From an uncultured Roseovarius sp. (GTDB lineage: Bacteria; Pseudomonadota; Alphaproteobacteria; Rhodobacterales; Rhodobacteraceae): a stretch of DNA of 64,000 bases. The notes below the pieces were generated by a model. The model saw nothing but the letters and a program-made list of their open reading frames with translations. It ran no database searches and was not told where the DNA came from. A program made the position numbers and the translations under genes. This document shows, in pieces, positions 1 through 64,000 of this stretch; position 1 is the first letter of the stretch; each line of letters opens with the position of its first letter. The stretch lies in assembly GCF_913057115.1 (NCBI RefSeq), contig NZ_CAJXNN010000007.1, positions 1 through 64,000 of the forward strand, given 5' to 3'.

Positions 1-87
1 ATCGCCATGGAAGACGGTCTGCGCTTCGCCATCCGCGAAGGCGGCCGCACCGTCGGCGCCGGCGTCGTGTCGAAGATCATCGAGTAA
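1..87 (+). CDS. tuf: Elongation factor Tu, C-terminal end only
   Basis: The first 28 codons read in frame as the last residues of EF-Tu (GLRFAIREGGRTVGAGVV followed by SKIIE and a TAA stop); the rest of the gene lies before the window. EF-Tu brings aminoacyl-tRNA to the ribosome as a GTP complex. The C-terminal beta-barrel ending is nearly invariant in bacteria, so identity is secure despite the short length. A tuf copy just upstream of rpsJ is the usual end of the str operon, and transcription may run on into the S10 genes. Confidence 0.95.
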   Translation: MAMEDGLRFAIREGGRTVGAGVVSKIIE

Positions 88-94
88 GGGTGGC

Positions 95-116
95 TTCGCG
101 GCGCCCGCGCCGCGAA
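95..116 (+). promoter_or_regulatory. Hairpin in the tuf-rpsJ leader
   Basis: A perfect 9-bp inverted repeat (TTCGCGGCG / CGCCGCGAA, loop CCCG) starts 8 nt after the tuf stop. No T-run follows, so it is not a classical terminator. A second, weaker set of alternative pairings (TCCCGG with CCGGGA) lies at about 147-190. The 170-nt gap may be the place where S10 operon expression is controlled; that is inference only. Confidence 0.45.
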
Positions 117-259
117 ACGCTCTGGCAAGATGACAAGAAAGCCAAGTCCCGGGCCACTGGTCCGGGATTTGCCCGGATAGCCCGGGACCCGTTCGAAGAG
201 GGGGGCTGGATGGTCCGGCCGTCCTCCTATCAACTTTAACGCCGCGAAAGGCTACTAAC

Positions 260-568
260 ATGCAAAGCCAAAATATTCGCATCCGGCTTAAGGCATTTGA
301 CTACCGCGTTCTGGACGCCAGCACGCAGGAAATCGTCAATACCGCCAAACGCACCGGTGCAGACGTGCGCGGGCCCATCCCGCTGCCCAACAAGATCGAA
401 AAGTTCACCGTTCTGCGCGGCCCGCACGTGAACAAGAAATCCCGCGATCAGTTCGAGATCCGGACGCACAAGCGCCTTCTCGACATCGTTGATCCGACGC
501 CGCAGACCGTGGACGCGCTGATGAAGCTCGACCTCGCCGCCGGTGTCGACGTGCAGATTTCGGTTTAA
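260..568 (+). CDS. rpsJ: 30S ribosomal protein S10
   Basis: This 102-residue protein starts [19 protein letters not shown] and shows the S10 core ([13 protein letters not shown], then [12 protein letters not shown]). S10 is part of the 30S head and, with NusB, takes part in antitermination. The length is standard for the family. It is the first gene of the S10 block, 172 nt behind tuf and 12 nt before rplC. The ATG is set by the family's normal N-terminus and the AAAGG-like site just before it. Confidence 0.98.
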
Positions 569-580
569 GGAGGGCAAGAG

Positions 581-1423
581 ATGTTGCGCTCTGGTATTAT
601 CGCGAAAAAAGTCGGCATGACCCGGCTTTTCATGGAAGATGGTCGGCAGGTCCCTGTCACCGTTCTTCAACTGGACAAACTTCAGGTGGTCGCACAGCGC
701 ACGCCTGAAAATCACGGCTACTCGGCGGTTCAGCTGGGTGCAGGCTCGGCCAAGGCCAAGCGTGTCAGCAAAGCCATGCGCGGTCACTTCGCAACCGCCA
801 AGGTCGAGCCCAAGCGCAAGGTTGCCGAATTCCGCGTTGACCCGGAAAACCTGATCAACGTGGGTGAAGAGATCACCGCCAACCATTACTTCGAAGGTCA
901 GTTCGTGGATGTCTGCGGCACCTCGATCGGTAAAGGCTTTGCCGGTGGTATGAAGCGCCACAACTTCAGCGGTCTGGAAATGACCCACGGTGTTTCGATC
1001 TCGCACCGCTCGCACGGCTCGACCGGTCAGTGTCAGGACCCGGGCAAGGTCTTCAAAGGCAAGAAAATGGCCGGCCACATGGGTGCGGCCCGCGTGACCA
1101 CACAGAACCTTCAGGTCGTCAAAACCGACGCCGACCGTGGCCTGATCATGGTCAAGGGTGCGGTTCCGGGTGCCAAGGGTGGCTGGGTCACCGTGAAAGA
1201 CGCGGTCAAGAAACCGTTCCCCGAGAATGCGATCCTGCCCGCCGCTTTGAAATCCGCTGCTGAGGAAGCTGCAAAAGCAGCTGAGGAAGCCGCCGCCCAA
1301 GCCGCAGCCGAAGAAGCCGCTGCCGCCGAAGCCGCCGCTGCCGAGCAAGCCGCACAGGAAGCCGCTGCCGAAGCAGAGGCAGAAGCCGATATTCAGGCTG
1401 ACAAGAAGGAAGGCGAAGAATGA
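581..1423 (+). CDS. rplC: 50S ribosomal protein L3 with Ala/Glu-rich tail
   Basis: L3 folds the 3' domain of 23S rRNA near the peptidyl transferase centre. The protein has the usual start ([17 protein letters not shown]) and the conserved loop [17 protein letters not shown], with Gln150 at the position methylated by PrmB in other bacteria. Residues about 1-220 are the whole normal L3; residues 221-280 are an added low-complexity tail of Ala and Glu ending in acidic and Lys residues. A strong AGGAGG-like site precedes the ATG. The stop overlaps the rplD start (ATGA). Confidence 0.98.
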
Positions 1424-2037
1424 AACTCGACGTGATCAAACTGGACGGCGGCAAGGCCGGCTCGGTCGATCTGGGCGAAGACATCTTCGGCCTGGAACCG
1501 CGTGCCGACATCCTGCACCGCGTGGTCCGCTGGCAGCGCAACAAGGCGCAGGCTGGCACCCACAAGGTCAAGACCCGCTCGGAAACCAGCTACTCGACCA
1601 AGAAGATCTACCGCCAGAAGGGCACCGGTGGCGCACGCCACGGCGACCGTAACGCGCCGATCTTCCGCAAGGGTGGTATCTACAAGGGCCCGACGCCCCG
1701 TAGCCACGCCCACGATCTGCCCAAGAAGGTCCGCCAGCTTGGCCTCAAGCACGCGCTGAGCGCCAAGGCGAAAGCCGGTGAACTGGTGGTGATCGACACC
1801 GCCGAGACCGATGGCAAGACCAAGACCCTTGCCAAGCAGGTCAAGGATCTGGGCTGGAAGCGCGCGCTGATCATCGATGGGGCTGAGGTGAACGAGGGCT
1901 TTGCCCGCGCCGCCGCCAACATCGACGGTCTGGACGTGCTGCCCAGCGTCGGCGCAAATGTCTATGACATCCTCAAGCGTGACACTCTGGTGATCACCAA
2001 AGCGGGTGTCGAAGCACTGGAGGCTCGTCTGAAATGA
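1420..2037 (+). CDS. rplD: 50S ribosomal protein L4
   Basis: L4 binds domain I of 23S rRNA and lines the exit tunnel; in enterobacteria it also represses its own operon. The 205 residues contain the hallmark tunnel-loop region ([19 protein letters not shown], residues about 63-81) and a typical C-terminus. The start overlaps the end of rplC by 4 nt and the stop overlaps rplW in the same way, so the three genes are translationally coupled. Confidence 0.98.
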
Positions 2038-2330
2038 GCGCACAAGCCAAACACTACGATGTGATCCGCAAGCCGGTGATCACCGAGAAGGCCACCATGG
2101 CGTCGGAACATAACGCCGTTGTCTTCGAAGTGCACATGGACGCCAACAAACCCCAGATCAAGGAAGCCATCGAGGCGCTCTTTGGTGTGAAGGTCAAGGC
2201 GGTCAACACCACGATCACCAAGGGCAAGCAAAAGCGTTTCCGCGGTCAGCTTGGCCGCCGCAACGACGTGAAAAAGGCCTATGTCACCCTCGAAGAGGGC
2301 AACACCATCGACGTGACGACCGGCCTGTAA
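2034..2330 (+). CDS. rplW: 50S ribosomal protein L23
   Basis: L23 sits at the tunnel exit and is the docking site for trigger factor and SRP. The 98-residue length and the pattern [15 protein letters not shown] ... VKVKAVNTT ... [13 protein letters not shown] are those of bacterial L23. The start overlaps rplD by 4 nt. It is the last gene of the first ribosomal block and is followed 27 nt later by an intrinsic terminator. Confidence 0.98.
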
Positions 2331-2357
2331 TTCGCCTTCGCGGATGATGAATGTAAG

Positions 2358-2390
2358 CCCCGGCTGCGAAAGTGGCCGGGGTTTTTCTTT
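2358..2390 (+). terminator. Intrinsic terminator after rplW
   Basis: A 7-bp GC stem (CCCCGGC / GCCGGGG, 10-nt loop) is followed by TTTTTCTTTT. It ends the tuf-rplW block before the oppositely oriented phasin gene. Confidence 0.85.
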
Positions 2391-2435
2391 TGTGGCACGC
2401 ACTCAGGGCGCGTCTCTTCGCGGCGACCTGCCCAC

Positions 2436-2789
2436 TCAAACCGGCACGTCGTCATACCCACGTTTGGTGCCTGACTTCGCCTGTTTGAGGGCGTCCTCGC
2501 CGGAACCGGTCATGATTTGATACATCCGCTGCGCCTCCTCGCTGTAGTCCTGCATGGCCTTGCGGAAAAACTCGGATTGCACCTGCATGACTTCGGCAGG
2601 GGTCTTGCAGGCCATCATCACCTTTTGTGTCTCAAAGTCGTGTTGCAGGCGCTCGGACACAAAGCGCGCGCTTTCGGTCATGACCTCGGTCCAAGCCTTG
2701 GCGAGCGCCGGATTGCCCACCATCATGGCCGCGGTCATTGCAGGCAGGCCGCCAGTTGCGGCCTCGTATGTCTTTTTGGATTTCGCCAT
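2436..2789 (-). CDS. Phasin family protein
   Basis: This 117-residue, mostly helical protein (MAKSKKTYEAATGG ... FVSERLQHDFETQKVMMACK ... SEFFRKAMQDYSEEAQRM) resembles phasins, the amphipathic proteins that coat polyhydroxyalkanoate granules. The match is to the short phasin-2-like families and is by eye. The start is chosen because GGGAGAGGACCT lies directly before this ATG; the open frame continues upstream without coding character. It is reversed relative to the ribosomal genes and interrupts rplW and rplB. No PHA synthase is nearby, so the granule role is inferred. Confidence 0.75.
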   Translation of the reverse strand: MAKSKKTYEAATGGLPAMTAAMMVGNPALAKAWTEVMTESARFVSERLQHDFETQKVMMACKTPAEVMQVQSEFFRKAMQDYSEEAQRMYQIMTGSGEDALKQAKSGTKRGYDDVPV

Positions 2790-3265
2790 AGGTCCTCTCC
2801 CATTTGTTTGGCGCGGGCCTGTGCCCATCAGCGCCATCGAATCGAATCTACCACGCGTGCTGGGGCGCTGCTTTGATCTCGATTGAATAGCCCGGATAAA
2901 GGCGCCATGCCGCCGCCTTCGGTGTTCCGGGGCGCCGCAACGAAGGGAAATGCCTTTGTCAGCCGCGACGAGGGCAAGACAAGAAGGGCCGTGCACGACG
3001 CTGGGAGGGCTTGGCGCCAGATATTCGTGGAGTGAGGCTGCCTTAGTCAAACCGGAGGTTCGGCGCATGACGTCACCCATGCGCCCGCCCGGGGGAGGGG
3101 CCATTCTCGGCGTTTGCTTGCAAACGCCTGTCACGCGACGGGGCGCGGCCCGCGGCAAGCCCGGGCGAAACGGTGAACATACGTGGCATTGCGCGCGTCG
3201 TCCCTCGTGCGGTGTCTCGCCTTGCGACATGCCGCGCAAACCCATTGTTTTCTGGGCCAAACCCC

Positions 3266-3294
3266 TTGACCCGCACCGCCCGCTCCCCTATCAG
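3266..3294 (+). promoter_or_regulatory. Candidate sigma70 promoter for the rplB block
   Basis: TTGACC (3266-3271), a 17-nt spacer, and TATCAG (3289-3294). It is the best -35/-10 pair I saw in the 663-nt gap before rplB, which otherwise contains nothing I can call as a gene. A short hairpin follows at 3308. Confidence 0.6.
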
Positions 3295-3307
3295 ACCCCA
3301 TCGCCGT

Positions 3308-3327
3308 GCCCCGGATTCGTCCGGGGC
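3308..3327 (+). promoter_or_regulatory. Leader hairpin of the rplB block
   Basis: A perfect 8-bp stem (GCCCCGGA / TCCGGGGC) closed by a stable TTCG tetraloop begins about 14 nt after the -10 box and is followed by TCTGCTTTTG. It would be at the very 5' end of the mRNA. It could stabilise the message or act as an attenuator; the sequence does not decide between these. Confidence 0.55.
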
Positions 3328-3452
3328 TCTGCTTTTGTTCGTAAGAACAGCAAGAACCGGGGACCTACGGGGCCTCATACATCGGCCACCTTCGGGGGGC
3401 TATTACATAGGCGGGGCAGGGCCCTGCCGTTAGCAAACGGAAGACAGAAAGC

Positions 3453-4295
3453 ATGGCACTCAAGTCGTATAAGCCGACGACGCCGGGCCAGCGCGGGCTG
3501 GTGCTGATCGACCGTTCGGAGCTGTACAAAGGGCGTCCGGTCAAATCCCTCACCGAGGGTCTGACCAAATCGGGCGGTCGCAACAACACCGGACGTATCA
3601 CATCTCGCCGTCGTGGCGGGGGGGTTAAACGCCTCTACCGGATCGTTGATTTCAAACGCAACAAATTCGATGTGGCGGCCACCGTCGAGCGGATCGAGTA
3701 CGATCCGAACCGGACCGCCTTCATCGCGCTGATCAAGTACGAGGACGGCGAACAGGCCTATATCCTCGCGCCTCAGCGTCTGGCCGTGGGCGACAAGGTG
3801 CTCGCCTCCAACAAGGCCGACATCAAGCCCGGCAACTGCATGCCCTTCTCGGGTATGCCCATCGGGACAATCGTTCACAACATCGAGCTGAAGCCCGGCA
3901 AGGGTGGCCAGATCGCACGCGCCGCGGGCACCTACGCCCAATTCGTCGGTCGTGACGGTGGCTATGCCCAGATCCGCCTCAGCTCGGGTGAGTTGCGCAT
4001 GGTCCGTCAGGAATGCAAGGCCACCGTCGGTGCCGTGTCGAACCCTGACAACAGCAACCAGAACTACGGTAAAGCCGGTCGTATGCGCCACAAGGGCATC
4101 CGCCCGTCGGTCCGTGGTGTCGTGATGAACCCGATCGACCACCCGCATGGTGGTGGTGAGGGCCGGACCTCGGGTGGTCGTCACCCGGTCACGCCCTGGG
4201 GTAAGCCCACGAAGGGTGCGCGCACCCGCAACAAGAACAAGGCGTCGCAGAAGCTTATCATCCGCTCGCGTCACGCCAAGAAGAAGGGCCGCTAA
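3453..4295 (+). CDS. rplB: 50S ribosomal protein L2
   Basis: L2 is a primary 23S rRNA binder needed for subunit joining and peptidyl transfer. The 280 residues show the family hallmarks, including [16 protein letters not shown] near the N-terminus and the [17 protein letters not shown] segment with the conserved histidine. It opens the second ribosomal block behind its own promoter at 3266, an arrangement forced by the phasin insertion. rpsS follows after 3 nt. Confidence 0.98.
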
Positions 4296-4298
4296 CAC

Positions 4299-4577
4299 AT
4301 GGCACGTTCTGTATGGAAAGGCCCCTTCGTTGATGCCTACGTCCTGAAAAAGGCCGAGGCAACACGCGAAAGCGGGCGCAAGGAAGTCATCAAGATCTGG
4401 TCGCGTCGCTCGACGATCCTGCCCCAATTCGTGGGCCTGACGTTTGGCGTCTACAACGGGCACAAGCACGTCCCCGTCAACGTGACCGAAGACATGATCG
4501 GTCAGAAATTCGGTGAATACTCGCCGACGCGGACCTACTACGGTCACGCGGCCGACAAAAAAGCCAAAAGGAAGTAA
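4299..4577 (+). CDS. rpsS: 30S ribosomal protein S19
   Basis: S19 is in the 30S head and contacts the A-site tRNA and S13. The 92 residues start [19 protein letters not shown] and contain [20 protein letters not shown], both diagnostic. It starts 3 nt after rplB and ends 3 nt before rplV, so translation is likely coupled. Confidence 0.98.
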
Positions 4578-4580
4578 GCC

Positions 4581-4961
4581 ATGGGTAAGGATAAAAATCC
4601 CCGCCGCGTGGCGGAAAACGAAGCGATGGCCAAGCTGCGCATGCTGCGCACCAGCCCTCAGAAACTCAACCTTGTGGCGGCGATGATCCGTGGCAAGAAG
4701 GTTGACAAGGCATTGAATGACCTGACCTTCAGCCAAAAGCGGATCGCCGAGGATGTGCGCAAGTGCCTCCAGTCGGCCATCGCCAACGCTGAGAACAACC
4801 ACAACCTGGATGTCGACGAACTGATCGTCGCCGAGGCCTATGTCGGCAAGAACCTTGTCATGAAGCGCGGTCGTCCGCGTGCCCGTGGCCGGTTCGGCGC
4901 GCTGCGCAAACCGTTCTCGGAACTCACCATCAAGGTGCGTCAAATTGAGGAGCAAGCCTAA
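4581..4961 (+). CDS. rplV: 50S ribosomal protein L22
   Basis: L22 spans the large subunit, and its beta-hairpin lines the exit tunnel. The 126 residues contain the conserved helix region ([20 protein letters not shown]) and the tunnel-loop part [18 protein letters not shown]. Its last base is the first base of rpsC, giving a one-base stop-start overlap. Confidence 0.98.
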
Positions 4962-5668
4962 TGGGTAACAAAGTCAATCCGATTGGCATGCGCCTGCAGG
5001 TGAACCGCACCTGGGACAGCCGCTGGTACGCCGATACGAAGGATTACGGTGATCTTCTGCTCGAAGACGTCGCGATCCGGGAATTCATCCACAAAGAGTG
5101 CAAGCAGGCCGGCGTCAGCCGTGTGATCATCGAACGTCCGCACAAGAAGTGCCGCGTCACGATCCACACCGCGCGCCCGGGTGTGATCATCGGCAAAAAA
5201 GGCGCCGATATCGAAACCCTGCGCAAGAAGCTGGCGAAAATGACCGACAGCGAATTGCACCTCAACATCGTCGAGGTTCGCAAGCCCGAACTGGACGCCG
5301 CTCTGGTCGGTGACAGCATCGCGCAACAGTTGGAGCGCCGTGTGTCGTTCCGCCGCGCGATGAAGCGTGCCGTGCAGAACGCGATGCGCATGGGGGCCTT
5401 GGGCATCCGTGTGAACGTCGCGGGCCGTCTTGGCGGTGCCGAGATCGCGCGGACCGAGTACTACCACGAGGGCAGTGTGCCCCTGCACACGCTGCGCGCC
5501 GATATCGACTATGCCAATGTCGAGGCGCAAACGCCCTACGGTATCATCGGCATCAAGGTGTGGATCTTCAAAGGCGAGATCATGGAGCACGACCCGTCGG
5601 CCCGTGATCGCAAAGCCCAGGAGCTCCAGGATGGTCCCGCGCCCCGTGGCGCCGGCGGCCGTCGCTAA
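4961..5668 (+). CDS. rpsC: 30S ribosomal protein S3
   Basis: S3 forms part of the mRNA entry site with helicase activity. The 235-residue protein begins [20 protein letters not shown], has the KH domain with the GXXG-type loop ([14 protein letters not shown], residues about 69-82), and ends in a variable Arg/Gly tail. The start shares its first base with the end of rplV. rplP follows 13 nt later with an AAGGAGG site. Confidence 0.98.
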
Positions 5669-5681
5669 GGAGGACTGAACA

Positions 5682-6095
5682 ATGCTTCAACCAAAGCGTA
5701 CAAAGTTCCGCAAGCAGCATAAGGGCCGCATCAAGGGCCTCGCCAAAGGTGGGTCGGATCTGAACTTCGGGTCCTACGGTCTCAAGGCCACCCAACCCGA
5801 GCGCGTGACCGCCCGTCAGATCGAAGCCGCCCGTCGTGCCATGACGCGTCACATGAAACGTCAGGGCCGCGTCTGGATCCGGATCTTCCCGGATGTCCCC
5901 GTGACCGCCAAGCCGATCGAGGTTCGGATGGGTAAAGGTAAAGGCTCGGTCGACCGTTGGGTTTGCAAAGTGAAGCCCGGTCGCGTGATGTTCGAGATCG
6001 ACGGCGTGTCCGACAGCGTCGCCATGGAGGCCCTGCGCCTTGCCGCGATGAAACTGCCGGTCAAAACCCGCGTTGTCGTTCGGGAAGATTGGTAA
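5682..6095 (+). CDS. rplP: 50S ribosomal protein L16
   Basis: L16 organises the A-site side of the 50S subunit. The 137 residues start [19 protein letters not shown] and carry the typical [20 protein letters not shown] and [15 protein letters not shown] motifs. In most bacteria rpmC follows at once; here a palindrome and terminator close the block and rpmC is 2.7 kb away. Confidence 0.98.
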
Positions 6096-6117
6096 CGGCG
6101 TTCGCTCGCGAACGCCG
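6096..6117 (+). repeat. Perfect palindrome right after rplP
   Basis: CGGCGTTCGC and GCGAACGCCG are perfect inverted copies separated by 2 nt, starting with the base after the rplP stop. There is no T-run. It may protect the 3' end of the mRNA or help pausing before the terminator at 6177. Confidence 0.6.
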
Positions 6118-6176
6118 GGTGCGGGTAAGCGATTGACGCAGTCAATTGCGGCCGCACCCCGGTGAAGAAAAGGAAA

Positions 6177-6208
6177 CCCCCGTCAGGAAACTGGCGGGGG
6201 TTTTGCTT
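6177..6208 (+). terminator. Intrinsic terminator of the rplB-rplP block
   Basis: A 10-bp stem (CCCCCGTCAG / CTGGCGGGGG, one T-G pair) closed by GAAA is followed by TTTTGCTTTG. It marks the end of the second ribosomal block. Confidence 0.9.
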
Positions 6209-6603
6209 TGGGCGAAGGGTTGTCCAAGGTCATTATCTGCGAGGAGACCATCACAAACGCCTTTGAGTGCAAATCCTGTGGCATAATCCCACGGCGCGGA
6301 ATCAAGGCGCGCCGCGCCGCCGCGCCGTGGTCATGCTGGAAGCATGCCTTTGGCATGACGCCACCCCGTCGCCCCAAAAGGGGCGCCGACTATATACGGC
6401 ACGCCTTTCGCGTGACGGCCCGGCGATTGGGTGCCCCTTGGCGCCCGAGTGTCGAGATTGCGCGCCAGTTGCAGACATAAATCAAGAGGCTCGACAGGTC
6501 GGATCGCCGCGCCGCGGCCTGTCGACAGCGCGGCTACGGACGTCATTTAAACCGCCCGCTCCCTCCCGCAAAGCGCGCCATACTTCCGGCTCCCGCTTTC
6601 GGT
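6209..6603. other. Non-coding gap with a dispersed repeat and several short hairpins
   Basis: No credible gene is seen here. From 6293 to 6326 lies one copy of a 34-nt repeat (second copy at 13309). Between about 6340 and 6430 there are three small stem-loops in a row (CATGCC / GGCATG, CGCCCC / GGGGCG, CACGC / GCGTG). The base composition is very GC-rich. Confidence 0.6.
6293..6326 (+). repeat. 34-nt dispersed repeat, copy 1
   Basis: The unit begins GGCGCGG and ends CCGCGCC, its own reverse complement, with AATCAAGGCG inside. It matches 13309-13342 at 32 of 34 positions by my count. Both copies lie shortly downstream of a ribosomal-block terminator. Confidence 0.65.
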
Positions 6604-7302
6604 TCACCCCTCCAAAATCGCCCGCACCTCGCGCGCAAAAACGGCATAGTCCATCGTCGCCTTGTTGCCCGCGTAGCCCTCGTAGTAACTCCGCCCCGAG
6701 GGCAGGGGCAGGCCGGCCCAGATCTTGGCAAGGTTCAGCATGAAGGCCTCTGCCGTAATCTCCCCGGCCTGCGCCTTCTCAAACCCCGCATCACCCAGCA
6801 GCAAATTCGCCAACTGGTCCTGCACCTGCGGGCTGAACCGGGTTTCCGGCGGCAGGTCCAATCGCTTCGCCGAATGGCGCAGGGTGGCCGGGATGAACTG
6901 ATACCGACCGATGGCATGGGGCTGCCCCGGCGTGGCCCTGATCCACGCGTAAATCTCGCCCAATGTCATGCGTGTCGGGCGTTTCGGCGGTTTCACCCGC
7001 GCGCCATGTTGCACCGCGTCATAGCCCATCGGCCCCGCCTCAGCCCGGGCAATCAAATCATGCAGCCGCGCCGCCTTGCCGCCGCCCCGGCGCATTGGCG
7101 CGTCCAGCCGACCGGGCAGGGCGGCGAACATCCCGCCGTCCGCCTGACCCACAAATAGGCTGGCCAAACGCACCTCGCCTTCAGGCTCTTGGGGCTTTTC
7201 AAAAAGCGGTTGCCGTGCGGCAAAAAGGCTATTGGTGGCGGGCTCTGCCATGCCCGAATTCGCCACCATAACGCAAACCAAACATGCCCAAATATATCGC
7301 AT
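6604..7302 (-). CDS. Exported lysozyme-like lytic transglycosylase (phage lambda R type)
   Basis: The 232-residue protein has an N-terminal signal peptide (MRYIWACLVCVMVANSGMA) and a C-terminal region from about residue 75 that resembles the lambda R endolysin fold: an acidic residue in IARAEAGPMGYDAV (Glu88, candidate catalytic acid), then IGRYQF (131-136), then FSPQVQDQLANLLL and KIWAGLPLPSG. Such enzymes cleave peptidoglycan with formation of anhydromuramic acid. The start is set by the signal peptide and an AAAGGGGC site. There is no holin or other phage gene nearby, so this looks like a host cell-wall enzyme. Assignment is by motif only. Confidence 0.65.
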   Translation of the reverse strand: MRYIWACLVCVMVANSGMAEPATNSLFAARQPLFEKPQEPEGEVRLASLFVGQADGGMFAALPGRLDAPMRRGGGKAARLHDLIARAEAGPMGYDAVQHGARVKPPKRPTRMTLGEIYAWIRATPGQPHAIGRYQFIPATLRHSAKRLDLPPETRFSPQVQDQLANLLLGDAGFEKAQAGEITAEAFMLNLAKIWAGLPLPSGRSYYEGYAGNKATMDYAVFAREVRAILEG

Positions 7303-7397
7303 CGCCCATGCCCCTTTCTGGTGCGTTCTCACCGGGGTATGGCGCAAAGACCTAAAGATTCCCTTGCCTTTGGCCCCACGCGCGGTATCACGCGGCC

Positions 7398-8018
7398 ATG
7401 GCACAGATAGATTCCCTTTTCGTCACCCGTCTTTACCGCGCAGCGCTTTCCGAACATGGCCCCGCCATCGACGCGGAGGAGCTTGAGGCCTCCTGCTATT
7501 CCATCGCCGAGGATGACGAGGCGGGGCAGGAATGGTGCGAAACCGAAGGCTACCCCGGCTACACCTCCTATGCCTCGCTCACCGATCTGCCCTGGCGCTT
7601 CCCGATCTTCGCCGATCTGGTCGAGGCGCTGGACAAACACGTCGCGGCCTTTGCCGAAGACCTGGAATTCGATCTCGACGGGCGCGAGTTGAAACTCGAA
7701 GATATCTGGATCAACATCCTGCCCGAAGGCGGCACCCATTCCTCGCACCTGCACCCCCATTCGGTGATTTCGGGCACCACCTATGTGTCGATGCCCGATG
7801 GGGCCAGCGCGCTGAAACTCGAAGACCCGCGCTCCGCCCGGATGATGGCCGCCCCCGCGCGCAAAAAGGGCGCGCGGCGGGAGTTGCAAACCTTCACCTA
7901 TGAAAAACCGAAAGTCGGCGATGTGCTGCTCTGGGAAAGCTGGCTGCGCCACGAAGTGCCGATGAACATGTCAGAAGACGACCGGATTTCGGTTAGCTTC
8001 AACTACAAGTGGGAGTGA
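7398..8018 (+). CDS. Putative 2OG-Fe(II) oxygenase (TIGR02466-like)
   Basis: The 206 residues match the TIGR02466 pattern: SLFVTRLYRA at the N-terminus, the histidine-rich segment THSSHLHPHSVISGT (114-126), and WLRHEVPMN near the C-terminus with His185 and a following Arg196 that could bind 2-oxoglutarate. Such proteins are expected to be cytoplasmic dioxygenases that hydroxylate an unknown substrate. The gene diverges from the transglycosylase gene 95 nt away and precedes the bacterioferritin-like gene. The substrate cannot be told from sequence. Confidence 0.75.
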   Translation: MAQIDSLFVTRLYRAALSEHGPAIDAEELEASCYSIAEDDEAGQEWCETEGYPGYTSYASLTDLPWRFPIFADLVEALDKHVAAFAEDLEFDLDGRELKLEDIWINILPEGGTHSSHLHPHSVISGTTYVSMPDGASALKLEDPRSARMMAAPARKKGARRELQTFTYEKPKVGDVLLWESWLRHEVPMNMSEDDRISVSFNYKWE

Positions 8019-8039
8019 TCCCAACGGTTCGGCACCCCG

Positions 8040-8071
8040 CCAAACACATATGAAAAAATTAATGTGTTTGG
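8040..8071. promoter_or_regulatory. Inverted repeat before the bacterioferritin-like gene
   Basis: CCAAACACAT and ATGTGTTTGG are perfect 10-nt inverted copies with a 12-nt A/T-rich centre. It starts 22 nt after the oxygenase stop and ends 59 nt before the ferritin ATG. There is no T-run behind it, so an operator is as likely as a terminator. The protein that would bind it is unknown. Confidence 0.45.
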
Positions 8072-8130
8072 GGTTCAAAACAGCGCCACCCTGCATAGGT
8101 CCTTGGTGAGTTAACAAAGGAGCTATTTCA

Positions 8131-8616
8131 ATGTCGAACGAAACCACTTTGAAAAACCTCAATACCGCGCTGCAAATGGAACTGACCGCCGCGCACCAGT
8201 ATCAATTGCACGGTCACCTTCTGGATGACTGGGGGCTTGATAAACTGGCTGGCCAAATGCGCGGCGAATTCGAAGAAGAAAACGGCCACGCCGACCGTTT
8301 TCTTGAGCGTATCTTCGCCTTGGGCGGATCGCCCGAGATGGCCTTCGCCGCCACGCCCAAGGTTTCCAAATCCCTGCGCGACATGTTCGAAAGCGATCTG
8401 GCTGACGAAAAGGAGGCGATCACCTTTTACACCCGCGCCGCCAAGGCCGCCTATGAGGCGGACGATCTGGCCTCCAAAGCCCTGTTCGAAGCCATCGCCA
8501 TCGAAGAAGAAGGGCACCGCGAATGGCTAGAGCTACAGCTCAGCCTGCTGGATCGCTTGGGCGAAGAGCGGTATGCGTCCAAATACGTCTCGGCAGGTGA
8601 GGCCGAAGGCGAATAA
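8131..8616 (+). CDS. Bacterioferritin-like iron storage protein lacking the haem ligand
   Basis: The 161 residues align along their whole length with bacterioferritin. All ferroxidase-site residues are present (Glu17, Glu50, His53, Glu93, Glu126, His129). The methionine that binds haem in Bfr (Met52 of E. coli) is replaced: the sequence is EENGHAD, with Asn51 at that place. It should therefore store or oxidise iron without the usual haem. The start is supported by AAAGGAG. An inverted repeat upstream may regulate it. Lone Bfr-like subunits of this kind could also be Dps-like; the length and WGL/HADRF motifs favour Bfr. Confidence 0.85.
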   Translation: MSNETTLKNLNTALQMELTAAHQYQLHGHLLDDWGLDKLAGQMRGEFEEENGHADRFLERIFALGGSPEMAFAATPKVSKSLRDMFESDLADEKEAITFYTRAAKAAYEADDLASKALFEAIAIEEEGHREWLELQLSLLDRLGEERYASKYVSAGEAEGE

Positions 8617-8659
8617 CGACAGTTCTCAGGGCAAGGCGGGGTTTACCTCAAACTCCCCC

Positions 8660-8688
8660 TTGCCCTAGCCCTGCACCTCGCTTATAGA
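8660..8688 (+). promoter_or_regulatory. Candidate sigma70 promoter for the rpmC block
   Basis: TTGCCC (8660-8665), 17-nt spacer, TATAGA (8683-8688). It lies about 126 nt before the rpmC ATG and would restart transcription of the spc genes. Confidence 0.65.
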
Positions 8689-8703
8689 GCGCCAATCCAT
8701 GTC

Positions 8704-8722
8704 TCCCCCGCGCGTCGGGGGA
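8704..8722 (+). promoter_or_regulatory. Leader hairpin of the rpmC block
   Basis: A 7-bp perfect stem (TCCCCCG / CGGGGGA, loop CGCGT) starts about 15 nt after the -10 box, the same layout as before rplB. TTCGTGTTGTGTTG follows. Possible 5' mRNA stabiliser or attenuator. Confidence 0.5.
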
Positions 8723-8813
8723 TTCGTGTTGTGTTGCAATTCATCCACCAGGTCTCAGGTCACCCTGTACCAACCGACAGGGGCCCACTGGTGTTTTGAG
8801 AAAGGAAAAGGCG

Positions 8814-9020
8814 ATGAACGCCCAAGAGCTGAGAGACAAGACGCCCGATCAGCTGCGCGAGCAGCTGACCGAGCTGAAGAAAGAGCAGTTCAACCTGCGC
8901 TTTCAGGCTGCCACGGGGCAGCTGGAAAACCCCGCCCGGATGAAAACCGTGCGCCGCAACGCGGCCCGCGTTCTCACCATCCTCAACGAAAAAGCCGCCT
9001 CCGCGGCTGACGCAGAATAA
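8814..9020 (+). CDS. rpmC: 50S ribosomal protein L29
   Basis: L29 is a small two-helix protein at the tunnel exit. The 68 residues ([18 protein letters not shown] ... [18 protein letters not shown] ... [15 protein letters not shown]) are typical. The ATG at 8814 is preferred over an in-frame ATG 18 nt upstream because AAAGGAAAAGGCG directly precedes it. rpsQ follows 15 nt later. Confidence 0.97.
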
Positions 9021-9035
9021 GGGAGGCCTTGAGTT

Positions 9036-9266
9036 ATGCCCAAACGTATCCTTCAAGGCACCGTGACCAGCGACGCCAACGCCCAAACCGTAACCGTTTC
9101 GGTCGAACGCCGCTTCACGCACCCGGTTCTGAAGAAAACCATCCGTAAGTCCAAAAAGTACCGGGCTCACGATGAGAAGAACGCCTACAAAGTGGGTGAT
9201 CGCGTGCGCATCATCGAATGCGCTCCGAAATCGAAGACCAAACGCTGGGAGGTGCTGGAAGCCTGA
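9036..9266 (+). CDS. rpsQ: 30S ribosomal protein S17
   Basis: S17 is a 5'-domain 16S rRNA binder. The 76 residues carry the conserved [19 protein letters not shown] start and [21 protein letters not shown] 152-nt gap with a long imperfect hairpin (GCTCATCA / TGATGAGC ends at about 9268-9323) separates it from rplN, much more than the few bases usual in this operon. Confidence 0.97.
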
Positions 9267-9267
9267 T

Positions 9268-9324
9268 CGGGCGCTCATCAAGCCTGATGGCTTTCTTCGC
9301 GAAGAAGGCCGCAAGGACTGATGA
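9268..9324 (+). promoter_or_regulatory. Long imperfect hairpin between rpsQ and rplN
   Basis: GCTCATCA and TGATGAGC enclose a second palindrome (TTCTTCGCGAAGAA). The stem is interrupted and lacks a T-run. It may be an mRNA processing or regulatory structure inside the spc block. Confidence 0.4.
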
Positions 9325-9418
9325 GCGGGCGTGACGATAACCACACTCAACAGCTTAATCGAAACCCTGGGGTCCATGGCCTGACTGCAAGGCGGCCCCA
9401 AAGGTCGGGAGAAACCAA

Positions 9419-9787
9419 ATGATCCAGATGCAGACCAATCTGGATGTTGCTGACAACTCCGGCGCACGCCGAGTTCAGTGCATCAAGGTCCTGGGTGGCT
9501 CCAAGCGTAAATACGCCTCCGTCGGCGACATCATTGTCGTCTCGGTGAAAGAAGCCATCCCGCGCGGCCGCGTGAAAAAAGGCGACGTCCGCAAGGCCGT
9601 CGTCGTGCGCACCGCCAAAGAAGTGCGTCGTGAAGACGGCACCGCGATCCGTTTTGATCGCAACGCCGCCGTGATCCTCAACAACAACAACGAGCCGGTC
9701 GGCACCCGTATCTTCGGGCCGGTGGTTCGCGAGTTGCGCGGCAAGAACTTCATGAAAATCATCTCGCTCGCCCCGGAGGTGCTGTAA
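9419..9787 (+). CDS. rplN: 50S ribosomal protein L14
   Basis: L14 sits at the subunit interface and binds RsfS. The 122 residues ([19 protein letters not shown] ... [17 protein letters not shown]) are standard in length and sequence. It begins a tightly packed run; rplX starts 1 nt after its stop. Confidence 0.98.
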
Positions 9788-9788
9788 G

Positions 9789-10100
9789 ATGGCTGCTAAA
9801 CTGAAAAAAGGCGACAAGGTCGTCGTTCTGGCCGGTAAGGACAAAGGCAAGGAAGGCACCATCGCCTCCGTTGACCCCAAAGCCGGCAAAGCCGTGGTCG
9901 AAGGCATCAACATGGCCATCCGCCACACCCGTCAAAGCCAGAACAGCCAAGGCGGCCGCCTGCCCAAGGCCCTGCCGATTGACCTCAGCAACCTGGCGTT
10001 CGTTGACAAAAACGGCAAACCCACCCGCGTTGGCTTCAAGATCGAAGGCGACAAGAAAGTGCGTTTCGCCAAGACCACGGGGGACGTGATCGATGCTTGA
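9789..10100 (+). CDS. rplX: 50S ribosomal protein L24
   Basis: L24 is an early assembly initiator with a KOW domain ([20 protein letters not shown], residues 5-24). 103 residues is the normal length. Its last 8 nt overlap the start of rplE, so the two are coupled. Confidence 0.98.
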
Positions 10101-10656
10101 TACTGCAAATTACACCCCGCGTCTGCGTCAGCAGTTCCGCGACACCATCAAAGCGGCGCTGAAAGAAGAGTTCGGCTATACCAACGACATGCAGATCCCG
10201 CGCCTGGACAAGATCGTCCTGAACATCGGTTGCGGGGCCGAAGCGGTCAAAGACTCCAAGAAAGCCAAATCGGCTCAGGAAGACCTGACCATGATCGCCG
10301 GTCAACAGGCCGTCGTGACCAAGGCAAAGAACTCGATCGCCGGTTTCCGCGTTCGTGAAGACATGCCGCTCGGTGCCAAGGTGACCCTGCGCGGTGACCG
10401 CATGTACGAATTCCTCGATCGTCTGATCACGATTGCAATGCCCCGTATCCGCGACTTCCGCGGCGTGTCGGGCAAATCCTTCGATGGCCGCGGCAACTAT
10501 GCCATGGGCATCAAGGAACACATCGTGTTCCCCGAGATCAACTTCGACAAGGTCGACGAGGTCTGGGGCATGGACATCATTATCGCCACCACGGCGCAAA
10601 CCGACGCTGAAGCCAAGGCGCTGTTGAAGCACTTCAACATGCCCTTCAACAGCTGA
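10093..10656 (+). CDS. rplE: 50S ribosomal protein L5
   Basis: L5 binds 5S rRNA and contacts P-site tRNA. The 187 residues include the conserved [37 protein letters not shown] and the final LLKHFNMPF. In E. coli, S8 represses the spc operon at the start of this gene; whether the site is kept here was not resolved by eye. Confidence 0.98.
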
Positions 10657-10674
10657 TCGCGGGAGGAATTTGAT

Positions 10675-10980
10675 ATGGCTAAGAAAGCAATGATCGAACG
10701 CGAGAAGAAGCGTCAGCGCCTGGTTGCGAAATACGCCGCCAAGCGGGCCGCTCTCAAAGAGATCATCAATGACGAAAGCAAGCCGATGGAAGAGCGTTTC
10801 CGCGCCTCCCTGAAGCTGGCGGAACTGCCGCGCAACAGCTCGGCCACCCGGTTGCACAACCGCTGCCAGCTGACGGGTCGTCCGCATGCTTACTACCGTA
10901 AACTCAAAGTGTCGCGGATCGCCCTGCGCGAACTTGGCTCGAATGGCCAAGCTCCCGGCATGGTGAAATCGAGCTGGTAA
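10675..10980 (+). CDS. rpsN: 30S ribosomal protein S14
   Basis: S14 is in the 30S head. At 101 residues it is the long, zinc-free form: the CxxC pairs of the zinc-binding form are absent and only [16 protein letters not shown] is found. A GGGAGGAATTTGAT site precedes the ATG. rpsH follows after 13 nt. Confidence 0.97.
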
Positions 10981-10993
10981 GGAGGACGATTAG

Positions 10994-11386
10994 ATGAACG
11001 ATCCTATCGGCGATATGCTCACCCGGATCCGCAACGCAGCCATGCGTGGCAAGTCCACCGTTTCATGCCCGGCCTCCAAGCTGCGCGCATGGGTTCTGGA
11101 CGTGCTGGCGGACGAAGGTTACATCCGCGGCTATGAAAAAGTGACCGGCGAAAACGGTCACCCGGCCCTGGAAATCAGCCTGAAGTACTTCGAAGGCGCC
11201 CCCGCCATTCGCGAAATGAAACGGGTCTCCAAGCCCGGTCGTCGCGTCTATGCGAGCGTCAATGACATCCCGTCGGTCCGTCAGGGCCTGGGCGTGTCGA
11301 TTGTCTCCACCCCCAAGGGTGTGATGTCGGACGCATCCGCACGCGCTGCCAACGTCGGTGGCGAAGTGCTTTGCACCGTATTCTAA
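10994..11386 (+). CDS. rpsH: 30S ribosomal protein S8
   Basis: S8 organises the 16S central domain and, in E. coli, represses the spc operon. The 130 residues start [15 protein letters not shown] and end in the conserved [20 protein letters not shown]. An AAGGAGGACGATTAG site precedes the start. Confidence 0.98.
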
Positions 11387-11398
11387 GGAGGCCTGACC

Positions 11399-11932
11399 AT
11401 GTCTCGTATCGGTAAACAACCAGTGGCCCTGCCCGATGGCGTAACCGCCTCGCTCAGCGGCCAGACCATCGAAGTGAAGGGGCCCAAGGCCACCAAAACC
11501 TTCACCGCGACCGATGACGTCACCATCACCATCGACGATGGCCAGGTGACGGTTGAGCCGCGCGGCAAATCAAAGCGCGCGCGCCAGCAGTGGGGGATGA
11601 CCCGCACCATCATCGCGAACCTCGTTCACGGCTCCAGTGAGCCCTTCAAGAAAGAGCTCGAAATCCAGGGCGTGGGTTACCGCGCCCAGATTCAGGGTAA
11701 CATCGTGAAGCTCAACCTCGGCCTCAGCCACGACGTGGATTTCGAGGTTCCGGAAGGTGTGACTGTCACAGCCCCCAAGCCCACCGAACTGGTGATTGAA
11801 GGCTATGACAAGCAACTCGTCGGTCAAGTCGCGGCAAACATCCGCGACTGGCGCCGCCCCGAGCCCTACAAAGGCAAAGGGATCCGTTACAAGGGCGAGT
11901 ACATCTTCCAGAAGGAAGGCAAGAAGAAGTAA
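11399..11932 (+). CDS. rplF: 50S ribosomal protein L6
   Basis: L6 has two repeated domains near the sarcin-ricin loop. The 177 residues contain [15 protein letters not shown] and the typical C-terminal [25 protein letters not shown] precedes the ATG. rplR follows 12 nt later. Confidence 0.98.
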
Positions 11933-11944
11933 GGGACGCGACAG

Positions 11945-12304
11945 ATGGCAAACAGCAAAAGAAAACTGTTCCAAAAACGCCGCCTGCGCGTTCGGAACAA
12001 ACTCCGCAAGGTCAACGCAGGGCGTCCGCGCCTCAGCGTGCACCGCTCTTCGAAGAACCTCAGCGTTCAGATCATCGACGATGTCAACGGCGTCACTCTG
12101 GCCTCGGCCTCGACGCTGGAAAAAGATCTGGGGCTGCAAGGCAAGAACAACCTCGAAGCCGCCGCGAAAATCGGCAGCACGATCGCCGAGCGCGCCAAGA
12201 AGGCCGGCATCACCGAGGCACAGTTCGACCGTGGTGGTTTCCTCTTTCATGGCCGCATCAAGGCCGTGGCCGAGGCAGCCCGCGAAGGCGGTCTGAAAAT
12301 CTAA
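11945..12304 (+). CDS. rplR: 50S ribosomal protein L18
   Basis: L18 binds 5S rRNA in the central protuberance. The 119 residues include [38 protein letters not shown] and the ending [17 protein letters not shown]. The next gene, rpsE, starts 120 nt later, a wider gap than elsewhere in the block. Confidence 0.97.
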
Positions 12305-12424
12305 GGTGCAGGGGGCCGGCTCAGTTGGCCCCCTCGATGATCAGGGTCGCGGCGGCCAGCCGCGACACCAGTGATTGAGACAAACGGAATGGTGCCGCAG
12401 GGTGCCGCATGGAAAGGATGCCAA

Positions 12425-12988
12425 ATGGCAAGAGATGACAACCGCCGTGGAGGTCGCGATCGCGACGAAGCGCCGGAATTCGCAGATCGCCTCGTCGCGA
12501 TCAACCGTGTGTCGAAAACCGTGAAAGGTGGTAAGCGCTTCGGCTTCGCCGCTCTCGTGGTTGTCGGCGATCAAAAAGGCCGCGTCGGCTTCGGCAAAGG
12601 CAAAGCCAAAGAGGTGCCCGAGGCGATCCGCAAAGCCACCGAACAGGCCAAGCGCAAGATGATCCGTGTGCCCCTGAAAGAGGGCCGCACCCTGCACCAC
12701 GATGGCTTCGGCCGTCACGGCGCCGGCAAAATCGTCATGCGGACCGCCCCGCAGGGTACCGGTATCATCGCCGGTGGTCCGATGCGTGCCGTTTTCGAGA
12801 TGCTGGGCGTGCAAGACGTCGTGGCGAAATCGACCGGGTCGCAGAACCCCTACGCGATGATCCACGCCACCCTCGACGCGCTGCAATTCCAGTCCAGCCC
12901 GCGCCTCGTGGCACAGCGCCGCGGCAAGAAGGTCGCCGACATCCTCAAAAAGGATGACGCACCGGCCAAAGAATCCGCGCAAGCGTAA
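12425..12988 (+). CDS. rpsE: 30S ribosomal protein S5
   Basis: S5 takes part in decoding fidelity and mRNA unwinding. The protein is 187 residues, somewhat longer than in E. coli because of a charged N-terminus ([19 protein letters not shown]) and a short C-terminal tail. The double-stranded-RNA-like domain ([20 protein letters not shown]) and [19 protein letters not shown] are typical. The start follows AAAGGATGCCAA; an in-frame ATG 54 nt upstream lacks such support. Confidence 0.97.
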
Positions 12989-13000
12989 GGAGAGCGACCC

Positions 13001-13189
13001 ATGGCCAAGACTATCGTCGTCAAACAAATCGGCTCGCCGATCCGCCGCCCCGAGAAACAGCGCCAGACGCTGATCGGGCTGGGCCTCAACAAGATGCACA
13101 AGACCCGCGAGCTGGAAGACACCCCAGCCGTGCGCGGCATGATCGCCAAGATCCCGCATATGGTCGAGATCATCGAAGAAAAGGGCTAA
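13001..13189 (+). CDS. rpmD: 50S ribosomal protein L30
   Basis: The 62 residues ([47 protein letters not shown]) are those of bacterial L30. It ends the third ribosomal block: two perfect hairpins and a terminator follow, and rplO, normally the next gene, is displaced by 1.9 kb. Confidence 0.97.
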
Positions 13190-13190
13190 G

Positions 13191-13235
13191 CCGTTTTCTT
13201 GAAAAGAAAACGGTCCGGAAACTTTGAAAGTTTCC
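13191..13235 (+). repeat. Two perfect stem-loops after rpmD
   Basis: CCGTTTTCTT and AAGAAAACGG pair perfectly around GAA (13191-13213). GGAAACTTT and AAAGTTTCC form a second stem at 13217-13235. They precede the GC-rich terminator and may mark the 3' end of the processed mRNA. Confidence 0.6.
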
Positions 13236-13251
13236 GCCGCCAAGACTACAG

Positions 13252-13285
13252 CGCCCCGGTCAGAATTGGCCGGGGCGTTTTCTTT
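13252..13285 (+). terminator. Intrinsic terminator of the rpmC-rpmD block
   Basis: An 8-bp stem (CGCCCCGG / CCGGGGCG, 10-nt loop) is followed by TTTTCTTT. Confidence 0.88.
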
Positions 13286-13308
13286 GTAACGGTGTTGAAA
13301 CCTAGACC

Positions 13309-13342
13309 GGCGCGGAATCAAGGCGTGCAGCGCCGCCGCGCC
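13309..13342 (+). repeat. 34-nt dispersed repeat, copy 2
   Basis: Same unit as 6293-6326 (32 of 34 identical by my count), again just downstream of a ribosomal terminator. The region 13286-13513 around it holds no gene that I can support; it also has the T-rich hairpin at 13343. Confidence 0.65.
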
Positions 13343-13376
13343 AAAGCCGACGCGCCCCCACGCGGCGGCTTTTTTG
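13343..13376 (+). terminator. Second terminator-like hairpin behind the 34-nt repeat
   Basis: AAAGCCG and CGGCTTT pair, with an inner CGCG / CGCG stem, and the right arm runs into TTTTTT. It directly abuts the repeat copy, so the two may form one unit. Confidence 0.5.
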
Positions 13377-13513
13377 CCACTGCAGTGCACTGCGCAAGGT
13401 CATTCGGACTTGGCAACCATAAAGCACCAACTACCACACGTCCCAAACGCCGCCGCGCGCGTCGCCTTTGGTGCGGCTCTACGTCATCCAAACACCCGCC
13501 CCGGGGCCTCACC

Positions 13514-14218
13514 TCACCCTGCGCCCCGCACACCCCGCTCAGGCCCACGCCCCACCACCGTACAGCCCAAGGTCACCTCCAGCGCTTCGGCCAGTTCCTC
13601 CACCGTCTGGGTGTCCACGTATAAGCCACCTGTCCGGTCCGACAGGCACTTGGCCACGGTCTTGCCGTCATAACCCTCCGCCTCGGGGCTGTTCCATGAA
13701 AAGGGGTCATAGGTCACGCGGAAGCCAATCACATGCACAGTGATCCCCGGCCGCTCCGCCGCCAAACCCGCGCCCAAGGCACAAGGCCTCCCGCCACAGG
13801 TCTCATTGCCATCGGTCACCAGCACCACGATCCCCTCATGGCCCAAGACCTCCACCGCCGCTGCCACCGACTCGGCCAAGGGCGTCAGCCCCCCGGGCCG
13901 CAGCCCCTCAACCGCACCCACCACGGCCTCGCCCGCATCCGCACGCGGGGCAAATTGCAATGCAATCCCGCCACAGCTATCCGCGCCCCCCGGCCCATAG
14001 GTCAAAAGCCCCACCCGCCGCACCGGCGCGATCCGGGGCATGGCCTGGCGCAGGGCGGCGCGCGCCTCGTCAATCCGGGTGGGGGCGTTAGGGTCATACC
14101 CCACTTCGGCCATCGAGGCCGACCCATCGAACACCAACATCGCATCCCGCGCACACCCCAGCGCCGAAACCGGGTTGGCCAGCGCGCAGGACAACATAAG
14201 GGATAAGGCGGTCCGCAT
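13514..14218 (-). CDS. Secreted von Willebrand factor A domain protein
   Basis: The 234-residue product has a signal peptide (MRTALSLMLSCALANPVSA) and one VWA domain with a complete metal-ion-dependent adhesion site: DGSAS (31-35), a Thr in GGLTPLAES, and VTDGNETC. It is probably periplasmic and binds a protein partner through a bound divalent metal ion. The start is fixed by the signal peptide and GGGGC just upstream. The open frame runs 90 codons further upstream but only as non-coding sequence. It is divergent from the cupin gene and interrupts the ribosomal operon between rpmD and rplO. The partner is unknown. Confidence 0.8.
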   Translation of the reverse strand: MRTALSLMLSCALANPVSALGCARDAMLVFDGSASMAEVGYDPNAPTRIDEARAALRQAMPRIAPVRRVGLLTYGPGGADSCGGIALQFAPRADAGEAVVGAVEGLRPGGLTPLAESVAAAVEVLGHEGIVVLVTDGNETCGGRPCALGAGLAAERPGITVHVIGFRVTYDPFSWNSPEAEGYDGKTVAKCLSDRTGGLYVDTQTVEELAEALEVTLGCTVVGRGPERGVRGAG

Positions 14219-14321
14219 AGCCCCATCACACCCCGCCAAACCGGCAAAAGCAAGCGCCGCCTCTTGCACCACCCCCAAGAGCGGGGCAGCATGCCAAAAC
14301 CAAACCGCCGGAGCCCCGCGC

Positions 14322-14927
14322 ATGACCCGCCCCGCCGCCTTACAGAGCTTCCTTGATGCCGCCCTCACGAGTTTCGCACAGCGCGCCGATGACCCCCGCG
14401 CGCAAGCCTCCATCGCCCGCTGCGCCAAGGCCCTTGCCACCCCCGGCGAAATGTCAAAGGCCCAAGGCGCCCGCCTGCCGGTTTGCACTCATTTGCAAAC
14501 CGCAGCCGATCCCGCCCGCATGAAAGCGCCGGACCTCGCAGAGGTGCTCAAGGCCTTCAACGCCCTTGAACCCAACCTCACATGGCGCCGCCGCGCGGGC
14601 GACATGACGGCGGCAAGCGACAATATCGCAGAGGGCCACGCCAATACCCTGATCACCGGCCCCGGCGGGCTGGAACGGCGTGGCGATGTCTGGCTTGGGG
14701 CCTCCCTTCTGGCCCCGCATGTGCGCTACCCCGAGCATACCCACCCGCCCGAGGAAACCTACCTTGTGCTGACCGAAGGCGAGTTTCAGCACGGTGATAG
14801 CGACTGGTTCACACCAGGGCAGGGGGGCAGCTTCTACAACACGCCGGGCATTCGCCACGCCATGCGCAGCGGCGATGCGCCGCTTTTCGCCTTCTGGCTG
14901 CTCTGGGCGGACAGCCTCGGCGCATAG
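14322..14927 (+). CDS. DMSP-lyase-like cupin (DddL/DddQ superfamily)
   Basis: The 201-residue protein has an N-terminal helical part with LPVCTHL (52-58) and a C-terminal cupin. The cupin holds EHTHPPEETYLVL and GIRHAMRSGDAP. His141, Glu145, Tyr147 and His179 fall at the same relative spacing as the metal and catalytic residues of DddQ (His125, Glu129, Tyr131, His163). DddQ and DddL cleave dimethylsulfoniopropionate to acrylate and dimethyl sulfide. The LPVCTHL part is more like DddL. Whether this member acts on DMSP or is a relative with another role cannot be told from sequence. It has only a weak GGAG site and lies just upstream of the rplO promoter. Confidence 0.7.
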   Translation: MTRPAALQSFLDAALTSFAQRADDPRAQASIARCAKALATPGEMSKAQGARLPVCTHLQTAADPARMKAPDLAEVLKAFNALEPNLTWRRRAGDMTAASDNIAEGHANTLITGPGGLERRGDVWLGASLLAPHVRYPEHTHPPEETYLVLTEGEFQHGDSDWFTPGQGGSFYNTPGIRHAMRSGDAPLFAFWLLWADSLGA

Positions 14928-14933
14928 ACCCTC

Positions 14934-14962
14934 TTGAACGGGGCGGCCAACCCGTCTATACG
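14934..14962 (+). promoter_or_regulatory. Candidate sigma70 promoter for rplO-secY-adk
   Basis: TTGAAC (14934-14939), 17-nt spacer, TATACG (14957-14962), 7 nt behind the cupin gene's stop and about 100 nt before the rplO ATG. Confidence 0.65.
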
Positions 14963-14969
14963 CCCGCGG

Positions 14970-14986
14970 GTGGCACCCCGTGCCAC
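14970..14986 (+). promoter_or_regulatory. Leader hairpin of the rplO block
   Basis: GTGGCAC and GTGCCAC pair perfectly around CCC, beginning at about the expected transcription start. It is the third case of a strong hairpin at the 5' end of a ribosomal block in this window. Confidence 0.5.
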
Positions 14987-15062
14987 GACTCGACATACCA
15001 AGAAACGCCGTGGTTGGCCCCATCACGCTTCGGGGGTCACATCCGGCTTTAGGAGAAGCGAC

Positions 15063-15536
15063 ATGAAACTGAACGAACTGCACGACAATCCCGGCGCAAC
15101 CAAACGCCGCAAACGCATTGGCCGTGGCCCGGGCTCGGGCATGGGCAAAACCGGTGGCCGTGGTCTCAAAGGTCAAAAATCCCGCTCAGGCGTGGCCATC
15201 AAGGGTTTTGAAGGCGGCCAGATGCCGATCTATCAGCGCCTTCCCAAGCGCGGCTTTACCAAACCCAACCGCAAGAAATTCGCCGTGGTGAACCTTGGCC
15301 TGATCCAGAAATTCGTCGATGCGGGCAAGCTGGACGCAAAATCGGCGATCACCGAAGACGCGCTGCTTGACGCGGGCCTCGTGCGCCGCAAACTCGACGG
15401 TGTGCGCGTTCTGGCAAAGGGCGACGTGACGGCCAAACTCAACATCGAAGTGACCGGCGCATCGAAATCCGCTGTCGAAGCTGTCGAAAAGGCGGGTGGC
15501 TCACTGAAAGTCACAACCGCGCAGGCGGCTGAATAA
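15063..15536 (+). CDS. rplO: 50S ribosomal protein L15
   Basis: L15 is a late-assembly 50S protein. The 157 residues begin [20 protein letters not shown] and have the Gly-rich [20 protein letters not shown] segment. The start is preceded by AGGAGAAGCGAC; the frame stays open upstream but without coding character. secY follows after 111 nt, in which two hairpins (15543-15564 and 15585-15624) are seen. Confidence 0.97.
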
Positions 15537-15584
15537 CAGGTTGTGAGCGGCGCTCGCGCCGCTTACATAACCTTAAGTTTTCCC

Positions 15585-15624
15585 AAACGCCGCCTGGGCC
15601 GGAAAACGGCTTGAGGCGGCGTTT
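15585..15624 (+). promoter_or_regulatory. Hairpin between rplO and secY
   Basis: AAACGCCGCC and GGCGGCGTTT pair perfectly over 10 bp around a 20-nt loop, ending 23 nt before the secY ATG. A smaller GC hairpin (AGCGGCG / CGCCGCT) precedes it. Possible control point for secY translation. Confidence 0.5.
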
Positions 15625-15647
15625 CCGTTCAAGGAAGAGACCCGCGC

Positions 15648-17014
<1,367 letters not shown>

Positions 17015-17018
<4 letters not shown>

Positions 17019-17593
17019 ATATTATTCTTCTCGGACCGCCGGGCGCGGGTAAGGGCACCCAGGCCCAGAAACTGGTCGATTCACGCAACATGATCCAGCT
17101 TTCCACCGGCGACATGCTGCGCGAGGCCAAGGACAGCGGCACCGAGATGGGTAATATCGTGGCCGATGTCATGGCGCGCGGTGACCTTGTCACCGACGAG
17201 ATCGTGATCGGCCTCATTCGCGAGAAACTGCAAGGCGACAAACAGGGTGGGTTCATCTTTGATGGCTTCCCCCGCACACTGGCTCAGGCCGACGCGCTGG
17301 CCGATCTTCTGGCCGAACAGGGCGAGACCCTCGACGCGGTGATCGAAATGCGCGTCGATGACGATACGCTCGTCAAGCGCATCGTTGGCCGCGCCGAAGA
17401 GGCCCGCGCCGCAGGCAAGCCGGTGCGCGCCGATGACAACGAGGAAAGCGTCAAACACCGCTTGATGGAATACTACAAGAAAACCGCTCCGCTCATTGGC
17501 TATTACCATGCCAAGGGACAGCTCCAAAGCGTTGACGGTTTGGGCGCGATCGATGAGGTTTCGGGCGCCATCGCGGAGGCTTTGGGTTCGTAA
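17015..17593 (+). CDS. adk: Adenylate kinase, short form
   Basis: Adenylate kinase converts ATP plus AMP to two ADP. The P-loop GPPGAGKGT (7-15) and the AMP-site GFPRT are present. At 192 residues the LID is the short kind without a zinc finger ([20 protein letters not shown]), usual in alphaproteobacteria. The ATG overlaps the secY stop (ATGA). infA and rpmJ, which often follow, are not here; a lipoprotein gene takes their place. Confidence 0.97.
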
Positions 17594-17671
17594 ATTGTCC
17601 GAGACAAGACTTGACTCATTAATGTCTTATGACATCGTCCGTCAAAACTAGTACTAATTGGGGAGAGGGAC

Positions 17672-18151
17672 GTGAAGCAGTTGATATTCGTATGGGCAGC
17701 CTTGTTGTTAGCGGGATGCGCCTCAAGTTCTGTTACACCAGTCTCGAAGAATGAGTTTATCCTCAACACTAGCGCTGCGCCGGTGTGTGGCCAATCCGGT
17801 GCAGCGAAGGTGGCAGCCAAGATGGCTGCGGTTGAAACGATACGTGCTGGGTACGATGGGTTTGTTATTAAGGGTGCTCAGTCCAGTGACAACGTAAGAG
17901 TTGTTCAGACAGCGCCAACAGGAGCCTACACTACTTCAACATACAATGGTGTTGGAAATACGGTTTACGGCAGTTCAAATACTACGTTCACAGGTGGTGG
18001 TCCACTGGTGCTGGGAGATCATAGCCGAGATCTTGCAGTGCGCATGTTCAGAGCAAACGAACGAGGCTTTGCGAACGCCGTAAATGCGCGAGACTTTTTA
18101 GGGCCGGAGTGGATTGAACTAGTCAAATCCGGGGTGTCAACTTGTTCTTAA
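17672..18151 (+). CDS. Lipoprotein of unknown function in the ribosomal operon
   Basis: The 159-residue product has a lipoprotein signal (MKQLIFVWAALLLAGCASSS, lipobox LAGC) and no domain I recognise. The middle is rich in Thr, Gly, Ser and Asn (TAPTGAYTTSTYNG ... VYGSSNTTFTGGG). It starts with GTG behind GGGGAGAGGGAC. The gene and its flanks are visibly more A/T-rich, with codons unlike those of its neighbours, which suggests recent acquisition. It lies between adk and rpsM. Confidence 0.7.
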   Translation: MKQLIFVWAALLLAGCASSSVTPVSKNEFILNTSAAPVCGQSGAAKVAAKMAAVETIRAGYDGFVIKGAQSSDNVRVVQTAPTGAYTTSTYNGVGNTVYGSSNTTFTGGGPLVLGDHSRDLAVRMFRANERGFANAVNARDFLGPEWIELVKSGVSTCS

Positions 18152-18181
18152 GGTTAAAGGTGAGGTTCTAAATGAATGGGG

Positions 18182-18210
18182 TTGACGCTCCCGCCTTTTG
18201 CGCCTAACCA
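18182..18210 (+). promoter_or_regulatory. Candidate promoter for rpsM-rpsK-rpoA
   Basis: TTGACG (18182-18187), 17-nt spacer, TAACCA (18205-18210). The -35 is good and the -10 poor. A 7-bp hairpin (GGCCCGA / TCGGGCC, 18285-18308) lies in the leader between it and rpsM. Confidence 0.4.
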
Positions 18211-18363
18211 CCCCTATCTCGATTGAGTAAATGATTCCCTATCGGCCCGTCCGAAAGTGAATCGATCACCTGAAATTCAGCTGCGGCCCGACGCTTACGC
18301 CTCGGGCCTACGTTGTGAAAAAAGGTTCTGGAGTTACGGAACCGCAACGAAAGGATATGACAC

Positions 18364-18732
18364 GTGGCACGTATCGCCGGCGTAAATCTTCCCACTGCCA
18401 AACGGGTCCCGATTGCCCTCACCTATATCACCGGAATTGGCCATTCTTCGGCCAAGGCCATCTGCGAAGCAACGGGCATCGACCCCACCCGCCGGGTCAA
18501 TGAGCTTAGCGACACCGAAGCCGTGGCCCTGCGTGAGCACATCGACAGCAACTACACCGTTGAAGGTGACCTGCGTCGTGAAGTTCAAATGAACATCAAG
18601 CGCCTGATGGACCTTGGCTCCTACCGTGGCCTGCGCCACCGCCGTAACCTGCCGGTTCGCGGTCAGCGTACCCATACCAATGCCCGCACCCGCAAGGGCC
18701 CGGCGAAACCCATCGCCGGCAAGAAGAAATAA
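18364..18732 (+). CDS. rpsM: 30S ribosomal protein S13
   Basis: S13 is in the 30S head at the subunit bridge. The 122 residues start [20 protein letters not shown] after a GTG initiator and contain [20 protein letters not shown]. The GTG is supported by AAAGGA 8 nt upstream and by the family N-terminus. rpsK follows 15 nt later. Confidence 0.98.
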
Positions 18733-18747
18733 GGAGGGCATTGAACA

Positions 18748-19137
18748 ATGGCACGTGATACCCGTCGCACCAAACGCAAGGTCTCCAAGAACATCGCCAC
18801 TGGCGTTGCTCATGTGAACTCGTCGTTCAACAACACCAAGATCCTGATCTCGGACGTGCAAGGCAACGCCATCTCGTGGTCGTCGGCTGGCACCATGGGC
18901 TTCAAGGGCTCGCGCAAGTCGACTCCCTACGCCGCCCAGATGGCCGCCGAAGACGCGGGCCGCAAGGCTCAGGAACATGGCATGAAGACCCTTGAGGTCG
19001 AAGTCCAAGGGCCCGGTTCGGGCCGTGAGTCGGCGCTCCGCGCGCTGGCGGCTGTCGGCTTCAACATCACTTCGATCCGTGACGTCACGCCGATGGCGCA
19101 CAATGGCTGCCGCCCGCCGAAACGCCGCCGGGTCTAA
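18748..19137 (+). CDS. rpsK: 30S ribosomal protein S11
   Basis: S11 is in the 30S platform near the Shine-Dalgarno helix. The 129 residues include [37 protein letters not shown] and the ending [17 protein letters not shown] precedes the start. rpsD, often the next gene, is absent; rpoA follows after a hairpin. Confidence 0.98.
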
Positions 19138-19152
19138 GCACTATTTTTCAGG

Positions 19153-19181
19153 TTGGGGCCGCATCTTTTTCGCGGCCCCAA
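19153..19181 (+). terminator. Strong hairpin between rpsK and rpoA
   Basis: TTGGGGCCGC and GCGGCCCCAA pair perfectly over 10 bp around a T-rich 9-nt loop. The following bases are TCCGTCGTTTT, so the T-run is weak and offset. It may act as a partial terminator that lowers rpoA expression relative to the ribosomal genes. Confidence 0.5.
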
Positions 19182-19250
19182 TCCGTCGTTTTAAACCTCG
19201 GGCGTTCCGGACCTTCGGACATGGGGCCGGGACAGGAATGGAGGGACCAC

Positions 19251-20267
19251 ATGATCCACAAGAATTGGGCCGAATTGATCAAGCCGACCCAGCTTGAGGT
19301 GAAGCCGGGCAATGACCCGCTCCGCCAAGCCACAGTCGTGGCAGAACCCCTTGAGCGCGGCTTTGGCCTGACGCTCGGCAACGCTTTGCGTCGCGTGCTG
19401 CTCAGCTCGCTGCAAGGTGCCGCCATCACCAGCGTGCAAATCGACAACGTCCTGCACGAGTTTTCCAGCGTCGCGGGTGTCCGCGAAGATGTCACCGACA
19501 TCGTGCTGAACCTCAAGGGTGTTGCCCTGCGCATGGACGTCGAAGGGCCCAAGCGCCTGTCGATCAATGCCAAGGGTCCGGGCGAAGTGACCGCCGGCGA
19601 CATCGCCGACAGCGCGGGGATCGAGATCCTGAACAAGGATCACGTGATCTGCCACCTCGACGAAGGCGCCGACCTTTACATGGAACTGACCGTTGGCACC
19701 GGCAAAGGCTATGTTGCCGCCGACAAGAACAAGCCCGAGGATGCGCCCATTGGCCTGATCCCCGTGGATGCGATCTATTCGCCGGTCAACAAGGTCAGCT
19801 ACGATGTCCAGCCCACCCGTGAGGGCCAGGTTCTGGATTATGACAAGCTGACCATGAAGGTTGAAACCGATGGCTCGATCTCGCCGGATGATGCCGTGGC
19901 CTTCGCCGCCCGCATCCTGCAAGATCAACTGTCGATCTTCGTCAACTTTGACGAGCCGGAATCGGCTGGTCGTCAGGACGAAGACGAAGGCCTCGAGTTC
20001 AACCCGCTGCTTCTCAAGAAAGTGGACGAGCTGGAGCTTTCGGTCCGGTCGGCAAACTGCCTGAAGAACGACAACATCGTTTACATCGGCGACCTGATCC
20101 AGAAAACCGAAGCCGAGATGCTCCGCACTCCGAACTTCGGCCGCAAGTCGCTCAACGAGATCAAAGAGGTTCTCTCGGGCATGGGTCTGCACCTCGGCAT
20201 GGATGTCGAAGACTGGCCGCCCGACAATATCGAAGATCTGGCCAAGAAATACGAAGACCAGTTCTAA
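19251..20267 (+). CDS. rpoA: RNA polymerase alpha subunit
   Basis: The alpha subunit nucleates polymerase assembly and contacts UP elements and activators. The 338 residues show the N-terminal assembly domain ([20 protein letters not shown]) and the C-terminal domain helix-hairpin-helix part ([18 protein letters not shown]). The ATG at 19251 is preferred over one 30 nt upstream because it has GGAGGGACCAC before it and gives the usual start [12 protein letters not shown]. Confidence 0.98.
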
Positions 20268-20283
20268 GCATTTCGTGGGCCGT

Positions 20284-20368
20284 TTCGTACGACTCGTACG
20301 ATCCGGCCCGCGGCACCCCCGAGTTTCGTACGAAACTCACGTACAAAACGTACGACTCGTACAAAACT
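20284..20368. repeat. Cluster of CGTACG palindromes between rpoA and rplQ
   Basis: Six GTAC-centred sites occur in about 80 bp. Two of them form a direct repeat CGTACGACTCGTAC (20286 and 20349), and one is the longer palindrome GAGTTTCGTACGAAACTC. Similar clusters are at 49592 and 58570. rpoA and rplQ are normally only a few bases apart; here the gap is 183 nt. Confidence 0.65.
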
Positions 20369-20450
20369 CACCCCGGGCACCTGCCCCAAGGAGAGTCGGT
20401 GACACGCATCATCGGCCAGACAAAGCAAAACACTGTAAAGGACTAGAAAA

Positions 20451-20876
20451 ATGCGTCACGCAAAAGGCTATCGCCGCCTCAACCGTACCCACGAACACCG
20501 CAAGGCCCTCTGGGCCAACATGGCCGGTTCGCTCATCGAACACGAACAAATCAAGACGACCCTGCCCAAGGCAAAAGAGCTTCGCCGGGTCATCGAAAAG
20601 CTGGTAACCCTCGGAAAACGCGGCGATATTCACGCCCGTCGTCAGGCTGCGGCCCAGCTCAAGCAGGACAAGCACGTCGCAAAACTCTTCGACGTCATCG
20701 GCCCGCGCTACGCCGAACGCCAAGGCGGCTATGTCCGCGTCCTGAAGGCCGGCTTCCGCTACGGCGACATGGCCCCGATGGCCATCATCGAATTCGTCGA
20801 CCGTGACGTTGACGCCAAGGGTGCCGCTGACCGCGCCCGCGTCGAAGCCGAAGAAGCGGCGGCCGACGAAGAATAA
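20451..20876 (+). CDS. rplQ: 50S ribosomal protein L17
   Basis: L17 lies near the tunnel exit. The 141 residues begin [20 protein letters not shown] and have the typical [21 protein letters not shown], plus a short acidic C-terminal tail. It ends the ribosomal region, followed by a small GAAACC / GGTTTC stem and a terminator. Confidence 0.98.
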
Positions 20877-20905
20877 AGTATTGAAACCAAAAGGTTTCTT
20901 CTACC

Positions 20906-20938
20906 GGCCCCTGCCAATCTGGCGGGGGCCTTTTCTTT
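20906..20938 (+). terminator. Intrinsic terminator after rplQ
   Basis: GGCCCCTGCC and GGCGGGGGCC form a 10-bp stem with one T-G pair and a 5-nt loop, followed by TTTTCTTT. Confidence 0.9.
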
Positions 20939-20999
20939 ACGGTTGCACTTTTCCTTCGGCCTTCGCATATCTTTGAGACGTGGAATTGAAGGGGGTTTC

Positions 21000-22379
21000 A
21001 TGCTCCGCGCCTTGCTCATCGTCGCAATCGGTCTCATCACCCCGGCATGGGCCGAAACCCGTGTGCCCGCATCTCAGTCTGAGATTTCCATGGGCTTTAC
21101 GCCCGTGGTCAAACGCGCCGCCCCCGCCGTGGTCAACATCTACGCCCGCCGGATCGTTAATGTCCGCTCCAGTCCATTTGCAGGCGATCCGTTTTTTCAA
21201 AACCTTTTCAATAACTTCGGTGTTCCGCAGCAGCGCGTGCAAAACTCGCTCGGCTCCGGCGTGATCCTTAGCGAAGACGGTATCGTGGTGTCGAACTACC
21301 ATGTGGTGGGCGAGGCCACGGATATTCGCGTGGTCCTCAAGGACCGGCGGGAATTTGAAGCCAAGGTCCTGTTATCAGACGAAGAATCCGATCTCGCCAT
21401 CCTCCGGATGAAAGATGCCCCGCGCCTTCCGGCCCTCGATCTACGCAACAGCGATACGGTTGAGGTGGGTGAACTGGTTCTCGCGATCGGCAACCCCTTC
21501 GGTGTGGGGCAAACCGTCAGTTCCGGCATCGTTTCCGGCCTCGCCCGTTCGGGCACAGCCACCGGCAACGCGCGAGGTTATTTCATCCAGACGGATGCCC
21601 CCATCAACCCCGGCAATTCGGGTGGCGCCTTGGTGGATGTGAATGGTCAACTCATTGGAATCAATACATCAATCCTCAGTCGCTCGGGCGGCTCCAACGG
21701 CATTGGTTTTGCCATTCCATCGGCCTTGGTGGCCCAATTCGTGGCACAGGCCAAGGCCGGACATACGGAATTCAAGCGCCCTTGGGCGGGTCTTAGCGGT
21801 CAATCCGTCATGGCCGATATGGTCGAGGGCCTTGGTCTTGATCGCCCCGGCGGCATCGTCATCTCGCAAGTCCATCCGGCAAGTGCCTTCGCGGAGGCCG
21901 GTATCGGGGCTGGCGATGTGATTACCACCGTGGACGGTTTGCCGGTCAACACGCCGGCTGAAATGATTTTTCGTATGTCTGTCAAAGGGATAGGAAAAGA
22001 CGTCACCTTGAATATCTGGCGTGACGGTGAGTCCGAGGAAATCTCGCTCCCGCTGATCGCCGCACCTGACGACCCGCCCCGCGATACACTGCAAACCTCC
22101 AGCCGATCGGCCATTCCCGGCCTCACCCTTTCAACCGTCAACCCGGCTGTGATCGATGACTATGACCTGTCGTTCAACGCGAAGGGTGTCGTAGTGGACA
22201 ACCCGGGGCAAGTGGGCCTGCGCGCAGGGTTGCGAGCGGGTGATATTATTCTGTCTATCAATGACTTATCCCCCAAGAATAGCGCCGATGCCGCGCAACT
22301 TCTTGAAGAGACCAGAGGCCGCCTTGCCTTGGAAGTCCAACGTGGAACACGGCGCATGGTCATGCGCTTCCGGTTGTAA
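21000..22379 (+). CDS. Periplasmic Do-family serine protease (DegP/HtrA-like)
   Basis: The 459-residue protein has a signal peptide (MLRALLIVAIGLITPAWA), a trypsin-like domain with His101 (SNYHVVGEA), Asp131 (ESDLAILRM) and Ser207 (NPGNSGGAL), and two PDZ domains (about 260-350 and 385-455). Such proteases degrade or hold misfolded envelope proteins. The start is chosen from the signal peptide and GAAGGGGG. rarA follows 3 nt later. The length fits DegQ/DegP types. Confidence 0.92.
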   Translation: MLRALLIVAIGLITPAWAETRVPASQSEISMGFTPVVKRAAPAVVNIYARRIVNVRSSPFAGDPFFQNLFNNFGVPQQRVQNSLGSGVILSEDGIVVSNYHVVGEATDIRVVLKDRREFEAKVLLSDEESDLAILRMKDAPRLPALDLRNSDTVEVGELVLAIGNPFGVGQTVSSGIVSGLARSGTATGNARGYFIQTDAPINPGNSGGALVDVNGQLIGINTSILSRSGGSNGIGFAIPSALVAQFVAQAKAGHTEFKRPWAGLSGQSVMADMVEGLGLDRPGGIVISQVHPASAFAEAGIGAGDVITTVDGLPVNTPAEMIFRMSVKGIGKDVTLNIWRDGESEEISLPLIAAPDDPPRDTLQTSSRSAIPGLTLSTVNPAVIDDYDLSFNAKGVVVDNPGQVGLRAGLRAGDIILSINDLSPKNSADAAQLLEETRGRLALEVQRGTRRMVMRFRL

Positions 22380-22382
22380 CGG

Positions 22383-23690
22383 ATGAGCGACCTCTTCGAT
22401 CAGGCCCCGGACGCCATACCTGAAAGCGCCCCACGCCCCTTGGCTGACCGCCTGCGCCCGAAAACCCTGTCGGAGGTGATCGGGCAGGAGCAAGTGCTGG
22501 GGCAGCAAGCTCCGCTTGGCGTCATGCTGTCATCGGGCAGCCTGTCATCGCTTGTTTTCTGGGGCCCGCCCGGTGTGGGCAAAACCACCATCGCCCGCCT
22601 TCTGGCCGATGAAACCGACATGCATTTCGTGCAGATCAGCGCGATCTTCACCGGAGTGCCCGACCTCAAGAAAGTTTTTGAACAGGCCAAGCACCGCCGT
22701 GCGAACGGGCAGGGGACGCTTCTTTTTGTCGACGAAATCCACCGTTTCAACAAGGCACAGCAAGACGGGTTCCTGCCGCACATGGAGGATGGCACCATCC
22801 TTCTGGTGGGCGCGACCACGGAAAATCCCAGTTTCGAGTTGAACGCCGCGCTTTTGAGCCGCTCGCAAGTTCTTGTTCTGGAAAGGCTTTCCTTGGCTGA
22901 CCTTGAGCGCATGGCGCAACGCGCCGAGGCCGAGCTTGACCGCAGCCTGCCGCTGGACGGCCCGGCGCGTGAGGCACTTCTGGAAATGGCCGATGGCGAT
23001 GGCCGCGCGCTCTTGAACCTGATCGAACAGGTCGCGGCGTGGCAGGTGGATGGCAAACTTGATACCGAGGCCCTGACCACCCGCCTCATGCGGCGGGCGG
23101 CGAAATATGACAAGGGTGGGGATGAGCATTACAACCTGATTTCCGCGCTGCATAAATCGGTGCGCGGGTCCGATCCGGATGCAGCGCTCTACTGGTATGC
23201 GCGTATGCTGACCGGCGGCGAAGACCCGCGCTATCTTGCCCGCCGGATCACCCGCATGGCGGTTGAGGATATCGGCCTAGCCGACCCGCAGGCGCAAACC
23301 GTCTGCTTGCACGCATGGGAAACCTATGAGCGCCTTGGCAGCCCCGAAGGTGAATTGGCCTTGGCCCAAGCGGTAACGTATCTGGCCCTCGCGCCCAAGT
23401 CCAACGCCGGCTACGTGGCCTACAAGGCGGCCATGCGCGAAGCTAAGAAAACCGGAAGTGAACCGCCCCCCAAACACATCCTGAATGCACCCACCTCCCT
23501 GATGAAAGAGCAGGGCTATGGCGCGGGATACGATTATGATCATGACGCCGAAGATGGGTTTTCCGGCCAAAATTATTTTCCCGAAGGCATGTCGCGCCCG
23601 GTACTTTACCAACCCGTCGAACGGGGCTTCGAACGAGAGTTGAAGAAGCGACTCGACTATTTCGCCAAGTTGCGCGCCAAGCGCCAATAA
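22383..23690 (+). CDS. rarA: Replication-associated recombination protein RarA
   Basis: RarA (MgsA) is a cytoplasmic AAA+ ATPase that acts at stalled replication forks. The 435 residues show PLADRLRPKTLSEVIGQEQ, Walker A GPPGVGKTT, Walker B FVDEIHRFNKAQQD and the MgsA-type C-terminal domain with TRMAVEDIGLADP. It begins 3 nt after the protease gene, so the two are probably co-transcribed; no functional link is apparent. Confidence 0.95.
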   Translation: MSDLFDQAPDAIPESAPRPLADRLRPKTLSEVIGQEQVLGQQAPLGVMLSSGSLSSLVFWGPPGVGKTTIARLLADETDMHFVQISAIFTGVPDLKKVFEQAKHRRANGQGTLLFVDEIHRFNKAQQDGFLPHMEDGTILLVGATTENPSFELNAALLSRSQVLVLERLSLADLERMAQRAEAELDRSLPLDGPAREALLEMADGDGRALLNLIEQVAAWQVDGKLDTEALTTRLMRRAAKYDKGGDEHYNLISALHKSVRGSDPDAALYWYARMLTGGEDPRYLARRITRMAVEDIGLADPQAQTVCLHAWETYERLGSPEGELALAQAVTYLALAPKSNAGYVAYKAAMREAKKTGSEPPPKHILNAPTSLMKEQGYGAGYDYDHDAEDGFSGQNYFPEGMSRPVLYQPVERGFERELKKRLDYFAKLRAKRQ

Positions 23691-23840
23691 TCCGGCGAGC
23701 GCTTGACCGACGTACAGCCCCAGGTGGTATGGCTGTCGTTTTGCGACAACGCCATAATCGCTCTGAATGCCCACCGCAGGCTGTTTTCGCAGGGTTCACC
23801 AGCACCTTTCCTGTATCTGCCGGGGATTGTTAAAAAAAAA

Positions 23841-23888
23841 TTGAATAGCCAAACTAGAGGGTAGAAGGCGGGCGGATTTCGTGTTTTG
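23841..23888 (+). promoter_or_regulatory. Conserved upstream block of the first binding-protein gene
   Basis: TTGAA, 12 nt, AGGGTAGAAG, 5 nt, CGGATTTCGTGTTTTG. The same parts with the same spacings are found before the paralogous gene at 25774-25821, while the bases between differ. TTGAAT and TAGAAG are possible -35 and -10 boxes but only 15 nt apart. The block ends 117 nt before the ATG. The rest of the 315-nt gap 23691-24005 shows only an A9 run and no gene. Confidence 0.6.
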
Positions 23889-24005
23889 TTACTTGTATGT
23901 CGCATTTGGGCCGCCGGCCCACCTAAAGGAAAGGGAAGCTTTTCCAAAGAGTCACGCGCTGACGGCTCCAAGCAGCGAACAAAACCAAATCAACAGGGAT
24001 ACAAC

Positions 24006-25616
24006 ATGACAAAGGTCAAAGATCAGATTCTCATCGACCGGCTGGCGGATGCCGCCCGCAATGGCAAGATCTCGCGCCGGTCGTTTATGCACTACTCGAT
24101 GGCGGCGGGCATGACCGCTTCGGCCGCCACTGGGCTCTGGACCACTCAGGCTCATGCGCAGCCACAGCGCGGTGGCACTTTCAAAGTGGGCATGCATGAC
24201 GGAAACTCGTCCGATACCCACGACCCGGGCCAGTATGTCTCGCGCCAGCAGATCTATCTTGCCCACCAATACCGCAGCTATCTGACGTTGATCGAACCTG
24301 ACGGCTCGCTCGGGCCTGATCTTGCAAGCGACTGGTCGGCCAACGAGGATGCCTCGGTCTGGACCTTCGAGATCAACCCGAACGCCTCGTTCCACAGCGG
24401 CAACCCTGTAATGGCCAAAGACGTTGTCGCCTCGCTCAATCACCACCGTGGTGAGGAGTCGACCTCGGCGGCCAAGGCTCTGCTGTCTTCGGTGACCGAT
24501 GTGGCTGCTGATGGTGATCACACGGTTGTCGTGACGCTGGAAAGCGGCATTGCCGACCTTCCTTGGCTGTTGACCGACTACCACCTTGCCATTTGTCCGG
24601 CGAATGACGACGGCAGCATGAACTGGCAATCTGGTGACGGCTCGGGTCCCTACAAGATCGACCAAGGGGAGTGGGGCGTTGGCTGGAAACTTAGCCGCCA
24701 TGACGGCTGGCACCTCGAAGGAGCCTACTTCGACAAGGTCGAGATGCTGGTGCTCAACGACCCGAACGCGCGCCAGACTGCATTGGTCACCGGCGATGTT
24801 GACGCAGTGTCGCTGATCGACATCAAGACCTCGGCGCTGTTGCAGCGCGACCCCAACATTGCCGTGGAGAACGTACCCTCGGCGGCCGCGATCACCATGC
24901 CGATGTTCTGTGACACCGCACCGTTCGACGATGTCAACGTGCGCAACGCGCTCAAGCTGTCCATCGACCGCAACGAGATCATCGAGAAGATCGCCTTCGG
25001 CGCGGCCACCATCGGCAACGACTTCCACCATTCGCCGGCCCAGCCATATTGGCCCGAGGACATACCGCAGCGCGAATATGACCCCGATCAGGCCAAATCG
25101 CTTCTGAAGAAGGCGGGGATGGAAGATCTCACAGTCAGCATCTCGACAGCCGACAGCCTGTTCTCGGGTGCCGTTGACATGTGCGTACTTTACGCCGAGC
25201 AGGCCAAGCAGGCCGGCATCACCGTCAATGTCGTACGCGAGCCCAACGACGGCTACTATTCCGACGTCTGGCTGAAAAAGCCGTTCTGCGCGGTTTCTTG
25301 GGGCGCGCGCCCTACGCCGGACGTTATGTATACGCTTGCTTACAAGTCCGACGCGGACTGGAACGAAAGCCGCTGGCAAAACGAGAAGTTCAACGAGCTG
25401 CTGCTACAGGCCAAGTCGGAACTCGACGACAGCTTGCGCGCCGAGATGTACCGCGAAATGGCGATGCTTGCCCGCGACGATGGCGGCACGATCATCCCGA
25501 TGTTCAACAACTTCGTCTATGCGCGCCGTAGCAATGTGATGCGCGGCGAAAGCCTCGCGGCAAGCTGGGAACTGGACGGTGCCCGCGCGCCAAGCCGCTG
25601 GTGGTTCTCGTCCTGA
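24006..25616 (+). CDS. Tat-exported peptide/nickel-type ABC binding protein, paralogue 1
   Basis: This 536-residue solute-binding protein of family 5 has a twin-arginine signal (KISRRSFMHYSMAAG, Arg24-Arg25, cleavage likely after AHA at 51). The mature part has the family features (DGSLGPDLASDWS, DYHLAICPANDDG, NDPNARQTALVTGDVDAV). It captures a peptide-like solute in the periplasm for the importer encoded downstream. The start is set by the Tat signal and AGGGATACAAC. Its neighbour at 25935 is a full-length paralogue of identical length. The ligand cannot be named from sequence. Confidence 0.9.
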   Translation: MTKVKDQILIDRLADAARNGKISRRSFMHYSMAAGMTASAATGLWTTQAHAQPQRGGTFKVGMHDGNSSDTHDPGQYVSRQQIYLAHQYRSYLTLIEPDGSLGPDLASDWSANEDASVWTFEINPNASFHSGNPVMAKDVVASLNHHRGEESTSAAKALLSSVTDVAADGDHTVVVTLESGIADLPWLLTDYHLAICPANDDGSMNWQSGDGSGPYKIDQGEWGVGWKLSRHDGWHLEGAYFDKVEMLVLNDPNARQTALVTGDVDAVSLIDIKTSALLQRDPNIAVENVPSAAAITMPMFCDTAPFDDVNVRNALKLSIDRNEIIEKIAFGAATIGNDFHHSPAQPYWPEDIPQREYDPDQAKSLLKKAGMEDLTVSISTADSLFSGAVDMCVLYAEQAKQAGITVNVVREPNDGYYSDVWLKKPFCAVSWGARPTPDVMYTLAYKSDADWNESRWQNEKFNELLLQAKSELDDSLRAEMYREMAMLARDDGGTIIPMFNNFVYARRSNVMRGESLAASWELDGARAPSRWWFSS

Positions 25617-25635
25617 TCCGTTGTCTGAAAATCAT

Positions 25636-25664
25636 CCATCCCGGCGCTGATGCCGCCGGGGTGG
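25636..25664 (+). repeat. GC hairpin between the two binding-protein genes
   Basis: CCATCCCGGCG and CGCCGGGGTGG pair with one T-G. No T-run follows, so full termination is unlikely; it may protect the 3' end of the first message. Confidence 0.4.
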
Positions 25665-25773
25665 AGCAGCCGACGTTTCAGGGCCGCATTCGGACATTTG
25701 CTTGGCAGTTTCGCAGCTTCGCTCGGGTTTGTTGTCAATCGCCACCGATGCGCCCGCTAGATCAAAATTCGCT

Positions 25774-25821
25774 TTGAACGCAGCAAGTAAAGGGTAGAAG
25801 TGCTTCGGATTTCGTGTTTTG
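25774..25821 (+). promoter_or_regulatory. Conserved upstream block of the second binding-protein gene
   Basis: Same pattern and spacing as 23841-23888 (TTGAA, AGGGTAGAAG, CGGATTTCGTGTTTTG). It ends 113 nt before the ATG at 25935. The 318-nt gap 25617-25934 holds no other feature I can support. Confidence 0.6.
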
Positions 25822-25934
25822 ATAATCCAGTGTCGGTTTCAGAACACTCACATTGTGCGTAGATAGAAAATCTTGATCTGGCGCACGCAAAAAAAATGAT
25901 CACCATGATCGCAAAAATCTTCCAGGGAGACAAT

Positions 25935-27545
25935 ATGACCAACAAAGACAACCAAATTCTGATCGACCGGCTGGCGGACGCTGCCCGCGACGGCAAGATT
26001 TCGCGCCGGTCGTTTATGAACTATTCGATGGCGGCGGGCATGACCGCCTCGGCGGCCACCGGCCTCTGGGGCACCTCGGCCAAGGCCGCACCCAGCCGTG
26101 GCGGCACGTTCCGGCTTGGTTCGCACGACGGTAACACAGGTGACACGCACGATCCCGGCACCTATGTGACCTTCTCGATGATCCAGGTCGCGCATACTTT
26201 CCGCGCTTACCTCACCCTGATCGAACCGGACGGGTCGCTTGGCCCGGATGTTGCGCAGGAATGGAGCGCCTCGCCCGACGCGAAGGAATGGACCTTCGTG
26301 ATCAACCCCAAGGCCACCTTCCACAGCGGCAAGAAGGTTACGGCGGATGATGTCATCGCCTCGATCAACCACCACCGCGGCGAGGATACAACCTCGGCGG
26401 CGGCGGCGCTTGTCTCGGATGTCGAGGAACTGGTGAAGGTCGATGACATGACCGTCACCTTCAAGCTGGCCGCCGGTAACGCGGACCTGCCGTGGCTGAT
26501 GACCGACTATCACCTCGCGATCTGCCCGGCCAATGACGACGGCACGATCGACTGGCAATCCGGCGACGGCTGTGGCCCCTACAAACTGGTCGAAACCGAA
26601 TTCGGCGTAAACTATCGCTTCGTGCGCCATGACGATTGGCACCTCGAAGGCGCCTATTTCGACGAATGTGTCGTGACGGTTCTCAACGACCCGAACGCCC
26701 GTCAGACCGCGCTGGTCACTGGCGACGTGGACGCGGTGACCCAGATCGAATTGAAAACCCTGTCGCTGCTGCAACGCGACCCCAACATCGAGATCGACAA
26801 TGTGCCCTCGGCGGCGGCGATCACCATGCCGATGTTCTGCGACACCGCACCCTTCGACAACGTCGATGTGCGCAACGCGCTCAAGCACTCGATGAACCGT
26901 CAGGAGATCATGGACAAGATCACCTTCGGTACATCGACAATTGGCAATGACTTCCACCATTCGCCTGCGATGCCTTATTGGCCCGAAGGACTTGAGCAGA
27001 ACGATTACGACCCCGACAAGGCCAAATCGCTTCTCAAGAAAGCGGGTGCTGAAGGTCTGAGCACGGAAATCAGTGTTGCGGATTCGGTCTTCTCGGGTGC
27101 GGTTGACATGTGTGTTCTTTTCTCGGAGCAGGCCAAGGCTTCGGGCATCGACATCTCGGTCAAACGTGAGCCGAACGATGGCTACTACTCAGATGTCTGG
27201 CTCAAGAAGCCGTGGTGCGTTGTGCAGTGGGGCGCACGTCCGACCCCGGACGTGATGTACTCCTTGGCCTACAAGTCTGACGCCGCATGGAACGAAAGCC
27301 GCTGGCAAAATGAGCGCTTCAATGAGCTGCTTCTGAAAGCCAAGGCCGAGTTGGATAACGACCTGCGTGCTGAAATGTACCGCGAAATGGCCATTCTGGC
27401 GAAAGACGACGGTGGTACGATCATCCCGTTCTTCCCGAATTTCGTCTATGCGCGTCGTAGCAACGTGAAGCATGGTCCGGAACTTGCCGCAAGCTGGCAG
27501 ATGGACGGCGCACGCGCCGCAAGCCGTTGGTGGTTCGAAGGTTAA
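25935..27545 (+). CDS. Tat-exported peptide/nickel-type ABC binding protein, paralogue 2
   Basis: This 536-residue paralogue of the preceding gene has the same Tat signal (KISRRSFMNYSMAAGMTASA) and collinear sequence throughout, differing mostly at scattered surface positions. The start follows AGGGAGACAAT. It is followed by a strong terminator, so it can be made in excess over the membrane parts downstream. The pair arose by tandem duplication that included the upstream control block. Different ligand preference is plausible but unproven. Confidence 0.9.
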   Translation: MTNKDNQILIDRLADAARDGKISRRSFMNYSMAAGMTASAATGLWGTSAKAAPSRGGTFRLGSHDGNTGDTHDPGTYVTFSMIQVAHTFRAYLTLIEPDGSLGPDVAQEWSASPDAKEWTFVINPKATFHSGKKVTADDVIASINHHRGEDTTSAAAALVSDVEELVKVDDMTVTFKLAAGNADLPWLMTDYHLAICPANDDGTIDWQSGDGCGPYKLVETEFGVNYRFVRHDDWHLEGAYFDECVVTVLNDPNARQTALVTGDVDAVTQIELKTLSLLQRDPNIEIDNVPSAAAITMPMFCDTAPFDNVDVRNALKHSMNRQEIMDKITFGTSTIGNDFHHSPAMPYWPEGLEQNDYDPDKAKSLLKKAGAEGLSTEISVADSVFSGAVDMCVLFSEQAKASGIDISVKREPNDGYYSDVWLKKPWCVVQWGARPTPDVMYSLAYKSDAAWNESRWQNERFNELLLKAKAELDNDLRAEMYREMAILAKDDGGTIIPFFPNFVYARRSNVKHGPELAASWQMDGARAASRWWFEG

Positions 27546-27557
27546 GCCAATACACTT

Positions 27558-27590
27558 GGCCCGGCGCAAACCCTGCGCCGGGCCTTTTCA
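27558..27590 (+). terminator. Terminator between binding protein and permease genes
   Basis: GGCCCGGCGCA and TGCGCCGGGCC form a perfect 11-bp stem (loop AACCC) followed by TTTT. Read-through probably feeds the permease genes, giving the high binding-protein to permease ratio common in such operons. Confidence 0.88.
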
Positions 27591-27757
27591 CTGCTTTGAC
27601 GCGCTGAAGGCCGCCAACAGGGCCGCGACAAAGCCACCAGTCCTAGGCCACTTGAAAAAACACGCAAGGGCTAAGCGGACACAAGAAACTGTTACGACGC
27701 TCAAAGCCGCCCGTGTTGTCAGGGCTGCACCAAGGGCGCAACAGCAGGAGGGAACAG

Positions 27758-28714
27758 ATGGGAGACATTCTAGGGCTGATAGGTAAACGGCTCGGTCTCG
27801 GCGTATTCATTCTATTCGTCATTTCGATCATTATCTTCTTCATGGTCGAATTGCTGCCGGGCGACATCGCTCAGGCAGTGCTGGGACAAGGCGCTACCGA
27901 AGAAAACCTGGCCGCATTGCGCAAGCAGATGGGCCTCGATCAACCGGCACTGGTTCGTTACGGCGAATGGCTTGCCGGTGCCGTAACACTGGATTTCGGA
28001 AGTTCGATCGTAACAGGCGAACGTGTCACCACCGTGATCGGCGAACGCTTCATGAACACGCTCTTCCTTGCGGCCTATGCCGCCGTGATCGCCGTGCCGG
28101 TGGCCATTATCCTTGGTGTTATCGTTGCACTCCTGCGCAACTCGATCTTCGACCGGGTCGCCAACGTCGTCACGCTGAGCTTCATCTCGTCGCCCGAGTT
28201 CTTCCTGGGCTACATCCTGATCCTGTTCTTCGCGGTGAAATGGCAAATGTTCCCCGCGATTTCGAGCCTTAGCGAAGGCATGAGCCTTGGCGAGTTGCTG
28301 ATCCGGACCTTCTTGCCGGCGCTGACGCTGGTTCTGGTGGTCATGGCGCACATGATGCGGATGACCCGCGCGGCAATCATCAACCTGCTGGCCTCTCCCT
28401 ATATCGAGATGGCGAAACTGAAGGGCGCGCCACCCTGGAAAGTGATCGTGAAACACGCCCTGCCGAACGCGTGGGCGCCGATCATCAACGTTGTGGCCCT
28501 GAACCTTGCCTATCTGATCACCGGTGTTGTGCTTGTGGAAGTGGTCTTTGTGTACCCCGGTATCGGCCAAGCCTTGGTTGACGCGGTGTCGAAACGTGAC
28601 TTCCCGATCGTACAGGCCTGTTGTCTGATCTTCGCGGCCACCTTCATCCTGCTGAACCTTGCAGCTGATGTTGGCGCCATTCTCACAAACCCGCGTCTGC
28701 GGCATCCGAAGTAA
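27758..28714 (+). CDS. ABC importer permease, DppB type
   Basis: The 318-residue membrane protein has the typical DppB/OppB layout: first membrane segment, the ELLPGDIAQAVLG region, and the EAA loop (AKLKGAPPWKVIVKHALPNA) that contacts the ATPase. The start is set by AGGAGGGAACAG. It works with the next gene as a heterodimeric channel in the inner membrane. dppC-like follows 15 nt later. Confidence 0.92.
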   Translation: MGDILGLIGKRLGLGVFILFVISIIIFFMVELLPGDIAQAVLGQGATEENLAALRKQMGLDQPALVRYGEWLAGAVTLDFGSSIVTGERVTTVIGERFMNTLFLAAYAAVIAVPVAIILGVIVALLRNSIFDRVANVVTLSFISSPEFFLGYILILFFAVKWQMFPAISSLSEGMSLGELLIRTFLPALTLVLVVMAHMMRMTRAAIINLLASPYIEMAKLKGAPPWKVIVKHALPNAWAPIINVVALNLAYLITGVVLVEVVFVYPGIGQALVDAVSKRDFPIVQACCLIFAATFILLNLAADVGAILTNPRLRHPK

Positions 28715-28729
28715 GGGGAGTAGAGACAA

Positions 28730-29791
28730 ATGAGTGTATTTGTAATCGGATACTACACCTTGCTTTTGGCGGTGTCGTGCCTCGCGGCGTTTTACAACAA
28801 GCGCCAGATCTTCATGGTGGCATTCGGACTGACGCTGGTGTCCTTTATTCTGGGCATCGTCGGCGGCACGGCAGCCTTGCAAGCGGTTGCAATCTGCGCT
28901 GGCCTGCTTGGGCTTGCGGCCATGGTGTCCTTCGCCTTCCGAGAGTTCCTTATCCAGATCTCCTCGGCAGAGATGGGCAAGGAATTGCGGACCGCGCCGA
29001 TGACAGCGGCCTTCGGGATGTTCGTGATTTTCGTCTATATCATCATGGGCATATTTGCACCGTGGATCGCGCCACATGGCGAGGCCGAAGTCATCGCCTC
29101 GGCCTTCGCACCGGCAGACGAGAACATGCTTCTCGGCGCGGACCAACTGGGCCGCGATATGTTCAGCCGGATCATCTACGGCGCGCGGAACTCTGTGGGG
29201 CTGGCGCTTGCCGCCACGATCGCCGCGTTCGTACTGGGGGCCTTGGCTGGCCTCTTGGCCGCGACGAAAGGCGGCTGGTTCGATCAGTTCATGGGCCGGG
29301 TGGCCGACGTGATCATGTCGATCCCGTCACTGATTTTCGCCCTGCTGATGCTGTCGATCTTTGGTCCGCACATCCATGTGATCATCATCGCCGTTGCGGT
29401 GATTTACGCACCGCGCGTTTTCCGCCTGACACGGGCGGTGGCGGGCAACGTCGTTGTCATGGACTATATCGAAGCGGCCCAGCTTCGCGGCGAAGGGACA
29501 TGGTACCTTATCCGGCGCGAGATCCTGCCCAACTCCACCGCGCCTCTGGTGGCGGAATTCGGGTTGGAGTTCTGCTTCGTGTTCCTGCTGGTCGCGGGCC
29601 TGTCGTTCCTTGGCCTCGGTATTCAGCCGCCCACGGCGGACTGGGGTTCCATGGTGCGCGAAAACGCAACCCTGATCTCATTCGGTGACATCACACCCCT
29701 GATCCCGGCGGCGGCGATTGCCCTGCTGACGGTTGGGGTCAACTTCGTGGTCGACTGGATGCTGCATCGTTCCTCGGGACTGAAGGAGTAA
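28730..29791 (+). CDS. ABC importer permease, DppC type, with extra N-terminal membrane domain
   Basis: From about residue 85 on (ELRTAPMTAAFGMFVIFVYI ... EAAQLRGEGTWYLIRREILP) this is a normal DppC permease with the EAA loop and GLSFLGLGIQPPTADWGSM. The first about 75 residues form an added hydrophobic part with perhaps three membrane segments (VIGYYTLLLAVSCLAAFYN, MVAFGLTLVSFILGIVGG, and a third). A GGGGAG site before the ATG supports the long form. The total of 353 residues is longer than the usual about 280-300. Confidence 0.9.
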   Translation: MSVFVIGYYTLLLAVSCLAAFYNKRQIFMVAFGLTLVSFILGIVGGTAALQAVAICAGLLGLAAMVSFAFREFLIQISSAEMGKELRTAPMTAAFGMFVIFVYIIMGIFAPWIAPHGEAEVIASAFAPADENMLLGADQLGRDMFSRIIYGARNSVGLALAATIAAFVLGALAGLLAATKGGWFDQFMGRVADVIMSIPSLIFALLMLSIFGPHIHVIIIAVAVIYAPRVFRLTRAVAGNVVVMDYIEAAQLRGEGTWYLIRREILPNSTAPLVAEFGLEFCFVFLLVAGLSFLGLGIQPPTADWGSMVRENATLISFGDITPLIPAAAIALLTVGVNFVVDWMLHRSSGLKE

Positions 29792-29797
29792 TCGAAG

Positions 29798-31480
29798 ATG
29801 ACCAAGAGAAAAGAAGTCCTGTTGGAAATCAAAGACCTGGAGATTCAGGGCTATTCCGACGAAACATGGGTCGACATCATCAAGGGTGTCGACCTGACCC
29901 TCCACCGCGGTGAGGTGCTTGGCCTTATCGGGGAATCCGGGGCCGGGAAATCCACCATCGGCGCGGCCGCCATGGGCTATGCCCGCGACGGCACGCGTAT
30001 TTCGAATGGGTCGATTGAATTCGACGGAATGGAACTGACCACGGCCAGCGAAAGCGAGAAACGCGCCCTGCGCGGGCATCGCATCGCCTATGTGGCACAA
30101 TCCGCCGCCGCCTCTTTCAACCCCTCGCACAAGCTGATTGATCAATACAGCGAGGCCCCGCTTCAGTACCGCCTGAAAAAGCGGATCGAAGCCCAGGAAG
30201 ACGCGATGGAGCTTTACGAAAAGCTGCGCCTGCCCAACCCGCAGGAAATCGGCTTTCGTTATCCGCACCAGGTGTCGGGCGGGCAGTTGCAGCGTGCGAT
30301 GACGGCGATGGCCATGTCGTGCAAGCCCGATCTCATCATCTTCGATGAACCGACAACGGCGCTTGACGTGACCACCCAGATCGAGGTGCTGGCGGCGATC
30401 CGCGACATCGTCGATGAGTACAACACCGCTGCCATCTACATCACCCATGACCTTGCGGTCGTGGCGCAGATGGCCGATACGATCAAGGTGTTGTTAAAAG
30501 GCGAGGAGGTCGAAGAAGCCACAACCAAGGAGATGCTGGACAACCCGAAGGAGGACTATACCAAGTCTCTCTGGGCCGTCCGCAGCTTCAAACGCGATCA
30601 AAAGGAGCGCCCCAAGAACGCCACTCCGCTGATCTCGGTTCAAGGCGTGGATGCATCCTATACCGGCGGTGCAAAGGTGCTCGATAACGTCAGCTTTGAT
30701 GTTTACGAGGGCATGACCGTGGCAGTGGTGGGCGAATCCGGCTCGGGCAAGTCCACGACGGCGCGGGTCATTACCGGCCTCTTGCCGCCCTCAAAGGGCG
30801 AGGTTCTGTTCAAAGGCGAACCGTTCCCGCCCGATTACCGGAACCGCACCAAGGATCAGTTGCGACAATGCCAGATGATTTATCAGATGGCCGATACCGC
30901 GCTGAACCCCAAGGTGAAGATCCGGGAAATCATCGGTCGACCGGCACAGTTCTATTCGGGACTGAGTGGCGCGGCCCTCAAGAACCGGGTCGACGAATTG
31001 CTTGACTTGATCGAGCTTGAGCCATCCCAGTACTACAATCGCTATCCGTCAGAACTTTCCGGTGGGCAAAAACAGCGGATCGGTATTGCCCGGGCTCTGG
31101 CGGCGGAGCCGACCTTCATCGTCTGCGACGAGGTCACCTCGGCGCTTGACCAACTGGTGGCCGAGGGCATCCTGAGACTTCTGGATCGGCTCCAGAAAGA
31201 GCTCAACCTTGCCTATATGTTCATCACCCACGATCTGGCGACGGTGCGTTCCATCGCCGACGAGGTGGTGGTCATGCAGCACGGCAAAGTGGTGGAGCAG
31301 GGGCCAAAGACGGAGATGTTCACCCCGCCGCACCACCCCTATACCGATCTGCTGCTCAGTTCCGTTCCCGAAATGGACCCTGAGTGGCTGACGACTCTGC
31401 TGGAAGAACGTGGCGTGGATAACGTCGGCGATGCGGCCACGGCACAGATCGATCCGAACGATCCCAAGATCGCCGGCTGA
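29798..31480 (+). CDS. Fused double ATPase of the peptide importer (DppD-DppF type)
   Basis: The 560 residues hold two complete nucleotide-binding domains. The first (about 5-265) has Walker [10 protein letters not shown], signature SGGQLQRAM and Walker [12 protein letters not shown]. The second (about 275-535) has [24 protein letters not shown] and [12 protein letters not shown]. Both C-terminal oligopeptide-type extensions are recognisable. It powers the two permeases 6 nt upstream. A terminator follows the stop by 25 nt. Confidence 0.93.
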
Positions 31481-31504
31481 GTTTGCGGCTTTGAAAAACG
31501 AAAG

Positions 31505-31536
31505 CGGCGGATGGTGTTTTCACCATCCGCCGTTTC
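31505..31536 (+). terminator. Terminator of the ABC importer operon
   Basis: CGGCGGATGGTG and CACCATCCGCCG form a perfect 12-bp stem closed by TTTT and followed by TTTC. Confidence 0.88.
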
Positions 31537-31599
31537 TATGTCATGTAATGTGCAACCGAGGATGGGGGAGAGAGGACCCCGGTTTTAGAGTGCCCTGGA

Positions 31600-31719
31600 T
31601 CAGGTGATGGACATCGCGCTGAACACCATCGTTGCAACGATGATGCCGTACACGATGAGGACCGCCGGCCAGGAAGCACTATGCATACGCAATTCGCGGT
31701 TCAGTTGATCGCGGGTCAT
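31600..31719 (-). CDS. 39-residue single-pass membrane protein
   Basis: MTRDQLNRELRMHSASW is followed by one hydrophobic segment (PAVLIVYGIIVATMVFSAM, residues about 18-36). A consensus AGGAGG lies 8 nt before the ATG, which is the main reason to believe in the gene. It is monocistronic, between the ABC operon terminator and carB. The N-terminal part is charged and probably cytoplasmic. Function unknown; it is too small for domain assignment. Confidence 0.6.
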   Translation of the reverse strand: MTRDQLNRELRMHSASWPAVLIVYGIIVATMVFSAMSIT

Positions 31720-31927
31720 ATTGTCGGCCTCCTGAGTTTGTGAGGTTGCGGTTGTCCGGGCGTCACTGCGTCCGTATCTCGCACATAATGGTTTTTTCCC
31801 CCCGCGCAATCATTTTTCTATTAAAAATCCATGCGCTTTTTGCAATGCTGAATGCGCCGGATGTCATAGCTGACCCCCGGCGCCTGAATTCGGCAGACTG
31901 ATGTCTGAAACCGACCTTGCGGCGGCT

Positions 31928-34900
31928 CTACTTGCCGGGGCCTTGAAGTGGCATCACCTGAAGTTCCCCTTCCAACCGGGCCTTGATGGCTTGCGCGGCG
32001 GCGTGGGCACCCGCGGCGGTGGTGAAATAGGGGATCTTGTCATAAAGCGCAACCGAGCGAATCTCGCGGCTGTCTTCCACCGCCTGCGCCCCCTCGGTGG
32101 TGTTCATGACCAGCGTGATCTGCCCGTCTTTCATCATATCCACGATGTTCGGGCGGCCCTCGTAGACCTTGTTGACCACCTCGCAATCAATCCCGTGCTC
32201 GCTCAGGAAGCTGGAGGTGCCACGCGTCGCCACGATGGCAAAGCCCATTTCAACCAATAAGCGCGCGGTGTCGACCAATTGCCCGGTCTTGTCCGCATCC
32301 TTGATCGAAAAGAACACCTTGCCATTCTCGGGCAGGTCCGTGCCGGCCCCCATCTGCGCCTTCAGAAAAGCGCGCGGGAAAGACACATCCCACCCCATCA
32401 CCTCGCCGGTTGAGCGCATCTCGGGCCCAAGGATGGTATCCACGCCGGGGAAACGGGCGAAAGGCAGCACAGCCTCCTTGACCGAAAACCACGGCATGTC
32501 CGGATCGGCCAAAGTCATCTGGTCGGCCATCGGCAGGCTGCCGGGGGTCGCGCCCTCGGGGTAAGCGCCGCGATGCGGGAAGGCCTCCATTTTTTCTCCG
32601 GCCATCAGCCGCGCAGCGATCGAGGCGATGGCACTGTCCGTGGCCTTGGCCACGAAGGGCACCGTGCGGCTGGCCCGCGGGTTCACTTCGATCAGGTAAA
32701 TATCGTCGTCTTTCACGGCGAACTGCACGTTCATCAGACCCCGCACATTCAACGCCAGTGCAAGCGCCTCGGTCTGGCGTTTGATTTCGGCAATCGTGTC
32801 TGCGCCGAGCGAATAGGGCGGCAGCGAACAGGCACTATCGCCCGAATGCACGCCCGCCTCTTCGATATGCTGCATGATGCCCGTCACATGCACGGTTTCC
32901 CCATCGCACAGGGCATCCACATCACATTCAATCGCCCCCGCCAGATAACCATCCAGCAGCACAGGGCTATCACCCGAAACCACCACGGCCTCGGCGATGT
33001 AGCGTTCCAGATGCGCCATATCGCGGACGATCTCCATCGCCCGACCGCCCAGAACATAAGACGGGCGAATGACCAGCGGGAAGCCGATTCCCTCTGCAAT
33101 CTCAAGGGCTTCCGCATCGGAATGGGCAATACCGTTCGATGGCTGCTTGAGCTTGAGTTGATTGACAAGCGCCTGGAAGCGTTCCCGATCCTCGGCAAGG
33201 TCAATCGCATCCGGCGTCGTGCCAAGGATCGGAATGCCCTCCGCTTCAAGCCCCCGCGCCAGCTTCAGCGGAGTCTGCCCGCCGAACTGCACGATGACCC
33301 CGTGCAAGGTGCCGTTCTCCTGCTCTACCCGCAGGATTTCCATCACATGCTCAAAGGTCAGCGGCTCGAAATACAACCGGTCAGAGGTGTCATAATCGGT
33401 CGAAACCGTTTCCGGGTTGCAGTTGACCATGATGGTCTCATAGCCCGCTTCGGTCAGCGCGAAACAGGCATGACAGCAGCAATAGTCAAACTCGATCCCT
33501 TGGCCGATCCGGTTTGGCCCGCCGCCCAGAATAACCACCTTTTTACGGTCGCTCGGGCGCGCTTCACATTCCACGTCGCCCATCATCGGGGTCTCGTAGG
33601 TAGAGTACATATAGGGCGTTTGTGCCTCGAATTCGGCGGCACAGGTGTCGATCCGTTTGAAAACCGCCGTCACCCCCTTGGCATGCCGCGCGCGGCGCAC
33701 ATCGGCCTCGGTAAAGCCGGTCAGCTTGGCCAGCCGTGCATCGCTAAAGCCCATCATCTTCAGCTTGCGAAGGCCCGCTTCATCACTCGGTAGGCCCTCG
33801 GTTTTGACAGTCTCTTCGGCTTCCATGATCTCGCGGATACGCGACAGGAACCACGGGTCAAAAGCGGTCGCGGCCTGAATCTCATCGTCGGTCAGCCCTT
33901 CGCGCATGGCCTGCGCGATGGTGCGCATCCGGTCTGGAGTCTGTTCGCTGATCGCCTTGATCACGGCGGCCTTGTCGGGCGCGCCGGGAATGTCCACCTC
34001 GTCAAATCCGGTCAGGCCCGATTCCATCGACGCCAAGGCCTTTTGCAGCGACTCATGGATCGTCCGGCCAATCGCCATGGCCTCGCCCACCGATTTCATC
34101 GCCGTGGTCAGATAGGGCTCCGATCCGGGGAATTTCTCAAAGGCGAATTTCGGGATCTTGGTCACGACATAGTCGATGGTCGGCTCAAAGCTGGCAGGCG
34201 TCACCTTGGTGATGTCGTTGTCCAACTCGTCCAGCGTGTAGCCCACCGCCAGTTTCGCGGCGATCTTTGCAATCGGGAAGCCCGTTGCCTTTGACGCCAA
34301 GGCAGACGAGCGGCTCACCCGTGGGTTCATCTCGATCACCACCATGCGCCCGTCTTCGGGGTTGATGGCCCATTGCACGTTCGACCCGCCGGTTTCCACG
34401 CCGATCTCGCGCAGCACGGCAATACTGCCGTTGCGCATGATCTGATATTCCTTGTCGGTCAGCGTCAGGGCAGGGGCTACGGTGATCGAATCGCCGGTAT
34501 GCACACCCATCGGATCGACGTTTTCGATGGAACAGACGATGATGGCGTTATCCGCCTTGTCGCGGACAACCTCCATCTCGTATTCCTTCCAGCCCAGAAG
34601 CGACTCGTCGATCAGGATTTGGCTCACGGGCGAGGCATCCAGGCCCGATTTGCAGTAATGCTCGTAATCATCGCGGTTATAGGCCACGCCGCCGCCGGTG
34701 CCGCCAAGGGTATAGGCGGGGCGGATGATTGCCGGAAGGCCCACATGCTCAAGCGCGGCCATGCATTCGTCCATGTTCTCGGCGATGGTGGCCTTCGGGT
34801 TCTCGATTCCCAAACGGTCCATCGCCTCACGGAACAGCTTGCGGTCCTCGGCCATCTCGATGGCCTCGCGGTTGGCGCCAATCAGCTCCACCCCGAATTT

Positions 34901-35227
34901 CTCCAAAACGCCCATGTCGGCCACGGCCAGCGCGGTGTTCAACCCGGTTTGCCCACCCATGGTGGGCAGCAGGGCGTCGGGGCGTTCCTTTTCGATGATG
35001 CGGGCGACAACCTCGGGGGTGATCGGCTCGATATAGGTGGCGTCGGCCAGTCCCGGGTCGGTCATGATCGTCGCGGGGTTGGAGTTTACAAGGATCACGC
35101 GGTATCCTTCTTCGCGCAGCGCCTTGCAGGCCTGCGCGCCGGAATAGTCAAACTCGCAGGCTTGGCCGATAATGATCGGGCCCGCCCCGATGATCATGAT
35201 GGACGAGATGTCTGTTCTTTTCGGCAT
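31928..35227 (-). CDS. carB: Carbamoyl-phosphate synthase large subunit
   Basis: CarB makes carbamoyl phosphate from bicarbonate, ammonia (from the CarA glutaminase) and two ATP for arginine and pyrimidine synthesis. The 1099 residues show the two homologous halves, each starting with a dinucleotide-type loop ([20 protein letters not shown] and [20 protein letters not shown]), each with an ATP-grasp fold, and the C-terminal allosteric domain. The start MPKRTDI follows GAGGATCACC. carA is not in the window. Confidence 0.98.
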
Positions 35228-35414
35228 GGTGATCCTCGGGCAGCTGATCGGCCGCACCGCCACAATGGGGCGCGCGCAAATTGTTGGCGGTTATATCCAT
35301 CACGCGCCCGCTTGCAAGGGGGATCGCAAAACTTGGATCAATCGCCGCTTTTGTGGGTGTCATTCCAACGTCGCGGGATTACATACCGTCAGATTGCAAC
35401 GGGAAAGACGGCAT

Positions 35415-36539
35415 TTGAAGATTCGCTTCGATAATGGCCCCAAGGCCGCCGCCTGCCGTTTCGCGCATCCGCGCGAGATGATCGTCGCGCATGAGATATC
35501 CGATGTCCCCGCCGCCCTCGATGCATTGGATGCCGCGCAAGGTGCGGGCGCATGGCTGGCCGGGTTTGCCTCTTACGAATTGGGCTTCGCGCTGGAACCC
35601 CGGCTTGCGGCCCTCATGCCCAAGGCCCGCGGCCTGCCGCTATTGCAGTTCGGGGTCTATGACGCCCCCGAAGCGGCGCCCGATCTCACGCCCGGTCCGG
35701 CCACCCTGCAACGCTTTCAACCGGGCTGGCGCAAGGCGCGATACACCCAAGCCTTTCAGAAGGTGCATGACTATATCTGCGCCGGTGACATCTATCAGGC
35801 CAACCTGACCTTCCCGCTGTCCTTGCGCGCCACCGGAGGGGCCGAGGCGCTCTATCACGCGCTCACGCAGGTGCAGCCCGTCCGCTACGGCGCGATGGTC
35901 GAGGCCGAGGGCCTGCCAGCGATCCTCTCGCGCTCGCCCGAGCTTTTCTTCCGCACCAAATCCGATGGCCGGATCGAAACCCGCCCCATGAAGGGCACCC
36001 AACCGCGCAGCTCTGACACGGGCGAAGACGCCCGCCGCAAGGCCTTCCTGCAAACGGATGAGAAGAACCGCGCCGAAAATCTGATGATCGTCGATCTTCT
36101 GCGCAACGACATCAGCCGCATTTGCGAGGCCGGAAGCGTCAAGGTGCCGGAACTGTTCTGTGTCGAAAGCTATGAAACCGTCCACCAGATGGTCTCGCTC
36201 ATCACCGGGCAGATGCAGGCGGGCACGGGCCTTGGCGATATCTTCCGCGCGCTTTTCCCCTGCGGGTCGATCACCGGCGCGCCGAAACTGCGCGCCATGG
36301 AGATTCTGGCCGAACTGGAAGGGGCCGCGCGCGACATCTATTGCGGCACCATCGGCTGGGCCGCGCCCGATGGCACCTCGGAATTCAACGTGGCGATTCG
36401 CACGCTCATGCTTGACGGCGATCAGGTCCGCCTCAACGTCGGCGGCGGCGTGGTCTACGACAGCACCGCCGCCGCCGAATACGAAGAAGCACTTTGGAAA
36501 GCCCGCTTCGCCCGCGCCCTCACGCCTGCCATCGCTTAA
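35415..36539 (+). CDS. pabB: Aminodeoxychorismate synthase component I
   Basis: PabB turns chorismate and ammonia into 4-amino-4-deoxychorismate for folate. The 374 residues contain the chorismate-binding motifs MKGTQPR, ENLMIVDLLRNDISR and GSITGAPK. A TTG start at 35415 (giving KIRFDNGPKAAACRF) is chosen because the family N-terminus begins there and GGGAAAG lies upstream; the next ATG would cut into the conserved part. Its TAA directly abuts the stop of the convergent cfa gene. Confidence 0.88.
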   Translation: MKIRFDNGPKAAACRFAHPREMIVAHEISDVPAALDALDAAQGAGAWLAGFASYELGFALEPRLAALMPKARGLPLLQFGVYDAPEAAPDLTPGPATLQRFQPGWRKARYTQAFQKVHDYICAGDIYQANLTFPLSLRATGGAEALYHALTQVQPVRYGAMVEAEGLPAILSRSPELFFRTKSDGRIETRPMKGTQPRSSDTGEDARRKAFLQTDEKNRAENLMIVDLLRNDISRICEAGSVKVPELFCVESYETVHQMVSLITGQMQAGTGLGDIFRALFPCGSITGAPKLRAMEILAELEGAARDIYCGTIGWAAPDGTSEFNVAIRTLMLDGDQVRLNVGGGVVYDSTAAAEYEEALWKARFARALTPAIA

Positions 36540-37769
36540 TCATTCGGCGGCGTGCCGCATATCCTCCACCGGGGCAGGATAAAGGTAATCGCGCGTCAAA
36601 GGCACCGCGTCCTGCTTGGGCGATAGCTGGAACTGGAACACCACTTGCCGATTGAACCGAAAGGTCAATTCGCTGGCAACCAAGTAATACCGCCACATCC
36701 GGCAAAACCGCTCGTCATAAAGCGCGCGGACATTGTCGATGTTGTCCATGAACCTGTCATGCCAATGCTTGAGGGTCTCGGCATAATGCAGCCGCCAGAT
36801 CTCAACATCGGTGGTGAACAAATCCTGCCCCTCGATGGCATGCGTCGCCTCTGACAAGGCAGGCACATAACCACCGGGAAAGATATACTTGGCAATCCAA
36901 GGGCTGGTCACACCGGGCCGCTCACATCGCCCGATGGTATGGATCAGGGCCACTCCGTCTTCATGTAACCGCTCGCGGACATTACGGAAATATTCCCCAT
37001 AATGCGGCACGCCCACATGCTCGAACATGCCGACCGAAACCACCCGGTCGAATTTGCCCTCCACATGCCGGTAGTCCATCAGGCGGAAATCCACCTTGTC
37101 GGACAATCCCGCAGCCTCGGCGCGCTGTCGCGCCATGGCGTGTTGCTCTTCCGACAGGGTCACGCCCACCACCTCCGCGCCATAGTCCCGCGCCAGCGTC
37201 AGGCCCATACCGCCCCAACCACAGCCGATATCCAAAACCCGCATGCCCGGCTCCAGAAGCAGTTTGCCCGCGATGTGATGCTTCTTGGCCTCCTGCGCCT
37301 CCTCCAATGTCATTTCCGGATCGCGGAAATAGGCGCAGGAATACTGCCGGTCCTTGTCGAGAAAGAGGTCATACAACTCCCCCGACAGGTCATAGTGATG
37401 CGCCACGTTTGACCGCGCCCGCCCCACAGGGTTGAACTGCCCAAGATACCGCAGCAAATGCCGCCCCATCTCCAACGGGCGGCGAAACCATGGCTGACCC
37501 TGAGCCGCGATATTGCGAATGGCCAACCCCAGAAATCCGTAAAGGTCATCGCCCTCGATGGTCAGACGCCCATCCATATAGGCCTCCCCCACCGCCATAT
37601 CGGGCGACAGGACAATCCGGCGCGGCAGCGTCGGATCATGCAGGCACAGCGCGACACGCTCGCCCTTGCCATCGCCATAGCGGCGCGTCGTGCCTTCAGG
37701 ATAGGTAACCGTCAACTCACCATGACGAAACAGATGCCGCAGCATCGCGTCCAAAGCGCTCGTCCACAT
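36540..37769 (-). CDS. cfa: Cyclopropane-fatty-acyl-phospholipid synthase family protein
   Basis: The enzyme adds a methylene from S-adenosylmethionine across phospholipid double bonds at the inner membrane. The 409 residues have the SAM motif VLDIGCGWGGMGLTLA, the family stretch NVAHHYDLSGELYDLFLDKD, QYSCAYF, and VGMFEHVG. Assignment to a true Cfa rather than a related methyltransferase rests on these motifs. The stop touches the pabB stop with no spacer. Confidence 0.9.
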   Translation of the reverse strand: MWTSALDAMLRHLFRHGELTVTYPEGTTRRYGDGKGERVALCLHDPTLPRRIVLSPDMAVGEAYMDGRLTIEGDDLYGFLGLAIRNIAAQGQPWFRRPLEMGRHLLRYLGQFNPVGRARSNVAHHYDLSGELYDLFLDKDRQYSCAYFRDPEMTLEEAQEAKKHHIAGKLLLEPGMRVLDIGCGWGGMGLTLARDYGAEVVGVTLSEEQHAMARQRAEAAGLSDKVDFRLMDYRHVEGKFDRVVSVGMFEHVGVPHYGEYFRNVRERLHEDGVALIHTIGRCERPGVTSPWIAKYIFPGGYVPALSEATHAIEGQDLFTTDVEIWRLHYAETLKHWHDRFMDNIDNVRALYDERFCRMWRYYLVASELTFRFNRQVVFQFQLSPKQDAVPLTRDYLYPAPVEDMRHAAE

Positions 37770-37941
37770 GTTTCACCCCCAGTTTCCCACGCCCACCCGG
37801 CGCATTGATTTGGTGATGCGAAACCTGCCGATCGTCCCGCCGGATGCCCCGGCGACTGCTCACAAAGGGCATTTTTGCCGAAAAACCCTGTTTCTGTAAA
37901 TGTTTTTGGTCAATGGCGCTGACTTGCGCGGCCTCCCGCCC

Positions 37942-37970
37942 TTGACTTTACCGCCCCGCCAAGGTGTATC
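37942..37970 (+). promoter_or_regulatory. Possible aspS promoter
   Basis: TTGACT (37942-37947) and, 17 nt on, TGTATC (37965-37970); TATCGG two bases later gives a 19-nt spacer instead. It is 47 nt before the aspS ATG. The -35 is strong, the -10 is ambiguous. Confidence 0.4.
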
Positions 37971-38016
37971 GGCGCGGACCATGAGACATGCCCGTAACGG
38001 GCCCTGAGAGGACACC

Positions 38017-39801
38017 ATGCACGCATTCCGCAGCCACACCTGCGCCGATCTGACGAAATCCAACGTGGGCGACACCGTCCGCCTGTCCGGCTGGGTCCAC
38101 CGGATCCGCGACCACGGCGGCGTTCTGTTCATCGACCTGCGCGATACCTATGGCATGACCCAAGTGCTCTGCGACCCCGACAGCCCGGTTTTCGCCGAGG
38201 TCGAAGGCGTCCGCTCTGAATGGTGTATCCGCATCGACGGTGAGGTGAAGGCCCGCGACGACAGCCTCATCAACCCGAAAATACCCACCGGCGAGATCGA
38301 GGTTTTCATCCGCGACATGGAAGTTCTGGGCAGCTCCGAGGAACTACCCCTCATCGTCTTCGGCGATCAGGAATACCCCGAGGAAACCCGCCTCAAATAC
38401 CGCTACCTCGACCTGCGCCGCGAGGTGATGCAAAACAACATGGCCCTGCGTTCGGACGTGGTGGCCTCCATGCGTCGCCGCATGTGGGATAAGGGCTTCC
38501 GCGAATACCAAACCCCGATCATCACGGCCTCCAGCCCCGAAGGTGCGCGCGACTTCCTCGTGCCCTCCCGCCTGCATCCGGGCAAATTCTACGCCCTGCC
38601 GCAAGCCCCGCAGCTGTTCAAACAGCTGATCATGGTCTCGGGTTTCGACAAGTATTTCCAAATCGCGCCCTGCTTCCGCGATGAAGACCCGCGCGCCGAC
38701 CGTTCGCCCACCGATTTCTACCAGCTCGACATGGAAATGAGCTTTGTCGAGCAACAAGATGTGTTTGACACCATTTCCCCCGTCATCGCGGGCGTGTTCG
38801 AGGAATTCGGCGGTGGCCGCAAAGTGGACGCACCGCAAGACTGGCCGCAAATCCCCTATAAAGAGGCCGCGCTGAAATATGGCACCGACAAGCCCGACCT
38901 GCGCAACCCGATTGAGATGCAGGACGTGTCCGAGCATTTCCGCGGCTCCGGCTTTGCCATCTTCGCCAAGCTGCTGGAACAGGACGGCACCGAGATTCGC
39001 GCCATTCCTGCGCCCACCGGCGGCAGCCGCAAATTCTGCGACCGGATGAACAAATTTGCCCAACAAGAAGGCCTGCCCGGCATGGGCTATATCTTCTGGC
39101 GGGAAGGCGAAAACGGTTCTGAGGCCGCAGGCCCCCTTGCCAAGAACATCGGCCCCGAACGCACCGAGGCGATCCGCCAACAACTGGGCCTTGGCGTGGG
39201 TGATGCCGCTTTCTTCCTCGGTGGCAAACCGCAGGCTTTTGAGCGTGTCGCCGGCAAGGCCCGCGATGTCATCGGTGAGGAACTGAACCTCACCGACAAA
39301 GACCGCTTTGCCTTCGCATGGATCGTCGATTTCCCGATCTTCGAGAAAGACGACGAAACCGGAAAGATCGACTTTGAACACAACCCCTTCTCCATGCCGC
39401 AAGGCGGGATGGAGGCGCTCAACGCCGATCCTTTGGCCGTCAAAGGCTTCCAATATGACCTGTCCTGCAACGGTTATGAACTGGTCTCTGGTGCCATCCG
39501 GAACCACAAGCCCGACCTGATGCTCAAAGCCTTTGAGATTGCAGGCTACGGTGAGGACGAGGTGAAAAACCGCTTTGGCGCGCTCTTCCAAGCCTTCCAC
39601 TACGGCGCACCGCCCCACGGCGGCTGTGCGGCGGGCATTGACCGGATCGTGATGCTGCTGGCGGATGAGCAAAACATCCGCGAGGTCATCATGTTCCCGA
39701 TGAACCAACAGGCCTCCGACCTGATGATGAACGCGCCCTCCGACCCCACCAGCGACCAGTTGATGGAACTGGGCCTGCGCGTCATCCCGCAGGACGACTA
39801 A
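38017..39801 (+). CDS. aspS: Aspartyl-tRNA synthetase
   Basis: This class II synthetase charges tRNA with aspartate; in many alphaproteobacteria it also charges tRNA-Asn. The 594 residues start [19 protein letters not shown], with the anticodon-binding OB fold ([20 protein letters not shown]), motif 2 ([20 protein letters not shown]), the bacterial GAD insertion, and motif 3 ([14 protein letters not shown]). GAGAGGACACC precedes the ATG. The next gene starts 5 nt after its stop. Confidence 0.98.
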
Positions 39802-39806
39802 GGCCC

Positions 39807-40538
39807 ATGGACCAAAGCCGCCCCGTCGGCCCCCCGGTGCCCGATTGGACACCACCGCCCCTGCCAAGGGGCGAGGGGCTCTCGGGGCGTTATGCGCGGC
39901 TTGAGGCACTGGATGCCGACCGGCACGCGGCCCTGCTCTTCAAGGCCTTCGACGGGCATGACGCGGTCTGGACCTATATGCCCGATGGTCCCTTCGCCTC
40001 CGCCGCGCAGTTTCACCGCTGGATGCGCGAGGCCACGTCGCGCGACGACATCCTGTTCTATGCCATCCGCGACCTGACAACCGGGGAGTATGGCGGCTTT
40101 GCCTCTTACCTGCGGATGAAACCCGCCTCCGGGTCGATCGAAGTGGGCTATATCGCCATGTCGCCACAGCTACAGCGCACCCGCGCCGCGACCGAAGCGA
40201 TCTATCTGATGATGAAATGGGCGTTCGAGGCAGGCTATCGCCGGTTCGAGTGGAAATGCGACGCGCTCAACGCCGCCTCGCGCCGGGCCGCGCAACGCTT
40301 GGGCCTCAGTTACGAGGGTATCTTCCGGCAAGCCACCGTGGTGAAGGGCCGCAACCGCGATACCGCGTGGTTCGCCGCCATTGATAGTGAATGGCCCGCC
40401 CTCGCCGAGGCGTTTCAGTTCTGGCTGTCCCCGGCCAATTTCGATGCGAGGGGCCAGCAACGCGAACGCCTGAGCGATCTCACCAGCCTCGTGCGGGTCG
40501 CAGGCGATCCCGAACAGGCCCCGCAGCACCGCCCCTGA
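39807..40538 (+). CDS. GNAT-family N-acetyltransferase (RimJ/RimL-like)
   Basis: The 243 residues resemble the RimJ/RimL-type GNAT fold: RLEALDADRHAALLFKAFDG near the N-terminus, GSIEVGYIAMSPQLQRTRAA (acetyl-CoA binding region), and FEWKCDALNAASRRAAQRLG followed by GLSYEGIFRQATVVKGRNRD. Members acetylate protein N-termini or small amines; the substrate here is unknown. It follows aspS by 5 nt and is likely co-transcribed. Confidence 0.85.
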   Translation: MDQSRPVGPPVPDWTPPPLPRGEGLSGRYARLEALDADRHAALLFKAFDGHDAVWTYMPDGPFASAAQFHRWMREATSRDDILFYAIRDLTTGEYGGFASYLRMKPASGSIEVGYIAMSPQLQRTRAATEAIYLMMKWAFEAGYRRFEWKCDALNAASRRAAQRLGLSYEGIFRQATVVKGRNRDTAWFAAIDSEWPALAEAFQFWLSPANFDARGQQRERLSDLTSLVRVAGDPEQAPQHRP

Positions 40539-40554
40539 CGGGGGGCTACACGAC

Positions 40555-41280
40555 CTAGCTGAACTGCGCCGTGGGTTGGTGCAGCCGCGCCTGTACAAGC
40601 CCGGCAATCCGGGCCGCGGCCTCACGCGTGCCGTCCCCGGCCTCGCGCCGCTGTGCCAGATCGCATGCGGCCTGCGCCAATGGCTCATCCTCTGCGGATC
40701 GGGCCACACCGCCCAGAAACTGCGCCACATAGTCCATCATTGGTCCATCGCCGCATTCCTCCAAAAGAGTTGCAGCATGAGCCATATCATCCATATAGGC
40801 CACAGGGTCCGGCTGGATCACCTCATCGTTCAGGGGGCGTGGCCCGCTGGGTTGCCGGTCGCTTGGCATATGTTCCAAAATCGCCTGCTGAAAAGCGCCC
40901 AGGTTTGGAATGGGCTTATCGAGAAACCCGTTGGCCCCCGCCGCCTTGGCCGCGCTGGCCCCGGTGCCATCGCCGCTCATGCCCATCAGGATACCAACCC
41001 GCGGTGCCGCCTCGTGCAACTCGGCAATCAACTCAAGGCCCGACCCATCCGGCAGCCCATGATCCACGATCACCGCCGAGGGCCGGTACACCTGCAAATG
41101 CCGCCGCGCCGAGGCAAGGCAATCCGCCCGCCGGATGCGCGCGCCGCTATGCAGGCACATCAGGCGCAGCGCCTCGCAGGCATAGCGGCTGTCTTCGACG
41201 ACCAGAATGGTCATTCCCAAAAGCGGTCGCCGCGCCGAAGGCGCACGCCGTGGGCCCCAGCTCTCGTCAATCTCTTCCAT
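40555..41280 (-). CDS. Response-regulator receiver protein without DNA-binding domain
   Basis: The 241 residues hold one receiver domain (about 24-143) with acidic Asp30, phospho-acceptor Asp73 (VIVDHGLPDGSG) and Lys122 (FLDKPI). The C-terminal about 95 residues are helical and match no output domain I know (PVAYMDDMAHAATLLEECGD). The second ATG is taken as start because AAAGGA lies before it, while the first has no site. A CtrA-like site (41332-41346) is 50 nt upstream. Likely a phosphorelay component. Confidence 0.82.
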   Translation of the reverse strand: MEEIDESWGPRRAPSARRPLLGMTILVVEDSRYACEALRLMCLHSGARIRRADCLASARRHLQVYRPSAVIVDHGLPDGSGLELIAELHEAAPRVGILMGMSGDGTGASAAKAAGANGFLDKPIPNLGAFQQAILEHMPSDRQPSGPRPLNDEVIQPDPVAYMDDMAHAATLLEECGDGPMMDYVAQFLGGVARSAEDEPLAQAACDLAQRREAGDGTREAAARIAGLVQARLHQPTAQFS

Positions 41281-41331
41281 CGGTGCATTCCTTTTTCCAA
41301 GATCCATGTCGGAAGGCTAGTCAGAGAATGG

Positions 41332-41346
41332 CTAACGGGTGGTTAA
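41332..41346. promoter_or_regulatory. CtrA-like site
   Basis: CTAA, 7 nt, TTAA: one mismatch to the CtrA consensus TTAA-N7-TTAA. It lies between the divergent receiver-protein and epimerase genes. The motif is short and can occur by chance. Confidence 0.3.
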
Positions 41347-41428
41347 TTGAGGGGATGCGGCCCCCTGTCGCTTGTCAGGCTGGGCCATCATCCCCATAAC
41401 ATGGCCAAGCAACACGAAAGGATCCGCC

Positions 41429-41833
41429 ATGATCGGACGTCTGAATCACGTCGCCATCGCCGTGCCCGACCTCGAGGCCGCCGCCGCCCAATACCGCACC
41501 GCGCTGGGCGCCAATGTGGGCGAGCCGCAGGACGAACCCGACCACGGCGTCACCGTGATCTTCATAGACCTGCCCAACACCAAGATCGAACTGCTTTACC
41601 CCTTGGGCGACGACAGCCCGATCAACGGATTTCTTGAGAAGAACCCCGCGGGCGGCATTCACCACGTCTGCTACGAGGTCGAAGACATCCTCGCCGCCCG
41701 CGACCAACTGAAGGAAAGCGGGGCGCGGGTGCTGGGGACGGGCGAGCCGAAAATCGGCGCCCATGGCAAGCCGGTGCTTTTCCTGCATCCCAAGGATTTC
41801 CAAGGCACCCTCGTGGAACTGGAGCAAACCTGA
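41429..41833 (+). CDS. mce: Methylmalonyl-CoA epimerase
   Basis: The enzyme interconverts (S)- and (R)-methylmalonyl-CoA in the propionyl-CoA to succinyl-CoA route. The 134 residues are a single vicinal-oxygen-chelate domain: LNHVAIAVPDLEAAAAQYR, GIHHVCYEVEDI and a final LFLHPKDFQGTLVELEQ, with metal ligands His and Glu in these. AAAGGA precedes the ATG. The stop overlaps the next start (TGATG). The propionyl-CoA synthetase at the window's end fits the same pathway. Confidence 0.92.
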   Translation: MIGRLNHVAIAVPDLEAAAAQYRTALGANVGEPQDEPDHGVTVIFIDLPNTKIELLYPLGDDSPINGFLEKNPAGGIHHVCYEVEDILAARDQLKESGARVLGTGEPKIGAHGKPVLFLHPKDFQGTLVELEQT

Positions 41834-42120
41834 TGAGCATCGCTTCCGGAATTGTGCTGTTTCTGGTGATCTGGTTCATGACCTTCCTGATCGCCCTGCC
41901 GATCCGCATCCAGACTCAGGGTGAGGCAGGAACCACAGTGGAAGGCACCCACGCCGGATCGCCGGAACAGCACCACCTGCGCAAGAAGGTGATCATCACG
42001 ACGTTGATCAGCATCGTGCTTTGGATCATCATCGGCGGCACGATCCTGTCAGGGGCCATCTCGGTGCGCGACATTGACATGTTCGGCCGGATGGGACCCC
42101 CCTCAAGCCTTGCAGATTGA
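41833..42120 (+). CDS. DUF1467 family small membrane protein
   Basis: The 95 residues have two hydrophobic segments (IVLFLVIWFMTFLIALPIRI and VIITTLISIVLWIIIGGTIL) with a hydrophilic loop between. This fits DUF1467, a family found next to mce in many alphaproteobacteria. It overlaps mce by one base. Function unknown. Confidence 0.85.
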   Translation: MSIASGIVLFLVIWFMTFLIALPIRIQTQGEAGTTVEGTHAGSPEQHHLRKKVIITTLISIVLWIIIGGTILSGAISVRDIDMFGRMGPPSSLAD

Positions 42121-42186
42121 CCTCATTGAGCGCGCGACGCGCGCGCTTTATATCTCGTCAAGCGCCTTTGGCGCTTGCCTCGGGGT

Positions 42187-42292
42187 GCCTCCGGCGGGAG
42201 TATTTCGGGAAAGATGAAGCCGCCCCCGTGCTTCATCTTTCTTCAAATACTCCGGGGTGAATTGGCCGTAGGCCAAGAGGGGCAGCGCCCCT
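42187..42292. repeat. Three-hairpin intergenic element between convergent genes, copy 1
   Basis: Begins GCCTCCGGCGGGAGTATTT. A long stem follows: GGAGTATTT / AAATACTCC outside and GAAAGATGAAGC / GCTTCATCTTTC inside. Then come TTGGCC-GTA-GGCCAA and AGGGGC-AGC-GCCCCT. A second copy with the same order is at 55475-55574. Two further hairpins (AGCGCGCG / CGCGCGCT and CAAGCGCC / GGCGCTTG) precede it at 42131-42180. Probably a bidirectional transcription barrier for DUF1467 and the MerR gene. Confidence 0.75.
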
Positions 42293-42341
42293 TATTCGAA
42301 CAAAGCCTGTGCGGCGCAGCCGCGCCTTTGGATGCGTCGGG

Positions 42342-42758
42342 TCAATGTGCCCCGCCGCAAAATCCGTGATCGGCCAGCGAGGCCAGAACATAGCAATCGC
42401 TTGATGGCCCTGCGCCATCGCACCCGCCGGTGATCCGTTCCAATTCTCTTTCCAGTTTGCGCAGCTGGGCGATCTTGTCGCGCACCGCTTCCAACTGCGC
42501 CTCGGCGATGGCATTGGCCGCGCCGCAGGTCCGGTCGGGATGGTCCTGCAACTCGATCAGCGCGCGGATCGCCGCAATGGAAAACCCAAGATCGCGGGCA
42601 TGCTTGATAAAGCCCAGCTGCTGCAATTCCCCCTCGCCATAACGGCGCTGGTTGCCCTCGGTCCGCTCCGAGGCTGCAAGCAGCCCCATTTGCTCATAGT
42701 AGCGGATGGTCGGAACCTTGACCCCGGTTCGTTTCGACAATTGCCCAATCGAAAACAT
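42342..42758 (-). CDS. MerR-family metal-responsive regulator
   Basis: The 138 residues begin with the MerR helix-turn-helix (MFSIGQLSKRTGVKVPTIRY), then a dimerisation helix, then a Cys-bearing C-terminus. Cys78, Cys113, Cys122 and Cys134 resemble the zinc/cadmium-sensing group (ZntR, CadR) more than the copper sensors. The gene diverges from a cation efflux gene, and a typical MerR operator promoter lies between. It should activate that promoter when metal is bound. The metal is not certain. Confidence 0.88.
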   Translation of the reverse strand: MFSIGQLSKRTGVKVPTIRYYEQMGLLAASERTEGNQRRYGEGELQQLGFIKHARDLGFSIAAIRALIELQDHPDRTCGAANAIAEAQLEAVRDKIAQLRKLERELERITGGCDGAGPSSDCYVLASLADHGFCGGAH

Positions 42759-42770
42759 CGCAAAACCCCC

Positions 42771-42801
42771 TTGAACCTCTAGTCACTAGAGAGATTACAT
42801 T
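42771..42801 (+). promoter_or_regulatory. MerR-type promoter and operator of the efflux gene
   Basis: TTGAAC and TACATT are 19 nt apart, the long spacing used by MerR regulators. The spacer contains the palindrome CTCTAGT-C-ACTAGAG. It lies 30 nt before the efflux gene ATG and 13 nt before the regulator's start on the other strand. Confidence 0.88.
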
Positions 42802-42830
42802 GCCACCGATGTGAATGAAAGGGGTGCCAA

Positions 42831-43463
42831 ATGGCAGGATGTTGCGGGCATGACGCAAAGTTCGAGGGGCTGTCGCCGGACTACAAGCGCAGGCTATGGA
42901 TGGTCATCGCCATTAACGCGGTCATGTTCGCCGTGGAAATGGGCGCGGGTCAAATGGCCGGGTCCCAGGCCCTCAAGGCCGACGCACTGGATTTCCTGGG
43001 CGATGCGTTGACCTATGGCATTTCGCTGGCCGTCATCGGGGCATCGGTCCGGGTCCGTACCGCCGCCGCACTGGCAAAGGGCCTCAGCCTTTTCGCCATG
43101 GGCGCATGGGTTTTCGGCTCCACCCTTTACCGCGTTTTCTACATCGGCGTGCCCGAGGCCGAGATCATGGGCGTGATCGGATTCATGGCGCTGGCGGCCA
43201 ATCTCGCCAGTGTGGTGCTTTTGCTGCCCTACAAGGATGGCGATGCCAATGTGCGCTCGGTCTGGCTGTGCTCGCGCAACGACGCCATCGGCAATGTCGC
43301 GGTGATGATTGCCGCGCTTGGGGTCTGGGGAACTGCCACGGGCTGGCCCGACCTGATCGTTGCGGGGATCATGGCGGGGTTGTTCCTGTCGTCCTCGGTG
43401 CAGATCGTCCGGCAAGCCCTGGAGGAGCGCCGCAGCGACGCCGCCCGGGAAACCTGTGCCTAG
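42831..43463 (+). CDS. Cation diffusion facilitator-like efflux protein
   Basis: The 210-residue protein has a Cys/His N-terminus (MAGCCGHDA) and about six membrane segments. Asp54-x3-Asp58 in segment 2 (DFLGD) and Asp151-x3-Asn155 in segment 5 (DAIGN) correspond to the metal site of CDF transporters. There is no large cytoplasmic C-terminal domain, so it is a short form. It would export a divalent metal in exchange for protons under MerR control. AAAGGGG precedes the ATG. Confidence 0.82.
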   Translation: MAGCCGHDAKFEGLSPDYKRRLWMVIAINAVMFAVEMGAGQMAGSQALKADALDFLGDALTYGISLAVIGASVRVRTAAALAKGLSLFAMGAWVFGSTLYRVFYIGVPEAEIMGVIGFMALAANLASVVLLLPYKDGDANVRSVWLCSRNDAIGNVAVMIAALGVWGTATGWPDLIVAGIMAGLFLSSSVQIVRQALEERRSDAARETCA

Positions 43464-43563
43464 AGCGTTTCCAGTTTACCTTGAATCAAACTGCATCACC
43501 AATGTCCCGAGAAGGCCGTAGGCCTGGCAGGGTATTGGTGATGCAATAATAATAGGAAACGCT
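43464..43563. repeat. TAAAGCG-type palindromic element, copy A
   Basis: AGCGTTTCC (43464) and GGAAACGCT (43555) bound the element. Inside are the perfect pairs TGCATCACCAAT / ATTGGTGATGCA and a small AGGCC-GTA-GGCCT stem. It fills exactly the space between two convergent stop codons (TAG 43461-43463 and TAA 43566-43564 on the other strand). Related elements are at 48616 and 53671. Confidence 0.75.
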
Positions 43564-44259
43564 TTAGCCGTGCTTCGCCTTCAGCCGGTGATAAAGGTGG
43601 GTGAAGGTGGCCGCGCCTATGATCGGCACGACCAAGTTCAGGATCGGCACGACCAGCGGCAGCGCCATCATAACCCCTGCGGCCCAGATCGCCGCGCCGT
43701 GCTTTTGCCGCATCGCCTTGGCCCCGGCGCGGCCTTCGCGCCGCATGGCGGCCACGGTGAAGTATTCGCGGCCCAACAAGAACCCGTTGACCGCGAAGAA
43801 AACCGGCAGGCCCGCTATGGGCAAGACCATGGTCAGCAATAGCGCCACGATATTGGCCACGATCAACACCCCGAAGGCCGCCAGCCCATCGCGAATCTCA
43901 TCGCTCAGCGGTGGGCCTTTGACCTTGGGCAGGGTCGGGTAATGCCGATCCTCCACCGCATCGGCCACCTCGTCCAGAAACATCGACACGAAGGCCGAAG
44001 CCACAGGCACCATCAGGAAGACCGAAAGCCCGATCATCAACGCGACAAAGGCCCAGCTCAGCACATTGTCGACCCATTGCACCTCGCCCAGAAGGGGCAG
44101 AGTCACGGCATCCCCCACCATCCAGCCGATGCCCCAGACCAACACGGCGGTAATCGCGGCCAGCAGCCCGAGGGTCAGGGCGATGCCCCGCCACAGAACC
44201 TTGCGGAACCGAGGGTCGCCGATTTGCCCCAAGGCTTTGAAGAAACTCGTGAAAATCAT
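43564..44259 (-). CDS. EI24-domain membrane protein (CysZ-like)
   Basis: The 231 residues have about four to five hydrophobic segments and the EI24/CysZ pattern (FLDEVADAVEDRHYP, NGFLLGREYFTVAAMRR). CysZ is a sulfate permease in enterobacteria, but the alphaproteobacterial members are undefined. The start at 44259 overlaps the upstream nitroreductase stop as ATGA, so coupling favours it; an ATG 12 nt upstream is also possible. The stop lies in the palindromic element. Confidence 0.8.
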   Translation of the reverse strand: MIFTSFFKALGQIGDPRFRKVLWRGIALTLGLLAAITAVLVWGIGWMVGDAVTLPLLGEVQWVDNVLSWAFVALMIGLSVFLMVPVASAFVSMFLDEVADAVEDRHYPTLPKVKGPPLSDEIRDGLAAFGVLIVANIVALLLTMVLPIAGLPVFFAVNGFLLGREYFTVAAMRREGRAGAKAMRQKHGAAIWAAGVMMALPLVVPILNLVVPIIGAATFTHLYHRLKAKHG

Positions 44260-44834
44260 TCCGATACCCATGACGTGATGGCCGCGATGTCAGGCCGCGG
44301 CCGCTCGGGCGGCTGGCTTGTTTCGGTGCCGATATGAATGAACCCCGCGACACGCTCATGGTTGTCCAGCCCTAGCCCGGCCTCCAGAAACCCGCGGTCA
44401 TGGCTTGGCCACCCGCTCAGCCAATTGGCTCCCCAGCCGCTGGCCAATGCCGCATTGAGAAGCGCCAAACAGACCGCCCCGGCGGAATAGGTCTGTTCAA
44501 TCGTGGGGATCTTGTCCGAGGGTTTCATCACTTCGACCACAGCCACCGCCAAGTGCGCCGAGTCGAATTGAACCCGCGCCTTGGACACATCCGCCTCGTC
44601 GCGGCCCAAGGATTTGCCTCGTGCCTCCACGACCTCGGCCAGACGCTTGAGCGCGGCGCGTTCCAGCACGATAAAGCGCCACGGCTCCAGCTTGCCGTGG
44701 TCGGGGCTGCGTGCGGCGGCGGTCAGGATGGGCATCAGCTCTGCGCGGCTTGGCACCGGTGTGGTCAGTGTCTTGGCCGGCCGCGACCGGCGCGACAGCA
44801 GAAATTCCATGGCAGACGGGTTCGGTGCAGGCAT
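44256..44834 (-). CDS. Nitroreductase family protein
   Basis: The 192 residues fit the small FMN-dependent nitroreductases: LLSRRSRPAK (flavin phosphate binding), AARSPDHGKLEPWRFIVL, and GWGANWLSGW. Such proteins reduce nitro compounds or quinones using NAD(P)H. AAGGGGGTCAT precedes the chosen ATG; the frame is open far upstream but without coding character. It is the first gene of a two-gene unit with the EI24 gene. Confidence 0.88.
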   Translation of the reverse strand: MPAPNPSAMEFLLSRRSRPAKTLTTPVPSRAELMPILTAAARSPDHGKLEPWRFIVLERAALKRLAEVVEARGKSLGRDEADVSKARVQFDSAHLAVAVVEVMKPSDKIPTIEQTYSAGAVCLALLNAALASGWGANWLSGWPSHDRGFLEAGLGLDNHERVAGFIHIGTETSQPPERPRPDIAAITSWVSE

Positions 44835-44933
44835 ATGACCCCCTTGGTGTTGCATGCGATATGTCGGGGCAGGGGGCCGCGGGGTCAACCCCCAACCTCT
44901 GGAACACGGGGCATTGCCGGGGTATGAGACCCC

Positions 44934-45188
44934 ATGGCCGATACCCCGCTTGCCCACCTTGCCCAACCCGGCACGCAGATCACCGTGCGCGTGACACCCC
45001 GCGCCGCGCGCAACCGCATCACGCAAGAGGGCGGGCAAATCCGCGTCTATGTCACCACGGTTCCGGAAGACGGCAAAGCCAATGCCGCCGTGCAAACGGC
45101 TTTGGCCAAGGCGCTGGGCCTTGCCAAATCGCGCCTCACGCTGATCCGCGGACAGACCGCCCGCGACAAGACCTTCGTGATCGACTGA
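44934..45188 (+). CDS. DUF167 family protein (YggU-like)
   Basis: The 84 residues show the DUF167 pattern: ITVRVTPRAARNRI, VTTVPEDGKANAAV and SRLTLIRGQTARDKTF. The family is widespread in bacteria and eukaryotes and has no settled function. It is convergent with the next gene, 2 nt away. Confidence 0.9.
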   Translation: MADTPLAHLAQPGTQITVRVTPRAARNRITQEGGQIRVYVTTVPEDGKANAAVQTALAKALGLAKSRLTLIRGQTARDKTFVID

Positions 45189-45190
45189 GG

Positions 45191-45430
45191 TTATTTGGCC
45201 TTGGGCGGCAGGGTATAGACCCCCTCCGGCAGGTTCAGGGCCGCGGCCAGATCCCGCAGTTGCGCCATCGACAGGGTGACCTTCTGCATCGTGTCGGTGC
45301 GCGCATCGTATTGTTCGACGGTGACGCACTCCTCGAAGGCGTTCACCACCACATCCTCTTGCAAGGGCGCCGCGCCGTCATCGACCAGCGTCACCACCGT
45401 CGCATCAAATTCATGCTCGATTGAAAACAT
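45191..45430 (-). CDS. Conserved small protein of unknown function
   Basis: The 79 residues (MFSIEHEFDATVVTLVDDG ... NAFEECVTVEQYDARTD ... LSMAQLRDLAAALNLPEGVY) look well ordered and soluble, without a signal peptide or known motif. The composition and codon use match the neighbours. The ribosome site is weak. I do not recognise the family. Confidence 0.65.
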   Translation of the reverse strand: MFSIEHEFDATVVTLVDDGAAPLQEDVVVNAFEECVTVEQYDARTDTMQKVTLSMAQLRDLAAALNLPEGVYTLPPKAK

Positions 45431-45547
45431 GGGAGCAGCCTAACCCCTCGGCGAGCCTTTGCAAGCCTTTGCTGCTTCGCGAGCGGGGGCTGGTACGCCG
45501 CGCAAAGCCTGCTAAATATAATTGGAACCCAAAGCAGAGGATCAACC

Positions 45548-46261
45548 ATGCGCTGGATTGCCCTTATTGGCCTTGCCGCCCTTGCTGGCTGTGTCTCAAC
45601 CGTGGAGCCACAGCAACCCGCCGAACAACCCCGGCAGGTGCAGACGCAGAAAAAGCCCGAGCCGCCCACCCGCGCCGAGGTGCAGCGATTCTCCACTGTT
45701 GTGAAAACCGTCGAACCCGTGGCCGAGCGCGAGTGCCGCGCCCGCACCGGCGCGGGAACCAACTGTGATTTCCGCATCGTCGTGGATGATCGCCCCAACC
45801 AGCCGGTCAATGCCTACCAGACGCTCGACAAATCCGGTCGCCCGATCCTTGCCTTCACCCTCGCGATGATCTCCGAGGTGCGCAACGCCGATGAACTGGC
45901 CTTCGTCATGAGCCACGAGGCCGCCCACCACATCGAAGGCCACATTCCCCGACAGCAGCAAAACGCCATGGCCGGCGCGGTGCTTCTGGGGGGGCTGGCC
46001 GCCCTCACGGGCGCCGGCAGCGATGGCGTGCGGGTGGCGACCGACCTTGGCGCCTCCGTCGGCGCGCGCAGCTATTCCAAGGACTTCGAGCTTGAAGCCG
46101 ACGCGCTTGGCACGGTGATCACCCGCAAGGCAGGCTACAACCCGGTGCGCGGCGCTGAATTCTTCAACGAAATTCCTGATCCCGGCGACCGCTTCCTCGG
46201 TACACACCCGCCCAATGCACAGCGTATCGAAACCGTCCGCCGCGTCGACGCAAGCCTGTAA
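45548..46261 (+). CDS. M48-family metalloprotease lipoprotein
   Basis: The 237-residue protein has a lipoprotein signal (MRWIALIGLAALAGCVSTVE) and a zinc protease core with HEAAHH (123-128) and the third ligand in ELEADALGTVI (about 177-187). Such proteases (BepA/LoiP-like) are anchored to the outer membrane and take part in envelope quality control. It lacks the TPR domain of BepA. The YigZ-like gene starts 3 nt after its stop. Confidence 0.9.
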   Translation: MRWIALIGLAALAGCVSTVEPQQPAEQPRQVQTQKKPEPPTRAEVQRFSTVVKTVEPVAERECRARTGAGTNCDFRIVVDDRPNQPVNAYQTLDKSGRPILAFTLAMISEVRNADELAFVMSHEAAHHIEGHIPRQQQNAMAGAVLLGGLAALTGAGSDGVRVATDLGASVGARSYSKDFELEADALGTVITRKAGYNPVRGAEFFNEIPDPGDRFLGTHPPNAQRIETVRRVDASL

Positions 46262-46264
46262 CCC

Positions 46265-46621
46265 ATGCGCCAACTGACCGGTGTCATCAGCGACCGGGGC
46301 TCGAAATACGCGGTCTCGGGTGGCCCCGCGCGGGACCGCGCGGGGGTGGATGCTTTCCTGAAAGACCTCAAGAAGGACAAGAAATTCGCCAAGGCCACCC
46401 ATAACACATGGGCCATGCTGATGGCTGATGGCACGCCCTTGAAGGGCGACGATGGCGAATCCGGGGCCGGTATGGTGATCGTCCGGATGCTGGAACGCGC
46501 CGGGCTCACCGACCACGTGATCGTTGTAACCCGTTGGTACGGCGGCAAACATCTGGGCGGCGACCGCTTCCGGCATGTGCAGGATTGCGTCACCGCATAT
46601 CTCGACGATCTCAAGGCTTGA
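46265..46621 (+). CDS. YigZ/IMPACT-family protein
   Basis: The 118 residues cover the conserved N-terminal IMPACT domain (FAKATHNTWAMLMADGTPLK, GDDGESGAGMVIVRML, VTRWYGGKHLGGDRFRHVQD). The C-terminal domain of full-length YigZ is absent, so this is a one-domain form. The biochemical role in bacteria is unclear. It is probably co-transcribed with the protease gene. Its stop codon lies inside a perfect FNR box. Confidence 0.88.
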   Translation: MRQLTGVISDRGSKYAVSGGPARDRAGVDAFLKDLKKDKKFAKATHNTWAMLMADGTPLKGDDGESGAGMVIVRMLERAGLTDHVIVVTRWYGGKHLGGDRFRHVQDCVTAYLDDLKA

Positions 46622-46631
46622 TGCACATCAA
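46618..46631. promoter_or_regulatory. Perfect FNR/FnrL box before the DUF6455 cassette
   Basis: TTGATGCACATCAA matches the FNR consensus TTGAT-N4-ATCAA at every position. It overlaps the yigZ-like stop and is 71 nt before the first cassette ATG. If it acts as a class II site (centred near -41.5), the start of transcription would be near 46666 and the -10 near 46654 (TTAGCC). Confidence 0.8.
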
Positions 46632-46702
46632 GGTTGCTTGGAGACAGATTCGTTAGCCTTTCCGCATGCCCGATCCATGGGCCACAGCAGGAAGGCTTTG
46701 CC

Positions 46703-46969
46703 ATGACCAGCACAACGACCCTCAAGAAACACGCCGCCTTGGTGGACCGGATGGCCACCACCCTCGGCATCGACCTCGAAGAAAAGGCGATGCAAGGCCA
46801 GATCGACTTTGATCAGATCAGCGACGCCGTGATGGCCTGTTCGGGCTGTTCGAACCCCGAAGACTGTACGCATTGGCTTGATGCGCAGCAGGGGCAAACC
46901 GACGCGCCGCCTGACATCTGCCGTAACGCCGATCTCTTTGCGCGCCTGAAGGCGGGAAAACATGCCTGA
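46703..46969 (+). CDS. Small Cys4 protein, DUF6455 type, first of three
   Basis: The 88 residues form two parts: a helical N-terminus (LKKHAALVDRMATTLGIDLE) and a cysteine motif Cys46-x2-Cys49-x5-Cys55-x17-Cys73 followed by x-Asn-Ala. The set of four cysteines could bind zinc or an Fe-S cluster. AGGAAGG precedes the ATG. The next gene starts inside it (8-nt overlap). Preceded by an FNR box. DUF6455 is my best recollection of the family name; the function is unknown. Confidence 0.75.
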   Translation: MTSTTTLKKHAALVDRMATTLGIDLEEKAMQGQIDFDQISDAVMACSGCSNPEDCTHWLDAQQGQTDAPPDICRNADLFARLKAGKHA

Positions 46970-47246
46970 GCCTATCGCTCCGCTCGGCCACCCGCGCCGC
47001 CATTACTGGTTGGTCCAGGGCATGGCCCGCGCCACAGGCCTTGATCTGGCCGAGGCCGTGCGCGACGGGCGCCTTGGTCTGCATGACTGGGCCGATATCG
47101 TCCATAACTGCCGCTCTTGCGGCTGGGCAAATGGATGCGAGCGCTGGCTGGCCAACGATCCCTGTGTCGCAGCCCCGCCGAGCACCTGCCGCAACCACGC
47201 GGCGCTTGCCGCCTTGAAAATCGAACAGGAGCTTGCACAGGCATGA
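46962..47246 (+). CDS. Small Cys4 protein, DUF6455 type, second of three
   Basis: The 94-residue paralogue has the same layout: RHYWLVQGMARATGLDLAEA, then Cys50-x2-Cys53-x5-Cys59 with a following WL, an extra Cys68, and Cys76-x-Asn. It overlaps the gene before by 8 nt and the one after by 4 nt, so all three are translated together. Compared with the first protein it has a ten-residue Pro-rich N-terminal addition. Confidence 0.75.
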   Translation: MPEPIAPLGHPRRHYWLVQGMARATGLDLAEAVRDGRLGLHDWADIVHNCRSCGWANGCERWLANDPCVAAPPSTCRNHAALAALKIEQELAQA

Positions 47247-47533
47247 CCGCTCAACTTTCCCACCTCGGTGACCCGAACCTGCATTTTTGGCTCACACGCT
47301 CGGTGGCGCGTGCCGTGCGGGTCAATCTCTCGGATGCTCTGGCCTCCGGTCAACTTACGCCGACGGGCTATGCCGACATGGTCACCAAATGCCGCCGATG
47401 CCCGCACGCCGAGGCTTGCGCGGCATGGCTGGCTGAAAATGCCGCCGGCGCGCCGGAAGTTCCGGCCCATTGCGCCAATGCCGCCATTCTCAATGACCTG
47501 ATCGCCGAACTGGGGGCGACCAGCCTGCACTGA
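47243..47533 (+). CDS. Small Cys4 protein, DUF6455 type, third of three
   Basis: The 96-residue paralogue (LHFWLTRSVARAVRVNLSDA) has Cys50-x2-Cys53-x5-Cys59-x17-Cys77 and the x-Asn-Ala ending. Its ATG overlaps the previous stop (ATGA). The three copies share layout but are well diverged, so the duplication is old. They could form a hetero-oligomer. Function unknown. Confidence 0.75.
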   Translation: MTAQLSHLGDPNLHFWLTRSVARAVRVNLSDALASGQLTPTGYADMVTKCRRCPHAEACAAWLAENAAGAPEVPAHCANAAILNDLIAELGATSLH

Positions 47534-47549
47534 ACGGCCCGCCTCACGC

Positions 47550-47587
47550 AAAACGCCGCCCCTCCAGCCTGTGCCGGAACGGCGGCG
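47550..47587 (-). terminator. Terminator of the exported DUF7282-like gene
   Basis: Read on the minus strand, CGCCGCC and GGCGGCG pair around a 20-nt loop and are followed by TTTTG. On the plus strand there is no T-run. Confidence 0.6.
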
Positions 47588-47610
47588 CACCGTCATCTTG
47601 TGGGGGCGCG

Positions 47611-48021
47611 TTACTGCGCGGTGATCACTTCCATCACAAGGTCACCATCCACGCGGATCGGGCCATCCTCCTTGGCGCCCAAGGTGTATTCGAAAACGCC
47701 GGTGGACTTGCCACCATCTTCGGCATGCACCATCAGCATCAGCATATCACCGGCGGCCACATCTTCGGTCAGGATCGCGGCCACATCATTGGTCTCGCCC
47801 TTGCGAATGGGCGCATGCCCCACAACCGGACCGGGGGCCATGTCGGCATCCGTGCGGTGCACAACCAGCCAGCCATTCTTTTCGGCAACGATTTTGTCGG
47901 CGCTCACAACGCCGGTTTCAACGGATTGATCCGAGGCCATGACCATCGGCGCGGCGTGGTCGTCGGCAAAGGCCGTGGTGGCGGCCAGCGCGAAAAGTGC
48001 CGTCATGCATGTACGTGTCAT
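47611..48021 (-). CDS. Exported protein with a DUF7282-like domain
   Basis: The 136 residues start with a signal peptide (MTRTCMTALFALAATTAFA), then a beta-rich domain with GWLVVHRTDADMAPGPVVGH and EDGPIRVDGDLV near the end. That pattern resembles DUF7282, known from secreted archaeal and bacterial proteins. It is periplasmic, of unknown function. Assignment is from memory of the motif. Confidence 0.65.
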   Translation of the reverse strand: MTRTCMTALFALAATTAFADDHAAPMVMASDQSVETGVVSADKIVAEKNGWLVVHRTDADMAPGPVVGHAPIRKGETNDVAAILTEDVAAGDMLMLMVHAEDGGKSTGVFEYTLGAKEDGPIRVDGDLVMEVITAQ

Positions 48022-48127
48022 ATCGTATCCCTTTCTATGTTGCTCACACCCCTAGACACGATGGAGCGGGCAGAAAGTTTCAAAGGATGCGAAGCTTTTT
48101 GGATTCTTCTGAAAATGGGGCCGGGGA

Positions 48128-48565
48128 TCAGGCCGCGCCGCGTGCCTCGCGCCGCTTGTGCCAAGCATAAAGCGCCGGGGCGAGGGCATAGTCATAAACC
48201 ACACCCGCCACCTGCCGCACCCCCGGCAGGCCCACAACACGCGCCACCCAGCGATAGCGGGGCATCTCCCGCCACAGAACCAGAAACGCCGGTATGCCTG
48301 CGTAAATCTCGCCATCCTGCATCACGTGCAACCGTTTGGCCGCCTCATCGCGGCTCACACCCCAACGCCCCAGATCACAATCGCTCAGGTCGTCATAGGC
48401 CAAGGGCAGGGCGCGCGCCTCGCTGTAACGTGCATAGTGGTTGATCTCGGTGCTGCACACCGGGCAGTCGCCATTGTATAAAACTCGGGTTTCGTCCTTG
48501 GGCACAACAACCTCCGTGGCTTTGCTTGGTGACATAAGCCCGCGCCGCACAGGGAAAAGCGTCAT
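48128..48565 (-). CDS. DCC-family thiol-disulfide oxidoreductase-like protein (DUF393)
   Basis: The 145 residues contain the DxxCxxC-type signature of the family, YNGDCPVCSTEI (DCPVC), and the typical middle part GIPAFLVLWREMPRYRWVAR. These proteins are thought to be thioredoxin-like. Two starts are possible (48565, or 48535 giving MSPSKATEV); neither has a strong ribosome site. Confidence 0.82.
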   Translation of the reverse strand: MTLFPVRRGLMSPSKATEVVVPKDETRVLYNGDCPVCSTEINHYARYSEARALPLAYDDLSDCDLGRWGVSRDEAAKRLHVMQDGEIYAGIPAFLVLWREMPRYRWVARVVGLPGVRQVAGVVYDYALAPALYAWHKRREARGAA

Positions 48566-48615
48566 TTGGTCCCGGCCCCGATCCCACCCGTTTTATGGCG
48601 GCAGACCCGTCAAAC

Positions 48616-48666
48616 TAAAGCGTTTCACCTTTAGCTGATGTCTCGGGTCAAAGGCGAAACGCTTTA
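48616..48666. repeat. TAAAGCG-type palindromic element, copy B
   Basis: TAAAGCGTTTC (48616) and GAAACGCTTTA (48656) are perfect inverted ends, extended inward by CCTTT / AAAGG with one mismatch. The right arm encodes the last five codons and stop of the methyltransferase gene on the minus strand. Confidence 0.78.
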
Positions 48667-49451
48667 TTTGCGCGATCGGGTTTCCTGACGGCAAAGCTAA
48701 ATCGCCCGGTGGCGAAGAAATGCTCGCCTCGTGCGTCCAAGGCGGCTTGCTCTTCGCCCCAAGCCCGCAGGTCGTCCTCATCAACGCTCCCTTGGCCCTG
48801 AACATAAGCCGTGATGAAGGGCACGATCATTTCTGAATAGCAGCCCTCGTACCTGTCCACGTTCACGATCGGAAAGTAGCTGACGTCCTCAACCACCAGT
48901 CCGGCCTGTCGAAGCCGCTTGTTCAGCGTTCGCGGAAGTTCACTATCTGCACAGTGCGGCGCGAAGGCGGCCAGCACCTTTTTCATCCGATCCGGGTTCT
49001 CACTATGCCAGCAGACGCCACCCCAATCCGTGGCAAGGATCAAACCACGCCCTCCCGGTTTCAATACGCGATGAAATTCCGATAAGAACGAAACGATGTC
49101 CGGCACGTATTCGGCGACCTGCGTGCTGACGGCCACGTCAAAATGGCTGTCCTCCAAGGGCAGCGCCGTGGCGTCGGCACAGCGATATCTAAGCCAGTCA
49201 CATTCACGTCTTTGGTTGGCGCGGTCCACCATCTGCTGTGAAACATCTACGCCGATCACCTCGCCATCCGGGCCGGTTTGCTCGGCAATAGCGGCCGCCA
49301 GAAAACCCGGGCCGCTGCCAATGTCCAGAACATGCTCACCCCGCATAACCGCGATCCTGCGCAGGGTGTCCTCGCGTTGGGCAACCACGTCAGGCCCAAG
49401 ATAAACGGCCTCAAGACGGTCCGCGGCGGCATCGTCATATTCCATGGCCAT
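48648..49451 (-). CDS. SAM-dependent methyltransferase
   Basis: The 267 residues are a class I methyltransferase (Methyltransf_11/25-like): VLDIGSGPGFLAAAI (motif I), EVIGVDVSQQM (acidic motif II), CADATALPLEDSHFDVAVST, and HRVLKPGGRGLILATDWGG. The substrate is unknown; the layout resembles arsenite or ubiquinone/sterol-type methyltransferases but lacks diagnostic cysteines. The final KAFRL and stop come from the palindromic element at 48616. GAGGTG precedes the ATG. Confidence 0.85.
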   Translation of the reverse strand: MAMEYDDAAADRLEAVYLGPDVVAQREDTLRRIAVMRGEHVLDIGSGPGFLAAAIAEQTGPDGEVIGVDVSQQMVDRANQRRECDWLRYRCADATALPLEDSHFDVAVSTQVAEYVPDIVSFLSEFHRVLKPGGRGLILATDWGGVCWHSENPDRMKKVLAAFAPHCADSELPRTLNKRLRQAGLVVEDVSYFPIVNVDRYEGCYSEMIVPFITAYVQGQGSVDEDDLRAWGEEQAALDARGEHFFATGRFSFAVRKPDRANKAFRL

Positions 49452-49755
49452 GGTCTGGCACCTCGAGGTTTCAATTCTTTACAATACCATTGATCGTCGA
49501 AAATTCCCAAAAGCTCATCACCCCCCCCGTGAAAAGAGCCTGTGACCCGCCCGTAGGGTGCGCATTCACTGCGCACCGCGCACGCGGCCGAACCGTACAA
49601 AACCCGCGTACGAAACGTACGAAACGCACCGCGCGCTTTGTTAATTTCCGGGGCCACAGACAAAAATACCGACGCGATACCGACGTGAAACCGACGCGTT
49701 ACAGGCAGCGGTTTTGCCTGTTAACCAAGGGGGTCAGGGCGATTCGGCGAGAAAG
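49452..49755. other. Non-coding gap with CGTACG sites
   Basis: No gene is seen. At 49592-49626 there are three GTAC-centred sites, including the run CGTACGAAACGTACGAAACG, similar to those at 20284 and 58570. The rest is GC-rich without strong hairpins. Confidence 0.6.
49592..49626. repeat. CGTACG palindrome cluster, second site
   Basis: CCGTACAAAAC, CGCGTACGAAAC and CGTACGAAACG follow one another. The shared unit is CGTACRAAAC. Confidence 0.6.
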
Positions 49756-50067
49756 TTAATCGCCGCCCGTCTCCTCGCGCAGCCAAGCCTCCGCATCCGC
49801 CGTGCTGGTGACCTCCTCCCAAGTGATCACCGGCAGGTCATAGGGGTGGCGCTCTTGCAGCATCTCGACCACGGTTTGCACGTGGTCCGCCCGCGTCTTG
49901 AGGGTCAGGGAAACCTCTTCCTCCACCTCCACACGCCCTTGCCAATGAAAAACGCTCTTAACCCCCGGCACGATAGTCCCACAGGCTGCCAAACGCGCTT
50001 GCACAACGGCGCTTGCCAAGTCCTGCGCGATCTCCATATCGGGGCATGTGGTGGTGACATGGATCAT
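49756..50067 (-). CDS. cutA: Divalent-cation tolerance protein CutA
   Basis: The 103 residues are a complete CutA1: MIHVTTTCPDMEIAQDLA, LAACGTIVPGVKSVFHWQG, and ERHPYDLPVITW. CutA proteins are very stable cytosolic trimers, linked to copper tolerance in E. coli but of unclear role. GGGAGGCCAAAG lies before the chosen ATG; the frame continues upstream into rimO but without coding character. Confidence 0.93.
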   Translation of the reverse strand: MIHVTTTCPDMEIAQDLASAVVQARLAACGTIVPGVKSVFHWQGRVEVEEEVSLTLKTRADHVQTVVEMLQERHPYDLPVITWEEVTSTADAEAWLREETGGD

Positions 50068-50195
50068 CTTTGGCCTCCCGGTCTGATTAGACAACAGTCC
50101 ATCATGCAGAAGGGCTTCAGGCAAGCCATATGCTGGGCCGTATCTGAACGACCTGCTGTAACTCTTTGACAGTATTAAGATTGTTTCTCTACGGG

Positions 50196-51569
50196 CTAAC
50201 CCGACAAACGCCCCCAAAGGTCATACTCACCCGCCTCGTCGACCTCGACGCTGACGATATTGCCCACGCTCAGGCCCTCGGTGCCTTCGTCGATAAACAG
50301 GCACCCGTCAATCTCGGGCGCATCGGCCTTGGTGCGGCAGGTGGCGATGCCGTCTTCGTCGATATCGTCGACGATCACCTCTTGCACTGTTCCAACCTTG
50401 GCGGCCAGTTTATCCTCGGAAATCGCCTGCGCCTTTTCCATAAAGCGCTCCCAGCGGTCTTGCTTGACCTCTTCGGGCACATGATCGGGCAGGGCGTTCG
50501 ACCGCGCCCCATCGACGTTTTCATACTTGAAACAGCCCACCCGATCCAAGCGCGCCTCGTCCAGCCAATCCAGCAATGTCTGAAATTCTTCTTCAGTTTC
50601 ACCGGGGTAGCCCACGATGAAGGTCGACCGCAGGGCAATATCCGGGCAATCACGCCGCCACGCGGCAATCTCATCCAGCGTCTTCGCCGCCGCCGCAGGC
50701 CGCGCCATGCGTTTGAGCGTATCGGGGTGCGCATGCTGGAACGGAATATCCAAATAGGGCAGGATCAACCCTTCTGCCATCAGCGGAATAAGCTGCCGCA
50801 CATGCGGATAGGGGTAGACGTAATGCAACCGCACCCAAGCCCCCAAGCTGCCCAAATCCCGTGCCAAATCAGTGATATGCGCGCGATGCCCGCGCTCCTC
50901 GGCATGTTTGATATCGACGCCATAGGCGCTTGTATCCTGGCTGATCACCAGCAATTCGCGGACGCCGTTTTCCACCAGTTTCTCGGCCTCGCGCACAACC
51001 GCATGGGCCGGACGGCTGGCCAGACGACCGCGCATATCGGGGATAATGCAGAACTTGCACTTATGGTTGCAACCCTCTGAAATCTTCAGATAGCTGAAAT
51101 GCCGCGGGGTCAGCTTCACACCGCTGGCTGGCAGCAAATCCACAAAGGGATCGGGCGCAGGCGGCACCGCGCCATGCACCGCGTCCAAAACCTGTTCATA
51201 CTGGTGCGGGCCGGTCACCGCCAGAACCTTGGGATGCGCCCCGGTGATATACTCGGGCTCGGCGCCCAAACACCCGGTGACGATCACCTTGCCGTTGGCA
51301 TCAATCGCCTCGCCAATCGCTTCCAGCGACTCGGCCTTCGCGCTGTCCAGAAACCCGCAGGTATTCACGATCACAGCATCGGCCCCGGAATAATCCGGGC
51401 TGATGCCATAGCCCTCGGCGCGCAGCCGGGTCAAAATCCGCTCACTATCGACAAGCGCCTTGGGACAGCCAAGGCTCACCATGCCAATGGTGGGCTGGCC
51501 CCTGCGCGGGGCCTCGGAAACGCGGGCGCGGGCCAGATCGGGCCGCAAATCGGGGGGATTGGTGCTCAT
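50196..51569 (-). CDS. rimO: Ribosomal protein S12 methylthiotransferase RimO
   Basis: RimO adds a methylthio group to an aspartate of S12. The 457 residues have the N-terminal Fe-S domain ([47 protein letters not shown]), the radical-SAM CNHKCKFC cluster motif, and a C-terminal TRAM domain. SLGCPK(A/N)xVDSE separates it from MiaB. cutA lies 128 nt downstream on the same strand. Confidence 0.95.
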
Positions 51570-51672
51570 GCTGGCGCATATAGACCCTCGTGAGGTCTGC
51601 GGGAAGGGAAAACCGGTTGTTGCGCACAGCCGCTCCCCTTACATCTTGGAACAGGTAAAAATGGGGGTCGTC

Positions 51673-53673
51673 ATGCGGTGGCTTTTGCGTCTCGTGGGTT
51701 TGGTCGTTGTTCTGGCCCTTGTTGCTGTGGTCTCGATCATGATGTTGCCGGGCGACCGGATCGCACGCATCGCGTCCGACCAGATATCGTCACTCACGGG
51801 CCGCGAGGTCACGATGCAAGGCGACACCACCGTTAGCTTCTATCCCGTCCTCGGCATCTCCACCGGCCAAGTCACGGTCGCCAATGCGCCGTGGTCCGAT
51901 GCCGGGCCGATGTTCTCCGCCCAAAGCCTCAAGATCGGGGTAGAGCCTCAGGCGCTCTTTGGCGGCGATATCCGTATCACGGGGCTTGAGGCCGTGGGCC
52001 CAAAAATCCTGCTGGAACGCGCCGCGAATGGCGCGGTCAACTGGGAAATCGGGGTTGAGGGCGTGGCCCCTTCAGGCCAAAGCGAAGGAGAAACGGCACC
52101 GGCCATATCCAATCCTCTGGCCCTGACACTGGACCGCGCCCTGATCACCGATGCGGACCTGACCTATGTCGATCACGGCACCGGCGAACGGATCGCCATG
52201 CCGGGGATGGATTTTGATCTTCGCTGGCCTGAATACGAAGGTACCGCCACGTTTGATGCCACCCTGCGCCCTGCTGGTCAGCCCGTGCAGGTTTCCGGGC
52301 ACTTGGACAAGGTGGGCAACTTCATTGCTGGCGGGGTCTCGGCACTTGAGACCACGATAACCGCTCCGGGCGGCAATGTGACATTCACAGGCCGCGCAGG
52401 CGTGCAGCCACAGGTCGCAGGCCAGGTGACAGCAGATTTGAACGACACCGCGCGGTTTATGTCCTCCATGGGCCTTGCCGCGCCGGATATTCCCAAGGGG
52501 CTGGGCCGCGCCATGGGGGCACAGGCCGATGTGACCTTTACTCAAGATATGCGCCTTGCCCTGCGCGATACCACGCTCAACCTTGATAACAACCGGCTGA
52601 CCGGGGCGGCAGATGTCATGCTCGGCGGTGACAAGCCCCGCTTTAATGCGCAACTGAACGCCGGCGCGCTTGATCTGCGCGGCCTTTCGGCCGATGACGG
52701 CGCAGCGGGGTCCGCGGGTGGATCAACCAGTGGTGAGGCGGCCTCTTCCGGTTGGCCGAAAACCCCTATCGACGCAGGCGCGCTGGCGCTGGCCGATGGC
52801 GAAATCGCTCTTGTCGCCGATAGCGTCGATCTGGGCGATTTCAAAGTCGGCAAAACCCGCACTTTGATGACGCTGACCCGCTCGCGCATGGTTTTCGAGT
52901 TGCGCGAATTGCAGGCTTACGATGGCACCATCACCGGGCAATTCGTAATGAACAACCGCTCAGGACTGTCGGTCGGCGGCGATATGGCGGCGCGCGGGAT
53001 CAATCTTGAAACCTTCCTGACCGACGCCATTGACGTGTCACGCTTCGCCGCCAAGGCCGACGGCGATTTGAAATTCCTGGGTGTCGGCAACTCCCTGCAC
53101 GCCATCATGAACAGCCTCTCGGGCGATGGCGCGATCAAAACCGGGCGCGGCGTGATCTCGGGCATCGACCTTGACCGCCTGATGCGCTCGGGCGATGGCA
53201 CCGGGGGCACCACCGTTTTCGACAGCCTCGGGGCCAGTTTCACCATGGAAAACGGCAACCTGCGCAACGATGACCTGTTGATGACCCTTCCCTTGGCCAA
53301 GGCCGAGGGCGAAGGCCGCATCGGGCTTGGGGCGCAGGACATCGATTATCTTATCACACCCGTGCTTCTGGAAGGCGAAAACCGCCGTGGCCTTGCCATC
53401 CCGGTCCGCATTCGCGGCCCTTGGGCCAATCCGCGCATCACGCCGGATCTGGAAAAAGCGATCGACCTCAACCTCAAGGAAGAAAAAGAAAAGCTGGAAC
53501 AGCGCGTGCGCGAGGAACGCAAAGAACTGGAGGCCAAGGCCGAAGAGGAAGTGAACCGCGCGCTTGAAAAGGAACTTGGCGTGACGCGCGAAGACGGGCA
53601 ATCGGTCGAGGATGCGATCAAGGACCGCGCCGAGGATGCACTCAAGGAAGAGCTTTTCAAGCTCTTCGACTAA
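51673..53673 (+). CDS. AsmA family protein
   Basis: The 666 residues begin with one membrane segment (MRWLLRLVGLVVVLALVAVV) and then the long beta-structured AsmA region (GREVTMQGDTTVSFYPVLGI, PQALFGGDIRITGLEAVGP, GQDIDYLITPVLLEG-like end). The C-terminal about 70 residues are a charged coiled coil. AsmA proteins are bridge-like lipid-transfer candidates between the membranes. Start 51673 follows GGGGGTCGTC; an ATG 12 nt upstream is possible. The stop is part of a palindromic element. Confidence 0.85.
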   Translation: MRWLLRLVGLVVVLALVAVVSIMMLPGDRIARIASDQISSLTGREVTMQGDTTVSFYPVLGISTGQVTVANAPWSDAGPMFSAQSLKIGVEPQALFGGDIRITGLEAVGPKILLERAANGAVNWEIGVEGVAPSGQSEGETAPAISNPLALTLDRALITDADLTYVDHGTGERIAMPGMDFDLRWPEYEGTATFDATLRPAGQPVQVSGHLDKVGNFIAGGVSALETTITAPGGNVTFTGRAGVQPQVAGQVTADLNDTARFMSSMGLAAPDIPKGLGRAMGAQADVTFTQDMRLALRDTTLNLDNNRLTGAADVMLGGDKPRFNAQLNAGALDLRGLSADDGAAGSAGGSTSGEAASSGWPKTPIDAGALALADGEIALVADSVDLGDFKVGKTRTLMTLTRSRMVFELRELQAYDGTITGQFVMNNRSGLSVGGDMAARGINLETFLTDAIDVSRFAAKADGDLKFLGVGNSLHAIMNSLSGDGAIKTGRGVISGIDLDRLMRSGDGTGGTTVFDSLGASFTMENGNLRNDDLLMTLPLAKAEGEGRIGLGAQDIDYLITPVLLEGENRRGLAIPVRIRGPWANPRITPDLEKAIDLNLKEEKEKLEQRVREERKELEAKAEEEVNRALEKELGVTREDGQSVEDAIKDRAEDALKEELFKLFD

Positions 53674-53786
53674 AGCGTTCCGCCTTTAACCTGAGGCATC
53701 AGCGGAAGGCGGAACGCGTGCAACGATTGAGCGTTGCGCTGCATTTCGCGAAAATCTGCGATTCAGGTTTTTCGCGAAACGCTTTA
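53671..53786. repeat. TAAAGCG-type palindromic element, copy C
   Basis: TAAAGCG (53671) and CGCTTTA (53780) bound it. Inside are the perfect pair GCGTTCCGCC / GGCGGAACGC and two TTTCGCGAAA palindromes. The TAA at its left end is the AsmA stop codon. It lies between convergent genes (AsmA and gcrA). Confidence 0.75.
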
Positions 53787-53843
53787 ATCCAATGAAATAG
53801 GGGCCACGAAGGCCCCTTTATCAAAACGATCGGACCGTCGGAA

Positions 53844-54431
53844 TTACCGCTTGCGATCGCGGCGACTGCTCATCGGCTGGAAGGCCACGCCGACATGCGC
53901 CTCGCAATAGGGTTTGCCCGATTGTACTGGCAAGCCGCAGAACCAGAAATCCTCGGTCGCCGGGTCACCGACAGGCCACTTGCAGGTCCGCTCGGTCAGT
54001 TCCATCAGGCTCAGCTTCTTGGCCTTCTTCTCGATCTCGCTCACCTTCTTCAAGGCTTCGGGATCAATCTCGTTGGCCGAGGGCTGCGGCGGCAGCGGTT
54101 GGCCTGCCGGAATGATCTGCTTGGCACGACTAACCGGAGCCGCGGGCGCTGCGGGCGCGGCCTCCTCGGCGGGTTTCGCGGGCTCGGGTTTGGGCGCAGG
54201 CTTGGCCGCCGCCTTCGGCTTGGCCTTGGCCGCCGGTTTCGCCGCAGGCTTGGCCTTGGCGCTATCACTTGCCGCGCCCGAGCCGCTGCGGTTCGACAGG
54301 CCCAGCCGGTGCACCTTGCCAATCACCGCGTTACGGGTGACCCCGCCCAACTCCTTGGCGATCTGACTGGCAGACTGGCCTTCGCCCCACATTTTTTTCA
54401 GCAGTTCAACGCGTTCATCGCTCCAGGACAT
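53844..54431 (-). CDS. gcrA: GcrA cell-cycle regulator
   Basis: GcrA is an alphaproteobacterial transcription factor that binds sigma70 and acts at promoters methylated by CcrM. The 195 residues have the N-terminal DNA-binding part (MSWSDERVELLKKMWGEGQS ... GVTRNAVIGKVHRLGL, 1-46), a long Ala/Lys/Pro linker (about 50-110), and the C-terminal sigma-binding part with CKWPVGDP, FWFCGLPV and PYCEAH. The start follows AAGGAAGCGGGCC. Confidence 0.95.
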   Translation of the reverse strand: MSWSDERVELLKKMWGEGQSASQIAKELGGVTRNAVIGKVHRLGLSNRSGSGAASDSAKAKPAAKPAAKAKPKAAAKPAPKPEPAKPAEEAAPAAPAAPVSRAKQIIPAGQPLPPQPSANEIDPEALKKVSEIEKKAKKLSLMELTERTCKWPVGDPATEDFWFCGLPVQSGKPYCEAHVGVAFQPMSSRRDRKR

Positions 54432-54555
54432 GGCCCGCTTCCTTATCTCAAAAGGCGGCCCCATTGGCGCCGCCCTGCAAAATTCATCTGACGCCCTATT
54501 CTAATCACTCATGGGTAAGTTACAAGGCATCGAATCGGATGCGAAAGGACAGAGC

Positions 54556-55359
54556 ATGGGCGAAATGACCGATATGGGCACACGCCGCTTCGGGCGAGTG
54601 AACTGGCTGGGCCTCTACACTTTGGCCAGCCGCGAGGTGCAGCGCTTTCTTGCCGTCTGGACCCAGACACTCATGGCCCCCCTCGTGACCGCCGGGCTCT
54701 TCATGCTGATCTTTTCAATCGCCATCGGCCCGCGCCGGGGAGATGTCATGGGCGTCAGTTTCACCACCTTCATAGCACCCGGCATCCTGATGATGACGGT
54801 GATCCAGAACTCTTTCGCCAATACCTCTTCGTCCATCGTTATCTCAAAGGTCCAGGGCAATATCGTCGACACCCTCATGCCGCCGCTAAGCGCTGCTGAA
54901 ATGGTGCTGGGCTATCTTGCAGGTGGCATTGGGCGCGGGCTCTTCGTGGCCCTCGCCATTGCGCTGGCGCTTTGGGTTGTACTGGGCATCACGCCGGCAC
55001 ATCCCGTCTTGGCGCTGGCCTTCATCACACTCGGCGCGGCCTTCCTTGGCGGTTTGGGGATCGTGGCGGGCATTTTCGCCAACAAGTTCGACCAGATGGC
55101 CGCGATCACCAACTTCATCGTCACCCCGTTGGCCTTTCTCTCGGGTACATTCTATTCGGTCGAGGCGCTGCCTCCTGTGCTCAACGAAATCACCCACTTC
55201 AATCCGATATTCTATCTGATCGACGGTGCGCGCTATGGATTGATCGGGGTGTCGGACAGCCCACCCATGCTGGGCCTTGCTGTCGGTGTTTTCTCGACCT
55301 TGATAATTTCGGCCGTGGCATGGGCAATGCTTGCCCGCGGCTATCGCCTCAAGGCCTGA
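54556..55359 (+). CDS. ABC-2 type transporter permease
   Basis: The 267 residues have six hydrophobic segments and the ABC-2 pattern (REVQRFLAVWTQTLMAPLVT, GILMMTVIQNSFANTSSSIV, FLSGTFYSVEALPPVL, NPIFYLIDGARYGLIG). The nearest relatives by motif are YadH-like export permeases. No ATPase gene is adjacent. The start is chosen for AAAGGACAGAGC; an earlier ATG 45 nt upstream has no such site. Substrate unknown. Confidence 0.88.
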   Translation: MGEMTDMGTRRFGRVNWLGLYTLASREVQRFLAVWTQTLMAPLVTAGLFMLIFSIAIGPRRGDVMGVSFTTFIAPGILMMTVIQNSFANTSSSIVISKVQGNIVDTLMPPLSAAEMVLGYLAGGIGRGLFVALAIALALWVVLGITPAHPVLALAFITLGAAFLGGLGIVAGIFANKFDQMAAITNFIVTPLAFLSGTFYSVEALPPVLNEITHFNPIFYLIDGARYGLIGVSDSPPMLGLAVGVFSTLIISAVAWAMLARGYRLKA

Positions 55360-55474
55360 CCAAGAAGCGCGCGCTGACGCGCGCACAGGTTAACGCGCCC
55401 CAAAGAGGGGCTCGCCGCAAAAGGCGCATGTGACGCGTTGCTGCGATTGTCAGCACCAGGCGCAAGGCTTGGAT

Positions 55475-55574
55475 GCCTCCGGCGGAGATATTCGAAAAAG
55501 GCGCGAGCTGCCCTTCTTCTGTTCAAAAATATCCCGGGGTGAATTGGCCAAAGGCCAAGAGGGGCAGCGCCCCT
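55475..55574. repeat. Three-hairpin intergenic element between convergent genes, copy 2
   Basis: Same order as 42187-42292: GCCTCCGGCGG, a GATATT / AATATC stem, GGGGTGAATTGGCC, TTGGCC-AAA-GGCCAA, AGGGGC-AGC-GCCCCT. The central loop sequence differs. It lies between the ABC-2 permease and an oppositely oriented lipoprotein gene. Confidence 0.75.
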
Positions 55575-55622
55575 CAATTTAATCAAACCTGTGTGGCGTA
55601 GCCACTCGATTTCGTCGCGGCA

Positions 55623-55967
55623 TCAGCGACAAAGCTGCCGGGCACGCTCGCCGTAGTTGCTATAGGCTTTCCAGAAGCGCTCATTGCTGCCCCGGTCCGA
55701 TTGGCGGATTTCCTGGGCCGAATGCGGGTCGCGGTAGAATTTCACCGCGCGGCGCTGTTGTGCGCCGGTCAGCGTTTGGTCCGCTGCCGCTTGAATACAG
55801 CCGCACAATTGTCGGGACCTTGCCTTGCGATCCGATGCCATGCAGGCCTTGGAGATCGGTCCATAAGCCATCGGCGCACCGCGTGAGATAGTGTCACTCC
55901 GGAAGCGGTCACCGCCGCCACAGCCTGCCAGAATCGTAATCAGTCCCAGAAAAATTGCCTGCCGCAT
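55623..55967 (-). CDS. Small lipoprotein of unknown function
   Basis: The 114 residues have a lipobox (MRQAIFLGLITILAGCGGG) and a Cys-bearing mature part (KACMASDRKARSRQLCGCIQ, ERARQLC). The helical region AADQTLTGAQQRRAVKFY recalls small conserved alphaproteobacterial proteins without known function. No strong neighbours. Confidence 0.75.
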   Translation of the reverse strand: MRQAIFLGLITILAGCGGGDRFRSDTISRGAPMAYGPISKACMASDRKARSRQLCGCIQAAADQTLTGAQQRRAVKFYRDPHSAQEIRQSDRGSNERFWKAYSNYGERARQLCR

Positions 55968-56130
55968 GGGTTGCGCCCCCGTTTTGCCTCATCCTGCGGT
56001 GGCCCGGTTTATCCGGTATTCCTGCCGCATTTCACTGCCTTTGTCATATTTGCCGCAACTGGGTGGATTTTTCAATTCACAAGATCGCTGCTGACTGCGA
56101 CACTCGGGCCAATCGTATCGGAGCTTGCCT

Positions 56131-56958
56131 GTGGACTTCAGCTTTTCCAACCTGATCTTCATCGTTCTTGCAGTCATGCTGTTGCAGCCGCTTCTCTCGG
56201 GCCGCATATTCGCAATCCGGCGCGAACAGGCCATTCGAAGCATCGAGAAAAAGCGCCGCAGCCGTGTCATCACCATGATCCACCGACAGGAAAAGCGCAG
56301 TTTTTTCGGTATGAATGTCTCGCGTCAGATTGATCTCGAAGATGCCCAATCCATTATCTCGGCCATCAAGTCCACGCCGGATGACACGCCGATCGACCTT
56401 GTTCTGCACACGCCTGGTGGGCTTGTGATCGCCGCGATGCAGATTGCCCGTGCGGTCGAGGCGCATCCCGCCAAGGTGACTGTTTTCGTTCCGATCTACG
56501 CGATGTCGGGCGGCACCCTGATTGCCTTGGCCGCCGATGAGATCGTGATGGGGGAGTTTTCCATGCTTGGCCCGATTGATCCGCAGATCATGGGCATCTC
56601 GGCGGCCTCCATCATCGCCGCGCGCGAGGCAAAACCGGTAGAACATGTCTCGGATGTGGCGCTTGTTTTGGCTGACGTCAGCGAAAAGGCCATCAACCAG
56701 GTGAAGGCGGGCGCCGTCGAGATCATGACCCCCCGGATGGAGCGAGCCAAGGCCGAGAAACTGGCCGAAACGCTGACCTCGGGGACATGGACCCATGACT
56801 ACGCGCTGACGCCTGCCGAGGCTTCGGAACTTGGTGTTCCCGTGACCGTGGGTCTGCCGCGTGAACTCCTTGATTTGATGAAGCTGTACCCGGCCCCGGT
56901 CCAACAGTCAGCGGTTGAATTCCTGCCTTTCGATCCCCCCGGCAAGCGGATGAACTGA
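56131..56958 (+). CDS. SDH-family Clp-fold serine protease, membrane-bound
   Basis: The 275 residues have an N-terminal membrane segment (LIFIVLAVMLLQPLL) and a ClpP-like crotonase fold: LVLHTPGGLVIAAMQIARAV, YAMSGGTLIALAADEI with candidate nucleophile Ser126, GPIDPQI with Asp150, and a His in THDYALTPAEA. This matches the SDH (Ser-Asp-His) group. A GTG start at 56131 with GGAG 7 nt before is preferred over a TTG 6 nt upstream. Such proteases are thought to act on membrane proteins. Confidence 0.82.
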   Translation: MDFSFSNLIFIVLAVMLLQPLLSGRIFAIRREQAIRSIEKKRRSRVITMIHRQEKRSFFGMNVSRQIDLEDAQSIISAIKSTPDDTPIDLVLHTPGGLVIAAMQIARAVEAHPAKVTVFVPIYAMSGGTLIALAADEIVMGEFSMLGPIDPQIMGISAASIIAAREAKPVEHVSDVALVLADVSEKAINQVKAGAVEIMTPRMERAKAEKLAETLTSGTWTHDYALTPAEASELGVPVTVGLPRELLDLMKLYPAPVQQSAVEFLPFDPPGKRMN

Positions 56959-57040
56959 CGGCAGGCGTTCACGAAAGCTTGAAAATTTTTCCGGAACAGG
57001 ACGAGCGCTCCTGAGTTTTGTTTGAGAAGGAGGTGCTCTA

Positions 57041-57292
57041 ATGGATAGATTGAGCCTTGTTCTCATACTCGCAACTGGTCCCGTCATCGCGGGTGGCTTC
57101 ATCATCATACTGATGAGCTTTGGCCTCTATGGTTGGGTTTATCTGCTACCAGCCGGTGTCGTCGGGTGGCTTTTGGGCTGGCCTGCCGGGTACGTCATTT
57201 CACGCCGCATCAAGCGCCAAGACCCCAATTTCGACCATACGAAAGGGTCAGATGACGGACTTCTGCCTGACCCATCTGCGCCCGAAGCCTGA
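57041..57292 (+). CDS. Small two-segment membrane protein
   Basis: The 83 residues carry two hydrophobic segments (LVLILATGPVIAGGFIIIL and VYLLPAGVVGWLLGWPAG) and a charged tail. A very strong AAGGAGGTG precedes the ATG. The layout (G-x3-AG, then a Gly-rich segment ending xPAxxxxRR) resembles the 60-residue proteins at 58114 and 58371. Function unknown. Confidence 0.7.
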   Translation: MDRLSLVLILATGPVIAGGFIIILMSFGLYGWVYLLPAGVVGWLLGWPAGYVISRRIKRQDPNFDHTKGSDDGLLPDPSAPEA

Positions 57293-57376
57293 CGTCGCTG
57301 CCGCCTGACTGGCAGACTCCTGTGTCGATTTCTGCTATCCTCCCAAGGATAAGTTATTAACCTTGGGGGGGAGACA

Positions 57377-57730
57377 ATGGATTTTGAGATACGCAACTCA
57401 ATCTCGATGGCCAGACTCGACCATTATTACGGCATCATGCGAACCTGCATTCTCGGCTTTGCGGCCATCGCGGCGATCATCGTTTTTTCGGACGGTGCTT
57501 ACTCGGCACCGCTGGCAATGCTGGTCATCGCCAACACGGCCTTTGGCATTCTGGCGGGTAACACGGCCATTACCGATGTGGCGAACCTGATCAAGGATCT
57601 TGATGACGAGTCAGCGAAAACGCATTTCGGTGCGGGTATCGCGGAGCGCAACATGACGGTGTTGCGCCTTGCCTCGGCTGGGCTCGTTGGTTTGACAGGT
57701 CTGGCGGCTTTGGCGACAATTCTGGTTTGA
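57377..57730 (+). CDS. Small membrane protein of unknown function
   Basis: The 117 residues have three hydrophobic stretches (CILGFAAIAAIIVFS, LAMLVIANTAFGILAG, LASAGLVGLTGLAALATI). GGGGGGAGACA precedes the ATG. It is convergent with the next gene, 4 nt away. No family is recognised. Confidence 0.65.
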   Translation: MDFEIRNSISMARLDHYYGIMRTCILGFAAIAAIIVFSDGAYSAPLAMLVIANTAFGILAGNTAITDVANLIKDLDDESAKTHFGAGIAERNMTVLRLASAGLVGLTGLAALATILV

Positions 57731-57734
57731 GCCG

Positions 57735-58010
57735 TCAACTGGCGCCGCGTGCGGCCTCGGGATAGGTTTCCAGGAAGTGATGCAAAACCGCGTAAAGCTC
57801 GCGGGCATGGCGTAGATCATCGCGGTGAAGGGCATCGCGGATATCCTCACAGATCATCTGCTGCACCTTTTGCGGCCCCTTGTGCAGACGCATGATATAA
57901 TCACCCATGAGCGATGCATCCAGCTCGGGCAGGTGCTCATGCTCGGCCACCGCCGCAATCTCCTCGCGGGTCAGGCACGTCATGTCTTCGATATCGTCCA
58001 GCGTGATCAT
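57735..58010 (-). CDS. Conserved small soluble protein
   Basis: The 91 residues are helical and rich in Asp, Glu and His (MITLDDIEDMTCLTREEIAA ... PQKVQQMICEDIRDALHRDD ... ARELYAVLHHFLETYPEAAR). No catalytic motif is visible. It is divergent from the 60-residue membrane protein gene, with an FNR-like box between. Possible metal binding by the His residues is speculation. Confidence 0.7.
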   Translation of the reverse strand: MITLDDIEDMTCLTREEIAAVAEHEHLPELDASLMGDYIMRLHKGPQKVQQMICEDIRDALHRDDLRHARELYAVLHHFLETYPEAARGAS

Positions 58011-58043
58011 CAGACGAAGATACCATTATCAAGTCCTTCTTGT

Positions 58044-58057
58044 CTGACATGGATCAA
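58044..58057. promoter_or_regulatory. FNR-like box 1 of the small membrane proteins
   Basis: CTGACATGGATCAA differs from TTGAY-N4-RTCAA only in the first base. It lies 56 nt before the ATG at 58114 and 33 nt before the divergent gene's start at 58010. Confidence 0.5.
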
Positions 58058-58113
58058 TGCCCTGTGGCGGGATCTTGCCTATCGGGGGCCAAATATCCGT
58101 GAAAGGGCCTTTC

Positions 58114-58296
58114 ATGAACTGGCTTTTGTTCATTTTGCACCTCTTTATCGGCGCGACGCTCGCCGGTGTGGGAATCGTCATTGTACTTGTCGCGGGCCTT
58201 TCCGGTGCGGCATGGCTGTGGGGCGCGGTCCTTGGTGGGCTTGTCCTTGCCTTTCCGGTGGCTTGGTTGGTGGCCCGCGCGATGCAGGCAGACTGA
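58114..58296 (+). CDS. 60-residue two-segment membrane protein, copy 1
   Basis: The two hydrophobic segments (LLFILHLFIGATLAGVGIVI and WGAVLGGLVLAFPVAWLVAR) make up almost the whole protein. AAAGGG lies before the ATG. The sequence is clearly related to the protein at 58371 (LFIG-T-AG, then PVAW-VARA). An FNR-like box precedes it. Function unknown. Confidence 0.72.
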   Translation: MNWLLFILHLFIGATLAGVGIVIVLVAGLSGAAWLWGAVLGGLVLAFPVAWLVARAMQAD

Positions 58297-58306
58297 TGCA
58301 GATCAA
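58293..58306. promoter_or_regulatory. FNR-like box 2 of the small membrane proteins
   Basis: CTGATGCAGATCAA differs from TTGAT-N4-ATCAA only in the first base. It overlaps the stop of copy 1 and is 64 nt before the ATG of copy 2. Confidence 0.5.
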
Positions 58307-58370
58307 GGCGTGATATTCCGAATCTGGTATGTATCTTTACGAACGCGCGCCTGATTGCATGAGGTCTGAA

Positions 58371-58553
58371 ATGCTTCGCTTGGGTTTGATACTTTATCTC
58401 TTCATCGGCACCACCATGGCTGGCTCGGCGATGATTGCCGCGCTTGCGGCGGGCTATGACACGACCGTGCCGGTCGTCGTCTCGGCTGCGGCGGGGTTCA
58501 TCGCCGCAATTCCCGTGGCATGGGCCGTGGCGCGGGCGCTTTATTCCGAGTGA
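58371..58553 (+). CDS. 60-residue two-segment membrane protein, copy 2
   Basis: Same length and layout as copy 1 (LGLILYLFIGTTMAGSAMIA, GFIAAIPVAWAVARALYSE). GAGG with 6-nt spacing favours this ATG over one 12 nt upstream. The two copies diverge enough to be an old duplication, each with its own FNR-like box. Confidence 0.72.
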   Translation: MLRLGLILYLFIGTTMAGSAMIAALAAGYDTTVPVVVSAAAGFIAAIPVAWAVARALYSE

Positions 58554-58569
58554 GTCTTGGGTGCGTGCG

Positions 58570-58645
58570 TTTCGTACGAAACCAACCCATGCTGTCTAGG
58601 TTTCCGTACGAAAACGGGGGGCTTGGCGTACGACCCGTACGATTG
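58570..58645. repeat. CGTACG palindrome cluster, third site
   Basis: TTTCGTACGAAAC, TTCCGTACGAAAAC, GGCGTACGAC and CCGTACGATTG lie in 70 nt between two convergent genes. Compare 20284 and 49592. Confidence 0.65.
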
Positions 58646-59413
58646 TCAGGAGAGCCAAGTGCGCACCGCCGCTTGGAACTCCCGGGGTTTCTCGGCGTGT
58701 AGCCAATGGCCGGCCCCGGGGATTTTAGCAAACTGTGCCTGTGGGAATAACGCCTTGATATCGCTGCGATAGTCGCGCTTCACATAGTCCGAGTTGGCCC
58801 CGGACAGGAACAATGTCGGTTTGTCGAATTCCCCGCTCACCTCAGGGAAGGACAGAATGCTCGGCATGTCCTTCGCCAGAACATCCAAGTTAAGGCGCCA
58901 TTTTTTCTCTTTTACATCAAGCGATTGAGTGAAAAAGGTGATCAGCGTGGCGTCGTCCACCACCTGTTCAAGCTGCTCTGCCGCGTCCGACCTGCGTTCT
59001 ATCTTTTCCAAGTCTACCGCCTTCATCGCGTCGATGAAGTGACCTTGGGAATGGGAATAGGTCACGGGCGCAATGTCCGCGACGATCAAGCGGTTTACCA
59101 ACTCCGGCCGCGTCAGCGCCAGAACCATGGCCGCCTTGCCTCCCATGGAATGGCCCAACACATCGAAGGGGCCGTCCAAGCCTTCCAGCACCCGCGCCAG
59201 ATCTCCTGCCATGTCAGGGTAGGAATGCGTGTCGTACCAAGGGCTTAACCCATGGTTTCGCATGTCCACTGCCAACACCTGCCGATCTTCTGACAGCCGC
59301 TTGGCAATCACCCCCCAATTGCGTGCGGAGCCATACAGCCCATGCACGATCAACAGCCCGGGCCGGTCTGTCCGCACCCCATGTTCTATGGTGTTCAACA
59401 TGGGGCCAGACAT
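58646..59413 (-). CDS. Alpha/beta hydrolase (YbfF-like esterase)
   Basis: The 255 residues have the alpha/beta hydrolase fold: oxyanion-hole part LLIVHGLYGSARNW, nucleophile elbow GHSMGG (Ser89), and the catalytic His in GAGHWLH. The set of motifs is that of YbfF and related carboxylesterases or acyl-CoA thioesterases. The substrate is unknown. Confidence 0.88.
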   Translation of the reverse strand: MSGPMLNTIEHGVRTDRPGLLIVHGLYGSARNWGVIAKRLSEDRQVLAVDMRNHGLSPWYDTHSYPDMAGDLARVLEGLDGPFDVLGHSMGGKAAMVLALTRPELVNRLIVADIAPVTYSHSQGHFIDAMKAVDLEKIERRSDAAEQLEQVVDDATLITFFTQSLDVKEKKWRLNLDVLAKDMPSILSFPEVSGEFDKPTLFLSGANSDYVKRDYRSDIKALFPQAQFAKIPGAGHWLHAEKPREFQAAVRTWLS

Positions 59414-59491
59414 AACCGCCCGCGCGCCGCATCGCCACCCCTATTGAGGCTCTACGCCACGCACGTTACCGTGCACTCTGGGGGTAGACAA

Positions 59492-59866
59492 ATGATTGAT
59501 CCGAAACCGTTTCAGGACAAAACCGCTGAGCTTTCACAGCTTTTGCAGGAACGTCTGGGCATCCGCGGCAAGACTTTGTCTGTCAAACTCCGGCGCGCCG
59601 GGCGCCTTTTGCCGCGCTTTGCGCGCAGGGCAGGGGGCGAGGTGGCGCAGGCCGAGGCGATGATGGCACATCCGCGCCTAGCCGCTCTTGTCGATGCGGA
59701 CCGGTTTACCCGTGCGGCGACCATTCTTGGTGATCACCTGAAAGATATCGACCCCAAAGAGCGGCGCAAGACCCGCGCCTTGCATCTTGTAGCCTCGATC
59801 GTCTTCAATCTCGCGCTATTGGGGGCCGCGGTCTACGCCGTTCTCTGGACCGTAGGGCGTATATGA
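59492..59866 (+). CDS. Small basic protein with C-terminal membrane anchor
   Basis: The 124 residues are basic and helical (ELSQLLQERLGIRGKTLSVK, RRAGRLLPRFARRAGGEVA), with one hydrophobic segment near the end (LVASIVFNLALLGAAVYAVL). GGGGGTAGACAA precedes the ATG. The N-terminal part could be cytoplasmic. I do not recognise the family. Confidence 0.68.
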   Translation: MIDPKPFQDKTAELSQLLQERLGIRGKTLSVKLRRAGRLLPRFARRAGGEVAQAEAMMAHPRLAALVDADRFTRAATILGDHLKDIDPKERRKTRALHLVASIVFNLALLGAAVYAVLWTVGRI

Positions 59867-59913
59867 GCGGCGCAGCTTTTGGAAAGTCGCAAACCTTCCA
59901 ACCGCGCGACATG

Positions 59914-59943
59914 AAAAACCCCGCGCAGTCGAACTGCGCGGGG
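59914..59943 (-). terminator. Terminator of glyA
   Basis: CCCCGCGCAG and CTGCGCGGGG form a perfect 10-bp stem; on the minus strand it runs into TTTTT. On the plus strand the T-run is missing, but the stem may also stop the convergent gene. Confidence 0.88.
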
Positions 59944-59965
59944 CCTTAACTGGAAGCGTACACGC

Positions 59966-61273
59966 TTACAGGTTGGGGTACATCGGGAAGCGTTTGCAGA
60001 GCGCCTCAACCTCAGCTTTCACCTTGGCTTCAACCTCGCCATTGCCCTCTTCGCCATTGGCGGCCAGACCATCGACAACCTCGACGATCCAATCGGCGAT
60101 CTGGCGGAACTCAGCCTCACCAAAGCCCCGGGTCGTGCCCGCAGGCGACCCCAAGCGGATACCGCTGGTCACGGTGGGCTTTTCCGGATCGAACGGTACA
60201 CCGTTCTTGTTGCAGGTGATATGCGCCCGGCCAAGGGCCTTCTCGGTCGCATTGCCCTTCACGCCTTTAGGGCGCAGGTCCACCAGCAGAACATGGGTAT
60301 CGGTGCCGTGTGTCACGGTATCCAGCCCACCCTTGATCAATTGGTCGCTCATCGCTTGTGCGTTGGTGACAACCTGTTGAATGTACTGCTTGAATTCGGG
60401 GCGCAGGGCCTCGCCAAAGGCCACGGCCTTGGCCGCGATCACATGCATCAGGGGGCCGCCCTGAATACCGGGGAAGATGGCCGAGTTGAACTTTTTGGCC
60501 AGGGCCTCGTCGTCGGTCAGGATCATGCCGCCGCGCGGGCCGCGCAGGGTTTTATGCGTGGTCGTGGTGGCCACGTGGGCATGCGGGAAGGGCGAAGGGT
60601 GTTCGCCTGCCGCCACCAAACCGGCGAAGTGTGCCATGTCGACGTGCAGATAGGCCCCAACCATATCGGCGATCTCGCGCATGCGGGCAAAGTCGATCTG
60701 ACGCGGAATGGCGCTGCCGCCCGCGATGATCAACTTGGGCTGATGCTCTTTGGCCAGCGATTCGATCTGATCGTAATCAATCAGGTTGTCTTCCTTGCGC
60801 ACGCCATACTGCACGGCGTTGAACCACTTGCCCGACTGGTTGGGGGCCGCCCCGTGGGTCAGGTGCCCACCGGCATCAAGGCTCATGCCAAGGATGGTGT
60901 CACCGGGCTTCAGCAGCGCGGTGAAGACACCCTGGTTTGCTTGGCTGCCCGAGTTCGGCTGCACGTTGGCAAAGCCGCAGCCGAATAGCTCGCAGGCACG
61001 CTCAATGGCAAGATTTTCCGCGATATCAACAAATTGGCACCCGCCATAATAGCGGCGACCGGGGTAGCCCTCGGCATATTTGTTGGTCATCACGCTGCCC
61101 TGCGCTTCCATCACGGCGGCGCTGACGATGTTTTCGCTGGCAATCAATTCAATCTCTTCGCGCTGGCGGCCCAGTTCTTGGCCAATCGCCTTGGCGATCT
61201 CGGGGTCGCGGGATGCGAGGGATTCGGTGAAAAACCCTTCACTGACAAAGGGTTGGTTTCCGTCATGGGGCAT
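59966..61273 (-). CDS. glyA: Serine hydroxymethyltransferase
   Basis: GlyA makes glycine and 5,10-methylene-tetrahydrofolate from serine. The 435 residues include [40 protein letters not shown], and the PLP lysine in [14 protein letters not shown]. The length is slightly above the usual because of a short N-terminal addition ([19 protein letters not shown]). GGAGGTGGCCCA precedes the ATG. nadK is divergent, 174 nt away. Confidence 0.98.
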
Positions 61274-61447
61274 TGGGCCACCTCCATCAAATCTGAACTT
61301 CGCGGGATTTCCTATAGGAAACCTAGTCTTTTTGAAAGGTTGTAAAGCGACAAAAGGCCCGGCAGGACCGGCATGACTGGTACATGCGGTGGATTTATGT
61401 TTCGATCCGCCCCAGAATGCGCCCTTTGGAAACGGAACTCATCCGCA

Positions 61448-62209
61448 ATGCCCTTGAAGATTGCCTTTGTCGCCAGTGATGCCCCGTCCTCCCAAACGGC
61501 GCGCGGCGCGCTCGTGACGCGTTACGGGAACGTGTCCGAGGACGAGGCCGATGTCATCGTCGCCTTGGGGGGCGATGGGTTCATGCTGCAAACCCTGCAT
61601 GGCACGCAACATTTGCCTGCACCGGTCTATGGGATGAACCGTGGCACCGTCGGTTTCCTGATGAACGAATACAGTGAAACCGATCTGTTCGACCGCCTCG
61701 CCGCCGCCGAAGAGGCCGTGATCAACCCCTTGAAAATGAAGGCGCAAACCATTGACGGCAAGATGCACGACGCGCTTGCCATCAACGAGGTCTCGCTGCT
61801 GCGTGCCGGACCACAAGCGGCCAAACTGCGCATTACCATCGACGGACATTTGCGGCTTGAGGAACTTGTCTGCGACGGGGCGCTTGTCTCAACGCCTGCC
61901 GGCTCGACCGCCTATAACTACTCGGCTCACGGCCCGATCCTGCCTATCGGCTCGGATGTGCTGGCCCTTACCGCCGTGGCCGCATTCCGCCCCCGTCGCT
62001 GGCGTGGGGCGCTCTTGCCCAAATCTGCGCATGTGCGCTTCGATGTGATCAACCCTGGCAAGCGTCCCGTCATGGCCGATGCCGATAGCATCTGGGTGGA
62101 AAACGTCCTTTGGGTGGAAATTCAGTCTGAGCCCAGCATCGAGCACCGCCTTTTGTTCGATCCGGGCCACGGCCTCGAAGAGCGCCTTTTGCGCGAGCAG
62201 TTCGTGTAA
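61448..62209 (+). CDS. nadK: NAD kinase
   Basis: NadK phosphorylates NAD to NADP. The 253 residues contain GGDG (41-44), the NEVSLLR motif, and [19 protein letters not shown]. The length is typical of the short proteobacterial forms. The start is set by the family N-terminus ([11 protein letters not shown]); the ribosome site is weak. Confidence 0.95.
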
Positions 62210-62311
62210 CATCAGAAAAATGTGCTGCCCGGGGTTTCGGCCTTGCCGGGGTCTTCTTACGTCATGGGGAGTAGAAAGGCCCTGCACGGTCCGCGTGGTC
62301 AGAGCCCAGTT

Positions 62312-62329
62312 CCCCTACAATCGTAGGGG
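62312..62329 (+). promoter_or_regulatory. Leader hairpin before the DJ-1-like gene
   Basis: CCCCTAC and GTAGGGG form a perfect 7-bp stem with an AATC loop, ending 27 nt before the ATG. No T-run follows. Confidence 0.4.
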
Positions 62330-62356
62330 CGCATAAAACAGAAAGGAGAGTCTTTT

Positions 62357-63064
62357 ATGGCACGCCTTCTTATGATCCTGACATCGAACGATAAAATGGG
62401 CGCAGATGGTGCCCCCACCGGATTTTATTGGGAGGAAATGGCCGTCCCCTATTGGGCCTTCCGCGAGGCGGGCTATACCGTCGATCTGGCAAGCCCAAAA
62501 GGCGGCCGCCCGCCCGCTGATCCAGCTTCGGATGACGATACCATGGCCCGTCCCCGCGCGGTGAAACGCTTCATGGAGGATGAAAAAGCCATGAACGCGC
62601 TGGAAAATACCCTGCGCCTGACCGACGTGGATACCAACCATTATGACGGCGTCTTCCTGCCCGGCGGGCACGGTACCATGTGGGATTTCCACCAAACCCC
62701 GCAAGTCGCGGCCACCGTGTCTAAAGTTCACGAACAGGGGGGCGTCGTCGGCGCGGTCTGCCACGGGCCTGCGGGCCTTCTGGGCACCAAGCGCAGTGAC
62801 GGCACCCCGCTTCTCAAGGGCCGCAAGGTGAACGGTTTCACCAATTCCGAAGAAACCGCTGCAGGCCTCAGCAACGTGGTCCCGTTCTTGCTGGAAGATG
62901 AGTTGAAAGCCGAAGGCGCGATTTTCGAACGCAGCACTGAGGATTTCAGCGGCTTTGCCGTCCGCGATGCCCGTATCGTGACCGGACAGAACCCCGATTC
63001 ATCGGCGCAAGTGGCTGAACACATGCTGGCCGCGCTCAACGATGCGCAACGCGCAGCGGCCTAA
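62357..63064 (+). CDS. DJ-1/PfpI-family protein (Hsp31/glyoxalase III-like)
   Basis: The 235 residues have the class I glutamine-amidotransferase-like fold of the Hsp31 type: GFYWEEMAVPYWAF with candidate Glu26, DGVFLPGGHGTMWDF, and the nucleophile elbow AVCHGPAGLL (Cys135-His136). Hsp31-like proteins act on methylglyoxal or as chaperones. GAAAGGAGAG precedes the ATG. A strong terminator follows. Confidence 0.88.
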   Translation: MARLLMILTSNDKMGADGAPTGFYWEEMAVPYWAFREAGYTVDLASPKGGRPPADPASDDDTMARPRAVKRFMEDEKAMNALENTLRLTDVDTNHYDGVFLPGGHGTMWDFHQTPQVAATVSKVHEQGGVVGAVCHGPAGLLGTKRSDGTPLLKGRKVNGFTNSEETAAGLSNVVPFLLEDELKAEGAIFERSTEDFSGFAVRDARIVTGQNPDSSAQVAEHMLAALNDAQRAAA

Positions 63065-63072
63065 AGCGAACC

Positions 63073-63100
63073 GCGCGCCGGGGAGACCCCGGCGCGCTTT
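63073..63100 (+). terminator. Terminator after the DJ-1-like gene
   Basis: GCGCGCCGGGG and CCCCGGCGCGC form a perfect 11-bp stem (loop AGA) followed by TTT. It lies between convergent genes and may act in both directions. Confidence 0.82.
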
Positions 63101-63102
63101 CA

Positions 63103-64000
63103 TTACTTTGCGTAGCCAATCGTCTGCAACGCATCCTTGATTTCATCAAGGATCGCCGGATCGTCGATGGTGGCGGGCATCTTGTACTCGGCCCCATCGG
63201 CGATTTTCACCATGATCGCCCGCAGGATTTTGCCCGAGCGGGTCTTGGGCAGGCGATCCACCACAACGGCCAGTTTGAACGCCGCCACCGGGCCGATCTG
63301 ATCGCGCACCAGCTTCACACATTCCTGCACGATTTCCGCATGGTCGCGATTCACGCCCTTGGTCAGGCACAGAAAACCAACCGGCAACTGGCCCTTCAAC
63401 TGATCCGACACCCCGATCACGGCACATTCAGCCACATCCGGATGCGCGGCCAGCACCTCTTCCATGCCGCCGGTCGACAGGCGGTGACCAGCCACGTTGA
63501 TCACGTCATCGGTTCGCGCCATGATCCAAAGATAACCGTCCTCATCCTTCATCCCCGCATCGCCGGTCTCATAATAGCCCGGGAAGGTGTTGAGGTAGGA
63601 TTTGCGGAACCGATCCTCGGCATTCCACAGCGTCGGCAGTGTTCCGGGGGGCAGGGGCAGTTTGACCGCAATCGCGCCCAATTCCCCCGCCGGCATCTCA
63701 TTGCCGCCTTCATCCAGAATTTGCACGTCATAGCCCGGCATCGCCACGGTAGGGGACCCGATCTTGACGGGCAGAGCTTCGATCCCTGCCGGGTTGCCCG
63801 CGATGGTCCAGCCGGTTTCAGTCTGCCACCAGTGGTCATAAACCGGCTTGCCGGTCATCTCTTTGGTCCACTCAATGGTATCGGGGTCGGCGCGTTCACC
63901 GGCAAGGTAAATCGCGCGCAGGTTCGAAAGGTCATATTTTTTCAGGTACTCGCCCTTGGGGTCCTCGCGCTTGACCGCGCGGAACGCCGTGGGCGCGGTA
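63103..64000 (-). CDS. prpE: Propionyl-CoA synthetase, C-terminal part (gene runs off the window)
   Basis: The frame is open from the stop at 63103 to the window edge, about 298 codons. The sequence is an acyl-CoA ligase of the acetyl/propionyl-CoA synthetase group: YLAGERADPDTIEW, DHWWQTETGW, YYETGDAGMKDEDGYLWIMA, NVAGHRLSTGGMEEVLA and the catalytic Lys in LPKTRSGKILRAI. The HWWQTETG and AGHRLSTG variants favour PrpE over Acs. It would activate propionate, feeding the methylmalonyl-CoA route to which mce belongs. Confidence 0.85.
   Translation of the reverse strand, partial: TAPTAFRAVKREDPKGEYLKKYDLSNLRAIYLAGERADPDTIEWTKEMTGKPVYDHWWQTETGWTIAGNPAGIEALPVKIGSPTVAMPGYDVQILDEGGNEMPAGELGAIAVKLPLPPGTLPTLWNAEDRFRKSYLNTFPGYYETGDAGMKDEDGYLWIMARTDDVINVAGHRLSTGGMEEVLAAHPDVAECAVIGVSDQLKGQLPVGFLCLTKGVNRDHAEIVQECVKLVRDQIGPVAAFKLAVVVDRLPKTRSGKILRAIMVKIADGAEYKMPATIDDPAILDEIKDALQTIGYAK

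Follow-up and report, generated by a model that had tools for sequence, protein, structure and literature searches.

Organization of the locus

The window analysed here, a stretch of 64,000 nucleotides from an uncultured Roseovarius sp., carries an FNR-type box in front of three small genes whose products all belong to the Pfam family DUF6455 (Table 1). The initial annotation, made from the letters alone, had described a perfect box followed after 71 nt by three paralogues with overlapping reading frames. Each of these points holds: the box matches exactly, the gap (46632-46702) ends at the ATG of the first gene, and adjacent frames share 8 nt (46962-46969) and 4 nt (47243-47246). With 114.4, 89.5 and 75.1 bits against a Pfam cut-off of 23.7, p1, p2 and p3 are clear members of PF20056, a family without known function from which they do not differ; the domain stands alone in each of them (Pfam), and they are the sole DUF6455 matches in the genome. 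The cysteine spacing had likewise been read correctly, namely C46-x2-C49-x5-C55-x17-C73-x-N75 in p1, C50-x2-C53-x5-C59-x16-C76-x-N78 in p2 and C50-x2-C53-x5-C59-x17-C77-x-N79 in p3. Comparison of p1-p3 with NCBIfam gave no match, and the nearest named relative of p1 comes from Roseovarius sp. MMSF_3281 (83%). Downstream, a gene for a DUF7282 protein (Pfam; 47611-48021, - strand) converges with the operon, and no intrinsic terminator was found between the two.

Table 1. Features of the DUF6455 locus, with positions in the window
Feature	Position	Strand	Basis and remarks
Upstream YigZ/UPF0029 gene	46265-46621		stop codon 46619-46621 covered by the box
FNR-type box TTGATGCACATCAA	46618-46631	+	exact match; conserved upstream of relatives; centre at -41.5 from the putative transcription start
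-10-like hexamer TAGCCT	46654-46659	+	TANNNT spacing after the box; transcription start at ~46666 predicted from the spacing
DUF6455 protein type A (first gene, p1), 88 aa	46703-46969	+	Pfam PF20056, E 2.6e-33; tree; structure model
DUF6455 protein type B (middle gene, p2), 94 aa	46962-47246	+	PF20056, E 1.5e-25; middle-gene clade
DUF6455 protein type C (last gene, p3), 96 aa	47243-47533	+	PF20056, E 4.6e-21; tree

Conservation of the FNR-type box

Apart from the box, the window holds no exact TTGAT-N4-ATCAA site. Sites with at most one mismatch number four against 1.13 expected, and four or more occurred in 3 of 100 shuffles. The three one-mismatch sites, all CTGAT-N4-ATCAA, lie at 24813, 58293 and 60767, about one such site being expected by chance; those at 24813 and 60767 are inside long ORFs, by eye a substrate-binding protein and GlyA. 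The whole 3.44-Mb genome holds 17 exact boxes and no instance of the reversed pattern.

Lack of conservation in related genomes had been named beforehand as one observation on which the reading could fail. We searched upstream of the first DUF6455 domain in the window and in 100 further clusters. Of these, 47 come from the 49 further genomes of the genus with a match, and 53 are the top-scoring ones among 114 further positive genera. Within 350 nt, the best match has zero, one or two mismatches in 22, 63 and 16 of these 101 clusters, respectively; at most one mismatch is thus found in 85 of 101 clusters compared to 28 of 3727 random stretches from the same loci. Within 140 nt upstream, 91 of the 101 clusters carry the degenerate form TTGAY-N4-RTCAA, compared to 1 of 721 other ORFs from these loci after stretches containing the DUF6455 box had been removed; the controls are mechanical ORFs of at least 120 aa, some of which may not be real genes. 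An earlier control had counted 27 of 752 ORFs, because the upstream stretches of neighbouring, mostly antisense, ORFs contained the DUF6455 box itself.

The distance from box to DUF6455 domain is 64-127 nt in nearly all of the 101 clusters, and only 3 of 93 later genes are preceded by a separate box. Across 54 loci (the window and one locus from each genus), of which 44 carry TTGAY-N4-RTCAA, the TTGA and TCAA columns hold 1.55-2.0 bits, the central CTG about 1.0-1.3 bits and the GG just 3' of the box 0.6 and 1.7 bits; the flanking columns mostly stay below 0.4 bits. In 80 named loci, which partly come from the same genomes as the 101 clusters, zero, one and two mismatches occur 10, 54 and 16 times, and in another 20 loci, partly from other subfamilies or elsewhere in the genome, a box with at most one mismatch precedes 15 lead genes. 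Exceptions exist: within Roseovarius, cluster L084 (also L245) has GTGATCCTGATCAC only, 38 nt upstream, and the DUF6455 copies L311 and L312 are without a close box.

Since in the window the YigZ gene ends within the box, the box might be a chance site or a part of that gene. The box is, however, also conserved behind other upstream genes and at other genome sites. Given its conservation across the 101 clusters and its near absence from the control ORFs, we reject this explanation, the probability of which is negligible.

Promoter geometry and candidate regulators

In 27 of the 54 loci, and in 23 of 48 loci of the same genus (both sets include the window), a TANNNT hexamer begins 35-37 nt downstream of the first base of the box; no other offset between 14 and 63 nt has more than one. 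This preferred position places the centre of the box at -41.5, which is the class II activator position of FNR. The class II spacing is thus found by way of the TANNNT hexamer, from which the transcription start is predicted; a scan for generic sigma-70 promoters and terminators found nothing.

The genome encodes a Crp/Fnr protein (G000:C2) with N-terminal cysteines that carries CGDCPIRHRAVC near its N terminus and that, by reading of its sequence, is a probable FnrL. Its gene adjoins a radical-SAM gene with an exact box, by reading hemN. Fifteen of the 17 exact boxes became loci, and ten of the adjoining ORFs were scanned. They encode COX1 (ccoN), Usp, a radical-SAM protein, PPK2, PmbA/TldD, a rhodanese, SLAC1, an MFS transporter, a Crp/Fnr protein and a weak Metal_resist match. 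An FNR core regulon has been predicted that includes UspA, the cbb3 oxidase, the oxygen-independent coproporphyrinogen oxidase and peptidase U62 (PMC2908626), and an excerpt on R. capsulatus names PPK2 as an FnrL target (PMC4634722). One exact box adjoins the MFS/Crp pair, in which the Crp/Fnr gene is Dnr-like. The sites recognised by FnrL, Dnr and FixK are almost identical, so the box alone does not name the regulator.

The DUF6455 operon shares its box sequence, the -41.5 geometry and its rhizobial gene neighbours with the FnrL regulon of Rhodobacteraceae and the FixK2 regulon of rhizobia, and an FnrL-like gene is also present in this genome. The control by FNR that the initial annotation had proposed is strongly supported by the comparative sequence data, the FnrL-like gene and, from another order, the gene context. 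On the comparative data we regard an FNR-type activator as nearly certain, and the operon is very probably induced at low oxygen.

A literature search turned up DUF6455 by name in one paper and PF20056 in none, with the proviso that listings as hypothetical protein only would escape it. In that paper, a DUF6455 gene of Azospirillum brasilense is a table row with +1.67 log2 in the presence of ethylene (adjusted p 0.049), as seen in part of the source (PMC11819568). No paper found in the search lists DUF6455 among the targets of FNR, FnrL or FixK2, and no Roseovarius transcriptomes under oxygen limitation turned up. Hypothetical targets in the accessible parts of two regulon studies could be DUF6455 proteins (PMC4634722, PMC6710368). 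Further candidates are published FnrL or FixK2 targets without assigned function, such as RCC00435 and RCC00901 of R. capsulatus and bsl4623 and bll7787 of B. diazoefficiens.

Distribution and gene context

DUF6455 occurs in 50 of 60 genomes of the genus, in 115 of 198 genomes of the family (one per sampled genus) and in 19 of 385 genomes of the class sample, 4 of the 19 belonging to Rhodobacteraceae. Because 83 of the 198 family genomes and 10 of the 60 genus genomes are without a match, the proteins are not needed for low-oxygen life in general.

The box also precedes the family outside Rhodobacteraceae. A set of 27 lead genes was used, from which L168 and L169 (no frame with the motif), the same-family L155, second genes of arrays and two more Mesorhizobium copies had been dropped. 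In this set, which still holds the near-copies L274/L275 and L162/L276, a box with at most one mismatch precedes 10 of 27 genes (controls, 26 of 2572 stretches); allowing two mismatches gives 17 of 27 (controls, 142 of 2572). The FixK2 consensus TTG[AC]-N6-[TG]CAA, taken from part of the source (PMC6710368), fits 17 of 27 lead genes and 39 of 2572 control stretches; four of the ten lead genes with three or more mismatches fit this looser consensus.

Within Rhodobacteraceae, the cluster often lies at a housekeeping site near an M48 peptidase gene and rimO, a location of little help in deducing a function. Nine of the 22 plasmid records with a DUF6455 match were examined. In three Mesorhizobium records, fixJ, a PAS sensor and a Usp gene are followed by DUF6455 (with mgtA in between in one of them), and a perfect box stands 65-66 nt upstream of DUF6455. 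In two of these three, CBS, DUF1858, Crp/Fnr and pseudoazurin genes come next, then either nirK and ccoS or NnrS. On plasmid pSR7 of Aminobacter sp. SR38 (L457), a DUF6455-like gene flanked by two DUF2249 genes sits in a compact nap, nirK, NnrS, hemN and nor region; it scores 21.1 bits, under the cut-off of 23.7, and its box has three mismatches. In Thioclava, perfect boxes precede two copies, both with M48/DUF2254 genes nearby. The context in L454, L455 and L456 (Pseudosulfitobacter, Microvirga and Aminobacter pMET1) is without low-oxygen genes, and the Pseudosulfitobacter and Microvirga copies have no close box.

Among 197 family genomes, DUF6455 is found in 43 of the 54 with NosZ compared to 71 of the 143 others (Fisher p 1.7e-4, kinship ignored), NosZ being counted at E <1e-50, a threshold far more lenient than the cut-off of the model itself, which 3 of 198 genomes pass. 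Reaction-centre genes show no association with DUF6455 in the family genomes (p 0.66), and a link to photosynthesis genes was rejected on this ground.

The NosZ association, the NnrS, nirK and nor neighbours in Mesorhizobium and Aminobacter, and the box in front of the Dnr-like gene of this genome would also suit an operon that answers NO instead of oxygen through a Dnr/NnrR-type regulator, its products protecting against or sensing nitrosative stress in denitrification. Against this stand the lack of a full NosZ in this genome, the 71 genomes that hold DUF6455 without NosZ, and the other exact boxes at ccoN/Usp and hemN, which are FNR-core genes in the available part of the regulon prediction (PMC2908626). 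We consider control by NO unlikely and retain control by oxygen.

The four-cysteine proteins

Freely varying cysteines had been named as a further observation that would speak against the proposal; instead, four Cys are kept in 193 of 194 aligned domains. C46 and C55 are invariant, followed by C73 (193), P70 (188), C49 (187), N75 (185), H10 (179) and W58 (177). The seven domains without C49 have a Cys two residues later (C-x4-C-x3-C), so that the apparent loss of the second Cys was rejected in favour of a shift. The same shift is seen in 12 of 155 named domains, a set that partly overlaps with the 194, and one more is cut by a contig end. The fourth Cys mostly follows the third after 16-18 residues. 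The number of thiols is thus kept while their spacing moves, a behaviour that ligands of a metal or cluster would show.

A tree of 142 domains splits in two with support of 99/99: 43 of 46 first genes and 15 of 18 single genes fall on one side, and 33 of 34 middle genes and 37 of 44 last genes on the other, where a clade of 27 (100/83) contains 24 middle genes. This tree rests on 88 columns, with 65 of 139 inner branches open and the bootstrap not settled; at the level of its main split, the first genes clearly appear as an old lineage apart from the middle and last genes. In 29 triplets, genes 2 and 3 overlap in 25 cases and lie within 4 nt in the other four; for genes 1 and 2, 13 pairs overlap and 28 are no more than 30 nt apart. 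The starts used were those giving an overlap closest to 4 nt, a choice biased towards this value. The A-B-C order, close or overlapping, is thus kept in many genera, in line with the earlier proposal that the three proteins are made together.

The AlphaFold2 model of type A (pLDDT 88.9, pTM 0.77) has five helices; C73 immediately precedes helix 5, and C46, C49 and C55 are grouped around the turn that joins helices 3 and 4. A Foldseek search gave no match in the PDB (best E 6.9), a sequence search of solved structures gave no relative, and a VIA fold comparison with nine chains found nothing; the sequence and fold searches thus yielded no solved relative in support of any metal.

A four-Cys metal site is the likely function of the conserved thiols. 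One alternative, a thiol-disulfide switch or metal-trafficking site without a fixed cluster or zinc, would agree with four free-standing conserved thiols and the redox-linked regulation. A disulfide needs a pair only, however, and here all four Cys are kept and the shift of the second is compensated, which makes this alternative improbable.

The same FNR-type operon could encode adaptors or chaperones without redox chemistry, in which the Cys4 motif holds structural zinc. Small helical Cys4 domains often bind zinc, no relative in the PDB decides the matter, and the change from C-x2-C-x5-C to C-x4-C-x3-C fits a tetrahedral site of either kind. The arguments against zinc are indirect: the second half of the domain is without a CxxC knuckle, and the spacing C-x2-C-x5-C plus one Cys recurs in the [4Fe-4S] proteins WhiB and EndoIII/MutY. 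The same spacing with one distant Cys is that of the ligands in E. coli FNR, namely C20, C23, C29 and C122 according to an excerpt of the source (PMC5398030); unlike FNR, DUF6455 has neither an effector-binding nor a DNA-binding domain. Because of this spacing in common with E. coli FNR, an Fe-S cluster is the slightly better guess, in what is close to an even choice over zinc; the adaptor or chaperone reading as a whole is the less probable one, if a serious contender.

WhiB-like [4Fe-4S] proteins of actinobacteria and their phages are also small and contain C-x2-C-x5-C plus one Cys. In these the first Cys precedes C-x2-C-x5-C, and a G-x-WGG turn is present; in DUF6455 the order is reversed, the fourth Cys coming after, and p1-p3 have no such turn. 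An hhalign comparison of DUF6455 with 57 phage proteins picked by this motif gave a weak match, with a probability of 13.5, and 5.3 with a doubled alignment; kinship with WhiB, circular permutation included, found no support. A search for viral relatives gave 12 pattern matches, none of which was confirmed.

Proposed mechanism

The reading that we prefer, with a probability of roughly 0.6 as a whole, is an oxygen-controlled FNR-type operon of Cys4 DUF6455 proteins with accessory functions at low oxygen. When oxygen falls, the Fe-S regulator FnrL, or a Dnr-type relative, would bind the box at -41.5 and activate a class II promoter. A single mRNA would then yield three translationally coupled proteins of types A, B and C. 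In each of these small helical proteins the four conserved Cys would provide the thiolates of a single metal site, with an Fe-S cluster that is labile to oxygen or NO slightly favoured over zinc. The proteins might have an accessory or regulatory role in metabolism at low oxygen and in denitrification, to which we give an even chance. Type A would act alone in most single-gene genomes and A, B and C jointly here; assembly of the three into a hetero-complex, as put forward in the initial annotation, is a tentative suggestion.

A bolder version, which we regard as rather improbable, is that DUF6455 represents a new class of small alphaproteobacterial Fe-S proteins, sensitive to oxygen or NO, that serve as regulators or adaptors, act as FNR/FixK-controlled A-B-C heteromers and form a second sensing layer downstream of FNR. 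If true, their role would be comparable to that of WhiB proteins, but with another fold. DUF6455 is present in 115 of 198 sampled genera of a major marine family and in other orders. Apparently a steady target of FNR/FixK-type control, it may be an overlooked part of marine bacterial life with little oxygen. It offers a short, testable route to a missing component of low-oxygen and denitrifying life, for which three natural paralogues and a single-gene form allow comparison.

Neighbouring genes and distant members

Further upstream in the window, a MerR-like regulator (by eye; 42342-42758, - strand) is divergent from a cation-efflux protein (Pfam; 42831-43463, + strand), and the two are likely a metal-response pair.

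The Cys region of a distant group with an extended N terminus is related to that of DUF6455 (hhalign probability 97). In some distant members the N terminus resembles DUF1127, with E values of 0.064, 0.59, 0.14 and 0.063, all under the cut-off, and no DUF1127 match was reported in eight long distant proteins. Some distant members appear by eye to be membrane-anchored: L258, L261 and L269 have an N-terminal hydrophobic helix, with a perfect FNR box upstream of L261 and L269 and none at L258. In L272, L274 and L275, from distant Alphaproteobacteria, a long N-extended and a short DUF6455 gene form two-gene arrays, with a 6-nt gap in L272 and a 4-nt overlap in L274 and L275, and FixK2-like boxes lie 67-71 nt upstream of these arrays.
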